From Sergeia podlipaevii (taxonomy: Eukaryota; Euglenozoa; Kinetoplastea; Trypanosomatida; Trypanosomatidae): a DNA stretch of 64,000 nucleotides. The notes beneath the pieces are model-generated. The model made no database searches. It worked only from the letters and a program-made list of their open reading frames with translations, and had not been told where the DNA came from. How positions within the stretch are numbered: position 1 is the stretch's first letter; every line of letters starts with the position of its first letter. Where the stretch lies: NCBI GenBank assembly GCA_030849805.1, contig JASANZ010002255.1, positions 1 to 64,000 on the forward strand. The letters run 5' to 3'. Of the stretch, positions 1 to 64,000 are shown in pieces. The position numbers and the translations under genes are program-made.

Positions 1-2183
1 CCCCACATCCTCAGCAGATGACCAAACAACGACCAGACAAACCAGAAACGTCCAGCAAAATTTTCAAAAAAACCTCAGAGAGCACACTATTCAAAACACC
101 AAACAACGACCCCCACCATAGAAAGCAAAACAACACACCAAAAACTTCCATAATGCACAAACACTAATAACCACTACTCTGAAACCCCTTTTCTTTTCTT
201 CCGATGGCGTCGTCCTTTCAGGGATCGACGCTGGGCTGCCAGTGCAAGCTAGAAGAGAAGGAAAGCTCTTTACGACCACAGGAATAACCTTAACATGCGT
301 TGGTGCAGCTCAGTAAAGCAGACTACCTCATAGTGCTTCCCTTAACTCGAGGTACTGAACACGACCAACGATTCTTTTGAGAATATCTCTGGAGCACCTA
401 CTCTCGCAACTTGGTTTTCCATGCCTACTCTAACCCAGAGGGGGAGCCTACGTTAGGCGCTGTATCCCCAAAATACACATCCATCACGCCGTGAAGACGG
501 CCACACTTCGGCCATATGACAAGTGGCTGACGATGTCACGCGGTTCCTACTTATAAAGCGTTGTGCCGTAAGGCAGTATAACTGAGCCAGCTTACCATGT
601 TCCGCACGTGGCCAAATCCTCTTGCAGTCACCCCCACCCAGCAGGAATGCCAGGCACCGCGGTGAGGTTCTCTTTGCGTTAAAAAAGGGATATATTTACG
701 TGTCACTCCGAGCTTGTAGATGAGGGTAATGCGCTTATGCAAATGATGTCGCCTGTACTGTGGGACCTTGATGCAAGGCGCCAACTCTCATTGAACCCCT
801 CAAATTACAGCCAACCCTTACTAGCGATACGCCCCCGGAGGCTCCCAGACACAACGCACGCTTGGCCTCCATACCGCTGCGCTGAGCGGCCGCTCCGCTT
901 CCCCCGGCGGGGCCGTGGACATTCAGCTTGGCGTACCCGGCCCGCCCCGGCCCCCCGGCCCAGGGGGAGGCGCCCTAGCGGCCCCACGCGTTTACGGATG
1001 GCATTGTTCAACGGAATCACCTGATGGTAGGCATGGCAGTCTACTTCCGCAATATGAAAGTGCAGGTTTTCGCTTCCCCAAAGGAGGCGCTTGACCTAGG
1101 CAAAGCAACGTGGTGCCCTGCATTTGTCGGGGCCTCGGGGCCCCGCCATGGCCTGCGCACGTGCCCCACCCCCCGCGGCCAGCTGGCGCTGGCCCACGCC
1201 CGGTCGTTTTGTTGCGAGGGGGGGTGGGCTGCCGGGGGCCCATGGCGCTGACATGGCGCACAGCCCACAGCCCACGCGAAAAGTGCGGCCCATTTGCGCC
1301 GCGTCGCCGTTTGGTGGGTTCGCTAGCAAAGGCAAGCGGTGGTGGGGGTGTGGGGCCATAAACGGCGTCAGGTTTGCGACCGCATTAGCGGCCACTAGTG
1401 GTCATCACGGCCATGGCAGTGGAGCAACTGCAAGAATGGCGCTTCTTTCATTTCTTATGTTGTTCGTACTACTATGTGAGTGGTTGACGCAAAAATGAAA
1501 AATGAAGAAGAAAAGAAGCGAGTAGATGTGTTTCAGAAATGAAAAAGTGATGGAGCACGTTGTGTTGCTTTCGAAAAGCATAGGTACAGAAGAGATGCAA
1601 CATTTGTGTGTAGCAATGTAGAGAAAAAAATAGGACTTGAGGCGTAGAACCTATTGGATCGTCGCAACAAGAGCTTCCATATCGAAATTGTATTGAATGT
1701 GATGTCTGCCCATAGGACACATGTTGTAGCATCTGTGGCATGATGTACTTGCAATTTTAATTCGAGAGCATAACTTGCGCCACCCCCGCCTCTTGTGGAG
1801 CAATACATGAAGAGAAAGAAGTTGCCACACATGTACGTCTGTGATCGCCACTGGCAAGTCTGTTCTGTTTACTCTTTGTATCTTTCACTTGCACCAGCAT
1901 ATTCCTATGCAGCTTATAATGTGTCTGTGTTCTTACAGAGAAGTGATTTAAGGAAAGAACATGTTTCAGGGAAGGTAGGGATTAAAAAAAAACAATGAGC
2001 TGATGTTCTTTGCTACGCTTTACAATATATGTGTTTAAATAGGTCAAGTTTCCTCCGCTTCCGTTTTCGTTTTCTTTGCTACATTCAATAACGCTTGCTT
2101 GTGAAGAGATGAAAGCAGCTACCTCCTCAGCAATGAAAAAAGGAGGATGGCCGCCTCCTCGTTGCACCTTCAATGTTTCTCGA
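1..2183. other. Gene-free left edge, possible end of the transcription unit
   Basis: No open frame here is longer than about 120 codons, and none has recognisable motifs or trypanosomatid codon texture. Positions 1-830 and 1400-2183 are of mixed composition; 840-1400 is strikingly GC-rich and is listed separately. I saw no tRNA A/B boxes, no spliced-leader sequence and no telomere repeat. All genes to the right are transcribed towards this stretch, so it holds at least the 3' UTR of the GMC oxidoreductase. It may also be a termination or strand-switch region, but the next gene to the left is outside the window. Confidence 0.5.
840..1400. repeat. GC-rich island, possible decayed retroposon
   Basis: This block of about 560 bases is dominated by G/C runs and palindromic pieces such as GGCCATGG and GGGCCC cores, in contrast with the AT-rich spacers elsewhere. 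Overlapping frames are open on both strands only because stop codons are rare in GC-rich DNA. A 12-base string at about 1106-1117 resembles part of the 5' signature I recall for trypanosomatid ingi/L1Tc-related retroposons, but the bases around it do not match. A SIDER-like relic is therefore a guess. A CpG-rich regulatory or termination element is equally possible. Confidence 0.25.
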
Positions 2184-3857
2184 TTAGTGTGATGCTGCCT
2201 TGACTCTCCCAAGGATGAAGTCAGCCCCTGTTTCGGCAATCACTAAGGTTGGGGAGTTGGTGTTGCCGCTTGTTATGTATGGCATGATGCTCGCGTCAAT
2301 GACACGAAGTCGGTCGATACCGCGTACCTTGAGATCTGAAGTCACAACTGCCTTCTCATCATTAGCTCTGCCCATCGCGCAGGTACCCGCCGGATGGAAG
2401 ATGGTAGTACCAAGGTTACCCGCAGCCTTGGTAAGATCCGCTTCTGACTGCACCTCTTTGCCAGGTTTGCGCTCGCTCACAATGTACTTCTCCAGCGCCG
2501 GTTGCCTGGCGATCTCTCGCACAAGCCCAAAGCAGTCGGCGGCAATTTTCTTGTCTTCTGGTGTCTGCAGATAGTTCATCTGAATTTTTGGTGGCTGGCG
2601 TGGGTCAGGACTGCGGATGTGGAGGTACCCGCGGCTTGTGGGATTTAAGTTGGCAACAGATGCCGTAAAGGCAGGAAATGAATGCAGTGGCTTCCCAAAT
2701 GCGTCAAGAGTGAGGGGCTGAACGTGGAACTGGACGTTGACATGCTTCTGTGATGGGTCGCTCTTCATAAAGAGACCCAACTGCGACGGTGACATGCTCA
2801 GCGGCCCTGACTGGTTCAAGAGATACTGCAGTCCCATCTTCGCAAGAGCAAACGGGTTACGGGTCTGGCGATTGAGCGTGGCGCAGTCCTTCACGTACCA
2901 TTCCGTGCGGATCTGAAGATGATCCTGCAAATTACCGCCCACACCAGGCAGCTCGAGCAGTGTCTTGACACCAGCAGCTTTGAGCACTTCTGCTGGACCG
3001 ATACCAGAGGCTTGCAAGATCTGTGGGGACTTGAAGGACCCAGCGGAGAGGATAAGCTCCGCACGGGGATCCTGTGTGTCAAGGCTGTACACCCCCGCTT
3101 CTGCCGCTCCGCCACTTGCTGTGAACAGATCCATTCCTTCCACAGCCATAGTCTTGGGGTTAATATGAAGTCGCCCAGCCTCAGTGTCGGTGAGTACGGT
3201 TAGGTTCTTGCGGGTTGAACGGATGGGCTTCAGAAACGCGTGGTTGGAACTGCAGCGCCATCCGTGGCGCTGGTTCACGTGGAATGGAGCAACACCGTAG
3301 TTGCTGCCGCGGTTAAAGTCATCGGTGCGCGGTACTCCATACTGTACCGCGGCCTCCTCAAAGGCATCGAGGATTTCCCACTTGAGGCGCTGCTTTGACA
3401 CGCTCCATTCATTATGTGCACCGTGAAACGCGTTGGGGCCGCCAAAATAATCCTCGTGACGCATGAAGCGAGCGAGGGTGGAGCCCCAATTCCATTCTGG
3501 GTCTCCTGTCAGCTCTGCCCATCGTTCGTAGTCGCGACTCTGGCCACGCATGTAGATCATGCCGTTAATACTCGAGCATCCACCAAGACCCTTGCCTCGG
3601 GGCAGCATGATGGCACGACCGTTGAGGCCTTCGCAGGGCTCTAGCTGCAGGTTCCAGTCTGTTTTAGGATTTCCAATACAAAAAAGATAGCCGATCGGGA
3701 CATGATGCCATATGTAATGACGCCCGTCGAAGCCAGCTTCCACAAGGAGCACCTTGCGAGTGGGGTCTGCGCTGAGACGGTTTGCAAGCAGGCATCCTGC
3801 CGTCCCAGCTCCGATAATGATATTTGTGAAGGTTTTATTGGCAAGCTGCTTACTCAT
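2184..3857 (-). CDS. GMC-family FAD oxidoreductase, choline dehydrogenase-like
   Basis: A 557-residue flavoprotein of the glucose-methanol-choline family, the usual size for choline or alcohol dehydrogenases. The FAD-binding Rossmann motif GAGTAG is at residues 16-21, followed by VEAG near 40. GMC signature 1 is around residues 88-105 (GGCSSINGMIYMRG). Signature 2 reads SAGSFKSPQILQASGIGP. The C-terminal substrate domain has HPAGTCAMG and TSGNTNSP, which supply the catalytic His and Asn. The start at 3857 places the Rossmann motif at the normal distance. The frame stays open to another ATG at 4157, adding 100 residues that look like translated leader sequence. The C-terminus has no canonical PTS1. 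The substrate cannot be set from sequence; choline is only the closest label. It is the last gene before the gene-free left edge. Confidence 0.9.
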   Translation of the reverse strand: MSKQLANKTFTNIIIGAGTAGCLLANRLSADPTRKVLLVEAGFDGRHYIWHHVPIGYLFCIGNPKTDWNLQLEPCEGLNGRAIMLPRGKGLGGCSSINGMIYMRGQSRDYERWAELTGDPEWNWGSTLARFMRHEDYFGGPNAFHGAHNEWSVSKQRLKWEILDAFEEAAVQYGVPRTDDFNRGSNYGVAPFHVNQRHGWRCSSNHAFLKPIRSTRKNLTVLTDTEAGRLHINPKTMAVEGMDLFTASGGAAEAGVYSLDTQDPRAELILSAGSFKSPQILQASGIGPAEVLKAAGVKTLLELPGVGGNLQDHLQIRTEWYVKDCATLNRQTRNPFALAKMGLQYLLNQSGPLSMSPSQLGLFMKSDPSQKHVNVQFHVQPLTLDAFGKPLHSFPAFTASVANLNPTSRGYLHIRSPDPRQPPKIQMNYLQTPEDKKIAADCFGLVREIARQPALEKYIVSERKPGKEVQSEADLTKAAGNLGTTIFHPAGTCAMGRANDEKAVVTSDLKVRGIDRLRVIDASIMPYITSGNTNSPTLVIAETGADFILGRVKAASH

Positions 3858-4531
3858 TGATAAGATGATGACAATTGCTTTCCCTTTTTGCCTGTCTTTG
3901 CTTCTAGTGCAGGTGACGCTTTCAATATGCGTGCTTGTTATATGTTTCTCTTCCGTTTTGCTGGATCTAATGTTTGAATATACGTATATGTGGGGTGCGC
4001 GAAAGAGATGCGCTACGATATCTCTAAAGGAGGAATAGTTGGTTCGGTTTTTCTTATTTGTGTTTTCGATAAGTATACTTCGTGCTTCTGCGTACCAGCA
4101 GGATATCACAGGCTCACCTAGACACACACGAATGTGCTGCGTATGAGTCGCTAACATAATAAAAATGTATTGATAGCAATAGATAAAAAAATGTGAAATA
4201 AATCAAAAGTTGTAGAACGACACTATCACCTCTGGAAACGGTCATGCACGTTTTTTTCTGTAGCAGCATAACAATAAATTTTTAAAGACATTGAGAAGGG
4301 TTTTTCTTTCTTTCATTATATGCTTAAAAATATACAACAATATAAAACGCTAAATGTATGTATCTCGATAGCCGCTTGCAATGAAAAGAGGGGATGAGTA
4401 AGTTGTCTGAATGTCTCCCATGAACGGTGACAAAACTCACGTGATTTTTTTTTTTTAATGAAAGAAAATGAACTGGGAGAGGGAGGTACTAGAAGTAATA
4501 CAGCACCACCCCATTTCCACTTGGTTGCCCC
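3858..4531. other. Intergenic spacer
   Basis: AT-rich spacer between 5-oxoprolinase and the GMC oxidoreductase, with a T run at about 4446-4456. It should hold the 5-oxoprolinase 3' UTR and the splice and leader region of the GMC gene. I see no gene. Confidence 0.6.
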
Positions 4532-7500
4532 TTAGCACTTGTAGTACCCGCCGCCACCAGCGGTGTGGATAGTGACAATATCGCCCAGACGAAGTCGCAC
4601 TACATTCTTACCACCGATGTTACGTGGGTGATACAGCCGCGACTCTCCGACTTCTTCTTCATGGCCCCACAGCCCACGACTGCCGTCATGCAGCATCTCG
4701 CAAGGCCTCGTCCACTTCGGCCTTCTATCTGGGCCATTTTCGCCCTCTTCATCATCCCCATTCCCCGACATCAATACAGGTACGTGGAGCATGTTGAGCC
4801 CTCGCTGGGCATCTTCGCCCCCGTAGAGTCCTCGTGGCGCCAGCACTCGTCGTTCCGTGAGCAACACTGCCGTCATATCACGAAGCGCGATGATGCTGCG
4901 CACGACACCGTCACCACCACAGAAACGCCCTCGCCCGCCGGAGCCACGGCGGATGTTGAACTGCCGAAGCAGAACTGGGTAGCGAGTCTCGAGAATTTCC
5001 GGATCTGTAAGACGGGTGTTCGTCATGTGCGTGTGCACTGCAGACGTACCGTGGAACGTAGGGCCAGCGCCGCTGCCGCCACAGATAGTTTCGTAGTAGG
5101 CAAAGTCGTCTGCGCCGAGTGTAAAGTTATTCATGCATCCATGCGAGCACGCGACTGCCCCGAGCGCCATGAACACCACATCGGTGACACGCTGACTCGT
5201 TGTGACGTTGCCGGCGACCACCGGCAGGGTGTCATCTGGACGTAGAATGGATCCTTCTTCCACGATTACTGTGATGGGCTTCATGCAACCTTGGTTTAGC
5301 GGGATGTCGGATTCCACAAGGCACCGCACACAGTAGATGATGGCCGAGTACACAATGGCGGTGGGGCAGTTGGTGGAGTTGAGAACCTGACTTCCGGTGC
5401 CGGAAAAGTCGAACACCGCGCTTCCCGATGTGGGGTCGATCGTGATGGTGAGCTTGATGCGAGTGCCATCGTCCATGCTGTCCTCTGCGGTGAGCGTCGT
5501 TGCCCCATATTCAGTAGCAACTCGCGTCAGCACTGCACGTGCGGCGGTCTCAGCGGCGGTCTGGATGTGGCCCATGTAGCCAAGCACCACAGCAGTGCCG
5601 TAGGCCACGATAAGCCCTTGCAGCAGCTGAATACCGCGGTTGTTGGCGGCCACCTGCGCACGTAGGTCGGAAATGCTGTCCTCCAGAGTGCGGCAACCAG
5701 ACATGCCAGAAAGCTTGCCTGGAGCGAGCAAGGCCTCACGAATACCTTCTTCGTTAAAGACGCCATTGCGCACGAGCCGCAGCGACTTGATCGCTGCCCC
5801 TTCCTCCAGCAGCGTCTTCGAGAAGGGCGGCATTGAGCCCGGTGTCGTGCCTCCTACATCGGCGTGGTGACCACGTGATGCAACGTAGAAAAGCACCTTC
5901 CCCTCATGAAAGAAGGCAGAGATGACAGTGATGTCGGGCAAGTGGCTTCCACCGCAGGCGGGGTGGTTCGTCAGCATCACGTCACCCTCCCTCCAGCCTG
6001 GTCTGCCCTGTTGCTCCTCAGCTCGGTAGTAGTCCCTCTGCCACTGCACTGCTGCTCCCATGGCACCGAGATGAACAGGGATGTGAGGTGCGTTGGCGAC
6101 GAGGTTGCCTTCGCGGTCGAAGATGGCGCAGCTGAAGTCTAGCCGCTCCTTGATGTTTGTGGAGATGCTGGTGCGTTGCAAGGCATTACCCATTTGCTCT
6201 GCAATTGACATGAAGCGATGTGCGAAGATGGAAAGAAGAAGAGGATCTGGGGACGTGTGAAGAGTAATGGCACCATCCTCAGCACCACCGCCATGCGCCG
6301 CCGCCGCTACTGCGTCTTGCGATGACGAAGAGACATGCAGAATCACATTTCCGCTGTCGTTCGTGTACGCAGTGCAGTTCCTTTCTAAAACTACGCACGT
6401 GCCATTAAGGATAAGCAGCGCTGGCCCGCTCACCGGGCCGTTTCCTGCGTCCACGTTATACACCGGCACTGACTCCCACCCGGCAGTGGCAGAATAGCAC
6501 TGGACGCTCGCTGCTGGCTTCGGTGCTGGCTTGGTTTCTCCACTGATGGTGTAAGGGTACTTGTGCGCCTTGCAGACATCACCGGTGGTGGCGGCAGCAG
6601 CAGCGCGTTGGCTGGCGGTGCGCACAGTGCCTTTTGCTCTAATGCGGAGACCGTCCACCAAAATGCTACGAGACTTGTCAAGCACAAAGCCAAATTGGCG
6701 CTGGTACTGCTCGAGAAAGCGTGCCTCCGTCCCTTCGGCAAGCGAGGGGCCTTCCATGTTGACTCCTTCCAACGGGACCATGAGACTGGTGTTGGTACCG
6801 CTGTAGTGCATGCTAAGATACCGCTCCACCACAATGTGATCGTCTGTGAAGCCGATGCGGTGGAGTCGCGACCTCGCTGAAGCGATGAGTTCGTCGAAGA
6901 TGGACTGCGTGGTGGCTGGAAGGGCGACGGAGTGTAGATCGAGGCGCACAGTGGACATGTTCTCCTCAATGACGTCGGTCATACTCGCTCCCACCGCACT
7001 CAGAATAGAGGCGTGCCTGTGCACATACACTCGTTGCATGCCAAGAGACTGGGCCATGCGGCAAGCATGCTGACCGCCAGCGCCACCGAACACCGTCAGC
7101 ACGTGCTCAGAGCAGCGATAGCCATTTGCCTCAGTGATACTACGGATAGGGCGACACATGCTCTCGTTCGCGACGGCCACAAAAGCATCGGCGAGCTCAG
7201 CCGGAGAGAGGGATATCTTCCCGTTCGTCTCAGCCGCAATGGCGGCGGCAAGCGCGGTAAAGGCAGCCAGGGAAGCCTCCTTGTTCAGCGGTTCATCCGC
7301 ATTGTCCCCAAAGACTCGTGGAAAGAAGTCTGCCTGTAGGCGTCCAAGAACCAAGTTAGCGTCCGTGACGGTAAGAGGCCCTCCCTTGCCGTAGCACACA
7401 GGACCAGGATGAGCTCCAGCGGACTCGGGCCCAACGTGAAACATGCCGTTCTCCCACTTGAGCAGAGACCCACCTCCCGCAGCGACGGTGTGCACCTGCA

Positions 7501-8614
7501 CCTGTGGCGCCAGCAATGGGGTCCCCGCGATTTCGGCCTCCACCGTATACGTGATCAATTCCCCTTCACAGCGTGAGACGTCGGAACTGGTACCGCCCAT
7601 GTCAAAGCCGACCACCTGCACTTTGGGACCCAGATCCGCGGCACTAGTGTGAGCACACCCAACCACACCACCGGCGGGCCCACTAAGCACGGCGCGGTAT
7701 CCCCAGAAGGTGTCCGCGCTTGTGAGGCCGCCATCACTTTGAATGAAATAGAGCCGCACGCCGGACTCATCGCTTCCTTCTTCTTTTGTCAGTCCTCCGC
7801 AAAAGTTCTTCTTGAACGAGTTGATGTAGCTGAGGATCAGCGGGCTTAGATAGGCATCCACTGAGGCGGTCACGGAGCGCGGCACATATTTCATCAGCGC
7901 CATCAACTCGCAAGAGATGGAGATGTGCGTGAAGCCAATCTCCTGGGCGATACGCTTGACGGCGCGCTCGTGTGCGTCGTAGGCGTAGGCGTGAAGAAGA
8001 CACACGGCGACGCTGCGGATGCCGCAATCAAACGTGCGCCGTAGTTTCGTACGCACATCCGCCTCATCTAGAGGCCTGATCATGTCCATCGTAAAGCTGT
8101 TTCCGCAACGCACCCACGTGGAGGGCCAGTTGCTTCGGTTGGATTCATAGAGAGCCGCTTCACTAGCGGGAACTGGTCTCACCCTCTCCAGCGCCTCAAT
8201 GGTCTGCTCTGGCAGTGCACGACTCTTGATGATGTTAAGAGCAAAAATCTTGGGACGGGCTTGATCACGAATGTCCAAGATGTCAGCAAATCCCTCCGTC
8301 AGCACCATTGCACACCGTTCACCATTGTGCTCCAGCAGGGCGTTAGTGGCGACTGTCGTGCCCATTCGCACTTCCTCCAGGTGGCGGGAATCAATAGGGC
8401 CTGTCTCTGCCACTACGTCCGGTATGTAGCGCCGCATAACCCTGCGGATGCCTTCGCTCGGCGCGTCTGGGTAGTGATCTGGATCGCATGAGAGAAGCTT
8501 AAGCACTTCTTCAACGGGGGCGGCGCCTGGCTCACGTTGTACGTGGCAAAGTACATCGGTGAAGGTGCCACCGCGATCAATGGAGAAGCGAAAGCGCGGA
8601 TATAGGGCAGACAT
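4532..8614 (-). CDS. OPLAH: 5-oxoprolinase (ATP-hydrolysing)
   Basis: A 1360-residue protein that should open 5-oxo-L-proline to L-glutamate with ATP hydrolysis, the salvage step of the gamma-glutamyl (glutathione) cycle in the cytosol. It carries both halves of the fused enzyme. The N-terminal hydantoinase-A part starts with SIDRGGTFTDVL at residues 11-22 and has the second phosphate-binding motif GFDMGGTSSDVSR at about 336-348. The hydantoinase-B part begins near residue 790 and includes TSISTNIKERLDFSCAIFD and HPACGGSHLPDIT; the chain ends in the typical GGGGYYK. Length is slightly above the usual figure of about 1290. The start at 8614 gives the standard N-terminus. Fused and separate HyuA/HyuB hydantoinases share these motifs, but the single full-length chain favours 5-oxoprolinase. 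Confidence 0.93.
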   Translation of the reverse strand: MSALYPRFRFSIDRGGTFTDVLCHVQREPGAAPVEEVLKLLSCDPDHYPDAPSEGIRRVMRRYIPDVVAETGPIDSRHLEEVRMGTTVATNALLEHNGERCAMVLTEGFADILDIRDQARPKIFALNIIKSRALPEQTIEALERVRPVPASEAALYESNRSNWPSTWVRCGNSFTMDMIRPLDEADVRTKLRRTFDCGIRSVAVCLLHAYAYDAHERAVKRIAQEIGFTHISISCELMALMKYVPRSVTASVDAYLSPLILSYINSFKKNFCGGLTKEEGSDESGVRLYFIQSDGGLTSADTFWGYRAVLSGPAGGVVGCAHTSAADLGPKVQVVGFDMGGTSSDVSRCEGELITYTVEAEIAGTPLLAPQVQVHTVAAGGGSLLKWENGMFHVGPESAGAHPGPVCYGKGGPLTVTDANLVLGRLQADFFPRVFGDNADEPLNKEASLAAFTALAAAIAAETNGKISLSPAELADAFVAVANESMCRPIRSITEANGYRCSEHVLTVFGGAGGQHACRMAQSLGMQRVYVHRHASILSAVGASMTDVIEENMSTVRLDLHSVALPATTQSIFDELIASARSRLHRIGFTDDHIVVERYLSMHYSGTNTSLMVPLEGVNMEGPSLAEGTEARFLEQYQRQFGFVLDKSRSILVDGLRIRAKGTVRTASQRAAAAATTGDVCKAHKYPYTISGETKPAPKPAASVQCYSATAGWESVPVYNVDAGNGPVSGPALLILNGTCVVLERNCTAYTNDSGNVILHVSSSSQDAVAAAAHGGGAEDGAITLHTSPDPLLLSIFAHRFMSIAEQMGNALQRTSISTNIKERLDFSCAIFDREGNLVANAPHIPVHLGAMGAAVQWQRDYYRAEEQQGRPGWREGDVMLTNHPACGGSHLPDITVISAFFHEGKVLFYVASRGHHADVGGTTPGSMPPFSKTLLEEGAAIKSLRLVRNGVFNEEGIREALLAPGKLSGMSGCRTLEDSISDLRAQVAANNRGIQLLQGLIVAYGTAVVLGYMGHIQTAAETAARAVLTRVATEYGATTLTAEDSMDDGTRIKLTITIDPTSGSAVFDFSGTGSQVLNSTNCPTAIVYSAIIYCVRCLVESDIPLNQGCMKPITVIVEEGSILRPDDTLPVVAGNVTTSQRVTDVVFMALGAVACSHGCMNNFTLGADDFAYYETICGGSGAGPTFHGTSAVHTHMTNTRLTDPEILETRYPVLLRQFNIRRGSGGRGRFCGGDGVVRSIIALRDMTAVLLTERRVLAPRGLYGGEDAQRGLNMLHVPVLMSGNGDDEEGENGPDRRPKWTRPCEMLHDGSRGLWGHEEEVGESRLYHPRNIGGKNVVRLRLGDIVTIHTAGGGGYYKC

Positions 8615-9425
8615 TTTAAAAAATAGTTTCAGTGTGCTTTGTTTTGTGCGCTATATCTATCTATTTTTATCTTCCAGTAAAAGAAATGTATTCTTGTGCC
8701 TGGCAGAGAGATAGGAGTTGGGGTGGTGGTGGGAGGAAAAGGAATGTAGTTATGTACCTCTTTTTTCTTCTCAACCTGTATGATAATGCACGAAAAGAGA
8801 GTTGATACAAGCTTCGCTAATGAAATACAGCAAGTAAAAAAAACAAAAAATGATTATAATAAAAATCCCTTATCTCTCTCTCCAACGTGTTGAAGGATAA
8901 GAGCAATAAACCAAATTAAATGAAAGACGATATAACGAATAGCATATATATATACGTTTTTTTCAAAGTCAGTGCAACACTGCGTTGACTTAGATAGAAG
9001 AAGAAAAAAGCTAGCCTTTTTGATTAGTTGGAAGAAAATCCTAAAAACCTTCTAAAGGGAATGACTCTCTCTCTATATATATGGAAAAAGAAAAGAAAGG
9101 GAAATATCATAAATGCGGTATTCAAAAGACAACAGATAATTGTAAGCATCGATACATACATATACATATATACATCGGCTCTCGTAGATATCAAGCACAT
9201 CAGTTCACCTTTTATCTTGTCCAATAAGCTTAATTTGTCACATTTCTCGCTTTTTTTTCGATTACTGCTTACAATGCATTCTGTTGTCAGAGGTTCGCCA
9301 TAAAAAGAAGCATAAAGAAGAGAAGATGTGCGTATGAACTTTTTTTTGTGGACCGGCCAGCTGCACCCAAGCAGCACGTAGTCAGCTTTTTTATATTTCT
9401 GTTTACTTCTTGAACCTCAATCTTT
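8615..9425. other. Intergenic spacer
   Basis: AT-rich spacer with CT/TA runs near 9065-9084 and a TACATA-type stretch near 9153-9175. I see no gene; short open frames here are low complexity. Confidence 0.6.
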
Positions 9426-11927
9426 TTAACCAATTTTTTTTTTCGTGAAGGTTCCGCTGTCAGATCCCAGAATGGCATCAAGCACAGTGCCGCCAGCAAG
9501 CGCCACTGCACTCGGGAGTGATGCGGAAGGGGCGGCGAGGGATGAAGGTTGACGTGGGGCCGTCCACGACCTCGGCCGTGCCCATGCGCGCTCTGCACGC
9601 TTGACACGTGACACCACAGACACCACACAGACCAGTATGGTGCAACCGCAGAGCAGCAAAAAGTAGCCTATCGCTTTACCAGTTAATGCGAGCGACTTGG
9701 GCACACTCTCATCAGGAAATGCAACGGCCTGCATCAGCATTGCAAAGGATGTCAAAGTGGGCATGGGGTATGTATTAGGGTAGTGCGTTACACTCAATTT
9801 CGTCCCATTAAGGAGCTCCACCTCCGTTTTCTTCCGCAGCTCGTACGCGTTGCCTGGCCGTGAGGTGACCTTGGCTGCCGCTGCTGCCCCTGGGGTGTAG
9901 AGGAGACCTGTGTGAGGATTGCACTCAGCATCCACATATTCCATGCCCCTCTGATGTGACAGCATGTGTAGAGGCGCCGTCACGCGCAGCCTCGGCTGTC
10001 CACCCAGCTGCAGAGAGAAGACAGTTAAGGTGAGATTGACTGTGCGTTCTAGCAGTGCTTTGAGTGCTGCCGGGTGGATCCCCTCCGGTGTGGGCTCGGC
10101 GGGCTGAACAGCATTTTGGAGTGTAGAGAAGAGATTCGACGACGGGTTACGGGCCCCTTCGCCGACTCTCTCCGTGTTCGTCGTCACAGTTGTTTCAACT
10201 TCTTGTTGCAGTTGCTGTGGCTTCTCCCCTTGAGCCTTGCGATTTGCAAAGGCCGCGGCTGCGGCGAACGCACTGCGCTCGGACGAGTTTATGTGTGATG
10301 GATCAAAGGAGAGACGTGCGGTGGCGAAGTTTTCCTCCACGTAGATACCAACCCGGCGATTGGAAGAGAGCAACATCGGCAAGAAGGTTTGAACTCCTGG
10401 AAAGACGGCAGCGCTGTGGGTGAGACCGGAGCTGGTGACTTCTAGGATCGGGTATCCAAGCACCTGCTTCACGGCGTGCACGGAGGCATCTAGGCCAATC
10501 TCACCCATGTGGATATCTCCAGTCAAGAATGCCACACGCTCAGCACGGTAGTGCTTCAAAAGCCCAAAGAGGCGGTCTCTCGCTTTAGGAAACGCACCCC
10601 AGTTCTCAGATGGCTTCTCATCCATAATAATTTGAATACCGTTAGCGATGAGGGTCACCACACATGGTTCCCTTCCCCCATTGGCAAGTGCCGAGGCGGA
10701 GGCGGTGATGTTGTGCTGTAGAAGACCTTCTAGCCACGCCCACTGCTCCTTGCCCAGGGTGTCTCCCGTGTAAGCGGCGTTGGCCTCATCACGGAAGGAG
10801 CGTGCATCCAGTAAGATAAGACAGACGGCATGCTCATACACAAGCTTCATCGTCTCTACAATCCACTCACTGAGGCCACGGTGGAGAGGATCAGTGAGTG
10901 GTGCGGAGAGGACACTGTGAAGGGGAATCTGGTGGAAGGAGTAGACACCGGGGCGACGCCAGCGGGGATCTGACGCTGGTGCCCCAAGGAAATTGAGAAA
11001 GAAATGCTGCGTCTTGCTCTTATGCTCGTACTCCTTTCCTCCATCGTTTTTCCCCATGTCATGATCGTCCCACGTGCCAAAGACGTTGAAGTGATCCTCA
11101 TCCACTGCGATCGGCAGAAATGAATCTGGCCGTGGCTTCACAGAAGGTCGGGAGATAGGGGGTGGTCCTCCGTTTAGTTTCGAGGCGCTCTGCCTTACAC
11201 AGGTCTCACGGAACGCCGTGTATGGCTGCGCGTACCGCTGCGTGATCCACATCTGCTCTACCGCCTCTAGCGTGTTGTATGTGTGTCCCATCTGCATATA
11301 CGGACTCCCGTCATCACGTTTATCTGCATAGATTGCGTCCCCAAGCCAGATCAGTGCATCTAGCGGCGGGGACTGTACCACAGACTTCGCCGCTGACGCG
11401 ACAGGACGGTCACCCCATTCTTCCCTCTTCTTCCACGTGTTTGTTCCCTGTGCCGTAGTCGGAACCGTCTGCGGATGCAATCGATAGTACTGGGACGCCT
11501 TGCTGTCCACTACGCTACCGCAAGCACCTGAGGTCAAGGCGCCAGCAGGGGTTTCAGCAGGAAGCGGTGGCTTTGGACTCCCTGTGTAGAGTGCCTGGCA
11601 GTGCGGGGAGCTCTCACGAACTTCCCTGGGAGCTACCTCGCACTGGGAAGCCGTGCCGATATCCGTCCAGTAGTCCTGACTTCTATCGTGCCGGTTGCAG
11701 CTAACGAAAAGAACCTGCGCAATACTGATGTCATCTTGCGGAGAGACCGCTGCGCCACCATAGCGCTGAGGGTCTTCGTGTGCTTCCTTAGATTTTGCCA
11801 CTTCCCTCGGCGGAGTGGGACCGACACTCCTCGATGCATGCGTAAAAAACAAGAAGACGGCTACTACGAGGAGAAGGAGAATGCATACACTACGCCGCCG
11901 TCGATTTCTAGAGGTAAGGCGCGGCAT
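9426..11927 (-). CDS. PhoD-like metallophosphatase, membrane anchored
   Basis: An 833-residue protein of the PhoD/alkaline phosphatase D superfamily. A basic N-terminus is followed by a hydrophobic segment at residues 14-29, a signal anchor or signal peptide. Metal-site blocks then appear in the family order: SCNRHDRS near 76, IWLGDAIYADKR near 194, TWDDHDMGKNDGG near 287, LLDARSFRDE, and TGDIHMGEIG near 472, followed by EVTSSGLTHS. A C-terminal region of about 300 residues contains a second hydrophobic segment near 755-775 and ends in a short basic tail. This predicts a phosphomono- or phosphodiesterase facing the secretory lumen or cell surface. Substrate is unknown; eukaryotic PhoD-like proteins vary. 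The start at 11927 is the first ATG and directly precedes the anchor. Confidence 0.85.
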   Translation of the reverse strand: MPRLTSRNRRRRSVCILLLLVVAVFLFFTHASRSVGPTPPREVAKSKEAHEDPQRYGGAAVSPQDDISIAQVLFVSCNRHDRSQDYWTDIGTASQCEVAPREVRESSPHCQALYTGSPKPPLPAETPAGALTSGACGSVVDSKASQYYRLHPQTVPTTAQGTNTWKKREEWGDRPVASAAKSVVQSPPLDALIWLGDAIYADKRDDGSPYMQMGHTYNTLEAVEQMWITQRYAQPYTAFRETCVRQSASKLNGGPPPISRPSVKPRPDSFLPIAVDEDHFNVFGTWDDHDMGKNDGGKEYEHKSKTQHFFLNFLGAPASDPRWRRPGVYSFHQIPLHSVLSAPLTDPLHRGLSEWIVETMKLVYEHAVCLILLDARSFRDEANAAYTGDTLGKEQWAWLEGLLQHNITASASALANGGREPCVVTLIANGIQIIMDEKPSENWGAFPKARDRLFGLLKHYRAERVAFLTGDIHMGEIGLDASVHAVKQVLGYPILEVTSSGLTHSAAVFPGVQTFLPMLLSSNRRVGIYVEENFATARLSFDPSHINSSERSAFAAAAAFANRKAQGEKPQQLQQEVETTVTTNTERVGEGARNPSSNLFSTLQNAVQPAEPTPEGIHPAALKALLERTVNLTLTVFSLQLGGQPRLRVTAPLHMLSHQRGMEYVDAECNPHTGLLYTPGAAAAAKVTSRPGNAYELRKKTEVELLNGTKLSVTHYPNTYPMPTLTSFAMLMQAVAFPDESVPKSLALTGKAIGYFLLLCGCTILVCVVSVVSRVKRAERAWARPRSWTAPRQPSSLAAPSASLPSAVALAGGTVLDAILGSDSGTFTKKKIG

Positions 11928-13231
11928 GAAAAATTATAATAACAATAAAAAAAACTACAATCAGTACTGTGCTACTTTAATAGTTGAATGTAACTTCTAT
12001 TTTTACTCTTATTTTTTTTTTAAAAAAACTCTACAGCGGAATATATGTTCCAAATTATTTTTTTTTAAACAAAAAGAAGAAGAAGGAAAGAATACAACTG
12101 AGTGCACACGACTTCTGTATATATGTATATATTTGTGCATGTAAAGGTAGTCAACACAAAACGTGGTGTTAGAGTATCGGGTAAAAAGACCACTAGCACC
12201 AGTACATATAGATCTGTGTGTCGGCTTTGATATACAAGGAGGTACCTCGTTGTATAGGCGCACCGCTGGAAAAAATAGAGAGAGAGAGAGAGAAAAAAAA
12301 GGGCAAAGTGGACAAGCAAACCAATACTTTAAAAAAAGGGAAATACTAGGTACTGCTACTGTGTGTGTATGTGGTGACTAGTACACAATTAAATGAAAAG
12401 AATGTATAAAGACAAACGTATGCTAACCAAACGTCTTGTCGTTTTCTTTTGTTCCTCTTCTTTTATAGTTAGATGCGCATAAAGCACCCACATAATAATA
12501 AAAAATAAAATAGAAAAATGGGAAGTCACTGCATCTCAGTCGCTCCTTCCACTCTACCAGCGATAAAAATATATATATATATTTATAAGTAAACAAAACA
12601 CGCACATACCACATGTTTTCCATTCCCAGGCAACGATTTTTTTTTTTTCACTGAAAAAGTTCTGTGTTAAATCCAAACACATAGAATGTGTGTGTGTGTG
12701 TGTGTATGGGTATGTACGTCCGAACATACATTCTGTTCATATATCAGCCACTTATCACTAACATCGGAACATCAAATAAACGTGGAATGAGAGGTACAGC
12801 AAATAAAAAAACTAGACACATAGCACCGCAGTTTCAAAAAAGAAGAAGAAGAAAGAAGTCTCAAAAAAAGAGGTGAAAATGATAAATAAAAAACATCATA
12901 GTATGATTAAAAAAAAAGAAACACAACACACAACAACAGTAAAAATGTAAGCACCACGAGATAGCAACTACCCCTACAGACACGCGGCCACTGTTACACC
13001 CCCCCCCCAAAAAAAGAGGTATCTTCCGATAGACACCCAAGAAAGCACATTTACGAAACAGAAACAGAAAAACGGTCAGACACATATGATAATAGTGGCA
13101 ATAAAAATAGCAATAGTGGTACTAAAACTTAAAAAAAAAAAGAAATAATAATGACGACAAACAGAGCATGTAGAAGGAGGATAGCACCTTGTTTACGGCG
13201 CCTCAATACTCCCCTCCCCATCTGTTGTGCT
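11928..13231. other. Intergenic spacer with simple repeats
   Basis: AT-rich spacer of 1.3 kb. It holds A/T homopolymers near 12010-12066, a GA run near 12278-12292, a TG repeat at about 12686-12706, and a C10 run at 12999-13008 followed by A7. Short frames are low complexity. No gene is supported. Confidence 0.6.
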
Positions 13232-15886
13232 CTACAAGCGCCACGAATTGAGGCTGGCATTTTGCGACCCAGTGCTAGCCCGACGTGAAGTAGTTTCATC
13301 CTTGAGGGCAAGACGGAGAGCAGCGTTTGCGTCTTCAAGAATTTCAATGCGCTCACGAGCCATTTTTAGGTCCATGCGGATCTGCGCAATCTCCTTCTCA
13401 GCTCCAATCTTTTCCAGTAGCGTGGAGGCGGGCAGAGACGGCGGAGGTGGGACTTTGTACGATCTTGGAGTGCGTACGCCAATGGTCGCCGCACTGCTCT
13501 GGGGCCCAAGCTTGACAGAGTCCATGCCAAGATAAGGCTTGGTGGTTATGTCGATGCGACTGTACGGAATGGGCGTCTCGCGCATGACGGTGGCCATATT
13601 GTTGTGGAGTGAGTTCTCTGCCTCTGTAAGGATAGAGAGAAATTTTTTCTGTTGCTCTGCATTCACCCCGCGGCGTGCGGCATGCTCGTACATGGACACC
13701 TCTTTCATCGTCTTGGGAACCGCAGCGTAGTAGCGAGAGGTGGATACGTCAGTAGAAGAGAGGCCTGGTGTTTGTACTTCCGGCTCCTCGAGGGAATTCG
13801 AGGAGGCATCCGCGATATCGTGTGAGGTGACGGCGGGAGCAGTAGCCGCAGTTGCGCGACTGGCGTCGGCCGCGGCTTGCATGCTGAGGGTTGCACACTC
13901 TGTCACCTCTGTAGCTTCCAAGGCAGCTCTCCCTCTGCCTTCTCGTTCGACCGAAAGCACCTGAAGAACCTCCTCGAGGGAGCCGGGAAGGGAGTGGTAC
14001 TCTTCTGTAGCTGTGTTGGCTGCTGATGTTGCTGCCGCTGGTGGTGATGCGGTGTGGAGGGTTGGGCCTGGAGCAAGCGCGGTCTCCACCTGTTTCCTGT
14101 ATGCGTTGAGTAACGGGTTGGCACCAGTGACATCGCCATTCTCGCTGTCCTCACTTGAGCGTGGACTGCGGACTGAGAACACATGGCGAAGGATATCGTA
14201 ATTCGCAAGGACTTTCACCGGCGCGTTCTTGACAATGATAACTGCTTCTGCTGTGGTGGTCGGAATTTCTGCTGGGTCCGCACGTTCTTCCACAAGACGC
14301 AGGTGCGGGGCGGTATCTCGCAACACGTGATCGGCAGGCATCGAGAAAAATTTGTCAACTTGCACAATAGCGTTAATGAGCTCATTCTTGATATCCTCCT
14401 CGTCGATTTCTCCCTCCTCATGGCTGCTGGACACTGTGTCATCATCCATGTTCGCCTGATCGTTTTCGCCATATACGTCTGCGTACATGTCGTCGTCATC
14501 ATCATTGTCGGCCTCGAACATCAAATTCGCTGCCTGAGATGGACTTTCGTTGGTTGCATTGCCGCCTTCCTCAGCGGGGCACTCACCATCTCCAGCAACT
14601 TCACTTCCTTCCTCTTGCGTGTCATCCTTACCTAGCTGCTCCTCCCCATCTTGTGTGTGAGATTCATCTGGATAAGGCTCGTGATCGTCACTGTCTTCGC
14701 AGACATCCTCATTGGGACATTCCGCAGCATCGCCGTCGTTGTCAGCGGCACTTTCGCTGCTGTCGTCATCTTCCCCCGCCATAGGCTTATCTGGAAGATC
14801 TCGGACTGCGTTGACATCTTCGTCGTCGTCACCGTCGTTCTCCTCCTCCTCAGAGCTGCTTGCTTCGCACGAGTAGTACCGCCCAGCTGACAGATCGCCA
14901 TTCTTGTTCGTTTCATTTTTGTGCCTTTCAGCAGCGGTGGGTTGCTTTGCACCAGCACTCCTTTCATCCTTCACCACACCATCTTCCAGGGTAGGATCTG
15001 CCACCCCAGTGCTCTCCGCCGCCTTACCAGCGCTGGCCACATCATCCTCTGCTCCTGTGTGGTAGTAGTCCTCTGACGGGGCTTCCTCATCTTCGTAGTG
15101 TATGGGCAAAGCACCTTCAGCGGGGTCTTCAGTAGGGTACTCCTCCTGCTCCTCCTCTTCCACAGGTCCCCGTTCCACTGCTGCTGCTGCTGGCTCTTCA
15201 GTGGCAGCATCCATAGCGTCGGGAGAACCTCCGGGCAGCTCGCGCGCCTCCCCAGGAGCGTCACCCTCGCTCGGCTCCATGTCATAAGAATAGCCAGAGG
15301 TTTCATATCTCTGCTGACCCTCGTTGCCCTCGTTGTCCTTTTGCTCATCGATGTTGATAGCAAAGTTCTCGTCTTCACTAGTGGTGCACTTCATGCAGTT
15401 GTCATGACTAGAGCCTCTTTCTTTTTCGACCTTTTGCACTGCATCCTGAGGAATAGCTGAGTTAGCGCCGTCGTTTTCGCTACCTTCGTCACTAAGGCAT
15501 ACTGCTGCAGCTGTTCCTGCCGTAAGGAGAGCGACGTAGCGGTTTGTGTGCGAAGGGTCGTTATTTTTGTTAATGCTCATCACTTCATCTTCTTGCTGAT
15601 CGCCTTCGACAGAATCAAAGTTTTCCTTATCATGATGGATGTGGTACTGGGGATAGTTCTTCTTGCACGTGTCGTCCTCCCTTGATTTGACCAGCTTTCC
15701 CTCGACGTTTGACCCACCAGCATTCATCGATTCAGACCTTGCTGGACGCTTGGCGCTAGGTGAAGGAGATGAGAACCCACGCCGCAACGAGGATTGTTGA
15801 CAGGAGGAGCTGCTGTCGCCACCAAGCGACAAGTCCCCTGCCACACGTTGCAGATGTAGCTGCGCACGAGGAGACGCCTTCAACAT
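13232..15886 (-). CDS. Acidic low-complexity protein with C-terminal coiled coil, unknown function
   Basis: An 884-residue protein I do not recognise. The first 500-odd residues are highly acidic, with long stretches of Asp, Glu, Ser and Gly (for example EEEENDGDDDEDVN) and no predicted fold. A more structured region follows at about 500-640. The C-terminus (about 720-880) has a conserved-looking part with PIPYSRIDITTKPYLG and a heptad-type helix near 822-865. The ATG at 15886 is preferred because 35 codons upstream in frame are hydrophobic leader-like sequence. The shape suits a cytoskeletal or nuclear scaffold, but this is inference from composition only. Confidence 0.7.
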   Translation of the reverse strand: MLKASPRAQLHLQRVAGDLSLGGDSSSSCQQSSLRRGFSSPSPSAKRPARSESMNAGGSNVEGKLVKSREDDTCKKNYPQYHIHHDKENFDSVEGDQQEDEVMSINKNNDPSHTNRYVALLTAGTAAAVCLSDEGSENDGANSAIPQDAVQKVEKERGSSHDNCMKCTTSEDENFAINIDEQKDNEGNEGQQRYETSGYSYDMEPSEGDAPGEARELPGGSPDAMDAATEEPAAAAVERGPVEEEEQEEYPTEDPAEGALPIHYEDEEAPSEDYYHTGAEDDVASAGKAAESTGVADPTLEDGVVKDERSAGAKQPTAAERHKNETNKNGDLSAGRYYSCEASSSEEEENDGDDDEDVNAVRDLPDKPMAGEDDDSSESAADNDGDAAECPNEDVCEDSDDHEPYPDESHTQDGEEQLGKDDTQEEGSEVAGDGECPAEEGGNATNESPSQAANLMFEADNDDDDDMYADVYGENDQANMDDDTVSSSHEEGEIDEEDIKNELINAIVQVDKFFSMPADHVLRDTAPHLRLVEERADPAEIPTTTAEAVIIVKNAPVKVLANYDILRHVFSVRSPRSSEDSENGDVTGANPLLNAYRKQVETALAPGPTLHTASPPAAATSAANTATEEYHSLPGSLEEVLQVLSVEREGRGRAALEATEVTECATLSMQAAADASRATAATAPAVTSHDIADASSNSLEEPEVQTPGLSSTDVSTSRYYAAVPKTMKEVSMYEHAARRGVNAEQQKKFLSILTEAENSLHNNMATVMRETPIPYSRIDITTKPYLGMDSVKLGPQSSAATIGVRTPRSYKVPPPPSLPASTLLEKIGAEKEIAQIRMDLKMARERIEILEDANAALRLALKDETTSRRASTGSQNASLNSWRL

Positions 15887-16949
15887 GACTGTAATATGTT
15901 CGCTATCCGTCTGTGTCGTCGTATGTCTGGAGAAGGAAAAAAAAAGGTATAAATAACAAAAAAAGAAAGCGATCGACCTATGCGCCTGCACAGCAATCTT
16001 TATTTCTCTCGTTATATATAGATTTTTTTTTTTTGTAGATCTTCGTACGCTTCGCTGCTAGCAAAGAATGATACACTTTCCTCCTCTTTTTGTTCTTAAA
16101 TTTTTTTTTGGTGTGCCCGTTCCTCAAAGCAAGCAAAGTAAAGAAAAAGGGCAATTTATTCAAAAGCGCCAATTGCGCAGGAGAGAAACCTCACTTAGCG
16201 GAGAGAGCAATAATAAAAGTAATAATAAAGAAACGCAAAGGAGGAGGAGAGAGATAGAGGCATTTTTTTTTTTTTTAGTAAGAAAGAAAAACAATAAAAC
16301 TTAACAACAACAAAAAAAAGAACGCTAAAGAGGAATGTAGAAAACGTGCACAGTCTCTCTCCTCTTAGCAAAAGCTTGAGGAAAGAAAGGCCAGAATGGG
16401 TGCGTGAGAGAGAAAAAGTAGCTACCATCTCATACAATGAATACATTTACTTGCAATATTCAAGGAGAACAGGATAAAAGGAAAGATAAGTCTGCAAACA
16501 CACCACTAAGCATACCCATATATGAAAGTATATGTAAATATCCAAAATAATATGCAAAAGAAAAACAAAAACAGAATACGGAATGTATATGACCAAGTGA
16601 GCTAGCATACATAGCGTGCTATTCAGTGGGAGATCATCTGCAAGGTTGCTGCTCACCGCCTTTATAAAATCCGCTGTTGATAACACCATATGCACTACTT
16701 AACATTGGCATTGGTTGTTGATAAAGCATTTCGGGGGAAGGGTGGGTGGGGGCTCAACACGGCGGAGCACGTAACTTTAACAAATTAGAGAAAGTACGCA
16801 AGAAAGGGGGAAACGCGTTGCTTTCTGCTGACCATTATATAATCCATCCATCCATCCCCTTCTCTCTCTTCTCTTGCTCCTCCTCTCCCTCTCCCCCGTG
16901 CCGCATCGTATACCACTGCTGCACCGCACACACACACACACAAACACAT
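15887..16949. other. Intergenic spacer
   Basis: AT-rich spacer with T runs near 16023-16035 and 16264-16276 and a CA repeat at about 16928-16942. I see no gene. Confidence 0.6.
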
Positions 16950-19892
16950 TTAGTCCTTTGAGAAAGCGCGACGTGATAAGTGGTCCAGCACGTAGCTACG
17001 TTTCACATTTGCACCGCTGTCAGGCAGCTTCTCCATACAGGTCTCCATGGTAAAGCCAGGCGCAAGATTGGAGTTATTGTTTTCTCTTCCCACAATCATG
17101 GAGTAGAGAGCTTCAGCAGCTAGGTCGCGCGTCCAGCCATACTTGCGCTTGCGCGGCGGTAGTTGCTGTGGCAAGCGCTCTGCGCTGTCGGGCAATGTTT
17201 CCTGCTGCGATCTATATACAGAGGGGCTGCCTTTTGCATTCATAAGATCCCCAAATAGAGAAGCCAGCTGGTGACGGTGCGAGTCATGAGGGTTTTGATG
17301 ACTCAGCTCTCCTGTTTGGTGCTTCTCAGCGTCGTTCACACCGACTGCTGTTGAGCCGTTGTTCTTGTCTCCGTCTGATATCGGCTGATGCTGCTGCACA
17401 CTGAGAGGTAGTGCCAATGAATGATTGCGCTGCTCGCTACCTCCAGTACCCTCACTCTCACCAACAGCACCAGCACTAGCAGTACACTTACTATTGTTAC
17501 AATTAAAATCGTTCACACTGTGGAGGAGTTGACTTTCCGTCGCGCTCAAGGCCGCGGTAGTATTGGATGAGGCCGTTTGATGGAGCCCCTTCTTTTCTTC
17601 TCCTTGCTGTTGTTGTTGTTGTTGTTGCAGCGCCCTCTCCTTCTCTTCCTCTTCCTTTTCTTTTCTATTACTTTTATCGTTCTTATCCGCACTAGATGAA
17701 GGCTTTTTGTTCCTATCAACATTCTCTTCAACCACTTCCGAGACTTGCCGCCGCCGCAGTGCCCCACCTTCTGCACCGTCGTGACGGTGAGCTGCTACAG
17801 CAGCCGATGAAGCTAAAGGAACGCGGTTGTTCGCTACCACACTAGTAGCAACCACACCCATGGGCTCTGCTGCTGCTGTTGTTGTTGGTGCTGTCGCCAC
17901 CGTCTGGTCTGCAATATTTAAATCCTCTAAAAATGGCGAAGGCAAGGTACTTGGCTCACTACTGCCGCTGACTTGCAGCTTCAGAAGCTTCTGAACATCC
18001 TCGACAGGAAATCCATCGTTCATCCCAAGAGCGGTGTCTACATACTGAAGAAAGGCCTCTGGCCCCACGTATCTACCACTGGGAAGAAACAGCTTTCGAA
18101 AGGAGTCCGGCAGTGGAGGGACCGAACGGGCGGTACCGGCAAGAACCATCACCTTGCCTTCCTGCCGCACGTATAGTGTGTAGCGATAGTTGCGCGCGAA
18201 TTGTTGGAACTCCACCAGCTCTCTATGAATCCAATCTACGTCAACGCAGAAGTTAAGCGTGCCAAAGTGTGGCGTCTGTTCCATCGCTTTATTCAGAAGT
18301 TCCACAGACCCTGGCTCCAAGCCAGGCTCAGTCCCCGCCAGCCGCTGCATCGACTTCGACACCATATCCACATCTATCGTCTTCAGAGCACGAGAGTACA
18401 CGCTAAAGAGAGCCAGACAGTGGCGCACCCACCGGCGTAGAAATACCTGGCCCCGCTTCTCATCCATGTCTGGTCGTAGCAAGAAGGCAGGCCCCATTTG
18501 CAGTGCAATCTTAGGCACCACGTTTGGCTTCTGTGGATCCTGCTTGACATCTACATACACGCGGGTAACAAGGGGATCCCAGTTAAATATAAAAGGACGG
18601 ACTACTTCGCAGTACTGCCGCAGAAGAAACGGATCGCGTGTCACCACCGGAGGCAGCTGGAACGGATCAGCGTGATCTGTTGTTTTGGTCACAAGAAGCT
18701 TCTCACGTTCTGCTTTCCATTCTGGCTTGTACTCGAGACTAACCTCAATGGGGTACACGTATACCGGTTGTCTTCCCCGTGCGACGCTGGTCACCTGCTG
18801 TTCCTTGAAGGACTGCGCTACGATGCCACGGAAGATACCCACCTCATACGCAAGAAGCCGCAGCAGTTCAATGGTTTCGTGGTGCTGGCCTCGATCGAGA
18901 ACGCCCCACCGTAGGACCGGACTGGGCGACACACCAGCTGCCATCGCCCCCTCCAACCCCTGCAGCGCTTTCACAAGTTCTGCCTTCAGATATGGATTCC
19001 TACTATCTGTGCGGAGGAAAGCGTGGCCAGTGCCTTGCACGTAGATCAGCTTACACGTGGAGTTACCCTCCTCGTCAGTAAAGTAGCCCTTCTCGGCTGC
19101 CACTTGGGCAAAGGCCTCACAAAGTTCATTAGAAGTAATGTCCTCCAGCATCAGCTCTCCTTGCAATGCAGATGCGCGGAGCCAGCTATCAAAATTTGCC
19201 CTGACAAAGGCGTGTGCTTCCTTGTATGCAGGAGAGTTCACATCTACAGGATATTTGCGCACAACCTCAGCTGGTGGCGCCTCGCTTACCACCTTGGCTG
19301 CGCCACCACCAGCCCCCTTGCGTGGCTTCTGCTTCTTCTTTTGCTGTTGCTGTGGAGGTGGAGCCACGGCATGAGAATGCGGCGCTGTGTATGCAAGCGG
19401 CGGTGAAGGACGAAAGCTCATGTTTGGCGTCCTCGACGGCGATGGGGATGAAAAGGTGTCGCGGCTCCTCCTCCGGCGATGATGGCGGTCGCTGCGGCGC
19501 TCCTTTTCGTATTTTGACCGTTTCACGTAGCCGCCGCGTGAGCTGCTGCCGCTGCTGCTGCGCCGGCGGTGGCGACGGCGAGAGTCATGACGATCTCGGT
19601 ACCCTCTAGGCGACTTGTGTTCGCGGCGTTCCTTCCAGTCGTGAATATTGCCGCCGTATGCTGGGGCTGGGGATGGATGGCCCACCTCAGGTGCCTGAGC
19701 CGAGTCTGGCCTCGCTGTAAAGGCGGCCACAATGCTGCTTGTCACAGCTGCGATCGAGTTTGCTAGGGGTGGAGCACCGGCTTTGTGCTGAAAAAGGTGG
19801 CTGTAGGTTGGAGACCCAGGCGGTGGTGGCGGTGGTGGTGGTATGCTGTGATGGCTCCAACTGGACTGCCCAGGGTTGTTGCGTGGTTGCAT
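16950..19892 (-). CDS. RS-rich protein with a large conserved-looking core, unknown function
   Basis: A 980-residue protein I cannot place in a family. It opens with a proline run (residues about 18-26), then an Arg/Ser/His-rich segment at about 85-150 (for example RHDSRRRHRRRSSSGSSSRG), similar to SR-type nuclear RNA-processing proteins. A core from about 215 to 650 has normal composition and mixed alpha/beta character and looks folded. The tail is Ser/Asn/Gln rich with a poly-Gln tract near 759 and ends in a short ordered block (RKYGWTRDLAAEALYSMI). The first true ATG is at 19892; the codon before it is TTG. A role in mRNA processing or trans-splicing is only an inference from the RS region. 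Confidence 0.75.
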   Translation of the reverse strand: MQPRNNPGQSSWSHHSIPPPPPPPPGSPTYSHLFQHKAGAPPLANSIAAVTSSIVAAFTARPDSAQAPEVGHPSPAPAYGGNIHDWKERREHKSPRGYRDRHDSRRRHRRRSSSGSSSRGGYVKRSKYEKERRSDRHHRRRRSRDTFSSPSPSRTPNMSFRPSPPLAYTAPHSHAVAPPPQQQQKKKQKPRKGAGGGAAKVVSEAPPAEVVRKYPVDVNSPAYKEAHAFVRANFDSWLRASALQGELMLEDITSNELCEAFAQVAAEKGYFTDEEGNSTCKLIYVQGTGHAFLRTDSRNPYLKAELVKALQGLEGAMAAGVSPSPVLRWGVLDRGQHHETIELLRLLAYEVGIFRGIVAQSFKEQQVTSVARGRQPVYVYPIEVSLEYKPEWKAEREKLLVTKTTDHADPFQLPPVVTRDPFLLRQYCEVVRPFIFNWDPLVTRVYVDVKQDPQKPNVVPKIALQMGPAFLLRPDMDEKRGQVFLRRWVRHCLALFSVYSRALKTIDVDMVSKSMQRLAGTEPGLEPGSVELLNKAMEQTPHFGTLNFCVDVDWIHRELVEFQQFARNYRYTLYVRQEGKVMVLAGTARSVPPLPDSFRKLFLPSGRYVGPEAFLQYVDTALGMNDGFPVEDVQKLLKLQVSGSSEPSTLPSPFLEDLNIADQTVATAPTTTAAAEPMGVVATSVVANNRVPLASSAAVAAHRHDGAEGGALRRRQVSEVVEENVDRNKKPSSSADKNDKSNRKEKEEEEKERALQQQQQQQQGEEKKGLHQTASSNTTAALSATESQLLHSVNDFNCNNSKCTASAGAVGESEGTGGSEQRNHSLALPLSVQQHQPISDGDKNNGSTAVGVNDAEKHQTGELSHQNPHDSHRHQLASLFGDLMNAKGSPSVYRSQQETLPDSAERLPQQLPPRKRKYGWTRDLAAEALYSMIVGRENNNSNLAPGFTMETCMEKLPDSGANVKRSYVLDHLSRRAFSKD

Positions 19893-22295
19893 CAAGTGAA
19901 CAGCACTACTGAAGGGTGGGTGAAGATTCTGTTATTGCAATGCTGGGACACCTTTGGCTCGCTCTTGAATTTATTTATCTCTTTAAAATATGTTTCGTGT
20001 CTTTTTTTATTTTCTATAAAGGGATACTGTTCTTGATCTCTCGTTTTCTCCTCACGCTTTCTGAGAAAATTACGCTCACTGCGGACTATGCACACAAAGA
20101 CAGAAATGCAGGTTGAAGTTAATATGACCAAATGTTATGTTTTTCTTTTCTTTCCAAAGAAATAGCAACGTATGGAAACGAGTCTCCGACACAAAATTTC
20201 TCCCCCTGCCCCTCTCCCTCTCGCTTTCTGTTTCCTCTTACTTATTTCTTCCCCTTATCGCTCTTCTACTGCTTAATAGCGCGATGAGCAAATTTGCCTC
20301 AACAATGATGCCAAATAGAGAAAAAAAAAGGAAGGTTAGCGGGTGGTGGGCTGAAAGGAAAAAAAATAAATAAAAAAAGATATAACACAGTGACTAAGAG
20401 ACGGTGCGCCTGTGTACTTGAACGCGTGCGTGTGTATGCGCGCGGCGTTTTTTTTTCTCTTTCTTGTTCTGTTTGCTCGTAGTGAACACTATTGTGAGAA
20501 CATTGAAAAAAAAATGCGAAAGAAAAGTTCACGTAGAGAGAAATGAAAGCAATGATAATATGTAAGCAGGTGAGCCAGTAACCCACAATCTCTATGAGAT
20601 GTTAGTCAAATAATAATAACAATCATAAGAGAGAGAGAGAGAAGCCGCCCAGGTTGTCGCGCAGCTAAAATAATAATAAGAAAAAAAGCCAAAGAAGCAC
20701 GGGAAGCCTGCCTGTTTGCGTGCAGGAGAGCCTCCTCTACTTCCCTACCGCGATCTCTCTCTTTCTATTTTTGCTCAGCTCCTCAAAAGAACCATTTTTT
20801 TTTTTTAAATTCTCTCTTGCTTTACTTTACGATATCACCTCCAAAAATTCTGTTACAAAAGAAAAAAAAATTCACGCCCTAAAGCGCCATATATAAAAGT
20901 AAAAGTAAAACAATTATATATCCTCGTACGTATGCTTTCATATTGAAAGTGGAGAGAAAGAAAACGAACGAGTGCACGCACACACAGAAACACACACTCA
21001 CATCCTTAACAAATATCAATATATATGTCCTTCTCTTTTCTTTGCTTTTGCTTTGAAGTGCAAACATATATATGTTAAAACACCTTCTCATCTTCAGCTC
21101 AGCTCACCTTCTCCTTGACCTGTTTCTTCCAGTTGTTCTGCGTCCTCGTCAATTAAATATAAAAAAAGGAGGCTTCACATGAACAGATAAGACAACAAGG
21201 AAGAAACGGGTAGAAAGAAATCAGTGAAATGAGAAAACAACAGCAATGGAAGGAATCAAATCAAAACCACAAATAACCATTATCTAACCCATCAAACTCG
21301 CATATGGTCCTACAATTTTTTTTTCTTTTTCATCCTATTTTTTTTCGTTATGAAGATGCGCTGGACATCGCAGTTTTTTTTTTTTGACGTCTTCTTCGAC
21401 AGCGTGCTTGCTTGTACATTATACTGACCAGTAGTGATACATACAGGTTCATTTTTTTTCTTTTTTTTTAAAGAAGAAAGTGCATGTTACTAAGCCCACA
21501 CTCTATCTACTACTTGAATGATAACACATACACATGTAAAAGATCCCCCCCTATTAAAAAAAAAAACATACAGTGCAAATACATCCCACGCGCGGTGTGA
21601 CGTACCGTAGGCAATAAAATGCGTTTGCTTTTTTTTTTTTTGGAAGGACTTCTTTCACATTTCATTTCGTAGCATTTGCAAATGCGAGCCAAAGTACTTA
21701 CAAGCTTCCTCATAATCAAAAAAAAAAGCAAAAAAACAGCACATGTACAATTCTTCCTCACTTTAAATCTTTTCATGTATTGCCCTTTACCCACCAATTT
21801 AACTATTTTATCTTTTTTCATAGTGATAATAAAAGCAGTAAAGGTGTGCATATATATTTGTGTGTGCGTGCGATAAAGAACAAACATCTATATATAATAT
21901 AAAGAAGCAGTTGCGGGCGTCGGTGAGTGCGTACAAACATATAAAGCTTAAAAGAAAATGGCGAGTAGCTGCCAACCCATTAACACACATGCAGATTATA
22001 AAGCAGCCCCTCGTTCATGTTCTTCCTACACACGTACACATCACACACACGGCTAGCTTCCATTCTTGCGAAAAGGAAAAAAACAACAACACAAAATTGA
22101 AAAAGAGAAAAAAAGCGACAACAACAAAAAGAAAAATTTGGGAGATGTAAAAAAAATTGTAAAAGCCATACATATATTTATCCATGCACATGTGCATGTG
22201 TGTATGTTTGTGTGTATATGACATTTTCCCCCCTCCCTTTATTTCTTTTATTTTCACCCATTTAGCTGTCGTTTGTCTCTCTTTTTTCTCTCTTC
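19893..22295. other. 2.4-kb intergenic region without a recognisable gene
   Basis: The longest internal gap. It is AT-rich, with a GA repeat near 20630-20642 and T runs near 20795-20806, 21374-21385 and 21630-21642. The interval 20640-20770 is less AT-rich and has a short inverted repeat (CCTGC/GCAGG) near 20708-20727. Open frames are short and dominated by Phe/Lys/Cys. It may simply combine a long 3' UTR and a 5' leader, or hide a non-coding RNA. Confidence 0.5.
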
Positions 22296-22607
22296 TTACA
22301 GGGATTCATCATCGAGCTTTTCGTTCTTGGCCTTGGCTTCCTCTTCGGCTTCCTTGCGTTCGCGAATGCGCTTCTGAGCGGCGGCACGTTTCTCCTGGCG
22401 GCTCTTGAGCTCAGGCGCGGGCCAGGTGATGAAGCATACAACACTGCAGGCAATCACTGCAATAAGGAATGCCATGACCAGGAGGCTACCGACACAGCCG
22501 GTAGCACAGCGCTGCTTGCCGAAGAGCGAAGAATCTTCGGCATGGGCAGGAGAAACAGTGAACCCGAGGGCAGCCACAAAGGAAGCAAGAATCACCTGAG
22601 AGAGCAT
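22296..22607 (-). CDS. Small signal-peptide and transmembrane protein, unknown function
   Basis: A 103-residue protein. Residues 1-23 look like a cleavable signal peptide ending in AHA, followed by a short segment with two cysteines (KQRCATGC). A hydrophobic helix follows at about 41-62 (SLLVMAFLIAVIACSVVCFI), then a 40-residue highly charged Lys/Arg/Glu tail. This predicts a type I single-pass protein with a tiny lumenal part and a cytosolic helical tail. The ATG at 22607 is chosen because the upstream in-frame extension is AT-derived leader and a good splice acceptor lies 105 bases upstream. I do not recognise the family. Confidence 0.7.
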   Translation of the reverse strand: MLSQVILASFVAALGFTVSPAHAEDSSLFGKQRCATGCVGSLLVMAFLIAVIACSVVCFITWPAPELKSRQEKRAAAQKRIRERKEAEEEAKAKNEKLDDESL

Positions 22608-22712
22608 CTTGAAATATTTTTTTTTCCCTTTCCGTCTAACAAAAAGAAACAAAACAGAAATATATATATAATAGATTGAAATTAGAGCTTTATATACACG
22701 TAGATGAATAAA

Positions 22713-22758
22713 CTTCATATATATTTGTTAAGACAGAAGAGAGAGAGAGAGAGAGAGA
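22713..22758 (-). promoter_or_regulatory. Predicted trans-splice acceptor for the small membrane protein
   Basis: Read on the minus strand, a CT repeat (22731-22758) is followed by AT-rich sequence; the first AG is at 22714-22713. This gives a 5' UTR of about 105 bases before the ATG at 22607. It is a prediction from the polypyrimidine-AG rule. Confidence 0.45.
22738..22758. repeat. (GA)n microsatellite
   Basis: An uninterrupted GA dinucleotide repeat, which is a CT tract on the coding strand. Confidence 0.9.
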
Positions 22759-23468
22759 TTCAATAAAAAAAGAGCATAAATGAATGCATATTATGATAAG
22801 AAATGATGCCAACAATTTAACAGCTGCGCAGCCAGACACGGAAGCAAATCACCAATTTTCTCCTGATGATTTCTATATACATATATATTTAAAAGGTAAA
22901 TAAATAAATATAGTGTTCTAAGATAAAAAAAAATAATTATCAACTTACAATATTCTAACAGGTTTGCGCACGCATGAAAAACATGGAGAGAGAGAGGAGA
23001 AAGCACACGCGGCAAAGCAGTTCAAAAACAACAACATAATAATAACAAAATGATGAACACAATAGTAGTAGTAGTTGTAGTGATAAAAGTATGCTCTCTC
23101 TACCTCTAAAGTGTAGAGCAACAAACATTTTCATATGCATACCATGCACTATGTTCTTCCGTTTTTCTTCTTCTTAAAACTGCTGTCGTCGTTTTGCAAC
23201 TCTAAAAAATAGTAATAACAATATTAACTCGTTGCGCCTTAAAAAAACTGAAGAGACGCGCTCCTTCAACTAAAATTTCGTTTCACACACGTGTTCTCTC
23301 TTTCTCTCTCTCTCCTTTGCCCGTCTATTGCACACACAACAGCAAAGATAACAGCAAATCTATTTCTCACTCAGAATGAGAAGAAAGAGAAAGAGAGGAT
23401 GAGGGAAGGAGCCGCTGTGTTGCTCCACTCCCCCAAAAAAGTACCTCCCCCTCTTCTATGAGTTAAAC

Positions 23469-26400
23469 TCAAGCCGAGGCATCTTCGACACCACCGCCAC
23501 CACCGGCCAGCGCTTGTAGTTCGGCATATATCTCCTGCCACTCCTGACGTTCCTTGCTGAGCACCTCAATGAACTCCTTACTGTTCGCCAACTTCTTCCC
23601 CGCCTCTTGCAGCTTGCGCTCATGCATTTGCGCCTGCGCGGTGTAGGTACTCTCGAGCTCCTCCATCCTGCCGCGCATAATAAAAATGTCCTCCTCCACC
23701 CTCGCCAGCTCTTCTCGCAGGCTCCAGAACTCTCGCTGGTGCTCTTCTTGTTGTTGAGCTGCCGCTTGTCGCCTGCGAGCAGCGGCGCCACCGAAGGTGA
23801 GCGACACACGCACCGCACCAGCATCTAGCATGACGCCTGGGGCTTCGCTAGGATGCACTCCAAGCAGCCGGCTCGCTGTCGCGGGGTTGCTGCTGTTGGT
23901 GCTTGGGCTCATACTTAGCCGCATGCCACTTCCATGCAACGTCGTGGAGGAGGGCTGCTGCTGCGGCTTTAAGCACGTAACGGTGTGTTCCACAGCCGCT
24001 TCTGCCGCTGCCGCCAGCTCCTTTACCCGCATGAGAAGCGTTTCTCTGCTGCTGCTGGGGGTGGCTGCACAATCAATGGCATCCGCGCCGCTCAGACGCA
24101 TAGAGGCCCGCGAAGTGACAGATGAAGACAGCGTTGCGATGGTTGAGGCCCGAGGGGTGGTGCAGCGGTACCCACCTGGAGAGGCAACAAGAGATGCGCG
24201 AGTGTCGCCGCTTGCCGCTTCCTTCATGTTTGTACTCAGTGACTGCCTCTGTTTCTGCTGCTGCTGCTGTTGATGGGCTAGCTGCCCCCTCATCATGGGA
24301 GACACAGACTTGAGTGGAGAGGACTCCGACACAGGGCGAAGCTGTCTGGGGCCGTTTTGGTCTGCTTCTTCAGCTGTGCTTAAGACACCAGTGAAGGTAC
24401 GCGCTGTGGCGCTGCTGGTAGTGGTGGTGGGCACTGTAACCAAAGACCGTGCGGAGGAGGTACTGGGAGCTGTAGAAGCGAGTGTGGTTGGAAGTGCGCT
24501 CAGCCGGCCGCTGCCTCGAGTGGAAATCTGCCGTGTATGCATGAGGGACATGCGGGGATGATGATGATGCTGACCGGTGCTCTCCTTCACATCCACGTCA
24601 GGCTGTTGCTGAAGAAACTGCAACTGGGCTTCAATATAGGGCAGCGTGCGAACCACCACTGTGTGATGCTGCTGCTGTCTCCGCCGGCGCCGTGTGCTCG
24701 CTCGACTGATGTGGCTAGGATGCTGACTGATGCTCTTTGAATGAGAAAGAGCCTTCCGCGATGACGACATCCACCGCGAAGCTGAGAAGTCGGTTTGCCC
24801 CTCCTTCCACTCAACCTGCTCACCGTCGTCGCCCCCCTCACTGCCCGTGTTGTCCTCCGCTTCCCACTCAAGCGCCACCTCCGCCACTCCGAGCTCTGCC
24901 AACTGCCTTACCAAGTACTCCTGCTGCGCCTTAAGGGCTTTCAATTTCTCTCGCAGGAAGGGCTCACAGTGGTGCTTGTAGGCCTCCTTCATACGCGCAG
25001 CAAGAGCTCTGCGCCGCACTCGCAAGGCTTCAATTTCCGTCTCGTACTGCCGCTGCACACGAAGCTGCTCGCTGTCAAGCTGCTTGCTCACGGTGGCCAC
25101 AGGCGGGATCGCATAATGAAGAAGGGGTAAATACACAACAGGAGGAGGGAGACAGCTGCTGCCGCGGCTGGCGAGGGTGGTCGTGGAGCGGCGCGAGAGA
25201 AGCACCTGCCGTGTGCGGGTGGGAGACGCGCCATCCTCTGGAGGGGAGGCAAAGAGAGCCTTGCAGATGCTTGTCTTGTTGGGGCTGGTCTGACCACTGC
25301 CGGGGGCGCCTGCCGCAGCACGAGGTGAAGGGGGCTGTGAAGACTGGACAGACAGCGTTGGCGACGAGGACGGCGTCCCTGCTGCTGCGGCTGCTTTCTT
25401 TTGGCTATTCCTGCGCTTCTCCAAGAGACGATCTTCAAGGCGCTTACGAAGTACCTCGTCCTCTCCGTCCTCCGCGAGCTCACGTGCGCGCAGCTGAAGC
25501 TCCTCCTCATAGCGCCACGCGGACCGCTGCAGTCGCGACGCGCATGTCACAAATGTAGAAAGCGGTTTCGCGCTGAGGTGGGACTCCGTCGCCCCACCAA
25601 AGTACGAAAAGAAACCGTTGTTGCCATCGTTGAGATTTGCGTTGGCCCGCGTGACCCTCGCGCGTGAGACGCACGACGCCGCAGGCGCGGAAGGAACCTG
25701 AATGCATATCATAGCGAGTGCCTCTGCCTCTGCCATGAGGGAATCCAGAAACTGCACTAAAGTGTCGCGTGAGTGGTCGGAAAGCACAGAGCATGAGCGA
25801 CGAGCGTCTACCAACACAGAAGGCTGCCTGGCCTGCTCGCGGCGGCACTGACGGGTGGCGCTTGTAGTGACGCGCGCTCCATCCATCTGTGCTGCCTCCT
25901 CACTGTCCATTTCCATGAGTGCGACGCTGTCTTCCATACTGTCTGCCATAGAGTCCTTCCCTCTCCCATCTCCTTCCTCTTTTTCTTCTCCTCCACCCGT
26001 GTTGCTGATGGAGTGATTAGTGCCCGCCTCTGCGTCTGCATCTGGGCTGCGCGCGCTGGAACTTCGAGTGCTGATGCTCCCTTCTCCATCGTCATCATCG
26101 TCATCGCCTACCTCCTCGCCCCCAACCTCTTGCACCACGCATTTGTTCACAATTTCCTGCTCTCCGTCTTCACACTCTGTCTCCTCGCCATCCTCCTTGA
26201 CATTACCCTTGTGCAGGAGTTGCAGCTGATCCCACATGCGCTTCAGAGCGTCTCGGCGAGCCTCTAGCGTCTTTACTCGCTCTCGCTTCTCCTGAGCCAT
26301 ATCACGCAGCATCTCCAGCTCTTCTCGCGCTCTATAAGGATCTAACAGGGCACGCATGCCTGCCTTGGCCCGTGCGGTGCGCTGGGCGTAGGTGTCTCCC

Positions 26401-27458
26401 AGTTCCATCAGCTTTGCTGCTTCACCATCAAGAGCGCCTAGCTCTGCCTGCTTGCTCGCTAGCACCACATCTGCCCGTGCCAGAAGAATGTCTAGTTGCT
26501 TTGCCTGCATCTCCTTCTCCTTGTCCTCGTCCTGCTGAACGTGGGATTGGAGACTCGCTTCCCAAGGAGGTCGAATGAAACTGCTTACGCTCCGCTCGCC
26601 TTCCCGCCACGCGGAGCTACTAGTCTCACCCTCGCTCATGCCGCCTACCTGCTGAGGGCCCCCGCGAGACCTGGATGACTGATTGCCCCCAGACGCTGTT
26701 CCCCCAATCCCTCCATGACGGCGTGGGGAGACACCCGCCATGGCCGCCGCTGCTTGAACGGAGGAGAAGATAAACGGCGGCATCGTTGAAGCGCGTGGGG
26801 TAAACGGAGTTTCGTTGCCCATGTAGCTGGAGCGCATGGCGCCAGGGGCGCAAGGCTCACCACCACCACCACTGTTTTGACATGGGGAGGTCAAGTCGGC
26901 GCTGTGATGGGGAGATGTATTGGTGTTGCTGAGACCTCCAGGGAGCGAAGAGGAGGCGGGGTTGTAAAAGAACTCGTGCTGGAAGAGTTCTGACGCAGGA
27001 ATTGACAAGTTACCGTACTCATCAAGCTGAAAGTCAGCGAAAGCACGACTCTTCACTGTTGCTCGCCGTGAGGTAGCTGCTGCTGCTGCAGCCGCAACTG
27101 CTGCCGCCACTGCTGCCGAAGGCTTTGTTACTATCTTTCCTTCTTCCGCTGCTTCACGTGTGTTGGCAGTACTACCACCACCGTCGCCACCGCTTGTGCG
27201 GTAGTGTGCACTGTTGCGTACGCTTCCCCCAGTTCCGCGGCTCCTTCGTGATGTGAGAACAATATTTCCCCCCTTTTGCTGAAGCGGGCGGTTGGTAGGC
27301 CGCGCCGACAGTGGCGTCGTGCTGCGCCTTCCACTCCCCCCTCCACCACTGGTACTATAGTGCACGCGTGAGGCGGGAGCTGAACTGCCAACGACACTAT
27401 GAGAGGTAGGCCGTCTAGGAGACGCAGGTGCACACACGTTGTGTGGCACTATGTTCAT
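23469..27458 (-). CDS. Large coiled-coil protein, unknown function
   Basis: A 1329-residue protein with no recognised domain. The N-terminal third is basic and Ser/Gly/Thr rich, with an alanine run near residues 115-135. Coiled-coil heptads are visible at about 305-415 (starting near QLDILLARADVVLASKQAEL), around 700-720, around 820-910, and in the last 90 residues (EEHQREFWSLREELARVEED onward). Between them are acidic (DDDDDDGEG) and Ser/Gln-rich linkers, including a short poly-Gln near 1066. Such proteins in trypanosomatids are often cytoskeletal or flagellar, but nothing here proves it. The ATG at 27458 is the first in frame. Confidence 0.75.
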   Translation of the reverse strand: MNIVPHNVCAPASPRRPTSHSVVGSSAPASRVHYSTSGGGGSGRRSTTPLSARPTNRPLQQKGGNIVLTSRRSRGTGGSVRNSAHYRTSGGDGGGSTANTREAAEEGKIVTKPSAAVAAAVAAAAAAATSRRATVKSRAFADFQLDEYGNLSIPASELFQHEFFYNPASSSLPGGLSNTNTSPHHSADLTSPCQNSGGGGEPCAPGAMRSSYMGNETPFTPRASTMPPFIFSSVQAAAAMAGVSPRRHGGIGGTASGGNQSSRSRGGPQQVGGMSEGETSSSAWREGERSVSSFIRPPWEASLQSHVQQDEDKEKEMQAKQLDILLARADVVLASKQAELGALDGEAAKLMELGDTYAQRTARAKAGMRALLDPYRAREELEMLRDMAQEKRERVKTLEARRDALKRMWDQLQLLHKGNVKEDGEETECEDGEQEIVNKCVVQEVGGEEVGDDDDDDGEGSISTRSSSARSPDADAEAGTNHSISNTGGGEEKEEGDGRGKDSMADSMEDSVALMEMDSEEAAQMDGARVTTSATRQCRREQARQPSVLVDARRSCSVLSDHSRDTLVQFLDSLMAEAEALAMICIQVPSAPAASCVSRARVTRANANLNDGNNGFFSYFGGATESHLSAKPLSTFVTCASRLQRSAWRYEEELQLRARELAEDGEDEVLRKRLEDRLLEKRRNSQKKAAAAAGTPSSSPTLSVQSSQPPSPRAAAGAPGSGQTSPNKTSICKALFASPPEDGASPTRTRQVLLSRRSTTTLASRGSSCLPPPVVYLPLLHYAIPPVATVSKQLDSEQLRVQRQYETEIEALRVRRRALAARMKEAYKHHCEPFLREKLKALKAQQEYLVRQLAELGVAEVALEWEAEDNTGSEGGDDGEQVEWKEGQTDFSASRWMSSSRKALSHSKSISQHPSHISRASTRRRRRQQQHHTVVVRTLPYIEAQLQFLQQQPDVDVKESTGQHHHHPRMSLMHTRQISTRGSGRLSALPTTLASTAPSTSSARSLVTVPTTTTSSATARTFTGVLSTAEEADQNGPRQLRPVSESSPLKSVSPMMRGQLAHQQQQQQKQRQSLSTNMKEAASGDTRASLVASPGGYRCTTPRASTIATLSSSVTSRASMRLSGADAIDCAATPSSSRETLLMRVKELAAAAEAAVEHTVTCLKPQQQPSSTTLHGSGMRLSMSPSTNSSNPATASRLLGVHPSEAPGVMLDAGAVRVSLTFGGAAARRRQAAAQQQEEHQREFWSLREELARVEEDIFIMRGRMEELESTYTAQAQMHERKLQEAGKKLANSKEFIEVLSKERQEWQEIYAELQALAGGGGGVEDASA

Positions 27459-27559
27459 CTTGTACTACTCTGGTATTCCTAAAGAGTTATTGCAAACAAC
27501 AACAACAACAATGCTTCTAAATTTCCAAAAAAAAAGGTCTAAGTGACGAGTAATGTGTG

Positions 27560-27581
27560 TATATATATATATATATATATA
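27560..27581. repeat. (TA)11 microsatellite
   Basis: An uninterrupted TA dinucleotide repeat in the leader side of the coiled-coil gene. Confidence 0.9.
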
Positions 27582-27739
27582 GTTCTATGCAGGAGAATCT
27601 CAGAGTAAGGTGCTCTAGCACGGACAAACAACGACAGCAGCAGATAACAAGGAGAGGAGCGGTTTTTTGCTATCCACTCTTTGCGTTGCTGCAAGGGTCC
27701 TGATTGTAGCTATTTCCCCTATATTGCTAATAATAACAA

Positions 27740-27761
27740 TTTTTTTTTTTTTTTTTTTTTT
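27740..27761. repeat. T22 homopolymer
   Basis: The longest homopolymer I noticed in the window; it is an A tract on the transcribed-sense strand. Its length may be assembly dependent. Confidence 0.9.
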
Positions 27762-28295
27762 GATTGTTTGAAGAGAAGGAAAAGGAAAAACAGAAAATAA
27801 CAATAATAATAATAATAATAATATAGTTACCCTCAATGCAGAGATTTAATCGTAGAAGAACAGCGGATTCATGCAGATTTACTGCTCGCCTTTTTTTTTT
27901 TTCTCTCCTCTTCATCCCCTCCTTTTTTTTTTGCCTCCTTGTCACCAAGAAGCTGGGAGTACTAGCACCCCGCAATCATTTTTTACCTCCTTTCTTTTTT
28001 GGGGGGTGCTTCCGAGAATAAATTTCAAGCAGTGCCGTCTATCGTACCTATACACGCCAAACTCACTACCCTCCTTCCTGCTTCCTCCTTCTTCCTTTAC
28101 TCTCTCAATTTCTCTACGAGTGGGCGAGAAGAGTAAGATAAGAGAGCAAAGTGTGTGATAAAGGGGAGAGGGAGGAAGTTAACAACTTCACATCGACAAC
28201 GCTGACTATTGATATATTTACATGCAAAAATACTGCACACGCACGACAAACAACAACCAAACAACAACCAAACAAACAAACAAAACAAACTGAGA

Positions 28296-28324
28296 AAAAT
28301 AAATAAATAAATAAATAAATAAAA
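28296..28324. repeat. (AAAT)n microsatellite
   Basis: A tandem tetranucleotide repeat downstream of the roadblock light-chain gene's neighbour, in non-coding sequence. Confidence 0.85.
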
Positions 28325-28518
28325 CATTGACGACACTGCAGCAGCGCTCCCGTTTTCCATCTATATTTGCAAGCAAAAGCCATATATATGCCCTGCATCA
28401 CCAAAAAGAAAGAAAGAAAGGAATAAAAAGTACAGCGGACATCCTTCACCAATATCCGCTTTTCCTTCTTCCCTCCTTTTTTTTTTCCTCCAATGGCGTG
28501 TGCTTGTATGCGCTGTGT

Positions 28519-28866
28519 TTAGCTGCTGGGTGCCTCAAGGGCCACCTCATAACCTACGGGCTGCTGGATTACAATCAACAGATACTTGCTATCAGGTGCG
28601 ACGATCACCTCATCCTTCTTGGTACGCAGGCGAATCAGCATCAGCTCATTGTTGTTATCGATGTCCTGAATAACGCTGCGGGCCTTCATGGCGAGAGATT
28701 GAAAGAGGGCGGCGTACTGGACGGTGAGCTCGCGTGAGGCCTCAGAGAAGCTGTGGCGGATAGCAATTCCTTCGTTATTGACAATAAGGAAACCGCGCAC
28801 ACCAGGCTGAGAGGTGATACGCTTCACGAGTTCCTCAATATCAGGTCCGCTACCTGTGGCTGCCAT
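28519..28866 (-). CDS. DYNLRB: Dynein light chain, roadblock/LC7 family
   Basis: A 115-residue protein matching the roadblock/LC7 fold along its length. It has an N-terminal helix (DIEELVKRITSQPGVRGFL), the VNNEGIAIRHSF strand, a central helix (YAALFQSLAMKARSVIQDID), the NNELMLIRLRTKKDEVIVAPD hairpin region, and YLLIVIQQP. These align by eye with the human DYNLRB1 pattern (GVQGIIVVNTEGI; RLRSKK-type; APDxxYFLIVIQ). About 12 extra residues follow the usual end. It should dimerise on dynein intermediate chains of cytoplasmic or intraflagellar-transport dynein. The ATG at 28866 is preferred; the longer upstream frame is leader sequence, and a splice site is predicted at 29003. Confidence 0.93.
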   Translation of the reverse strand: MAATGSGPDIEELVKRITSQPGVRGFLIVNNEGIAIRHSFSEASRELTVQYAALFQSLAMKARSVIQDIDNNNELMLIRLRTKKDEVIVAPDSKYLLIVIQQPVGYEVALEAPSS

Positions 28867-29623
28867 TTTCCTCTTGTGTATGTATAAATAATATTGTGTT
28901 TTTCCCACTGCTGGCTGTTTGTTCTTCCTCGGCTCTTCTCGCGTGGATCTATCTTGTGTGTGCGTGTGTATGTTCCTTCTTCTTATTCTTCTTCTCTTTT
29001 TCTTAACATGGTACATAGCAAAAAAATAAAAATAAAAATAAAAAATATCGTAAGAGGTAAGCAAATGAATGAATATTTCAAAAGAAGAGAAAAAAGGAAG
29101 AAAAATGCAATCCGGATGCGAGAGATTGGATGCGGCTGTATCTCTTTGCTTTCTTCTTTTGAATATAGATTTCTGTTTTCATTGTTTAAATATGTAGCGC
29201 GGGCAACGGGCTCGTAATAACAACAACAAAATAAGAGAACAATATATAAAAAGTCGTAATATGTGATGATAATATGCGTTGTACGGTCCACGCATGCATT
29301 TAGAAGAGAGACAGAGAGAGAGAGAGAAAAAAAAAAAGGAAGGACAAGAAAGAAAGAAAGAAAAGCAAGAACATCTGCGCAGGCGTAGCCACACACACAC
29401 ACACACCAAGCACAGGGGCATCTGAGCTGCCTAAGTGTAAAGGTTACGCACGCACAAATGGAAAATGATGATAAAAAACAAAAAATAAGCATCTGAAACT
29501 CATCTGCCACTAGAGAGATTCTCTTTCTCTCTCTCTCTCTCTCTCATACAATATATAAACAAACACGTGCATAATGCGTAGACTTGCAACAGTTGTACTA
29601 TATATATATATATTTGTGCGCTG
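28867..29623. other. Intergenic spacer with simple repeats
   Basis: Holds the predicted acceptor, a GA repeat near 29310-29326, a CA repeat near 29389-29406, a CT repeat near 29524-29545 and a TA repeat near 29600-29612. A 175-codon minus-strand frame here is Phe/Leu/Cys-rich translation of these tracts and is not considered real. Confidence 0.6.
29002..29105 (-). promoter_or_regulatory. Predicted trans-splice acceptor for the roadblock light chain
   Basis: On the minus strand a CT-rich tract (29105-29080) is followed by AG-free AT-rich sequence up to AG at 29003-29002. This predicts a 5' UTR of about 135 bases. Confidence 0.45.
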
Positions 29624-31087
29624 CTATAGTTGATCCAGAAACTGCGTGTCACTGAACAACTTGGTGAGCTCAAACAGCTGAGAAAAAATTATTCCATCAA
29701 TGACGGCGATGCTTACATTAGCGGATGCCCCCTTGAAGAAGCCCCGTAACCCTTCCTTCTTCATCAAATCCATCGCGACATACGTGATCCGCTTCGAAGG
29801 CGGCCGCCGTGACCTCAGCCACGCATAACGCTGCTTGCTCCGCTGCTGGTGCGTCGACGACGCAGCGGTGGCGCCGCTCTCTGCAGTGCCAAGCCAGTAC
29901 TCTGGCGATAAAGTTTGCTGCCGGGTTTGAATAACGACTACTGGATTAAACAATAGCGTTGTCGTTACGCTGGCGGCGATTCCTGCCAAGGCATTAAGAA
30001 GTGGATTGTCCGTTGGAGACAATAACCAGTTCATCTTCCAGAGGAGCGGTCGAGACGGCGGTGGCTTCACATCAGAAGAGGAAATAGTGCTAGTACTACT
30101 TGTGTGAGGGGCGGTGTCTCTCTCCTGCGCCAGCCGCTGCAGCCTAGGGGCCGCCACCGTGTACAGAGACTCCTTCGCCTTTGTATAGAGGGCCCACCAG
30201 CACCCACTTGAGGGCAATCGTAGCAGCCCTGAAGTCGTGCCTTGGTAGATACCTCGCATTCCATTCTTCACCCGCTGCAGTTTAGCAAGTGCGATACGTT
30301 TACTACCAGCGCCTTCTTCCATAGCTGCAGCGCCAGTCTTCACCTGGTGCATGTTCCACACTTCACTGAATGTCCTTCGCATCGAGTGGTACTGGTTATC
30401 AGATGTCATGCCATACGCTGCGGTCATCTGCCGGTTTGCCACCACTACGAGGGGAGTGACGAAAAGCAACGCCACAAGATCCCCACACATGGCACCTGCG
30501 GCTGCTGACCAACTATTCGCGCTGAACACGTGCGATGTATCGCCACTGCTACATGTAAGAAATTTATTACTGTTATTATTAAAATCAATGCTTGTGATGC
30601 TGGCACTACTACCATCCATTGGAAACTCACCAAGTCGTTCTTTGATGACCTCCAGAGTAAAGAGATAGCTAATTTCACCAAATATATTCGCCAGTAGAGC
30701 AACCCCTAGTCCTCGATAGCACCCGCGAATACCCAAAGCAACGCTCCCACCACCGCTACTCCAACTGCTATGATACGATTGCTTGATGAGAGCCGTCACG
30801 GTCGGCGGCTTGGCTTCTCGTGTCACGCGCTTGCGAGAGATCGCAACTTGTATAGGATGAAAAATGATTGTACGCGCCGTAATGTTGGCGGATAGGAGCG
30901 CAAGCCACGTCGGCGTGTGCAAGTTAGACAAGTTACGTGACACAGCGTTAGTAGAAAGCGAATCAATAATGCCAGTTGTAGCCTCCTCCGCCGCCGCCGT
31001 CGTTGTCGTTGCGGAGGACAGGGGGGTGATAGAGGTGCTCAGTCCCGCCAAGTTGTGATTACCGTCTTGAGACTCAGTGGTAATCAT
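29624..31087 (-). CDS. Mitochondrial carrier-fold protein with degenerate signature motifs
   Basis: A 487-residue protein with three repeats of the mitochondrial carrier (SLC25) fold. The repeat starts are visible as FHPIQVAISRKR (near residue 77), TPLVVVANRQM (near 215) and NPVVVIQTRQQ (near 384). Each is followed later by a GxxxxYRG/YQG/FKG-type segment: GIRGCYRGLGVALL, GMRGIYQGTTSGLLRLP, GLRGFFKGASANV. All three lack the acidic and basic residues of the canonical PX[DE]XX[KR] motif, while cytosolic-side [E]xx[K] pairs survive in repeats 1 and 3. The chain is longer than the usual 300 or so because of a 60-residue Ser/Thr-rich N-terminus and loops. It may be a divergent transporter, or a non-transporting member such as the Ugo1/SLC25A46/MTCH types. 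Location in a mitochondrial membrane is inferred. Confidence 0.8.
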   Translation of the reverse strand: MITTESQDGNHNLAGLSTSITPLSSATTTTAAAEEATTGIIDSLSTNAVSRNLSNLHTPTWLALLSANITARTIIFHPIQVAISRKRVTREAKPPTVTALIKQSYHSSWSSGGGSVALGIRGCYRGLGVALLANIFGEISYLFTLEVIKERLGEFPMDGSSASITSIDFNNNSNKFLTCSSGDTSHVFSANSWSAAAGAMCGDLVALLFVTPLVVVANRQMTAAYGMTSDNQYHSMRRTFSEVWNMHQVKTGAAAMEEGAGSKRIALAKLQRVKNGMRGIYQGTTSGLLRLPSSGCWWALYTKAKESLYTVAAPRLQRLAQERDTAPHTSSTSTISSSDVKPPPSRPLLWKMNWLLSPTDNPLLNALAGIAASVTTTLLFNPVVVIQTRQQTLSPEYWLGTAESGATAASSTHQQRSKQRYAWLRSRRPPSKRITYVAMDLMKKEGLRGFFKGASANVSIAVIDGIIFSQLFELTKLFSDTQFLDQL

Positions 31088-32239
31088 TTTCCCTCGACAC
31101 TATTGCTGTTATGAAAAAGAGAGAAAAAAAAAAAAGAAAGTCCCACCCTCCCTAGTTGTTCAATCGCTTTCTTCTCCTTTAAAATAAATAAATAAATTAT
31201 TTAAAAATATTATCTAAAAAAAAAGAGGAGAAACAATGCAAAAGCGCCTTCAAGGTTTTTTTTTTCTACGCGCTATCTTCTGTGTACTTATATTTTTATT
31301 AAAAATAAATAAATGAACAACAACAGCTCCTAAAATAAAATAAAAATGTTTAATTATTGCCTGCGTGCTTGCGATCCTCCCAGACGAACCGCAGAAAGTG
31401 TAGTGAGAAAAAAAAAAGAAAGAGAAAAGAAAAGATAAAAAGAAAGGACGTTTTCTTCTTCTCTATCTTCCACTTGCGCAGCCTCTTCTACTTGTCACCA
31501 CACCAAATGTACTTCCCCACCCCCTAGCATTTGAGAAATGTTAAATGTTAACATAACAATAATAATAATAATAATAATAATAGCAATAAAAAGAAACACG
31601 AAAAGGGATAGATAGAAGGAGAGCTTTGAGGTTTGGCATTGGCGAAGGGTAGTATCCCAAGAAAACCATGTAAAATATGAGCAAAGCGTGACACTTGAGC
31701 ATCTACATGCTCACAAGGTGCATTGCATAATAATCTATTGCTTTCTGCTTTTCTTTTTTCCTCACTATCGTTTTTTTTTATTATTTTGAAAGACTGTTTC
31801 TTTTGTTGACCAAAGCCCCAGTTAAGAGGTAACCGTTCGTATCTATTCCTGAAGAAAAGTATTTTGATACGAGCAAAGGAGAGAGGGAGAAAAAAAAAAA
31901 AGAGAGCATTTATCGCCAGTACAACATGAATAAATTTATTTTGCGTAGCTATACGATCGATGGACTGCTCACCAAGAAACATTCCTCTCCTCCTTCCCCT
32001 TCCCTATCTAGACCTTCCGCAATGTACAAGCACATGCTGTGGCACGGCACTTGAGGGAGCTATCAACGCCGCCTCTTCAGCAAAACACACACGCAATAAA
32101 TAAATAAAAAAATATATAAATATATATACATTAAAATAGTGCGAGTGTAACTTAAATGAGAGATGAAATAGAAATCGAAGAGAGTTACGGACAAAAGAAA
32201 CAGAAACATACGAGAGATCATCTTCTGCTCCTTTCACTA
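31088..32239. other. Intergenic spacer
   Basis: AT-rich spacer of 1.15 kb with an AAT repeat at about 31558-31582 and TAAA-type repeats near 32096-32120. A 144-codon minus-strand frame at 31548-31982 ends in a leucine run encoded by the AAT repeat and has no motif. I see no gene. Confidence 0.6.
31558..31582. repeat. (AAT)n microsatellite
   Basis: Eight tandem trinucleotide units in non-coding sequence. Confidence 0.85.
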
Positions 32240-33688
32240 TCAGGGCTTTGACACGGTAGTGTCCACCAGCGCCTTGTCATCCTCAATGATGAGAGCCTCT
32301 TCAGTCTTGTTTACAATGGACACATCACCCTTGAGCACCACATTGTGCCCAAACGTCACGGGGCCCTTCACGGTCAGGCGCTTGCAAGCCACCATGGACG
32401 GTACTCCCTTCGCTACCAGTGTATTGAAACCCGTCACCATCTTGTAGAGCTTGCTGTCGAGGTCCACCACAGGAGGCTTCCCGCCGCATGAACTGTCAAG
32501 CTCCATGCGGTAGTCCTCAGTCACCTCGTACGCATCAGAGCGCAGTGAGAGCAAGTCAGCGCACGTCTTTACAGGTGCAAAGCGGCTGCGAGGCACCACA
32601 ACAGCAGTCGATCTGGCAAACTCGCTGATGGCGGCGCCCATGGCCGTCTCCAGCTGGTATACCTTTGGGGAGCTGCTGTCGGTGGGGTTCACTGTCTTGG
32701 AATTGCGAATAACGGGCAGTGACAGCACACCACCCTTCTTCTCCATTGTGGCGGCAAGCGCGGGGAGGTTAATCCACAAATTGTTAGTGTTGAAGAAACT
32801 GTACTTGTTGATATTCTGGAAGTTCGCCTCATCCTCCGCGGGACACTGCGCAGACTCACGCAGCAGCAGCACCAATGAGCCATCCTGCGCCTTCTTGGAA
32901 GCCAAATGGCCCCCCTTCTTGTCGCTTTCGGTGCGTCGACACACCTCCATGAGAAACTCAATCTCGTTCTTCTCCATGTAGGCGAGAAAGCGGGCATCGA
33001 GAGTGGCGCCGAGGTTGTCGCTGTTGCTGACGAACATGTACTTGTACCCCTTCTCAAGCAGGTCCTTCAGCTTACCACTACCGTAGAGGGCGGTGTAGAG
33101 ATCGCCGTGGCCGGGTGGGGCCCACTCACAAGTGGGATCGGCTGGCCACGTTGCAGGCTCCAAGGTGGATTCAAGGATTTTGGGCACCTGATTCTGGAGA
33201 AGCTGTACATCGGAGTCAAATGCGTTGTACAGCCCGGGGTACTTCTTGAGAAACTCGCGGGTGCTGCTCTCAGTGCTGAAGGAATTCATAAGCATAAAGC
33301 GGAGGTGCTCGCTCTTGTGCTTGCGCATGTACTCCACTTGAAGCGCAATAAAGTCAAGAAACGTTTTTCCATCCTTGACCTCAAGAAGACTCTTGGCGTC
33401 GTGCAGGCCCATGCCAGTACCAAGGCCACCGTTAAGCTTGAGCATAACCGTCTTGCTCAAGAGGTGCGCGGTCAAGCCACCCGCATCAGGGAGGCCCTCG
33501 AGTGCGTTCAGGTTGTCGACAGGGCTGATCTCTGAGTCAGGGATGTTACCAGTGCTACCGCTCTTGATGATCTCATACTGATCTAAGAAAGTACGGATGC
33601 ACGCCTCGTTCACCTTGGCTGCCTGCATCTTCTCAACGCATGCTTTCGCGCCAGCGCTAAGCTTGCTGATGTCCATTGCAAAAGGCAT
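32240..33688 (-). CDS. UGP: UTP-glucose-1-phosphate uridylyltransferase (UDP-glucose pyrophosphorylase)
   Basis: A 482-residue enzyme that makes UDP-glucose from UTP and glucose-1-phosphate, feeding glycoconjugate synthesis and UDP-galactose production. The nucleotide-binding loop LNGGLGTGMG is at residues 85-94, followed by DAKSLLEVKDGKTFLDF. Other family blocks are WAPPGHGDLYTALYGSGKL, FVSNSDNLGATLD, MEVCRRTESDKKGGHLA, NTNNLWINLP, VYQLETAMGAAI and VVPRSRFAPVKTCADLLSLR, then a C-terminal beta-helix. Length and motifs match the Leishmania enzyme as I remember it. The first true ATG is at 33688 (the codon at 33706 is GTG); a second ATG at 33676 would also fit. The C-terminus is -SKP, close to but not a canonical peroxisomal PTS1, so cytosolic location is more likely than glycosomal. 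Confidence 0.96.
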   Translation of the reverse strand: MPFAMDISKLSAGAKACVEKMQAAKVNEACIRTFLDQYEIIKSGSTGNIPDSEISPVDNLNALEGLPDAGGLTAHLLSKTVMLKLNGGLGTGMGLHDAKSLLEVKDGKTFLDFIALQVEYMRKHKSEHLRFMLMNSFSTESSTREFLKKYPGLYNAFDSDVQLLQNQVPKILESTLEPATWPADPTCEWAPPGHGDLYTALYGSGKLKDLLEKGYKYMFVSNSDNLGATLDARFLAYMEKNEIEFLMEVCRRTESDKKGGHLASKKAQDGSLVLLLRESAQCPAEDEANFQNINKYSFFNTNNLWINLPALAATMEKKGGVLSLPVIRNSKTVNPTDSSSPKVYQLETAMGAAISEFARSTAVVVPRSRFAPVKTCADLLSLRSDAYEVTEDYRMELDSSCGGKPPVVDLDSKLYKMVTGFNTLVAKGVPSMVACKRLTVKGPVTFGHNVVLKGDVSIVNKTEEALIIEDDKALVDTTVSKP

Positions 33689-34385
33689 AGTTATTCCTCC
33701 CTTCACTCTCTTTTGAGGGATTCTCTGTTTCGTTACAGTGAAAGGAAATTATGAATGAGACGGTACCCGTTATATATATGCGTGTGTGTGTGTAAAATAG
33801 AAAGAGAATAGAGATTGAATACTAAAAACAAATACAGAAAGGGATAATTGTCAATCTCGTTTTCCCTCGTTTTTTCCCCTTTTTGAAATACTGTGTTGTG
33901 GGTAGTAGCTTGAGAAGTAGTCAAAGGGCGTGGGCAATCACATACGCACATACACACATATACAGGTGCACAATGTATGTAAAAGGAAAAAAAAAGAAAA
34001 GGAAAGAAGAGAGAGAAAGAAATATACATATGTATCTCGTCAGTGCACCAGGAAACGCATTCAACACCTAACTTGCATTTTTACTACTACTGAAAATGTT
34101 TAGTGCTGAAGGATATGAAAAATAAGGTCAAAAAGCGCATGTTGCCCATTCACACACGACTGCTCGCGGAAGCAGAAGGAACGTAAAGGAGATAAGCATT
34201 TTTTTTTTCTTTAAATGAAAGTAATTTTATTCGTAATATTAACCGCGGCATCAAAGCACGCTTAAAGAAGCATCACAAAAACAACATTATACTTCTGTTC
34301 CTTTCCCTTCCGCCTCCAAAATTAACTTCAAGCCACCCTTGTGAAGAGAGACAGAAAGAAAAAAGAGAAGAAAAGTAGACCCGTC
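33689..34385. other. Intergenic spacer
   Basis: Contains the predicted UGP acceptor, a TG repeat near 33781-33793 and a T run near 34200-34209. I see no gene. Confidence 0.6.
33909..34021 (-). promoter_or_regulatory. Predicted trans-splice acceptor for UGP
   Basis: On the minus strand a 41-base pyrimidine tract (34021-33981) is followed by 70 bases without AG until AG at 33910-33909. This predicts a 5' UTR of about 220 bases before the ATG at 33688. Confidence 0.5.
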
Positions 34386-34970
34386 TTAGGCCAGCAGATG
34401 AGCAAACATGTTCTGAAGCTCGTCTTCGTCGATGTGCTCCAGCTGCCCATCACCTGCAATCTCGCCCTCAACCTCTTCCCACTCCGCTTCATCCGTCGCT
34501 CCGGTCGCTAACAGGGCATCGCGTGCAGCCGTCACACGCATCAGCTCCTCTTCTAGGCTTTTCAAATCGGTTGTGTGCTTCTTCTGCTGCTCCTCCTTGA
34601 GCTGCCTAATATACTTACCCAACTCTCGCCTCTCTACCTTGGCGTTCTCGCCCTTGCGGATACGCTGTCGACGCTGTTCCAGGTCTCTGAGGTGCTCCTT
34701 CAGCACCATGCGCTCTGCCGCCTGCTGCTTGCGCAGAATGCTGCGCTGACGATTCATATTTTCTATCTTTGACGCGCGACTCACAAACTTTTTCTTCGTT
34801 CCTTTGACTGTCTTAAAGCGCAACTTGACTGCTTTTTTAATGCCGCCGGCATTGCCATCGCTGCTGCTACTCCCGCCTGCCCCGCCGTGCGAGCTGGACT
34901 TCTTGGAGAGCTTGGTTTTTTTCTTCTTGAGTCGGCTGTTGCTACTCAGCACTCGCCTGTTCTTAGCCAT
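34386..34970 (-). CDS. Small basic coiled-coil protein, possible nucleolar factor
   Basis: A 194-residue protein. Residues 1-70 are strongly basic, with clusters RLKKKKTKLSKKSS and KTVKGTKKKF interrupted by a Gly/Ser linker, which look like nuclear or nucleolar targeting. Residues 75-150 form one long charged helix (RQRSILRKQQAAERMVLKEH onward). The end is acidic (EEVEGEIAGDGQLEHIDEDE). The arrangement of basic head, helix and acidic tail is typical of small ribosome-biogenesis factors, but I recognise no named family. The ATG at 34970 is the first after a well-placed splice acceptor. Confidence 0.75.
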   Translation of the reverse strand: MAKNRRVLSSNSRLKKKKTKLSKKSSSHGGAGGSSSSDGNAGGIKKAVKLRFKTVKGTKKKFVSRASKIENMNRQRSILRKQQAAERMVLKEHLRDLEQRRQRIRKGENAKVERRELGKYIRQLKEEQQKKHTTDLKSLEEELMRVTAARDALLATGATDEAEWEEVEGEIAGDGQLEHIDEDELQNMFAHLLA

Positions 34971-35103
34971 TGGTTAGTCCTCCCTTTTTTTCTTTTGTTT
35001 TGTTTTTGAATATATATATATATAATAATAATATGTATAGGATGAATGTGTTTGTCAACCTTTTGTATTAGCAGGGGCCTCTCCAGCCTGTTGTTTCCAG
35101 CCA

Positions 35104-35174
35104 CTTTGGAAGACAATATCAATAGAAAAAAAAGAAGTAATAGAGAGAGAGAGAGAGAGAGAAGAAAGAAAAGC
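35104..35174 (-). promoter_or_regulatory. Predicted trans-splice acceptor for the small basic protein
   Basis: On the minus strand a CT tract (35174-35140, including a CT repeat) is followed by AG-free sequence up to AG at 35105-35104. The predicted 5' UTR is about 133 bases. Confidence 0.5.
35142..35162. repeat. (AG)n microsatellite
   Basis: An uninterrupted AG repeat that forms the core of the splice-acceptor pyrimidine tract on the opposite strand. Confidence 0.9.
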
Positions 35175-35732
35175 AGGTGCGATATATGATGTATCTGTGC
35201 CTCGATGCCCAAAGTGTATCCCGAACTAAACAAATTCCGTTTTGAAAAAATAATAATAATAAAGGAGTGTGCAAGAATTTATTATCACTATTATTATTGA
35301 AGTCAATTTTTTTTTTTTTTGAGGAGGGGGGGGGGCGGGCAACCAATACATGTAAATGCGCACACAAAAAGAAAAAAAAAACAGCAACATATATTTTCTA
35401 AAATACAAACAAACATAAAACAATAATAATGATAATAATAAAGAGGAACAATGCGGTTCTGAGTTCCACGCTACTCCACACAGTAGTGTGTGTGTGTGTG
35501 TGCGTCCGCTTCTATAATTTACATATCATATCACTTGAAAGGTCCACGTGCACCGCACAAAGGGAGAGGGAAAGGGAAAGAGAGAGGGACTACGCAAACA
35601 ACCCAATCTTTTTTTTTTTAAAGATCCACTTGAAAAAGAATACTGCCGTGATTGCGCTCGCACGTTTGCTCTCTCACAGAGCCACTTTCCATCGAAATTA
35701 CAAGAGAGAGGAGAGCCAGAGGGTATAATAGT

Positions 35733-35754
35733 ACATACATACATACATACATAC
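35733..35754. repeat. (ACAT)n microsatellite
   Basis: A tandem tetranucleotide repeat in the 3' flank of the IQ-motif gene. Confidence 0.85.
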
Positions 35755-35832
35755 AAAGATTCGAAGCTCCGTACAAAAAAAGAAACTGTCCCTGATTAAC
35801 AAACTTCCTTATATATATATATGCGTGTGTCC

Positions 35833-38800
35833 TCAAATGGTTTTGGAGAGTACAGTTCTGCCAGATCTGCTGCAAGTACTTCCGCCATAGACACCAGACA
35901 GGAAGGCCATGGCCGTTGTGGCAGACAACTCGGGCAGCTTCACACTGTCCCAGCCGCTGTCCTGCTGTGCTGTTCCACTACAGTGCTGCTTGAGATTTGC
36001 CGTCTCTTCTTTCTGGTGACACTGCCGCGGCGGCACTGGCGGTGGCGGCGCTGCAGCAGAAGCCTTGAGTTCTGGCAGAAAGGATTCTGCCATATGTTCC
36101 CCTCGCGCGATGCCGCCGCCTCTACTGTTGAAATACAAGGGCTTCCTACCAGCGCCTTCCAAGCTGGTTCCCTGCCACAGAAAGTCGCTGTGAATACTTG
36201 AAGAGGACGAAGAAGGAAAGGAAGAGGAGAGGTGTGAGTACGCCTCATCAGGGTCTCCCTCTTGCTCGACTTCTGGCATGTCTGCGATTCGTTGAAAGGC
36301 TGTTGAGGACGCAGAGATATCATCCAATGCACCCACAGGGCGTTGTGTAGAACGGCGTCTACCCGCGGCATGGATAGCGCCGACGCGGCTGTGAGGCCTT
36401 GCAGAAGTCAGTCGCACATCCGCTGCCGAATTCACTGACTCCGTGCGCATTTCCTCTTCGTCCTCCTCGCTATTCGTGTGAGAGGCACGCGCGCAATTGT
36501 ACTTCTCACCGCCGTGAAAATGTTTTGTGAAGGCACTGCGCGGACACCCGCCACCACCGACGTCTCCTCCTCTTGCAGCATTTTCACTCCACGAAACGCT
36601 TTCTTCTCTCTCTTCGTTTTCCCTGCTGGTGCTGAAACTGCTGCCGTTGCTTCTGTTCTTCTTCTCATTGAGGAAAGGTGGCGCCACTGACTCGCAGACA
36701 TAACTCGGCAGCTCAGAGGCCCATGTCTTCCTATTGCCCGGACGAGCCTCTACCCCTCTACCCCAAGACGGCCCAGCGGTGGTTACGCGTCCACCTACAG
36801 CGGCGGCAGGAGGCGAAGGAACGTGCGGCTTTGCTAGTGGTTGCAGCTCATGAGCGGGCCTCATGTAGTCCATCCCGCTGCTGGCGGTGTGAAGGGGCTC
36901 AGTGGGGAGGCGAGGCACTGGCGCCGCCGGGGGTGAGGCAGCCGTGGTGGTGCCTGTGACGTAACGCTTTGATCGTCCAGTAGTGAGCCGTGGGTCTGGC
37001 ACGACCCGGAGAAGGGGGATGGGTGGTCCTGCGACGGTCTCTTGAATAGCCGCAGCGAGCGCTGCTTCCGCCGCTATAAGTGCGCTGACGGAATTCTTGT
37101 CGCCACCACCGCTACTCCCCATTCCCAAGGCAAGTAGAGGGAACACATGGGCTGCATCGCTGCTGGTTCCATCCAGTCGAAGTGCCGCTAGAGAGGTGCC
37201 TGCGGAGGATGTAGCGAGAACTTGAGTGGCTTGCGTAAAGGCAGTACCGCTGTTGACGCCGTCCTCGCTTGATAGGTTTCCACAATGCGGCTCGTTGGCT
37301 TTGCCGGAGACCATCTTGGGTTGCAAGGTCACTTTAAACCGACGCTGAGCAGGTCGCTTGCGATCTGTAGGCATTTGGATTTCCGTAAGAATGGGGGAGG
37401 CCACTGCGCTGTACGCGCTGCCCACGGTGGCAATACTTCCCGTAGGACTGGCGTCACCCATGCTAGCTACCATCACCCCTGACGGTGCATTACCCAAAGT
37501 CGTTGTAATGGTGATGCTCGTGCTAGCTCTACCTCCTTCATCCTTGTTGTGAGTATGAGACGGTTGAGAGTCTGACTGCGGAGGATTTTCTTCACTTTGT
37601 CCCACTCGTGGCAATTGCTGACGTGTGCCATTGCTGACCTCAAGTTGCGCTTTTACAGCATCCAGAAAGGGATCAGGCAGCCCCCGCGCCACCCGCAGCA
37701 GCCGCCGTCGTCTTGTCTCAGCAGTCCCATTTAGCAAAGGCCGATTCAGCGAGCTGAGAGGGACGGCGTCGTACGCGGCCATGATCTTGAACCTCTTGCG
37801 CTGCTCTTCCTGAAAAAGCGCAACCGCCTGCCGCAGCAACGTGCTGTTTCGCAGAGGAAGCAGCAACGGGGCGAATAGCGGCGGCACCACGTGACTAAAG
37901 CTGAGCATTTGACTAAAGACACTAACAGGCCCCAGGAAGGCGGCGTGATCCTTCAGGAGCTGCTGCTCCAGCACCTTACGCTCAATGGACTCCGTGCGAG
38001 CGAGAAGCGCAAGGTATGCAGCTAACACTTCATCCATCTGAAGCTCGTTCCGCTCTGCCTCCTTAGTCTCTTCTCCCTCCGCTACTGATGCTGCCGCTGC
38101 GGCCGCTTCTGGTAGTGGCGCAGAGGGAAAGAAAGAACCCGGTGTCCCCACAGCTGTGGGGACGGAGGGATGAAGAGGAATATTGGAGGAGGCATCGGAT
38201 GTCCCTGATGGATTGTGCGACGTTACCGCCAAGTGCTGTGAGCTTGGCGAGGGCATCATGAGTAGGTCCGTCATCATGAGGGCGGAGCTGGTGCTGGTTG
38301 TGAAGGAGACGGAGATATCCACCATTGAGGACTTTAGCAGCAGCATCGCACCAGGGGAGGACCCTGAGAGCATGGAGATCGTTCCCGGGGACCGATTGTT
38401 TGCGTTGAGGTCGAGCTGCGAACCTTCTTCGTCGCCGTCTTGCGGCTGCGGCTGCAACACTTGTTGCGCTTCCTTCGCTTTCCTCCTCTCCTCTGCTTGC
38501 TGCAGGAGCGCCTCGCGCTTTTCTGGAGGCGCGAAGTGTGGGAACAACTCATCCAAGTAGCTGCAGGACTCATTGATAAAGAGTTCCAAGATAAACTGAG
38601 TGCTCTCCGTCTCGTGAGCTACGCGCGAAGACGACGTCATCACTGCGGTAGAGATGACCTTCCTTGCAGCCTGTGCGTCGCAAGGACCAATCCCACCCCC
38701 ATCAGACACCGCTGCCTCTGTCAGCTGCAGCGGCAAGACGTTAGGGCACGTCCCTGTATGCAGTTCCACCAGTGCCGCCCACTCCGCATGTGTGACGCTC

Positions 38801-40404
38801 GTCGCCACCCCCAATGCCTTCATGTTCTCGCGCATCAACTCTCGCCACTGCTCTCGCTCCGCACGCAGCAGACGCATAGATGCCTGTTCACACTGCTTTA
38901 AAAGGATGCAGCGCTCATCTCTATGAATGCGAAGCCACTCACTGTATTTCTGTGCTTCCCATCTCCATACAAAGTCCTTGACCACTCTTAGCGCCCCGTT
39001 GTACCGCATGTGCCAATACATCATGTGATGGAAGGAGCGGTCCCGCTGTCCCCTAAAGACACGCTGGAGAAGCAACGCGCTGGCTTCCTTGGTGCGACGG
39101 AGCCTCCCCAACTTGAGGTGAAGCCATGGCACAAGCAGTTGCAGCGCACGCGCACGCACCAGCCGCTCTCGCAGCCTGGAGCGACGCCACATGCACTGAA
39201 TAGTAAAGACCGCACGCGGAGCTACACAATTTTCAAAATGAACCCGCTCACGTCTACGGCGAACGACGGCAAAAATGCGTGTAAGGAACAAACTAATATA
39301 AAACATGCTTGTGATGCTACACGGACTATTGCCCATGTGAGCCGGGCCTAACTGTCGCGTGCCTCGCATGTAATGCCTTCCGCCGTCTCCACCACGAGTA
39401 GAAAACGAGGAGCGGCCACGAGTAGTCCCTGGCTGTGTTGCGCTGTGACCGGTTCGTCTGCTTGGTGTACTACGTCTCTTACGATCATTCCCACTACTAC
39501 TGCCATTGTTCGCATCTGCTAGAGGTGATGATGATGGCAATGCGGTTCGACGTGGGAGGCGCTTGCGGGGTGGGGGTTTGACACCAGATTGAATTCGATT
39601 GCGGAAAGAGTTCGCTATTTCTTGCTGCCGCGTGGACACAGCGGTGGTTCTATTTTCTCCATCTTCATTGTCCGTTGCTCTGGTACTTGAGGACTGCAAG
39701 ATGAGTGAGCCTCGGGCTGAACAGGAGGGGATCAGTGATGCAACGCCGGTAGCAGCAGCACTGGTGGTAGCGCCGCTGGTATTGTTGTTGGTGTTGTGGT
39801 TAAAGCCACTAGTACTACTCACAATCATCCCTCTAGAGGCAGCTGGAGCATTACTATCAGCAGCAGTGCTACTGAGAGTAAAGGGTGGAGGCAATGGAAC
39901 TTGCATACCGCTCCTGCTATTTTTCGCTTTGCTGCTGATAGTGCGCACGCCGGCACTCACGTGATGAGTAGGAGGGGGCTGTGGTATGGTGGAGGAATTT
40001 ATCATGGGGGCGACACCAGTTTCGCCCATAGCCCCGCTTGACTTTTCCTCCTTTGCTGCCTCGTCTCCTTCCTTATTCTCTTTCTGCTGCACTGCCTGCT
40101 CGCAGAAAACTTCACTCTGCTGGATAAGCTCGAGCATCTCCATGTGGGAGTCGCTGAAACTCCCCTTCACTTCCGTCGAAAAAGAGGAGTACTCTAAAAG
40201 TTGCTGCCGCACTTGTTCCTGCTGAGCCGCGGCGTTGGACTGGGAGGAACACAGACTGCCTCTCCTTTTACTAGCGCTTCGTTTCTTGCTCTGACGCACC
40301 TCTAGCGGTGTGGGTACATCCTTCTGGCGGCTCTGGCGCTTTACTTTCCCATCTGTAGTGGAGCCCCGTGACTTGCGGCCTTCCTTGGTGGATATGATTG
40401 GCAT
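35833..40404 (-). CDS. Large IQ-motif protein, unknown function
   Basis: A 1523-residue protein. Two IQ-type calmodulin-binding motifs are visible: IQCMWRRSRLR near residue 399 (a full IQxxxRxxxxR) and LQRVFRGQRDR near 446 (LQxxxRGxxxR). They are joined by Arg/Leu-rich helical sequence and followed by a long charged helix up to about 540. Just before the first IQ is a short hydrophobic stretch (MFYISLFLTRIFAVV). The first 350 residues are basic and Ser-rich. A second ordered zone at about 760-930 contains a coiled-coil-like helix (ERNELQMDEVLAAYLALLAR). The last 500 residues are Ser/Pro/Gly rich and disordered. It probably binds calmodulin or a centrin-like light chain and may be cytoskeletal; that is inference. 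I do not recognise a named orthologue. Confidence 0.75.
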   Translation of the reverse strand: MPIISTKEGRKSRGSTTDGKVKRQSRQKDVPTPLEVRQSKKRSASKRRGSLCSSQSNAAAQQEQVRQQLLEYSSFSTEVKGSFSDSHMEMLELIQQSEVFCEQAVQQKENKEGDEAAKEEKSSGAMGETGVAPMINSSTIPQPPPTHHVSAGVRTISSKAKNSRSGMQVPLPPPFTLSSTAADSNAPAASRGMIVSSTSGFNHNTNNNTSGATTSAAATGVASLIPSCSARGSLILQSSSTRATDNEDGENRTTAVSTRQQEIANSFRNRIQSGVKPPPRKRLPRRTALPSSSPLADANNGSSSGNDRKRRSTPSRRTGHSATQPGTTRGRSSFSTRGGDGGRHYMRGTRQLGPAHMGNSPCSITSMFYISLFLTRIFAVVRRRRERVHFENCVAPRAVFTIQCMWRRSRLRERLVRARALQLLVPWLHLKLGRLRRTKEASALLLQRVFRGQRDRSFHHMMYWHMRYNGALRVVKDFVWRWEAQKYSEWLRIHRDERCILLKQCEQASMRLLRAEREQWRELMRENMKALGVATSVTHAEWAALVELHTGTCPNVLPLQLTEAAVSDGGGIGPCDAQAARKVISTAVMTSSSRVAHETESTQFILELFINESCSYLDELFPHFAPPEKREALLQQAEERRKAKEAQQVLQPQPQDGDEEGSQLDLNANNRSPGTISMLSGSSPGAMLLLKSSMVDISVSFTTSTSSALMMTDLLMMPSPSSQHLAVTSHNPSGTSDASSNIPLHPSVPTAVGTPGSFFPSAPLPEAAAAAASVAEGEETKEAERNELQMDEVLAAYLALLARTESIERKVLEQQLLKDHAAFLGPVSVFSQMLSFSHVVPPLFAPLLLPLRNSTLLRQAVALFQEEQRKRFKIMAAYDAVPLSSLNRPLLNGTAETRRRRLLRVARGLPDPFLDAVKAQLEVSNGTRQQLPRVGQSEENPPQSDSQPSHTHNKDEGGRASTSITITTTLGNAPSGVMVASMGDASPTGSIATVGSAYSAVASPILTEIQMPTDRKRPAQRRFKVTLQPKMVSGKANEPHCGNLSSEDGVNSGTAFTQATQVLATSSAGTSLAALRLDGTSSDAAHVFPLLALGMGSSGGGDKNSVSALIAAEAALAAAIQETVAGPPIPLLRVVPDPRLTTGRSKRYVTGTTTAASPPAAPVPRLPTEPLHTASSGMDYMRPAHELQPLAKPHVPSPPAAAVGGRVTTAGPSWGRGVEARPGNRKTWASELPSYVCESVAPPFLNEKKNRSNGSSFSTSRENEEREESVSWSENAARGGDVGGGGCPRSAFTKHFHGGEKYNCARASHTNSEEDEEEMRTESVNSAADVRLTSARPHSRVGAIHAAGRRRSTQRPVGALDDISASSTAFQRIADMPEVEQEGDPDEAYSHLSSSFPSSSSSSIHSDFLWQGTSLEGAGRKPLYFNSRGGGIARGEHMAESFLPELKASAAAPPPPVPPRQCHQKEETANLKQHCSGTAQQDSGWDSVKLPELSATTAMAFLSGVYGGSTCSRSGRTVLSKTI

Positions 40405-41681
40405 ATATATGTATAATAAAGCAGACTATCCACACTAAAGAGTACTCCCAACCCTTACTGCGCGCGTGCGTCGCTATTTTCGGATATAAACCCCCCTTTT
40501 CCGTCCTTCCTTCCCCTCTCCCTACGGGACTACAAATACCACCACTACTGCCCTAAGATGTGGGTAAATATTGCTACGGGCCACTTGAGTGCTTGAGAAG
40601 GATGCTGACAAACAAAAGAGAAAGAAAGGGAAGGAAAGAAAAAGAAAAAAAAGGATATAAGTGTGAAAAATATACAATTACGCACACGCCGGTTGCGCGG
40701 GAACCTTTTCTCTTCGCTTTGCTTTTTTTTACTTAATCATAATATATATATATGTGTTCACAAGAAAGAAGAATAAAGACGAAGAAAAAAAAGAGGGAGA
40801 ATAGGGTAAGGAGGCACAAAAAAGAAGAGTTGTTGAATCAGAGTTTTTGCATAGTGATCATCAATGAGGAATTCTGCAATTCAAAACATGCGAGATCTCT
40901 TCTCTTTTTCTTCCATCTTTTTTTTTTTATTGGAACCGCATCCAGGTTCCAATACGTCAGAAATTAGTGTACCATTTTGTTGTTGTGTGATCTCTTACGA
41001 TGCACAGGTATTTTTCTCACTCCCCCTTGCTTTCAAAGCTAACCAAAGATCCCCCGTCGAGGTGATCCCTTGTGGTATAGGAGAGGGGGGGGGGGTGAAA
41101 ACCCATTTATATTCATCTTTCTGTAGTATAGCGCAATATAGCGTGTAGTTGTCATTAACTACTTAAATGGGAATAAAAAGGGATCATTAAGTGCAAAAAA
41201 ACAAAAACACACACACCATATTCGCTCTGGGTAGCATATATATAGAATGTATCTCAGCGATGATGCTAACGGGAGCATGGCTCCGCAGTATCTCTGACTT
41301 CCAACTAAACCTGTTTCATCCTACCTTACCCATTCCTCCTTGCAAGCTCACCAAAGAGAAGAAAATAAAAAAAAAGAGAGAGGGAAATAAAAAAGGCAGA
41401 TACAAAAGAGACGAGCACCTTGAATGACAATCAAGTACACCTGGCCCACATTGATGAATGTCTACGCGCTATCCAAAACTTAAAAACTCCCCTGCCCCTC
41501 TCTGATATATATGTTCCAATCCCAATGGCGGTGTACTACAGAATTGTTTGCTCTGGAAAATAGTCAAACGAGATTTTCGCGATGGCGTTCGTAAAAAAAG
41601 AAAGAAAGAAGGAAAGAAAGAAAGCAAAAGTGATGCATCTCATTCATCTCCAGCAGTACACAGTCGCTAAAGAGCAGCAAT

Positions 41682-41705
41682 AACAACAACAACAACAACA
41701 ACAAC
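41682..41705. repeat. (AAC)n microsatellite
   Basis: Tandem trinucleotide repeat in non-coding sequence. Confidence 0.85.
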
Positions 41706-41924
41706 ATAGATAATTAGAAAAGAATGTAAAAGTAGGTATAAAAAAAAAAGAAAAAGTACACGAAAAGAAAAAAAAATAGCTACTAATCTCAGTCTGTACA
41801 CAAAAAGAATATGTACCACTACCTACACACAAAGCAGTCACACACACTACTTCTTCTTCTTCTTTGATGATTGAACCACTCATGCCATGTTCCGCTCCTT
41901 CTCCATTTCTCAGTGTTGTGCTTG

Positions 41925-41953
41925 TGCGCGCGCGTGTGTGTGTGTGTGTGTGT
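41925..41953. repeat. Alternating purine-pyrimidine (GC/GT) repeat
   Basis: A GCGCGC stretch runs into a GT repeat. Such alternating sequence can adopt Z-DNA; no function is shown. Confidence 0.85.
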
Positions 41954-42611
41954 ACATACAAACTTCGTTAGCATATTCACTTTTTTTTTCCACATTGAAA
42001 AATTTCCGACCCTGGCCTTTGGGCGTTCATTTACTTCAATTAGAGAAAAAGAAGTGGATTTTCCTTCAACCACGCATATTAGTGGGATAATAAAAAGAGA
42101 AGAAAGAGGAGAGCGATCAGTGGAATACATACTAGTCAAGAGGGATCAGTTGAGTGGCTCCGGAATCTAGGTATGAAAACACAAAAACAGATATTGCCCG
42201 TTTATTTTTTGAGTTATTGCTTTTCGTACAGCTTTTACATTCGAGCTCAACTAATAAAGATGTCCAAAAAAAAAAAGAAGTGTATGTGAACTCCTTAGAT
42301 ATATATATATATCACCACTAAACCCCCTTTTTTGAGAGCCGAGGACAATATACCATTAGCAAACCGTAGGTAGAAAGGAGAGAAGGAAGAAGATCACTTA
42401 AAGCAAAAGGACACAGCTGTCCAACGTCAACATGCACCGTCCAAGATAAACTCTCCACTTACACGTATACATACATATATATAAGGGAGTCCCTTAAACG
42501 ATCCGCTTAAAGCAAACACCCACATATAATCAAGGCGGTGCCATCAAAAGATCAAAGGAAAAATAGAGGTAAAGTTCCCCTCTCTCTCTCTCTCCCTCTC
42601 CGGCATTCTAT

Positions 42612-43334
42612 TTATGTCCAAGGAAGATGATTCGCAAACAGAAAGCCCCCAATGATAGACCACGTGATCATCCACATCAGCACAGCACTGGTGAGAAGAT
42701 TACGAGGTTCACTCACGAGCTGCGCGCTGACCAACCAGTATAGCGCAGGACTGGACATCACGAACCTATTCGCTACTTGTATATGCATCACGGTGAAGGC
42801 AATGATACACAGCGCGCACAGATACACTACATTGGATGATTTCACCATGAGTTCAATCAGGTGATAGAGTGTTCGCTTCTCAGCCATCACATCGGGCGAT
42901 ACGGGCGTCACATCGCTACTATAGCTCTTCCCCTTGTCCCACAGCTGCCATATTGGCTGCACATAGAATTTCCACGTCATAAAGACAATGAGGCCCCCAA
43001 TTGGGAGTGCGAGCAAGATATTTGGGCTATTGCTGATGGTGTAGGCAGTGAAGAACCCCACGTTCCAGTACTTCTTCTGCAAGATGGCATAGAACTTCCA
43101 GAACTTGGCACCAATATCGGCCTGGTCGCTGAGCGGCCACAGAGGAACATACCGCACCCACCCCAGATAGTTCATGGTGCAATATGGGGCAAGGATAATC
43201 ACACACTCAAGCACTAACACAAGGACCCGGAATGGGTGAGGCCAGCGACGCAGTGGATAGAGAGTGCGAATACGTGCTCCGTTTAAAAGCGAAAGAGAGC
43301 TGTGACCACTTTTCCTTTGATCATCGTCTCCCAT
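42612..43334 (-). CDS. GPI mannosyltransferase II (PIG-V/GPI18), C-terminal part in a shifted frame
   Basis: This 240-codon frame encodes the C-terminal half of PIG-V. Recognisable blocks shared with the human protein as I recall it are KKYWNVGFF (human QYWNVGF-type), MHIQVANRFVMSSPALYW (human MHVQVLTRF...YW) and the terminal ANHLPWT (human CNFLPWT). Several hydrophobic helices are present. It lies directly behind the 612-codon N-terminal frame, overlaps it by 52 bases and is read in the -1 frame. Its frame is open back to 43430, so the true join can be anywhere between 43430 and 43283; the ATG at 43334 need not be a real start. Without that join the N-terminal part would lack the terminal membrane helices. 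Confidence 0.85.
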   Translation of the reverse strand: MGDDDQRKSGHSSLSLLNGARIRTLYPLRRWPHPFRVLVLVLECVIILAPYCTMNYLGWVRYVPLWPLSDQADIGAKFWKFYAILQKKYWNVGFFTAYTISNSPNILLALPIGGLIVFMTWKFYVQPIWQLWDKGKSYSSDVTPVSPDVMAEKRTLYHLIELMVKSSNVVYLCALCIIAFTVMHIQVANRFVMSSPALYWLVSAQLVSEPRNLLTSAVLMWMITWSIIGGFLFANHLPWT

Positions 43335-45121
43335 GTACCCTTCATTCTCATTTGTTCTTGCTGTTCTTGCTGCTGCTGTTGCTGATTCCAGTAGTGAGCG
43401 TGAATAATGCGCCAGCGGTGCCGGTATAGATCAGGGAAAAATAGTTGAACAAAAGTTGGATAAAGAAGAAATCCAGCACACACAAAGCCGTTGGAGCGAA
43501 TGGTCGCTGCAGCGAAGAAGCACGCCACGGCGGTTGCTTCACGTGCATTAATATACGTCGTTTCCCAATGAAGAGCAAAGCCTTCCTCAGAGAGCACCTC
43601 GCGTTCTTCCTTCACTTCATCTAAATCGTTATCATCACCACTGCTACTCACTGTGTTGGCGGTGCGTGCCCTAAGCTGCGCATGTGTGATGAACGACGAC
43701 TTGGTGGTGACTTCACTAGGAAGCGGACACAGAAAGGTGCTCAATTTGTGAGTGGAGCGACGCCGAACTCTTAAACGCGCTCTCGATCTCCCTTCTTCCT
43801 TTTCGCGTTTATACTGCTCTCCTTCCGCCGCCGTTTTTCTCTCACAATTGTCTCTACCACTGACTTTTCCTCCATCGCTCATGCCCGCTTGGCTACCGCT
43901 AGAAGACGGAAACACACTCGCCGCTGGTGTGGGGGAGTAATAGGCAAGACAATAGATACCCAAGAAGCAAAAAAGGGAGAAGAAGCTTTCGGTGTAGACC
44001 ACCACAGTAAATACCATTGCTGGCGTGATCACCCACAGCAGCACCACGGCCCCAACCACACGCCAGCGCGTGTGGTACTCCCCGGCAGTCGCTGCCACCT
44101 TCCTTCGAGCTTCACCTGCGTACAATTTTGATGACGACGGTAGCGATTCCTCGCTCCCAAAGCTCGCACTGCTACTGTGGCTGTAGATAGGTGATGTTGG
44201 GATACTAGCGTTCGTGCCCATGCAATAGAAGTGTGACTGATCTAACATGGTGCCTATCCCACAGTAACACAGGCGCAGTGCAAAGGATGTTTGCGCGTAC
44301 TCCTCCAGAGACCAGCGTTGTCTGCCTCCTTCACCTTTGCCGCATCTAGAACCGCCGCTATTGCTAGCGGAAGAAGAGAAAGAGGTACCAGTGCGGAAGG
44401 GTGGGAGTCCTCGCTCTTGATCGTCGGTGATGTTCCGTCCATAGTCCCAACGGCGTAGTAATGAGAGCGACTCAGGCCCAAGGAACGTTAATATAGTCAA
44501 TCTACGCAGTAACACAGCGGCAATGCCTGAGACACCGATGTTTATGAGAGACAAGTACATCGACACTGGGGCCAAGGTGTGAAGCGCAGGGACAAGGACC
44601 ATGACTACATAGGATACCGCACGGATCATACACGGAATGAAGGGAAAGAATACCATCAGATTTTCGTGCGAGTACCCATGCTTTGCAATGTGATAGTAGT
44701 GAACTGCATCCCAGTTCTGTCCTTCAGGGAAGCGCTGGTCATCGTACAGGAGCTCGCACGAGTCAAACGTGAGCGACGTGGAGGGAAGGCCAAAAAAGAG
44801 AGGAAGCACACGCCTGCTCCACAGCATGTACAGCACTAAGACCCAGCGCACTATAAAAACCCACATAAAAAGAGACAAGTCGGAGCAACGTGCTAAGTAA
44901 TATATAATATCGGGAGGTGAGAAAAGCCACGAGGGCAAACGTGAGGTCGGAGACGATGATGGTGGTGGCGGTGGTGTCTGAATACTTAGACTATCACTAG
45001 ATGAATCGACGTCTTTATGTAGGCGCTGCGCGTGGTGGGAAGTGTTGTTGTTGTTGTTGTTGCTCTTCTTAGCGGGATAGCGCATGTAGGTATCTGCCTC
45101 CTTTGCCAAACTATGCAGCAT
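43283..45121 (-). CDS. PIGV: GPI mannosyltransferase II (PIG-V/GPI18), N-terminal part
   Basis: A 612-codon frame for the ER-membrane dolichol-phosphate-mannose-dependent enzyme that adds the second mannose to GPI precursors. The lumenal catalytic loop is visible as GQNWDAVHYYHIAKHGY, with FFPFIPCMIRA following; these match the human WDAEHF...HGY...FFP pattern. Later ATIRSNGFVCAGFL matches the human ARSNG block. Long Ser-rich and charged loops enlarge it compared with the human protein of about 490 residues. The frame ends in a Gln/Glu-rich stretch and 12 residues that do not look like family sequence, while the missing membrane helices continue in the -1 frame (42612-43334). Either the sequence has an indel, the ribosome shifts frame, or the gene is truly broken. 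Confidence 0.88.
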   Translation of the reverse strand: MLHSLAKEADTYMRYPAKKSNNNNNNTSHHAQRLHKDVDSSSDSLSIQTPPPPPSSSPTSRLPSWLFSPPDIIYYLARCSDLSLFMWVFIVRWVLVLYMLWSRRVLPLFFGLPSTSLTFDSCELLYDDQRFPEGQNWDAVHYYHIAKHGYSHENLMVFFPFIPCMIRAVSYVVMVLVPALHTLAPVSMYLSLINIGVSGIAAVLLRRLTILTFLGPESLSLLRRWDYGRNITDDQERGLPPFRTGTSFSSSASNSGGSRCGKGEGGRQRWSLEEYAQTSFALRLCYCGIGTMLDQSHFYCMGTNASIPTSPIYSHSSSASFGSEESLPSSSKLYAGEARRKVAATAGEYHTRWRVVGAVVLLWVITPAMVFTVVVYTESFFSLFCFLGIYCLAYYSPTPAASVFPSSSGSQAGMSDGGKVSGRDNCERKTAAEGEQYKREKEEGRSRARLRVRRRSTHKLSTFLCPLPSEVTTKSSFITHAQLRARTANTVSSSGDDNDLDEVKEEREVLSEEGFALHWETTYINAREATAVACFFAAATIRSNGFVCAGFLLYPTFVQLFFPDLYRHRWRIIHAHYWNQQQQQQEQQEQMRMKGTWETMIKGKVVTALFRF

Positions 45122-45799
45122 TTTTTTTTTCTATAGATAAGGATCACGTGTACGAACTAAAAATGATAAGATAATATTTATAGTAATGATAATAAAAACA
45201 ATAATAATAAAAATAAGGTATATCAAAATGTGATTTGTGTTTGTGTAATGCTGTATACGTAGATAACTATGTATGTAAATATATATAGATAGAGAAATAA
45301 TCACATTAGATGAATGCTATGACGAACGCACACACACGCACAAACAAAGCTCAATCCTTTTTTCCTTTTGGATATTGGGCTTTTGCTTGAATCTACTTAA
45401 AGAAAGAAAGAAAAAAGAAAAGAAAAACAAAGAAGAGGATGAAAGAAAACAAAATCGGGAGGCAGCAAAGATATACATATATTTTCTCCCCCTCAAACCC
45501 TAGACAAAGAGCGACAGTAGCAAAGAAGCATCGGACATTTTCCATATAGACATACTGGCTGCGACTATTGGGCATTTCTTCCATTTTTCTTTTTGCAGTT
45601 GTGACAAAGCATGCAGGAGCAAAGGTACTCCATATTGTTCTAGAGCTCGAATATGCACTTTTAAATCCTTCTGTGAAGTAAAGTTTATAGATAAAGAAGA
45701 ACCCATTCCCCCCTCCCCGTCTACATGCATCGCTACATGAGAGAGAGAGAGAAAAAAAAAAAAAAAGATCACACATTCAAAAAACATACGACCCCTCCT
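45122..45799. other. Intergenic spacer
   Basis: AT-rich, with the predicted PIG-V acceptor and a GA repeat plus A16 run near 45738-45766. Frames of 95-127 codons here are derived from the tracts or have no motif. I see no gene. Confidence 0.6.
45396..45430 (-). promoter_or_regulatory. Predicted trans-splice acceptor for the PIG-V locus
   Basis: On the minus strand a T/C-rich tract (45430-45398) ends directly in AAG at 45398-45396. The predicted 5' UTR to the ATG at 45121 is about 274 bases. Confidence 0.5.
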
Positions 45800-46873
45800 T
45801 TATGAGTAGTGCGTGCGATGGTGTACGTATTCCATCATCCATTGGGCCCTCTTGCCTTGACACTTGGGACAGCACTGTGGGTCCGCCGACGCTCTCGCCC
45901 TCCGCCTACCCATGCTGTATATCTTCTTGCGTGCAGCAGGACACTTGGCCAGCTCCTCCGCCTTCGCAACTTTCTCCTTCTCCTTTTCATAGTCGATCCA
46001 GCTCTGTTCAACCTCATCTCCCCAAAGCGTGCGGGGCCGCGCGGTGTACACCGTAAAACAGCCAAGACACCGCATCAGTGTGGGCTCATTACTGTGTACG
46101 AGTTGGTTCCTTGTCACACTCTGATGAAGCAACATGGCGTCCTGCACCTGCCCGTGGATGGGGGAGCGAGCGGCGTCAGTGTGAGCAAGGGCCTTAATAG
46201 CGGCAACCGGGGCAAGGGTGACGTTCACGTAGAGACTTACCTCCGCGCTGGTGGGACGACGGCCATTGTGCGCCTGTTGGAACGCCTTGCACTCACGCAA
46301 GTAGACTCCTCGATCTTTCCGCATGCGCACGTTATGCTGCTTGTAGGCGTGATGAAAGGCCTCGCGGAGCACGCCTTGCTGCCGCTGCAAGTCTCTCAGT
46401 GCTGTTGCTTCACGCTGTTCATGCGCAGGCGACAAAGCAGACTTTGCTTTTATAGTTTGTTTTGCTGCTGCTACTGCTGAATGATGGCGCTGAGAGGATG
46501 TGACGTAAGACCGCAGAGTTTCTTCATATTGCGATGGCTGAAAGTACCCTTCTGTTGTCCTTGTTGGATCAGCGTGTGCCCCTGCATCGTTGTGGGTGAC
46601 GGTGGCCAAGGCATCGAGGGAGGACGAGGGGAGAGGAGCCTCTGTGTCTTCTAGTTCTTCCCACATGGAGCGACGCCGAAGAAGTGGACGCCTGGAGCTT
46701 TTTTTCTGTCTTGCAGGTTGTGTCAGTCCGTGCTGGTTTAAAGCAGTGTACGTGGAAGAGTCAACGTGCTTGTGCGGGTGGGCGGGGCCTGTGTGATGTG
46801 CAGACTGCAGGAACAGTGGCAATGTGGAACCCAAGAGGCTTCCCGCGATCCACGTGCACCGTGTGGATTTCAT
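45800..46873 (-). CDS. Protein with two CxxC pairs, possibly mitochondrial
   Basis: A 357-residue protein with a basic, acid-poor N-terminus rich in Arg, Ser and His over the first 70 residues, compatible with a mitochondrial presequence. A central helical region follows (about 110-200), partly Gln/Arg rich. In the C-terminal third, CLGC (in RCLGCFTVY, about residue 267) and CPKC (in QCCPKCQGKRAQW, about 337) are likely to form one zinc-binding site, separated by a charged helix. The end is His/Tyr rich. It resembles kinetoplastid-specific mitoribosomal or mitochondrial RNA-processing proteins in shape, but I cannot name a family. The ATG at 46873 is the first in frame. Confidence 0.75.
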   Translation of the reverse strand: MKSTRCTWIAGSLLGSTLPLFLQSAHHTGPAHPHKHVDSSTYTALNQHGLTQPARQKKSSRRPLLRRRSMWEELEDTEAPLPSSSLDALATVTHNDAGAHADPTRTTEGYFQPSQYEETLRSYVTSSQRHHSAVAAAKQTIKAKSALSPAHEQREATALRDLQRQQGVLREAFHHAYKQHNVRMRKDRGVYLRECKAFQQAHNGRRPTSAEVSLYVNVTLAPVAAIKALAHTDAARSPIHGQVQDAMLLHQSVTRNQLVHSNEPTLMRCLGCFTVYTARPRTLWGDEVEQSWIDYEKEKEKVAKAEELAKCPAARKKIYSMGRRRARASADPQCCPKCQGKRAQWMMEYVHHRTHYS

Positions 46874-47724
46874 GTGCTCTTGCTTCGTAGAGTTTCAATA
46901 CTACAGAAATATTATCCCCCCCCTCCACCCAATTAAAAAGAAAATGGAAAAGAGAAGCAAAAAATAAGGCAGTAGTAATACGGTCTGATTCATAAAAGAG
47001 AGAACTTTAAAAAAATATATATATATGCATCAACAGCTCATATATGCGATGAATGTTCTCCTTTAATATTGATGAAAGCCCATCCGTACGCTTCTGCTCA
47101 TGCCCTCTTCCACCCACCCACACATCGAATATAAAGAGACTCGTACAAGTATGATACACACCACATACAATTCAATTCTTTTTTTTTTTGTGTGTGTGTT
47201 TTCAAGAACAAAATAGAGTAGTAGTAATTATGGATTTCTTATAGCGATTAAGATGGACACTCTCCTCTTTATATATACTCCTCCTTCTCTACACCAATCA
47301 AGCAACTTTGCTTTGTAGGATCCGGTCTCACGTATTCATTTTTTCTAAATGCAAAGAGATTAGTCATCGACAACCTGCATGACAACACACACACAAAAAA
47401 AAAAGGAAAGCTCTGTGTGTGTGACATACATAGTTTATAATGGATATGCCCCTTTTACATTTCGTTTTCATCCCCTTCCCCCCCCTCTCTCTCTCTCTCT
47501 CGTCCACCACGTTTATACACTTATCGCTTATTCGAACTATTATGTTAACAATAAACCACACACACACACAAAGGGAAAAGAAAGAAAGGAAGGTGCATGC
47601 ATCGACTAAAACCCTACTTGGTCAGTTCCACCTAGCAAGTAAATCTATTTCGCGCGCCTTCTCCTTACTCCCCCTTTTCTGTATGTCCTACACCTAATGA
47701 CTCCTCGCTCGAGTACTACCTGCC
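46874..47724. other. Intergenic spacer
   Basis: AT-rich, with a C7 run near 46917-46923, T runs near 47180-47190, a CA repeat near 47386-47396 and 47560-47570, and a CT repeat near 47486-47501. I see no gene. Confidence 0.6.
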
Positions 47725-50700
47725 TTACCTCCTCGTCTTACTCAACTTGGATGAAGGGGCGGCCTGTTCCTTGCGTGCTTTCTTAAAGCCGCGCTGCTGG
47801 GCTCCACTGGAGCCGGCCTCCTCAGCCCTTGGTCGTCTCGCTGACGACTGCGTGGCGCTATGGCGGTGCTGCTGCTCCTTGTCATGGGACCTAGTGGTGA
47901 CACTACCCACCCCACCCTTCCTCCTTCTACCCTGACCAGAAGCGGCTTCAGCATTTTTGCTAGTGATATTCGTAGTCAAAGCAGCTGGGGTAGGTGAGGG
48001 CACAGAGAAACTAGAGGCGGGAAGAATGGCACCACGGCCCACGCGCAAAACCTCCTTGTGCATCTGCTGACACTGCTTCAGCGAGGCACTCGCCGTGACG
48101 CCCACCACAAAGATGGCGCTAGGTGCCAGTGCATCGTAGAACACCATACCTTGATCTCGAATGGCGGCTCGTACTGTGCGCACCGCGTGCGCGGCGGGCT
48201 CGCGCTCCACGAGCTGAGTGATGTAAACCCGAGTCGCCTCAGCGTCTAGTTCGTCCATCTGCCAGATGCGAGCGAGCGTGGCCGCTGAGGAGGAAAGTTG
48301 ATGGCTATCAAGAGAGCTGATCTCGCCTCCGACCATGGAGGAGACAGCGGCAACACCCAGAGATGAGGAAGACGACGATGCGGCAGAAGCTGCACCGGCA
48401 ATGTGGAGAAGGCGATCAGGCTGCAGGATGAGCTTGGGGTGGAACAGCATCTGGAAGTCAAAGACGGAAGAGCTGGCGTGAAACACCTCGCGCTCGGTTG
48501 ATATCGCCACATCACCGCTTCCCCCTGCCGGGAAGGACGAGGACGAACCCTCTAAGGACACAACCCCACCGTTCCCCATAAATCGGAGTAGGAGCGCCAC
48601 TACGCCCTTCGCGAGTTGCACCAGGCGATACATAATCATAGGTCTTGGGGTGGCGGCCGTGAAGGGACTCTCATGCGGAGCATACGGGGTAGCAATGAAT
48701 AGACCTTGATGCTCTCCGAGCTTGCGCACAAGAGTCGCGGCGGTGGCCTCGTCCTGGCCTTCGTCCGTGTAGGGCAATACGAGCGGGGTGCTCCAGTCGT
48801 ACGTGGCCAAGAGCTGCACAAAACGGAGGAAACCGCTGGCAGGGGTCTTGGGAATGCTGTTGGCACTCAAGTAGGCGTTAGCGACAAGCAGCTCAATCGC
48901 CTCGGGAAGAATAAACTCGTAGAGCATCATCGCACTCACCCAGCGCTTGGCGAGACGCACTGCGTTGGCGTAGCTATGATGTCCAAAGGCCACGCTACGC
49001 ATAAACTTGGCGTGCTGGACTGACCAGAAGAGTTTCTGCTCAAGTACGTGAGCCTCAGCGTTCCGCTCGAGCGCGCGCAGCAGAGAAACCTCACGATAGT
49101 GGGCGACATAGACACGGAAGAGGTACCCCCTAAAGATGACATCCACGGAGTGACTGGTGCAGAATGCGTGGACAGCGCTCGTATCCGTCGTGGTCGTGGT
49201 GGCAGCCTTTCCGTCCGCGCCACGCTCCGCAAAGCGGTGCTGAATAGACTTGGCAAGCTGACCACATATAGCGCCTTTCATCATCGCAATGGCCTCTGGC
49301 GTGTCTGGGATCTTGTGCTTGTCATCGATAGAGAGAACGCAGTGAATTGGCGAGATGACAGGGGCGGTGCTGAGGCCTGTGTAGGCGTCGGCGTAAAGGT
49401 TGTCGCTAGAACGGGTGAGTGCGAGGTGCGGACGCACAGGAAACACCTCAGTGTGCCGCTCAGACTCGGAGATGATGTCAAAGCCAATGATCTTGCAAGG
49501 CAGCGCGTTTTTGGGAAGGTCTGCGATCATCGCCTGCACACCCTTGGAAGCCTCCAGCAAACTGCGGTGCATGAGTAGGGCAGAGTCCTTCCACTCTGCG
49601 CCAATGCGCTCAGCCAGGAATCCTTCAAGGCCGCCAAGCAGCACGGAGACTTCCGCGCGAGGTGCGTCAAGGTGCTTGCGGATAGCAAACTCAACCACGC
49701 GCCGCGTGACGGTGGAGGCGGAGAGAGCCAGGGTGGAGTGGGTTCCCATGTCCTCCTTGAACTCCCAGAGAATGCATCGGTATACACCGCCGTCAGGAAA
49801 CTGACGAGTGGAGGTGATGTCAGCACCCCAGAAGCGATTAAAAGCAGCCACGGCCTCGGCCATCTCGAGGGCAGGACCCCGAGTGAGGCGGTTGCGGCCT
49901 TCCGCTTCTGAAGTGAGCACTATCGCCACCTCGATTGTTGAAGGCCCCGAGTACCACGCGGTGACGTAGCTCGCCCGTACGCCTAATGCCTCGCGCAGGA
50001 TAGCAAGGACTGCTTGCACCTTGTGCATACGAGGGGAAAAATACACGGAGCTCTTCTTGACTACATCACCGCTGCGAATGTCTTCTTGTTCTTTCGTGTT
50101 GTTGTTGCCAAGACAGATCGTCAAGGCAACATCGTGACGGAGCTGCAGAGGCTGGAAAGCAATGTTCTCAAACACCTCTGTCGCGCGTGTAAACTGTAGA
50201 GCCTCCTCCGCAGCACACTTTACCACATTATTGAAAAACTCCGTTGAGGTGCGGAAGAGCACGTTCATGAGCTCACCCTTGAGACGCAGCACCGCCACCT
50301 CGCCGCGTTTTTCTGTCATTGGGATTACGGCGACGCTGCTGCCGCTCTCCTCCGTGGCCGTGATAGTACCGGGAGTAAACAGACCTCGAGAGATGTGCAC
50401 CCACACAGCGCGCACGATGTTGTCGTCCGACATGGTGGAGGAGACAATTCCTTCCTCCAAAAGCTTCAGCACCATCGCTGCCAGCACAAAGCCATTCAAG
50501 CCCTCGGAGTGGCCCGAGGAGGGCGCGCTGAGCCCAACGTGATGGGCCCAGCACTTGAGAATGACAATGGCGCGGCGCAACGTGTTGCTCTTTACGCACA
50601 CCTCATGCAGCTGTTTGAGATAGCTAGGGATAAGATAGTCCTCCAAGATGAGGTAGCTATACAGAGGGTGCTTCTTGATCGCCGCACTGCCTGTCACACG

Positions 50701-51411
50701 ACCGGCACGGAACGCTGGACGAAAATGCAAGTTGACGTGGAAGGACTCGTACTGCGGGGCGGCACCGCGACTGCTGCTGCTGCCTGCCTCATACTTCAGG
50801 CGACGGAAGTGCATGCGAAGAGTTTCCTTCTCGCCAGTGCTGTAGCATCCATGGATAGCCGCACGCTCAACCTCCATACGACTAAAGCGAGCTGCTGCTG
50901 CGACGTTGGCCTTCTCAGCGTGACCACCATGTTTGCCTTCTTGTTCTCCTTCGTCCCCGTCGTCGCTGGTATTATCACCAGCCGCCGCCGCCGCTGCACG
51001 CTTCTCTGCGCCACTCGCAATCTTCCTCAGATAGGATTCCACTTCCAGAAGAAAAGCCTGACGGCACTGAAGGTAGCGCCCATCCTGCACGTCCACCAGG
51101 CTGCACTTAGCCTCCGGGATGGTGAGAACAAGGTCCGCTCCCACGGTACCCTTCTTGCTGTGGTGCATGCTGGAGAAAGGAACAGGGTGCGCGCACGTGC
51201 GTAGGAGGAAACTACCTGCGGGGCTGACGACATCGGCAGTAGTCGTAGCGGCTTCTTCGCCATCCGGAGAGGCCTTCTTCTCCTCAACGCGCGTTTCATA
51301 TCCCTTGCTCTCGTAGTACTGAATCAGAGCTGTGTGCAGGTCACGCAGGTGGGTCTCCACCCTCTGGATGAGGGCGTCTGACCAGTGAAGACTATACTCT
51401 TGCAGAGACAT
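47725..51411 (-). CDS. NOL6: NOL6/UTP22 (Nrap) SSU-processome protein
   Basis: A 1228-residue nucleolar protein of the Nrap family, a UTP-C component of the small-subunit processome needed for early 18S rRNA processing. The fold is a tandem inactive nucleotidyltransferase/poly(A)-polymerase arrangement. Visible family blocks include RRAIVILKCWAHHVGL followed by LNGFVLAAMVLKLL near residue 300, and YFSPRMHKVQAVLAILREAL near 457. Next comes the characteristic FNRFWGADITSTRQFPDGGVYRCILWEF, then a second catalytic-like half with HSYANAVRLAKRWVSAMML. The tail is low complexity and basic (KKARKEQ). Length is close to the usual figure of about 1150-1240. The ATG at 51411 is chosen; the upstream 66 codons in frame are T-rich leader. 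Confidence 0.88.
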   Translation of the reverse strand: MSLQEYSLHWSDALIQRVETHLRDLHTALIQYYESKGYETRVEEKKASPDGEEAATTTADVVSPAGSFLLRTCAHPVPFSSMHHSKKGTVGADLVLTIPEAKCSLVDVQDGRYLQCRQAFLLEVESYLRKIASGAEKRAAAAAAGDNTSDDGDEGEQEGKHGGHAEKANVAAAARFSRMEVERAAIHGCYSTGEKETLRMHFRRLKYEAGSSSSRGAAPQYESFHVNLHFRPAFRAGRVTGSAAIKKHPLYSYLILEDYLIPSYLKQLHEVCVKSNTLRRAIVILKCWAHHVGLSAPSSGHSEGLNGFVLAAMVLKLLEEGIVSSTMSDDNIVRAVWVHISRGLFTPGTITATEESGSSVAVIPMTEKRGEVAVLRLKGELMNVLFRTSTEFFNNVVKCAAEEALQFTRATEVFENIAFQPLQLRHDVALTICLGNNNTKEQEDIRSGDVVKKSSVYFSPRMHKVQAVLAILREALGVRASYVTAWYSGPSTIEVAIVLTSEAEGRNRLTRGPALEMAEAVAAFNRFWGADITSTRQFPDGGVYRCILWEFKEDMGTHSTLALSASTVTRRVVEFAIRKHLDAPRAEVSVLLGGLEGFLAERIGAEWKDSALLMHRSLLEASKGVQAMIADLPKNALPCKIIGFDIISESERHTEVFPVRPHLALTRSSDNLYADAYTGLSTAPVISPIHCVLSIDDKHKIPDTPEAIAMMKGAICGQLAKSIQHRFAERGADGKAATTTTTDTSAVHAFCTSHSVDVIFRGYLFRVYVAHYREVSLLRALERNAEAHVLEQKLFWSVQHAKFMRSVAFGHHSYANAVRLAKRWVSAMMLYEFILPEAIELLVANAYLSANSIPKTPASGFLRFVQLLATYDWSTPLVLPYTDEGQDEATAATLVRKLGEHQGLFIATPYAPHESPFTAATPRPMIMYRLVQLAKGVVALLLRFMGNGGVVSLEGSSSSFPAGGSGDVAISTEREVFHASSSVFDFQMLFHPKLILQPDRLLHIAGAASAASSSSSSLGVAAVSSMVGGEISSLDSHQLSSSAATLARIWQMDELDAEATRVYITQLVEREPAAHAVRTVRAAIRDQGMVFYDALAPSAIFVVGVTASASLKQCQQMHKEVLRVGRGAILPASSFSVPSPTPAALTTNITSKNAEAASGQGRRRKGGVGSVTTRSHDKEQQHRHSATQSSARRPRAEEAGSSGAQQRGFKKARKEQAAPSSKLSKTRR

Positions 51412-51706
51412 GTATGCTGGGGTAGGGAGCAAACTGATTGCAATTAGAAAATAAATCAGCTGTGCTAATATATGTTTTTTTTTTTTTTTTAAATAAAACG
51501 AAAAAAGGGATAGAGGCCAAAAATAACAAAAGAACAATAAGGCGGGAAAATGTGTGAGGACACGTTTTTGTTTTAGTAAGTTAAAAAATAGTAAGTAGCT
51601 CTTCGGCATACAGGTGAGACAGTTACATATGCGAATTTATCTTTTTTTTTTCTTCATTGGGTAGTGTACAGTACAAATAGAAAGAGATTCACGCAAACAG
51701 TACTAT

Positions 51707-51760
51707 CTGCACACACACACACACAGACAGACAGACAGACAGACACAGAAAGATAGGCAA
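51707..51760 (-). promoter_or_regulatory. Predicted trans-splice acceptor for NOL6
   Basis: Read on the minus strand, a TCTG repeat and a TG repeat (51745-51710) run straight into CAG with AG at 51708-51707. The predicted 5' UTR is about 295 bases. The acceptor is built on a microsatellite. Confidence 0.45.
51710..51745. repeat. Compound (AC)n(AGAC)n microsatellite
   Basis: A CA repeat followed by five or more ACAG units, directly next to a predicted splice acceptor. Confidence 0.9.
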
Positions 51761-51835
51761 AAAGAGCATGCCCTCCACTTCACACAAGCCAACGCTTTGG
51801 TCTGAAGCCGACCACGCATGTGTTGAGCTCCACTC

Positions 51836-53581
51836 TTACCATGGTGGATAACCTCGGCCAAAAGGAGGCGTGAAGATGCGTTCCCTCTGCATTCTCATCT
51901 CCGCTACAGGCGGCACTGGTGGCGTCTTCATGGTGGAACTCGATAGCAGCAATGACGAGGGTCGAGAATCTACAGCCCCAGCTATGGAAGCTGGGGCGGC
52001 ATGCCTACTGGCTCGTGGTGTGATCATCGTGCCATCATCTCCTCGGAGCAGTGTGGTGCGGTCTGAAAGCACGCTAATGTTGTGCCTTGATTTGGCAGTC
52101 GGCCGCTGCTGTGCCTGATGCAGCTCGGTGTATGTACGCTGCTGCCGCTGTTGCTGCGTGCTACGTAGCGGCGTACCGGAGGCGTTATCGTACATGTTGT
52201 TGCTGCTGGTGCTTCTGTTTCTGCCCGAGGCAGTTGGAGCGGGTGCAGCAGATGAGTCATGGTATCTAGAGGGCAAAGAATGGCTCCTCCTGTCTCTATG
52301 ACTATCATGTGCGAGTGCATCTTGATGTCTTTGTGACCGTCCCTCAAGTATATGAATTCTTTCCAGCAGTTCCGCCTGTTCAGAGGCCCACATGCGCGCT
52401 TCCTCTGCATGATCTCTCTGCATGCGCGCAATGAAGCGGTCCATGCGTCCCTGATACCCACTGAATGCCCCCTGCAGTGCAAGCAGTTCGGCAGTGTGTG
52501 TGCGGCGTAGCTTGTCAAGTGCGTCGTATTCTCTTGTACTTGCACTCGCAACTGCTGCTTCGTTGCTGCAGTGGTGCTCACAGCCATCCGTACGCCGCTG
52601 TTGTTGCTGTTGTAGTCGTGGCTTTGAGGCTGCACGCGCCTCAAGGACTAGTTCGCGCAGCACTGCGTCCTGCCTCGCCAGCTCTGCTTGCAGCTGTTGC
52701 ACGTGAAGGTCACGCACCTGAAGCTCCTTTACCAGACCTCGTACGTCGTCCACAGTGGCTGGCACTATCGTTCCAGCGTCCTCCGACGCGCGGGTACTCC
52801 TGTCTTTCGTCTGCCTTGACGTTGGCAGCGGAGCAGGCGTAGGTATCGCTGCTGCGGTTGTTGTTGCTGCTAGGACGTCGTGCGCCACGTGGTGAGGCTC
52901 CGCTGCAAGAGCAATAGACTTCACCTGCTGCTGCCGCTGTAAGGACGATATAGCGCTCGCGGTATCCAAAGGGATGGATTGAAAGGAACGAGTATTGGCA
53001 ATCCCAGCATACCGTTGTTGCGTATGGGGCCCATTTTCTTGCTCCTGGCACTTCACCAGCCTTGTGCTTGCGTCCTCCTCCTCCTCCTCAAGTCTTCTTT
53101 CACCCTGAGAAGTGGGAGTGTACACGTTGCGCGCGGTATTACCTCTAAGATTGAAGTGTACGGATGAAGATGGGCTGGCGCCGCAGCTGCTACTGACAAG
53201 GGGCTCAAGTGGGAGTTCATCTTCCTCCTCTTCCTCCTCCTCCTCCTCGTGGAGAAGTTTTCTGGGAGTTTCTTCTCCGCGCCTATAAGGAGCACTCCAC
53301 ACTAAGTGTGCAAATCGTGTTGCATCCTGCGCGTGCTCAAAGCTCACAACCAGCGGTGGCTCCCCAGCCACAGTCACGGCGCATGTGTGCCCGTCTGCGC
53401 CATGTACAGCAGCATATTGTACTTTCTCAAGATGAATCGTGCGCGTGATGGCGTCTGCCTGGTCGCTCAAACACACATACAACAGCGTGCCTGCATGATT
53501 GATCCGGACACGACGAGGAACGCAGCTACCATTTGCGTCTATTTTGGTGACTTGCACATCCAAAAGTGAGCATTCAGTCAT
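51836..53581 (-). CDS. PH-like and coiled-coil protein, unknown function
   Basis: A 581-residue protein. Residues 1-100 have the strand pattern of a pleckstrin-homology-like domain: short beta segments (PRRVRINHAGTLLYVCL, TIHLEKVQYAAVHG, CAVTVAGEPPLVVSF) closed by a helix (EHAQDATRFAHLVWSA). An acidic glutamate run and a Ser-rich linker follow. Residues about 280-430 are coiled coil (DVRGLVKELQVRDLHVQQLQ; MDRFIARMQRDHAEEARMWA). The last 150 residues are Ser/Arg rich and disordered. PH-like plus coiled-coil architecture is known for basal-body and flagellar proteins, so a cytoskeletal role is plausible but unproven. The PH assignment is by eye. Confidence 0.7.
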   Translation of the reverse strand: MTECSLLDVQVTKIDANGSCVPRRVRINHAGTLLYVCLSDQADAITRTIHLEKVQYAAVHGADGHTCAVTVAGEPPLVVSFEHAQDATRFAHLVWSAPYRRGEETPRKLLHEEEEEEEEEDELPLEPLVSSSCGASPSSSVHFNLRGNTARNVYTPTSQGERRLEEEEEDASTRLVKCQEQENGPHTQQRYAGIANTRSFQSIPLDTASAISSLQRQQQVKSIALAAEPHHVAHDVLAATTTAAAIPTPAPLPTSRQTKDRSTRASEDAGTIVPATVDDVRGLVKELQVRDLHVQQLQAELARQDAVLRELVLEARAASKPRLQQQQQRRTDGCEHHCSNEAAVASASTREYDALDKLRRTHTAELLALQGAFSGYQGRMDRFIARMQRDHAEEARMWASEQAELLERIHILEGRSQRHQDALAHDSHRDRRSHSLPSRYHDSSAAPAPTASGRNRSTSSNNMYDNASGTPLRSTQQQRQQRTYTELHQAQQRPTAKSRHNISVLSDRTTLLRGDDGTMITPRASRHAAPASIAGAVDSRPSSLLLSSSTMKTPPVPPVAEMRMQRERIFTPPFGRGYPPW

Positions 53582-54043
53582 CTATATATGTGCAATATTA
53601 GTAGTACTAGGTGTGCTGTGTAAATACACAAGGCAAGCAGCCAGCAAAAGGGAGAGGGGGAAAAAAAGCAAACGACAACGAGAACAACGATGGGCCGCCC
53701 CCCCAACCAGGTAGCAAGTTGAGTGCCTTCCTCCGCTGTTCAAATTTTCAATAAAATCAAAAGCGGAGAAGTGTCCTTTGTCCCCTCCTCACTATTGATA
53801 CGAGATCCAGAGAAAAGAAAAAGAAGAGAAAAAAGAGGGTATAGAGGCCACCGAAGCGCTGCTATAATACAAATGTAATCCATCATTGGAGAAAAGACAA
53901 AAATGGTTCACACACCATCTTCCCTTCTATATTCAAAGTATGCATAGGAAACTAGAAAAGCATTCGTGTTCATGTTTTCTCTTTAGCTATTTTTTTCTCT
54001 TCAAAATTCACAATATGGAGGAAAAAAAGAAAAAGAAGCAAAG
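53582..54043. other. Intergenic spacer
   Basis: AT-rich and purine-rich spacer, with a polypurine stretch near 53812-53838. I see no gene. Confidence 0.6.
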
Positions 54044-55276
54044 TCACTTGGACGTCCACCATGTTCCAATACGTCCATCTGCACCGGCAGTGGCAAACAC
54101 AATGGCTCCCTTGCCATCGTCAGAAAATAGCCTTCTCTGACCGAGGCAGCACCTCACACAGTTGATTCCGGATGTATGATGCACAAGTCCGGTCACTGTT
54201 GCCAGCACAGCCTCCTCCTGCTCCTCTTCCTTGCCGCTCCTACTGTCACCCCCAGCGCTACTGCTCAGGTATCCATCTGCTGTCCAAGCGCCGGCATACG
54301 TCCACTGACCAGACCGTAAAGAGCAAATAAGAAAAGGGTAAGCATCGTACCCTCCGCACACCAGCGCGGTGTCCGAGATGAAGTCACATGATTTCGCCGG
54401 CAGTGTGGTCAGTGACACAGTAGAGACAAGGAGCAAAGCAGCTCTGGCTGCGTCCTCCACGTCTTCTGCTAGCTGCATGACATGCACTCTGCTATCATGT
54501 GTAGCCACCGCTAGCACGAGGCCAGAGGGGCTCCAGGAGAGAGCATGCACCCAGGCAGCGATACGACTGCGCGCATAAACGTGGCCAAACTCCCTGGCTC
54601 CGGTGCTTTTGCCATCCACCTTCTTCATCAAAGTCGACACCAGGCACACGGAGCTGTCAAGTGAGCCAGTGGCCAGCATCGTGTTGTCCGTCGGATGTGC
54701 GGCAGCTGCGGTGAGGATGCTGCTGTGCACCTCCTCCATTACGCGGCACACCCACCATCTTTCATCTGGGTCGTACCGGCCTACAGCAAGATTGCCTGAA
54801 GCAGAGCCAACGTACAGCTTCACGCCGGACGCATTCCACGCGGCTGTGGTGAGACCATGACTGACAGCTGCATCCAACATGACAAGCTGAGGTACCCACT
54901 TCTTGGACGGTGCTAGAGGAGTTGCTGTTGTTCTCGCTACAGCTACTGCCGCCACTACATCAGTACCCTTGTTGATCGAGGCCGATTCCTCATCCCGTAC
55001 CCATACAAGAGCACTACGATCGTGTGCGCAACTAAGAAGCTGGTCCTTCTCTGAGTGCCATACGATGCAAGAGACGGTGGACTCGTGATGGTCCAGGGTC
55101 TGTGCAGGAACCCATTTGGTGCTGTCGCGGAGGTCCGGGGAGCAATCTACAATGTGAATAAGACGACTGCTGCCGGAGGAGAAGGCGACCATGGTGGCAT
55201 CCTTGTTAAATGCGCAGCAGGTGATGGGCCTATCGCTGAGACAGAAGGAAGATGATGCTGTACGCTGTGCCATCAT
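54044..55276 (-). CDS. ARPC1: ARPC1, WD40 subunit of the Arp2/3 complex
   Basis: A 410-residue WD40 protein aligned by eye with ARPC1/p41 across its length. Matching features are the start RPITCCAFNKDATMVAF, the HHESTVSCIVWHSEKDQLLS repeat, the HDRSALVWV strand, WWVCRVMEEVHSSILTAAAA (human WWVCKHIKKPIRSTV), TMLATGSLDSSVCLVS, the AWVHALSWSPSGLVLAVATHD block (human [21 protein letters not shown]), and ALVCGGYDAYPFLICS (human SLVAAGHDCFPVL). It should nucleate branched actin with Arp2, Arp3 and other ARPCs. First true ATG is at 55276, because 55300 is TTG; 55273 is a second possible start. It carries insertions and is longer than the usual figure of about 370. Confidence 0.88.
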   Translation of the reverse strand: MMAQRTASSSFCLSDRPITCCAFNKDATMVAFSSGSSRLIHIVDCSPDLRDSTKWVPAQTLDHHESTVSCIVWHSEKDQLLSCAHDRSALVWVRDEESASINKGTDVVAAVAVARTTATPLAPSKKWVPQLVMLDAAVSHGLTTAAWNASGVKLYVGSASGNLAVGRYDPDERWWVCRVMEEVHSSILTAAAAHPTDNTMLATGSLDSSVCLVSTLMKKVDGKSTGAREFGHVYARSRIAAWVHALSWSPSGLVLAVATHDSRVHVMQLAEDVEDAARAALLLVSTVSLTTLPAKSCDFISDTALVCGGYDAYPFLICSLRSGQWTYAGAWTADGYLSSSAGGDSRSGKEEEQEEAVLATVTGLVHHTSGINCVRCCLGQRRLFSDDGKGAIVFATAGADGRIGTWWTSK

Positions 55277-55730
55277 ACATGTACTTACAGGAAAAAGCAA
55301 GGGAAAAAAATAATTTTTAATAGGCAGGGAGAATGGGGTGGATATAGGCGAGGAGAAGAAAAAAAAAAGTTATGTATTCGCTGAAAGGGTAATGACTTCC
55401 TGTGTCAAGTAAAGTGTATCTATGTGTTCGTTGCTGTTGTGCATACTGTACTTGGTGGAGAGGCGTAAAGTAAAAAAAAAAGTGGGAGAAAAAAAGCAGA
55501 ATATTAGCATCAATTAGACTACGAACAACTTTCATTCATATCTTTAAAAAAAAAAGGGGACTGAGTTCCTGCGACATAGGTACAATAGCGTCACTACACT
55601 AGAGTCGATTATTGCGTCTCTCTCTTTCTCTCTATATGCCTCTTTCATTGCCTATTGTTGTGCTAAGTATATATATTATAGTTAACAGTCTCTGTGAATG
55701 TAAATTAAAAGAGAGAGGGCGATGATTCAG
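55277..55730. other. Intergenic spacer
   Basis: AT-rich spacer with A runs near 55358-55368 and 55474-55482, and a polypyrimidine tract on the minus strand near 55350-55368. The first AG after that tract is only about 7 bases before the ARPC1 ATG, so the real acceptor may be elsewhere. I see no gene. Confidence 0.55.
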
Positions 55731-58700
55731 TCACTCCTCTGACATGAGCGCTATCAGCATCTCCGCATCGAGATCCTCCTCACTCGACAGCGCCATTGCC
55801 ATGGGAGCAGCACCGGTGCAGCTGCCACCACTCGCAACCTTCTCCCCCTCTTCCTTCTTTACTGTGGCACTGCCTGAGCCGCCCTTTATGATGGCGCGAT
55901 AGAGCTCACTCGCGACATGATTGTCAAGAACATTCAGATTCTTTTCCTCCTCAGACCTCCGCTGCTGCTGCTCTTCCTTCTCATCAGAGCGCCCCTTCCT
56001 CACAATAGCTAGAGTAGGTGGGACCCAGTTGGGGGCCGTGCGGGGGTTGTGGTAGTACACATTTTTCAATGCTCTGCGCAACCCAGCGCACTCGACTTCA
56101 CCCTCCTCTTCATCGCCACCACCATCACTCTCTTCAGTGTCGTCCACGTCCTCTGACGCATGACCTGGCGTACCAGGTGGGAAGTTCGGCGCAGTTGCAT
56201 GTCGCCGCTGCCGTTGCGTGCCCTTGAGGTACTGCTGCTTGAGTCCCACCACATACCTACCACACTTCAGAAAGTTCCCCGAGACGAGCACGATGGACGC
56301 CCCAGCCTCAGCATAGAGTTTGTTAGGGCTATTTACAATATCCAAGCGCGCGAGGTTAATGGCAAACGCGGCGCAGCGGGCAAACCAGTCACTCGCAGAG
56401 ATGCCATAGCGTCTGGTGTCCCGACTGAGCGCGAGTTCCTCCTCAAGAGACACTAAATGGATGACGTCTCTGTACTCATTCAGAAACTTCACCAGCCTGC
56501 GCCGACGATGCTCCACCATGGCGCCGTGCTCACTGCCTGCGTTCTGCCAGATGGAGTCGTGCAGACTAGCCTGGGGCCCAGCCACGGTGAGACCTTCCAC
56601 CCTGCGGCCTGACCCCTCTTGTAGCAGAAGTAGGGAGGAGTATGGAATCACTACCGCGGAGTAGTAGTGAATAAAAGGCAGCACACACGCATCTAGGTCC
56701 GCCAACACGTCTGGGGCGAGCACCGCAATGCACGTTGCCTCCCCTGCAGGGATGCATGTAGGGGCTTGTGGCGGTATTTCAGTAAAGCGATTCATACGCT
56801 GCTGCGAGACACGGAGAAGAGGTTTCATGTACTTTCCAAGCCGCGGGTCCAATGTAGGATCAATGCGTAAGCGCATAAGGGCGTGTTCAAGGGAGCGAAG
56901 GTAGAGCGGGTAGCGTTCTAGAAGAAGCTGCTCCAGCGCTGGACCTTGTGTGTCACTGCATAGCGCCGTCAGGCGCGGTATGTAGCCGCCGCCATAAGCA
57001 CCGTTGTCTACCTGCTGCTGCTGCTCATGCGCTGGTAATGCTGGAGTGAGATCGGCGAGAGCGCGGAGTGCGCTTTCATGAATATCAAACAATTGCAGCG
57101 CGGTCTGAACGCCTTTCGCCTTCTGCTGTGCGGCGGCGTGAATGAGAAAGGCATACGTGTTGGGTGTTGGCGCGATGTGATAACGGTCCACCATCATATC
57201 TAGCACCTCTTGCGCCTCACGCAGCGTCGCGGCGCCTGCAAGCACCGCGTGAAAGGCGCTTCGAGTCAGTGGAGCACCAGCTTCAGCAAGCACCTCCAAC
57301 ATCTGTCGAGCATCCGGCCCGTACCCCGCGTTGGTGTAAGATAAGAGCAAGTTAGCGTACAGCTGTGGCGTAAAGCTATCCGCCCCGCCGGGTACTACTT
57401 GCCGAGCCTCATGATAAAAGGCAAAAGCGTGCGTAGGCTCTCGCGTCGAGGCGCAACACGCGATGAGAGCGGAGTACGTGTCCACGGAGGGTTGCAAAAA
57501 TCCATCCCTGAGGCGCCGGTACAGGGCAAGCGCAACGGACATGCGCTGAGGGTTATCAGTGGCTCGGCTGACAGCGTCAATAAGACTTGTGTACAGTGGC
57601 ACAGAGACGGGAACGGCTTGCGCTGCCTCACTAGTGACAAGAAGTTCCTGAAGCGCCGCAAAGTCGGCTGCATTGTTGCTACTACGCGCAAGAGCCACCA
57701 GGGCAGAGGAGAGGTCGCTGCTTTCCAGTAGGAAGCGACCCGCTTCAGCGTGGTGCAGGAGACGTCGGTAGAGTGTGCTGGCAATCTCAAAGTTTCTTTC
57801 CTTGCCCCCGCAGCATTCAATAGCGGTGATGTGGTCCGTGGCTGTGACGGGGTGCAGCGCGGACTGCACCTCCTTCTCCACAACAGCAACGACATCATCA
57901 ATGCAAAAATCATTGTCGTCACCATCATCGTCTCCTTCGCTTCTTCCTCCGCGGCCACTACTACTACTATCGCTACTATGTCTCAGGCTCGAGCGGTCTG
58001 ACACGACGATGAGTTCTTCAAGCGCGCTGACTGCGGTAATGTGATCTCCTGTCGTGCGCGCCACGTTGAGCACGCCACGGAGTACCTCCATATATACTGG
58101 CACCGGCAGTGTCCACTCAAGCAGAGATGAAAGTGTGGAGGGAAAACCGAGGAGAGGAGATATTTCTAATTCCGTTACCACAGGAGACACTGCTGTTGTT
58201 AATATTGTTGCTTGACCGATAACTTCCTCCTTCTCTCTTTCCACGTTTTGTTTTAGCAATAGTTGTCCTCCAGCAGCTGCCTCCTGTGCTGCCCCAAACC
58301 TACTCGCTGTCTCTTCCTGCTTGTGCATCCATGAATGCACTGCGTCGCTAAAGTCAGACAAGCGCTGCAGTTCTTGCTGAAGTGCCAGGCCACTCTCCCT
58401 GTCCCCAATCACTTCTGAGGCCTGCACCACGTCGTGGACGTCCGCCTGCACGGTTCTCATGATAGCTGCCACATCAGTCCGCCGGGAAAGGGAGGTGATG
58501 GCCTGTGACAGACGAGCAAGTGCTGCGTCAAAGCCCTCTTCTTCTTCCTCCTCTTTGCTCCTAAGTTCATCTCCTGGGAGCTTGTCTTGCTGTCCTTGAG
58601 AACTCACCAAGTATTTTCTGAGAAGTGCCTGCAGCCTGCTCACTTCCTTCAGCAAGTCCACTAGCACCACGAGCGGCCCTGGTGCGTACGGTGTACGCGC

Positions 58701-59180
58701 GATGTCAGTGATGGAGTCGTACCTTCCATGCTGTAAGCGGTGACGGTATGCAAGGGCAGACAGCGGGTCGACCGAAGGGGTGGAGACAAACGGCGTTCCC
58801 ATGTCTGCTTTCTTGAAGGATAGCGCTGTTTGTTCCTCCTCATCAAGTTCATTCCTTGTGCACCCATCATGCGCTGCCGAATTCGTCCCCTTATTCTTCT
58901 GAGGTGATGGCTTAAGAATCACTGCAGAGACTGGGTCAAAGTCGCGATGGTGCCTTGTTGAGGCGAAGCTCGTGCTGCCGCTACTGGAGAGGGGAGAGTT
59001 GCGAGCTGCTTCTGCCCCTGAGGCCCTACTGCCTCTGTGATCTGACGTTCCCCTCGCCGGGAAACGACTAGAGGCGTAGTAGACCTTTTGAAGGGCAAGA
59101 GCGCTGCTGAGGGGAGGTAGTACCGACAGACGACGCCTGTCAGTGATACCGCGAGCAAACTGTCGTGTGTTGGTGAGCAT
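55731..59180 (-). CDS. Pentatricopeptide repeat protein with a PIN-like C-terminal domain, probably mitochondrial
   Basis: A 1149-residue protein. Residues 1-40 are basic and lack acids (RQFARGITDRRRLSVLPPLS), like a mitochondrial presequence. Residues about 500-705 contain several PPR units, for example VPLYTSLIDAVSRATDNPQR, VDTYSALIACCASTREPTHA and NTYAFLIHAAAQQKAKGVQT. Residues about 810-985 look like a PIN-type nuclease fold, with IAVLAPDVLADLD and VVIPYSSLLLLQ near the start and IVLVSGNFLKC near the end; the normal late acidic residues are replaced there. The tail is acidic and disordered. It should bind mitochondrial RNA or ribosome precursors; nuclease activity is uncertain. PRORP-type RNase P is less likely because its NYN aspartate motifs are not seen. 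Confidence 0.78.
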   Translation of the reverse strand: MLTNTRQFARGITDRRRLSVLPPLSSALALQKVYYASSRFPARGTSDHRGSRASGAEAARNSPLSSSGSTSFASTRHHRDFDPVSAVILKPSPQKNKGTNSAAHDGCTRNELDEEEQTALSFKKADMGTPFVSTPSVDPLSALAYRHRLQHGRYDSITDIARTPYAPGPLVVLVDLLKEVSRLQALLRKYLVSSQGQQDKLPGDELRSKEEEEEEGFDAALARLSQAITSLSRRTDVAAIMRTVQADVHDVVQASEVIGDRESGLALQQELQRLSDFSDAVHSWMHKQEETASRFGAAQEAAAGGQLLLKQNVEREKEEVIGQATILTTAVSPVVTELEISPLLGFPSTLSSLLEWTLPVPVYMEVLRGVLNVARTTGDHITAVSALEELIVVSDRSSLRHSSDSSSSGRGGRSEGDDDGDDNDFCIDDVVAVVEKEVQSALHPVTATDHITAIECCGGKERNFEIASTLYRRLLHHAEAGRFLLESSDLSSALVALARSSNNAADFAALQELLVTSEAAQAVPVSVPLYTSLIDAVSRATDNPQRMSVALALYRRLRDGFLQPSVDTYSALIACCASTREPTHAFAFYHEARQVVPGGADSFTPQLYANLLLSYTNAGYGPDARQMLEVLAEAGAPLTRSAFHAVLAGAATLREAQEVLDMMVDRYHIAPTPNTYAFLIHAAAQQKAKGVQTALQLFDIHESALRALADLTPALPAHEQQQQVDNGAYGGGYIPRLTALCSDTQGPALEQLLLERYPLYLRSLEHALMRLRIDPTLDPRLGKYMKPLLRVSQQRMNRFTEIPPQAPTCIPAGEATCIAVLAPDVLADLDACVLPFIHYYSAVVIPYSSLLLLQEGSGRRVEGLTVAGPQASLHDSIWQNAGSEHGAMVEHRRRRLVKFLNEYRDVIHLVSLEEELALSRDTRRYGISASDWFARCAAFAINLARLDIVNSPNKLYAEAGASIVLVSGNFLKCGRYVVGLKQQYLKGTQRQRRHATAPNFPPGTPGHASEDVDDTEESDGGGDEEEGEVECAGLRRALKNVYYHNPRTAPNWVPPTLAIVRKGRSDEKEEQQQRRSEEEKNLNVLDNHVASELYRAIIKGGSGSATVKKEEGEKVASGGSCTGAAPMAMALSSEEDLDAEMLIALMSEE

Positions 59181-59805
59181 ATTACATTTAAATGAAAAAA
59201 AAAAAAGCACACACACACACACACACACAAGAAGAGACAAAACGTAAAGGGCAAAAAAGGAAAGCTTCTATTTTTTTTTTGTGTGTGTGTTTCCAAAATG
59301 CTTTCTTGTGATATGGGAGAAAACAACAACAACAAGATAGCCGTTATCATATATAAAATATACATTTGGGAGAGAGAGAAAATGAGATGCACACAGAGGA
59401 ATGAAAAGCAACACACACCCACACAGACAGACAGAGAGATGTACTGTACATGAGTAAAATACATCAGTGAGGCAGAAAAAGTTAAGAAGAACGAAGAAAG
59501 AAAGAAAAAAAAAAGTGAATATTTTAGTCACAAAAACCACGTTTTTGTTGTTGTACAAAATGAACTTTTACTAAGCCACCAGGACCAAATACTCCATACA
59601 CATTCTTTCTCTTCTTGTTCTTCTTGTTCTTCTTCTTCTCTTCTCCTTTTGAAGCCAAGGAAAAGAAGAAAAAAAAAAGAAAAGAAAAGAAGAAGAAAGA
59701 AGGAAAAGAAAAAAGTAATCACAAAAATACCGGCATGCCCCTCTATTTAAACACCACATAAAGGGAGAGCAAAAGAGAGAAAGAAAAAAAACCGAAATGC
59801 AGCCT
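59181..59805. other. Intergenic spacer with simple repeats
   Basis: Contains an A12 run near 59195-59206, a CA repeat at 59208-59229, T10 near 59271-59280 and a purine-rich stretch near 59640-59715. Minus-strand frames here are Phe/Cys/Val-rich translations of these tracts. I see no gene. Confidence 0.6.
59208..59229. repeat. (CA)n microsatellite
   Basis: A CA repeat, TG on the coding strand, next to the PPR gene start. Together with the A12 run it forms a pyrimidine-rich block just upstream of the ATG. Confidence 0.9.
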
Positions 59806-62295
59806 TCATAGAAGCCTCTCCACTACGGGGTAAAGCGTAGTTTGCCAACTATCTTCCCATGTCGACGCCACCGCCCGCCGCGCTCGGGCCTGTGCTTGCG
59901 CCTCAGCCAGTGTGCGGCCATTGCGAGTGACTCTACCATCTCCTTGAAGACCTACCAGAGAAGCCAGAATGTATTCAAGATCGGTAGCGGAGGAGAAGAG
60001 CCACCCCCTCTCACACTCACCAACTCCGTCACACTGTTGCTGCTGTTGACCAGCAGTAATCCGATTTTCCTCTCCCATCAGCTCATAGATGGCACCGTAC
60101 CGCAACGCGAGCACAGGGATACCAGCACCGATCATGTCGACTCCCTTCATGGGCAAATCGAGGCCACTGGAAGAGATGTGCAGGCACAGACCAACATCAG
60201 CGGCCCCTAGAGTGAGTGCATACTGCTGGTATGACTGCAGGTACACTGTGCTAACGGTGACATATTCAGAAAGCCCTGCAGCGAGAACGGCGTCTTCAAA
60301 GCGGGCACGAGAGGGTCCTTTGCCGGTAATAAGAAGCCACACCTTTAGTGGCTGTGCCGAGAGCAGTTGAGGTTTCTGTCGTGCGAGTTGCGCTAGCCTT
60401 CCATACTCCCGTGCCAGACGGTGATCAAGACGTTGGAGAGCCTCTACCACGAGGGAGTAGTCATCATCAGGAGTCCAGCTGGTGGAGCCAACGATGATGA
60501 TGCCTTGTCTTCGCAGTTGCTGTTGCTGCGGGCGTGAGGAGTTGTAATTTGGGCCACCATCAGAGGATGGGCTGGCGAGATCTTCATAAATCCACGCAGG
60601 CGGCGGAGCGATGCCCCATTCCGCAGCTCCATCGCCACTCTTCTCATTTCCCCTTGCAGTACCGCTACTACTACCGTTACTATTAGTAACTGAGGTGGCA
60701 GAACTCGCTGTGCTGCCGCTACCCTCCTCTGCCCTAGCAGTCTGCAGCTCACTACCGTTGACTCCTGCTAGATAGCTATTCCCGCCGCTATTGTTATCCT
60801 TTGGACCGACGGTTTGCACAACTTCAGTGAGAAACTTGAGGCGCGAGGTAGGCCCAAAGAAAGACGGCGCCACGTCGTACAGAACGACAATGTTGTCCTC
60901 CACACCACCATCTGCCATCTGCTCCCTTTCTGAGTCTCGCTCAGTAGATTGAGGGTGCTCTGTGAACAGCACCCTCTTCATCGCAAGCCACTTGTTTCTC
61001 TTCTCCGCGTCCCACAGCAAGTTCCTTCGCAGGGACTCTCGCATTGCCCTGCTGACGGTCACGTTCACATCTCCATCACCAAAGTTGAGCTCAAGGGTCT
61101 TGTAGAGCCACATGACGAGAGCAGGGCGGTGTGCGGCTTTTAAAATGGTGTATCCATAATTGTGCCAGTCCACCACTAGTGCAGGGTAGAATACCCATCG
61201 TGAGGAGCGTGATGATTCACTTTTCTTTACAGTCCTCTCCAAGGAGCTATGATCTACGCCATTCACCACTGACCCTACGAGGTGTGCGTTGTCACCATCA
61301 CAGTAATGAGAGGAAGGTCCCGCTGCCGCTGGGCGAGAGCGGCGACAACACTGCTCTCTGATGTCGCGCAGTGCTCCAGTATTCATCCATGACGCAGGGA
61401 CAATAAAAAGGTAGTAGACAACCGTGTCATACATGAGCACCATCACACGCACAATCTTCGCCACAATCGTGAACGGTACAGAGGGCGGGCTCTGGATAAG
61501 AATAAGATCCGTCAAGAGAAGCTGTCCATGACTGTTGACCCGCGTCGCGCTTGCCCTCAGCATTAGCCAAGCGAACTGAAGAGCGTAGGCGATGGCCTTG
61601 TAGGCAGTGCACGCGATCCAGTTGAGGCACTTCAGCCCAAACAGCACCTGAAACCAATCGGGAGGGCTTGGTGGAGAGACAACGTACCGCGTCGAGAGCA
61701 GACACCCTGACAGCTGACGCGGGTACCACCTGGCAGCGTCACTTCCTCCTCTCTCAGTTGACGCTTCAGGTCTATCACGACTACTACGTGCACTGCGAAC
61801 TGCATACCCGCAAGGCTCGTTGTTGCCTTCCTCCTTGCCATTGCTAGGGCCTCGCTCATAGGATACATAGCTAGCTGGCCCTGCTGTCCCGCTCTTGAGC
61901 AGAGACTCGCTCAGTTGATTACCACAGTCAAGACCAATCAGTACAACTTCGTCAAAGCTGCCACACCGCGCGAGGCTGGCAGCGTGGTACTGCATACGTG
62001 GCGACCTTGCAAAGTCCCCCCCTACCACCACTACCGCCCGCCGCACGACGGCCTTCGTAGCGATGCGCATTGCCGCGGGCACAACGACCCCGTCATGAAT
62101 GCTGCCGCCATCACTGGAGGTACCGACGACGGGGGAGTTGCGGATGAACCTATGTATGGCTCTGCGCGCGTTCAAGCGTCGTCGCCGCCCACTCCCAGCC
62201 CTCACGAGCAGAGCAAGGTCAATAGAGAACCACATCATCACCGCGCAGGCGAGAGGAAAAAGAAGACTCCACGTAAGGTCCTCATATGAAAACAT
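59806..62295 (-). CDS. ALG1: ALG1, chitobiosyldiphosphodolichol beta-mannosyltransferase
   Basis: An 829-residue enzyme that transfers the first mannose from GDP-mannose to the dolichol-linked chitobiose on the cytosolic ER face, an early N-glycan step. It begins with a membrane anchor (residues about 9-30). Family blocks follow: VVGGDFARSPRMQYHAASLA, LILIQSPPSVPF (human LLQNPPGLP-type), VVDWHNYGYTIL (human IDWHNYGYS), STSWTPDDDYSLVVEAL (human STSWTEDEDFSILL), ITGKGP, and SSGLDLPMKGVDMIGAGIPV near the end. It is nearly twice the human length of about 464 owing to low-complexity insertions between conserved blocks. The ATG at 62295 is directly before the anchor. Confidence 0.92.
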   Translation of the reverse strand: MFSYEDLTWSLLFPLACAVMMWFSIDLALLVRAGSGRRRRLNARRAIHRFIRNSPVVGTSSDGGSIHDGVVVPAAMRIATKAVVRRAVVVVGGDFARSPRMQYHAASLARCGSFDEVVLIGLDCGNQLSESLLKSGTAGPASYVSYERGPSNGKEEGNNEPCGYAVRSARSSRDRPEASTERGGSDAARWYPRQLSGCLLSTRYVVSPPSPPDWFQVLFGLKCLNWIACTAYKAIAYALQFAWLMLRASATRVNSHGQLLLTDLILIQSPPSVPFTIVAKIVRVMVLMYDTVVYYLFIVPASWMNTGALRDIREQCCRRSRPAAAGPSSHYCDGDNAHLVGSVVNGVDHSSLERTVKKSESSRSSRWVFYPALVVDWHNYGYTILKAAHRPALVMWLYKTLELNFGDGDVNVTVSRAMRESLRRNLLWDAEKRNKWLAMKRVLFTEHPQSTERDSEREQMADGGVEDNIVVLYDVAPSFFGPTSRLKFLTEVVQTVGPKDNNSGGNSYLAGVNGSELQTARAEEGSGSTASSATSVTNSNGSSSGTARGNEKSGDGAAEWGIAPPPAWIYEDLASPSSDGGPNYNSSRPQQQQLRRQGIIIVGSTSWTPDDDYSLVVEALQRLDHRLAREYGRLAQLARQKPQLLSAQPLKVWLLITGKGPSRARFEDAVLAAGLSEYVTVSTVYLQSYQQYALTLGAADVGLCLHISSSGLDLPMKGVDMIGAGIPVLALRYGAIYELMGEENRITAGQQQQQCDGVGECERGWLFSSATDLEYILASLVGLQGDGRVTRNGRTLAEAQAQARARRAVASTWEDSWQTTLYPVVERLL

Positions 62296-63023
62296 TAGTG
62301 ACTACTTAGGTTATTTACTCGTCTGCTTTTTTTTTCTTTTTTGCTGTTGTCTCCTCCCTATTCGTTCGACCGTCTCTATTTCACTACGTATTTTGTTTCT
62401 TTCGTTTCTCTTTTAATATATAGTTGTATTGTCAACGAAGGAAAGAAATAGGAAGGTAAAAAGGTAGTAATGATTGTGAAAATAAAAATGATTGCCTAAA
62501 TGTTTACTATTTCGCTCTTGCTAGCACATACATATATAAATGTGTTTATGTGAAAACTTTCCGTGCCTGCCTACTTTTCAAGAAAAATTTTAATGAGGGA
62601 GATAGCAACAACGACGACAAACAAGAAAAAAGAAGTGCAACAACGAGAGTTATCAACTGTACGTGTGTGGTGAATATTATCTCGTTGTATCTTCTTTCTA
62701 AAATAAAATAAAATAATAATAAAAAAAATGGTGTTGATAGATCGATCGAAGGGAGGAAGAAAAACAATTTAGTTAAAGAGGGTAGCAACAGCGCAAAGCA
62801 GGGGAAAAGGAAAAAAAAAAAGAAAGATCTCAACAGATCAAGAACAAGATATCACTTGAAGCTTCCTACAACTAATGTATATATATATATGAAAAAAAAA
62901 GAACATATATGTCTGTATTTATATTGATTTTAATTGACTAGAAAATGATAGTAACAACATGGGTTTCCATGCAATAAACTCACTTTCCTTCTCTCCTTCT
63001 CTCTCTCTCCCCACAAATTCCTT
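62296..63023. other. Intergenic spacer
   Basis: AT-rich, with T runs near 62328-62336, A runs near 62810-62821 and a TA repeat near 62877-62890. I see no gene. Confidence 0.6.
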
Positions 63024-64000
63024 TCACATATTTCCAATGACATCGACGCGCTCCATCACCACCGGTGAGAGCGGTTTGTCTTCCTTGTCCCTCCGCACCT
63101 CACCGACTCCCTTCACCACCTCAGCGCCAGATACCACGTATCCAAACACTGTGTGACACCCATTCAGCCACGGCATCGGCTCTCCCCCAGGCGCTGTGAA
63201 GAAGAACTGCGACCCATTCGTATCCTTCCCGGCATTGGCCATGCACAGCCAGGTGTGCTCACGCGTGTGGGAGAAGAAAGGAAAGAGCTCGGTGCCCTCG
63301 TCCTTGAAGGCAGCCCCTCCCTCAAAGGCGCTCTCGCCACCTGTACCGTCCCCGTGCGGGCACCCGCCCTGTACAATGGCTCCAGGAATCACACGGTGGA
63401 GGGTGAGGGCATTGTAGTATCCGCGCCGTGCCAGTCGCGTAAAGTTTTCTACCGCGAGTGGGGCCACCTCAGGAAGGAAGTGCACACGGACGGTCCCGTG
63501 GCCTCGTATGTGTATGAAGCACTCAAGCTGTCGTAGTGTCTTACCTCGTGTGGTCAAGGCCGGTGCCGGGGAGAGTGGGAAGAGGTGCGGAAGCTTGGCG
63601 GCCAGCATGACGCGCACACGGTCGTCCTCTGTCACTCCGAGCGCCGTGGATGCAGATGCATCTTCTGCCCCTGTCTCCTCTGCTCCTTCAAATTTCTTCG
63701 CGCCACCTGCCGCTGCTGCTTCTTGCTGGCTTGAAGTTGCGTTCTCCTGCTCCTTGTGACGCGCAGCCACAGCCGCAGCTCCACCAAGCAGCTCGCCACA
63801 CTTGAAGTCTCTTTGCTTGCCAAGGTCCTCCAGGAGAGAGGCCCAGGCTTGTGCTTGCTCAAGGAGGAGAGGGATCGACAAGGGGCTATCTGCTGGTGGC
63901 GCGGCCGCGGGCTCGCGCGCCTTGCTTACAAAGCGAGCGATGGAGAACACGCACGTGGTGTCGCTGATGTGGTGTCCGTACACGAGCAGTGCAGGCGTAC
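63024..64000 (-). CDS. PPWD1-like cyclophilin (peptidyl-prolyl isomerase), 5' end outside the window
   Basis: The frame is open to the right edge, so the gene is partial; the codon at 63983 is GTG and not a believable start. The visible 324 residues end with a complete cyclophilin domain of about 165 residues: GTVRVHFLPEVAPLAVENF, GYYNALTLHRVIPGAIVQGG, GTGGESAFEGGAAFKDE, LCMANAGKDTNGSQFFFT and PWLNGCHTVFGYV. The GGES insertion type and the C-terminal position after another folded region fit PPWD1, a WD40-cyclophilin of the spliceosome. WD-type strands (LLVYGHHISDTTCVFSIARF) are at the edge. Catalytic Arg (HRVIPG), Gln, Trp and His positions are kept, but the Phe usually found two residues after the Pro of that motif is Ala. 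Confidence 0.85.
   Translation of the reverse strand, partial: TPALLVYGHHISDTTCVFSIARFVSKAREPAAAPPADSPLSIPLLLEQAQAWASLLEDLGKQRDFKCGELLGGAAAVAARHKEQENATSSQQEAAAAGGAKKFEGAEETGAEDASASTALGVTEDDRVRVMLAAKLPHLFPLSPAPALTTRGKTLRQLECFIHIRGHGTVRVHFLPEVAPLAVENFTRLARRGYYNALTLHRVIPGAIVQGGCPHGDGTGGESAFEGGAAFKDEGTELFPFFSHTREHTWLCMANAGKDTNGSQFFFTAPGGEPMPWLNGCHTVFGYVVSGAEVVKGVGEVRRDKEDKPLSPVVMERVDVIGNM

Follow-up and report, generated by a model that had tools for sequence, protein, structure and literature searches.

GPI mannosyltransferase II (PIG-V) is a GT-C enzyme whose mannose donor is dolichol-phosphate-mannose. In the window, the whole stretch of 64,000 nucleotides analysed here, its sequence is spread over two overlapping reading frames of the minus strand. 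This raises the question of whether the interruption lies in the consensus or in the DNA of the cell and, if the latter, whether the cell makes use of it. PMC8591177 assigns the second mannose step to TbGPI18.

PIG-V sequence in two overlapping frames

The preliminary description had reported PIG-V as split into two overlapping frames, with the N-terminal signature in 43283-45121, the C-terminal signature in the -1 frame, and 43430-43283 open in both. All of this was borne out by the open reading frame coordinates, the motifs, and the profile matches given below. The features are as follows:

42612..43430, minus strand: C frame of PIG-V/GPI18; opens after TGA 43433-43431; carries YWNVGF, HIQV..RF, and LPWT motifs
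43283..45121, minus strand: N frame of PIG-V/GPI18; 612 amino acids; stop TAA 43285-43283; carries WDAVH...HGY, YTES, and RSNG motifs
43283..43430, minus strand: overlap of 148 nt in which the N and C frames are both open

The C frame is in the -1 frame relative to the N frame, and its first ATG, at 43334, would give a product of 240 amino acids.

Both pieces matched the family profile PF04188 (Mannosyl_trans2) above its curated cut-off of 22.4 bits, the N piece over profile positions 16-136 (35.2 bits, E 1.2e-8) and the C piece over positions 210-443 (78.3 bits, E 9.9e-22). These were the only PF04188 matches in a profile search of the genome (23,386,757 bases in 576 contigs from 10,013 bases up), and the C piece, when searched against the genome, matched only itself. 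Since both pieces match one profile and are its sole matches, the two-frame observation is far beyond chance. PIG-V is single copy among contigs of at least 10,013 bases, and an unbroken copy may lie on a shorter contig. Aligned with relatives, each piece retained the conserved PIG-V motifs through to the C-terminal PWT. Besides the frame break, no further stop, frameshift, or decay of conserved residues was found in either half, and LPWT was kept. The locus therefore resembles PIG-V/GPI18 in its profile match across both halves, its invariant motifs, and its C-terminal PWT, but differs in that, as assembled, the chain is shared between two overlapping frames and is not encoded as one polypeptide.

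A sequence search of the PDB returned no match for the N piece and a single insignificant match for the C piece (E 0.21), and Rfam gave no match at the gathering threshold. At the level of structure, the AlphaFold2 model of an intact relative, P0001, aligned best to membrane glycosyltransferases with experimentally known structures, which supports a GT-C fold; each of the 24 best VIA-align rows was either a membrane glycosyltransferase or chain U of the GPI transamidase. VIA-align ranked Foldseek's own candidates, for which Foldseek reported nothing at E <= 0.001, and the model itself was modest (mean pLDDT 64.8).

Three protein database searches yielded 14 relatives, which were compared as protein records, at the protein and not the DNA level. 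Two of the searches covered proteins of approximately 0.55-1.75 times the query length, taking the best ~8,000 candidates by shared words, while the third admitted short fragments. The closest protein was P0001 (44% across 58% of the part used as query); among the ~8,000 candidates scored there was no near-identical protein for comparison with a second assembly. On the proposed check of the frame in related species, 13 of the 14 relatives were unbroken single proteins of 524-727 amino acids with both halves present, the fourteenth was a C-terminal fragment, and none of the 14 was split at the position of the PIG-V break. The fragment, P0014 from Leishmania naiffi (168 amino acids), starts at an internal Met, at a family position downstream of that of ATG 43334; from its sequence, it is perhaps another broken model of the PIG-V gene.

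The minus strand carries 19 of the 23 open reading frames of at least 200 amino acids in the window and, in a codon-usage scan, all 21 of its coding segments. We take this one-strand layout to be a trypanosomatid polycistron, a label supported by the named PIG-V relatives, which come from Leishmania, Porcisia, and Trypanosoma. The second long open reading frame upstream of PIG-V (47725-51609, minus strand, 1294 amino acids) encodes an Nrap-type nucleolar protein, with PF17404, PF17405, and PF17406 above cut-off and PF17403 just under.

The loop where the frames meet

Similarity to the relatives extends in the N frame to approximately HYW, near 43387, and begins in the C frame at approximately RTLYP, with the Pfam match of the C frame starting at 43307. 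The distance from the RSN motif to the next P(H/S)..R motif ranged from 42 to 119 residues in 12 of the 13 full-length relatives; P0004 was excluded from this range because the pattern matched elsewhere and gave a false motif distance (-41). The corresponding distance in the window, 257 nt, lies within the range of the relatives. In the P0001 model, residues 419-436 have pLDDT values below 50 and are placed between helices 406-417 and 445-476. As judged from this model, the middle and end of the overlap 43283-43430 correspond to a length-variable, low-confidence loop.

The overlap also contains a repeat:

43353..43384, minus strand: imperfect, low-complexity CAG/CAA/GAA run that encodes a Q-rich stretch in the N frame

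The interval had been described as starting in a CAG/CAA run, which proved inaccurate, as the run sits within it. Codon usage placed the break at 43358-43286 with a posterior of 0.83 and at 43430-43359 with 0.17, although the change point was weak. With so weak a change point, and with the larger posterior lying largely downstream of the run, the CAG/CAA/GAA repeat cannot be singled out as the site of the break. The overlap contains no homopolymer longer than 4; just upstream of it there is a stretch of 5 T.

A probable consensus error, or a possible recent mutation

We consider it probable that this is an ordinary single-copy PIG-V gene whose frame is interrupted by an indel in the consensus, arising from a read or assembly error or from collapsed alleles. 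In the living cell, PIG-V would then be made as one polypeptide. Either an error at or close to the low-complexity run or the merging of alleles of different length would have brought the indel into the consensus, and the interruption would fall in a non-conserved loop of the protein. We infer that the break most likely lies in the consensus and not in the DNA of the cell.

Several observations favour this reading: both halves are conserved, carry no other lesions, and meet in a loop; 13 of the 14 relatives are single proteins; the overlap combines a loop of variable length and low model confidence with a CAG/CAA/GAA run; and no usable slippery site was found. Frameshift artefacts from collapsed alleles and indels have been documented in the Trypanosoma brucei Lister 427 assembly, according to the excerpts of PMC8445201 considered here. 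The present case resembles those artefacts in being a single gene with an interrupted frame, and an internal repeat is among the causes named in those excerpts. It differs in that the T. brucei cases were shown by error-corrected, phased assemblies, while the PIG-V break is seen in a consensus sequence. Against a consensus indel stand the lack of a homopolymer longer than 4 in the overlap, the codon-usage posterior largely downstream of the low-complexity run, and a strong predicted RNA stem after the N-frame stop, described below.

The frequency of broken frames elsewhere in the genome also bears on this question. Among 179 family-matched genes (49 kinesin, 121 kinase, 4 tRNA-synt_1, 3 Glyco_transf_22, 1 PF05007, and 1 PF01650), none had pieces in different frames, the pieces of any one gene having the same open-frame length, and no stops were reported within the matches. 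These counts cover conserved domains, and variable loops may be more error-prone; the kinase genes represent 121 of 214 candidates scored, some partial kinase or kinesin matches without a partner piece were taken as divergence, and one kinesin match is at a contig end. The codon-usage scan took in the window and 20 further stretches of 10 kb, 264 kb in all, and selected 106 segments, 89 of them of at least 100 codons. With one pair taken per locus, two split pairs were left, PIG-V and a mobile-element-like locus, L006, making PIG-V the one non-mobile split pair among the 89 longer segments. An unfiltered scan for split open reading frames gave 24 candidate pairs in the same 264 kb, many of which resemble antisense shadow frames. 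Since the genes examined were clean, a break such as that in PIG-V is uncommon, but this cleanness does not tell error from mutation. It also counts against an artefact, because an error falling exactly at PIG-V is not the default expectation.

Other genes of the GPI pathway are unbroken in the same genome: one PF05007 gene (presumably of PIG-M type), one PF01650 gene (presumably of GPI8 type), and three Glyco_transf_22 genes. The pathway thus looks kept, which again favours an error in the consensus.

A real and recent frameshift, either in one allele of a heterozygous gene or as a fresh loss tolerated because some trypanosomatids or life stages can dispense with GPI anchoring, is unlikely but comes next in rank. 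PIG-V is single copy among contigs of at least 10,013 bases, and the absence of a second lesion is what a recent event predicts. Allelic differences in coding-sequence length, involving 123 putative genes, are described for T. brucei in the available part of PMC8445201. Knockouts of GPI10 in T. brucei and GPI8 in L. mexicana are mentioned in the passages of PMC3738449 considered here, so the expectation that the enzyme is essential is weaker than had been claimed. On the other side, the same passages suggest that the pathway is possibly essential in T. cruzi epimastigotes, which lends that expectation some support and speaks against a tolerated loss, and the unbroken PF05007, PF01650, and Glyco_transf_22 genes give no sign of pathway decay.

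The preliminary description had offered an assembly indel, a programmed frameshift, a two-polypeptide enzyme, and a pseudogene. This list covers the main possibilities, which we would rank as an assembly or allele indel, then a real mutation, with frameshifting or two chains far behind. An old pseudogene was rejected, since, the break aside, both halves remain intact through to the conserved LPWT. If the gene is ordinary, the genome has a GPI mannosyltransferase II that automatic annotation may miss or truncate, and the enzyme should not be counted among lost genes.

Candidate recoding signals at PIG-V and at a mobile-element-like locus

It is quite unlikely that the break is both real and used, in which case PIG-V would be produced either in two separate chains or through an atypical shift close to the N-frame stop (TTT TAA), aided by the downstream stem. 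Recoding would then set the second mannose step of GPI anchoring, and the anchor pathway, which determines the surface chemistry of trypanosomatids, would contain a membrane glycosyltransferase that is recoded or naturally split. The features that bear on this are:

43433..43439, minus strand: T TTC CCT heptamer in N-frame phase, just outside the overlap; a slip here leads to a stop after 2 codons
43281..43287, minus strand: T TTA AAC heptamer spanning the N-frame stop; in C-frame phase, the wrong phase for an N-to-C shift
43181..43280, minus strand: stable predicted RNA stem (-31.7 kcal/mol, z -3.08), starting two bases past the N-frame stop

In conventional programmed frameshifting, ribosomes would shift from the N to the C frame within the overlap, part of the product would be the full enzyme, and the amount of enzyme would be regulated. 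Both frames are open and intact across the 148 nt, as this would require. The absence of a classical X XXY YYZ heptamer in the zero frame had been noted before, and within the overlap 43430-43283 we likewise found none in N-frame phase. The statement needs qualifying just outside it, where T TTC CCT at 43439-43433 is the sole strict heptamer in N-frame phase over the final 450 nt of that frame. This site cannot serve, since a ribosome slipping there would run into a stop 2 codons later, leaving no in-phase heptamer that opens into the C frame.

The stimulatory RNA structure of a -1 frameshift usually lies about 5-9 nt downstream of the slippery site. The stem at 43280-43181 was the only folding window with z <= -3 among 121 scanned across the PIG-V gene; of 164 control windows taken from five other open reading frames, 0.6% reached this value. 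The position of the stem two bases past the N-frame stop could fit a recoding signal. However, it lies too near the candidate sites, with no slippery site at the usual spacing, and three folding windows over or just past the overlap were ordinary in structure (z +1.66, -0.17, and +1.21). The overlap is also not conserved among the relatives, as judged from their protein records, 13 of 14 being single proteins and the other a fragment. The frameshifting literature among the matches listed, including the accessible part of PMC5009743, concerned viral and mitochondrial cases and included no nuclear trypanosomatid gene; a recoded PIG-V would be the first nuclear case in trypanosomatids among those matches. 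The textbook -1 signal at L006, described below, indicates that such signals may be used in this genome. Compared with that gag-pol-type arrangement, PIG-V shares two frames in the -1 relation and an overlap of similar kind (148 nt, against 127 nt in L006), but it has neither the in-phase A AAA AAC nor the 11-bp stem. Taken with these differences, programmed frameshifting at PIG-V appears very unlikely.

Still less probable is a two-chain enzyme: internal trans-splicing, or reinitiation at ATG 43334, would let the C frame be translated alone, and the membrane halves would then assemble into a split GT-C enzyme. The break would fall in an inter-helix loop of the predicted model, where a split could be tolerated, and ATG 43334 precedes the start of the C-frame Pfam match at 43307. 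A pyrimidine-rich stretch (43471-43458) does lie upstream of the C frame, but it is short compared to the tract upstream of 45121, and the first two ATGs past it belong to the N frame and not the C frame. None of the relatives is split here, the P0014 fragment starting at a later Met.

A cis-spliced intron joining the frames is extremely improbable: one of the two phase-fitting GT-AG spans found is short and lies in the loop (43338-43277, 62 nt), but the other (43450-43347) would delete conserved residues, and the break showed neither a convincing intron nor an internal splice site. According to PMC8445201, introns are believed to occur in only two T. brucei genes, and several inspected genes with pipeline-assigned introns showed frameshifts instead.

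The second split pair left by the codon-usage scan, a mobile-element-like pair of open reading frames, is located at L006:2-1935 (minus strand, contig C150), with a copy at L030:560-2719 (contig C380). A gag-sized ORF1 ends in a Q-run and is followed by a -1 frame, the two L006 frames overlapping by 127 nt. L006 and L030 carry A AAA AAC in phase and an 11-bp perfect stem that begins 4 nt on and holds the ORF1 stop in its loop; the predicted fold (55 nt) has a z of -3.7, and the 4 spacer nucleotides also pair. L006 and L030 are identical at 72 of 74 nt over the site and at 181 of 200 nt just downstream, while the C380 copy is degraded, its match lying in two frames with one TAG.

L006 itself had no Pfam match. 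Diverged copies in contigs C329 (43%) and C422 (35%) gave weak matches to Ulp1/C48 protease, below the Pfam cut-off. The pair may belong near TATE/VIPER, a group of trypanosomatid retroelements; the portion of the TATE/VIPER account in PMC6681497 considered here makes no mention of a programmed frameshift. Its sequence features make L006/L030 a strong candidate for a true programmed -1 frameshift.
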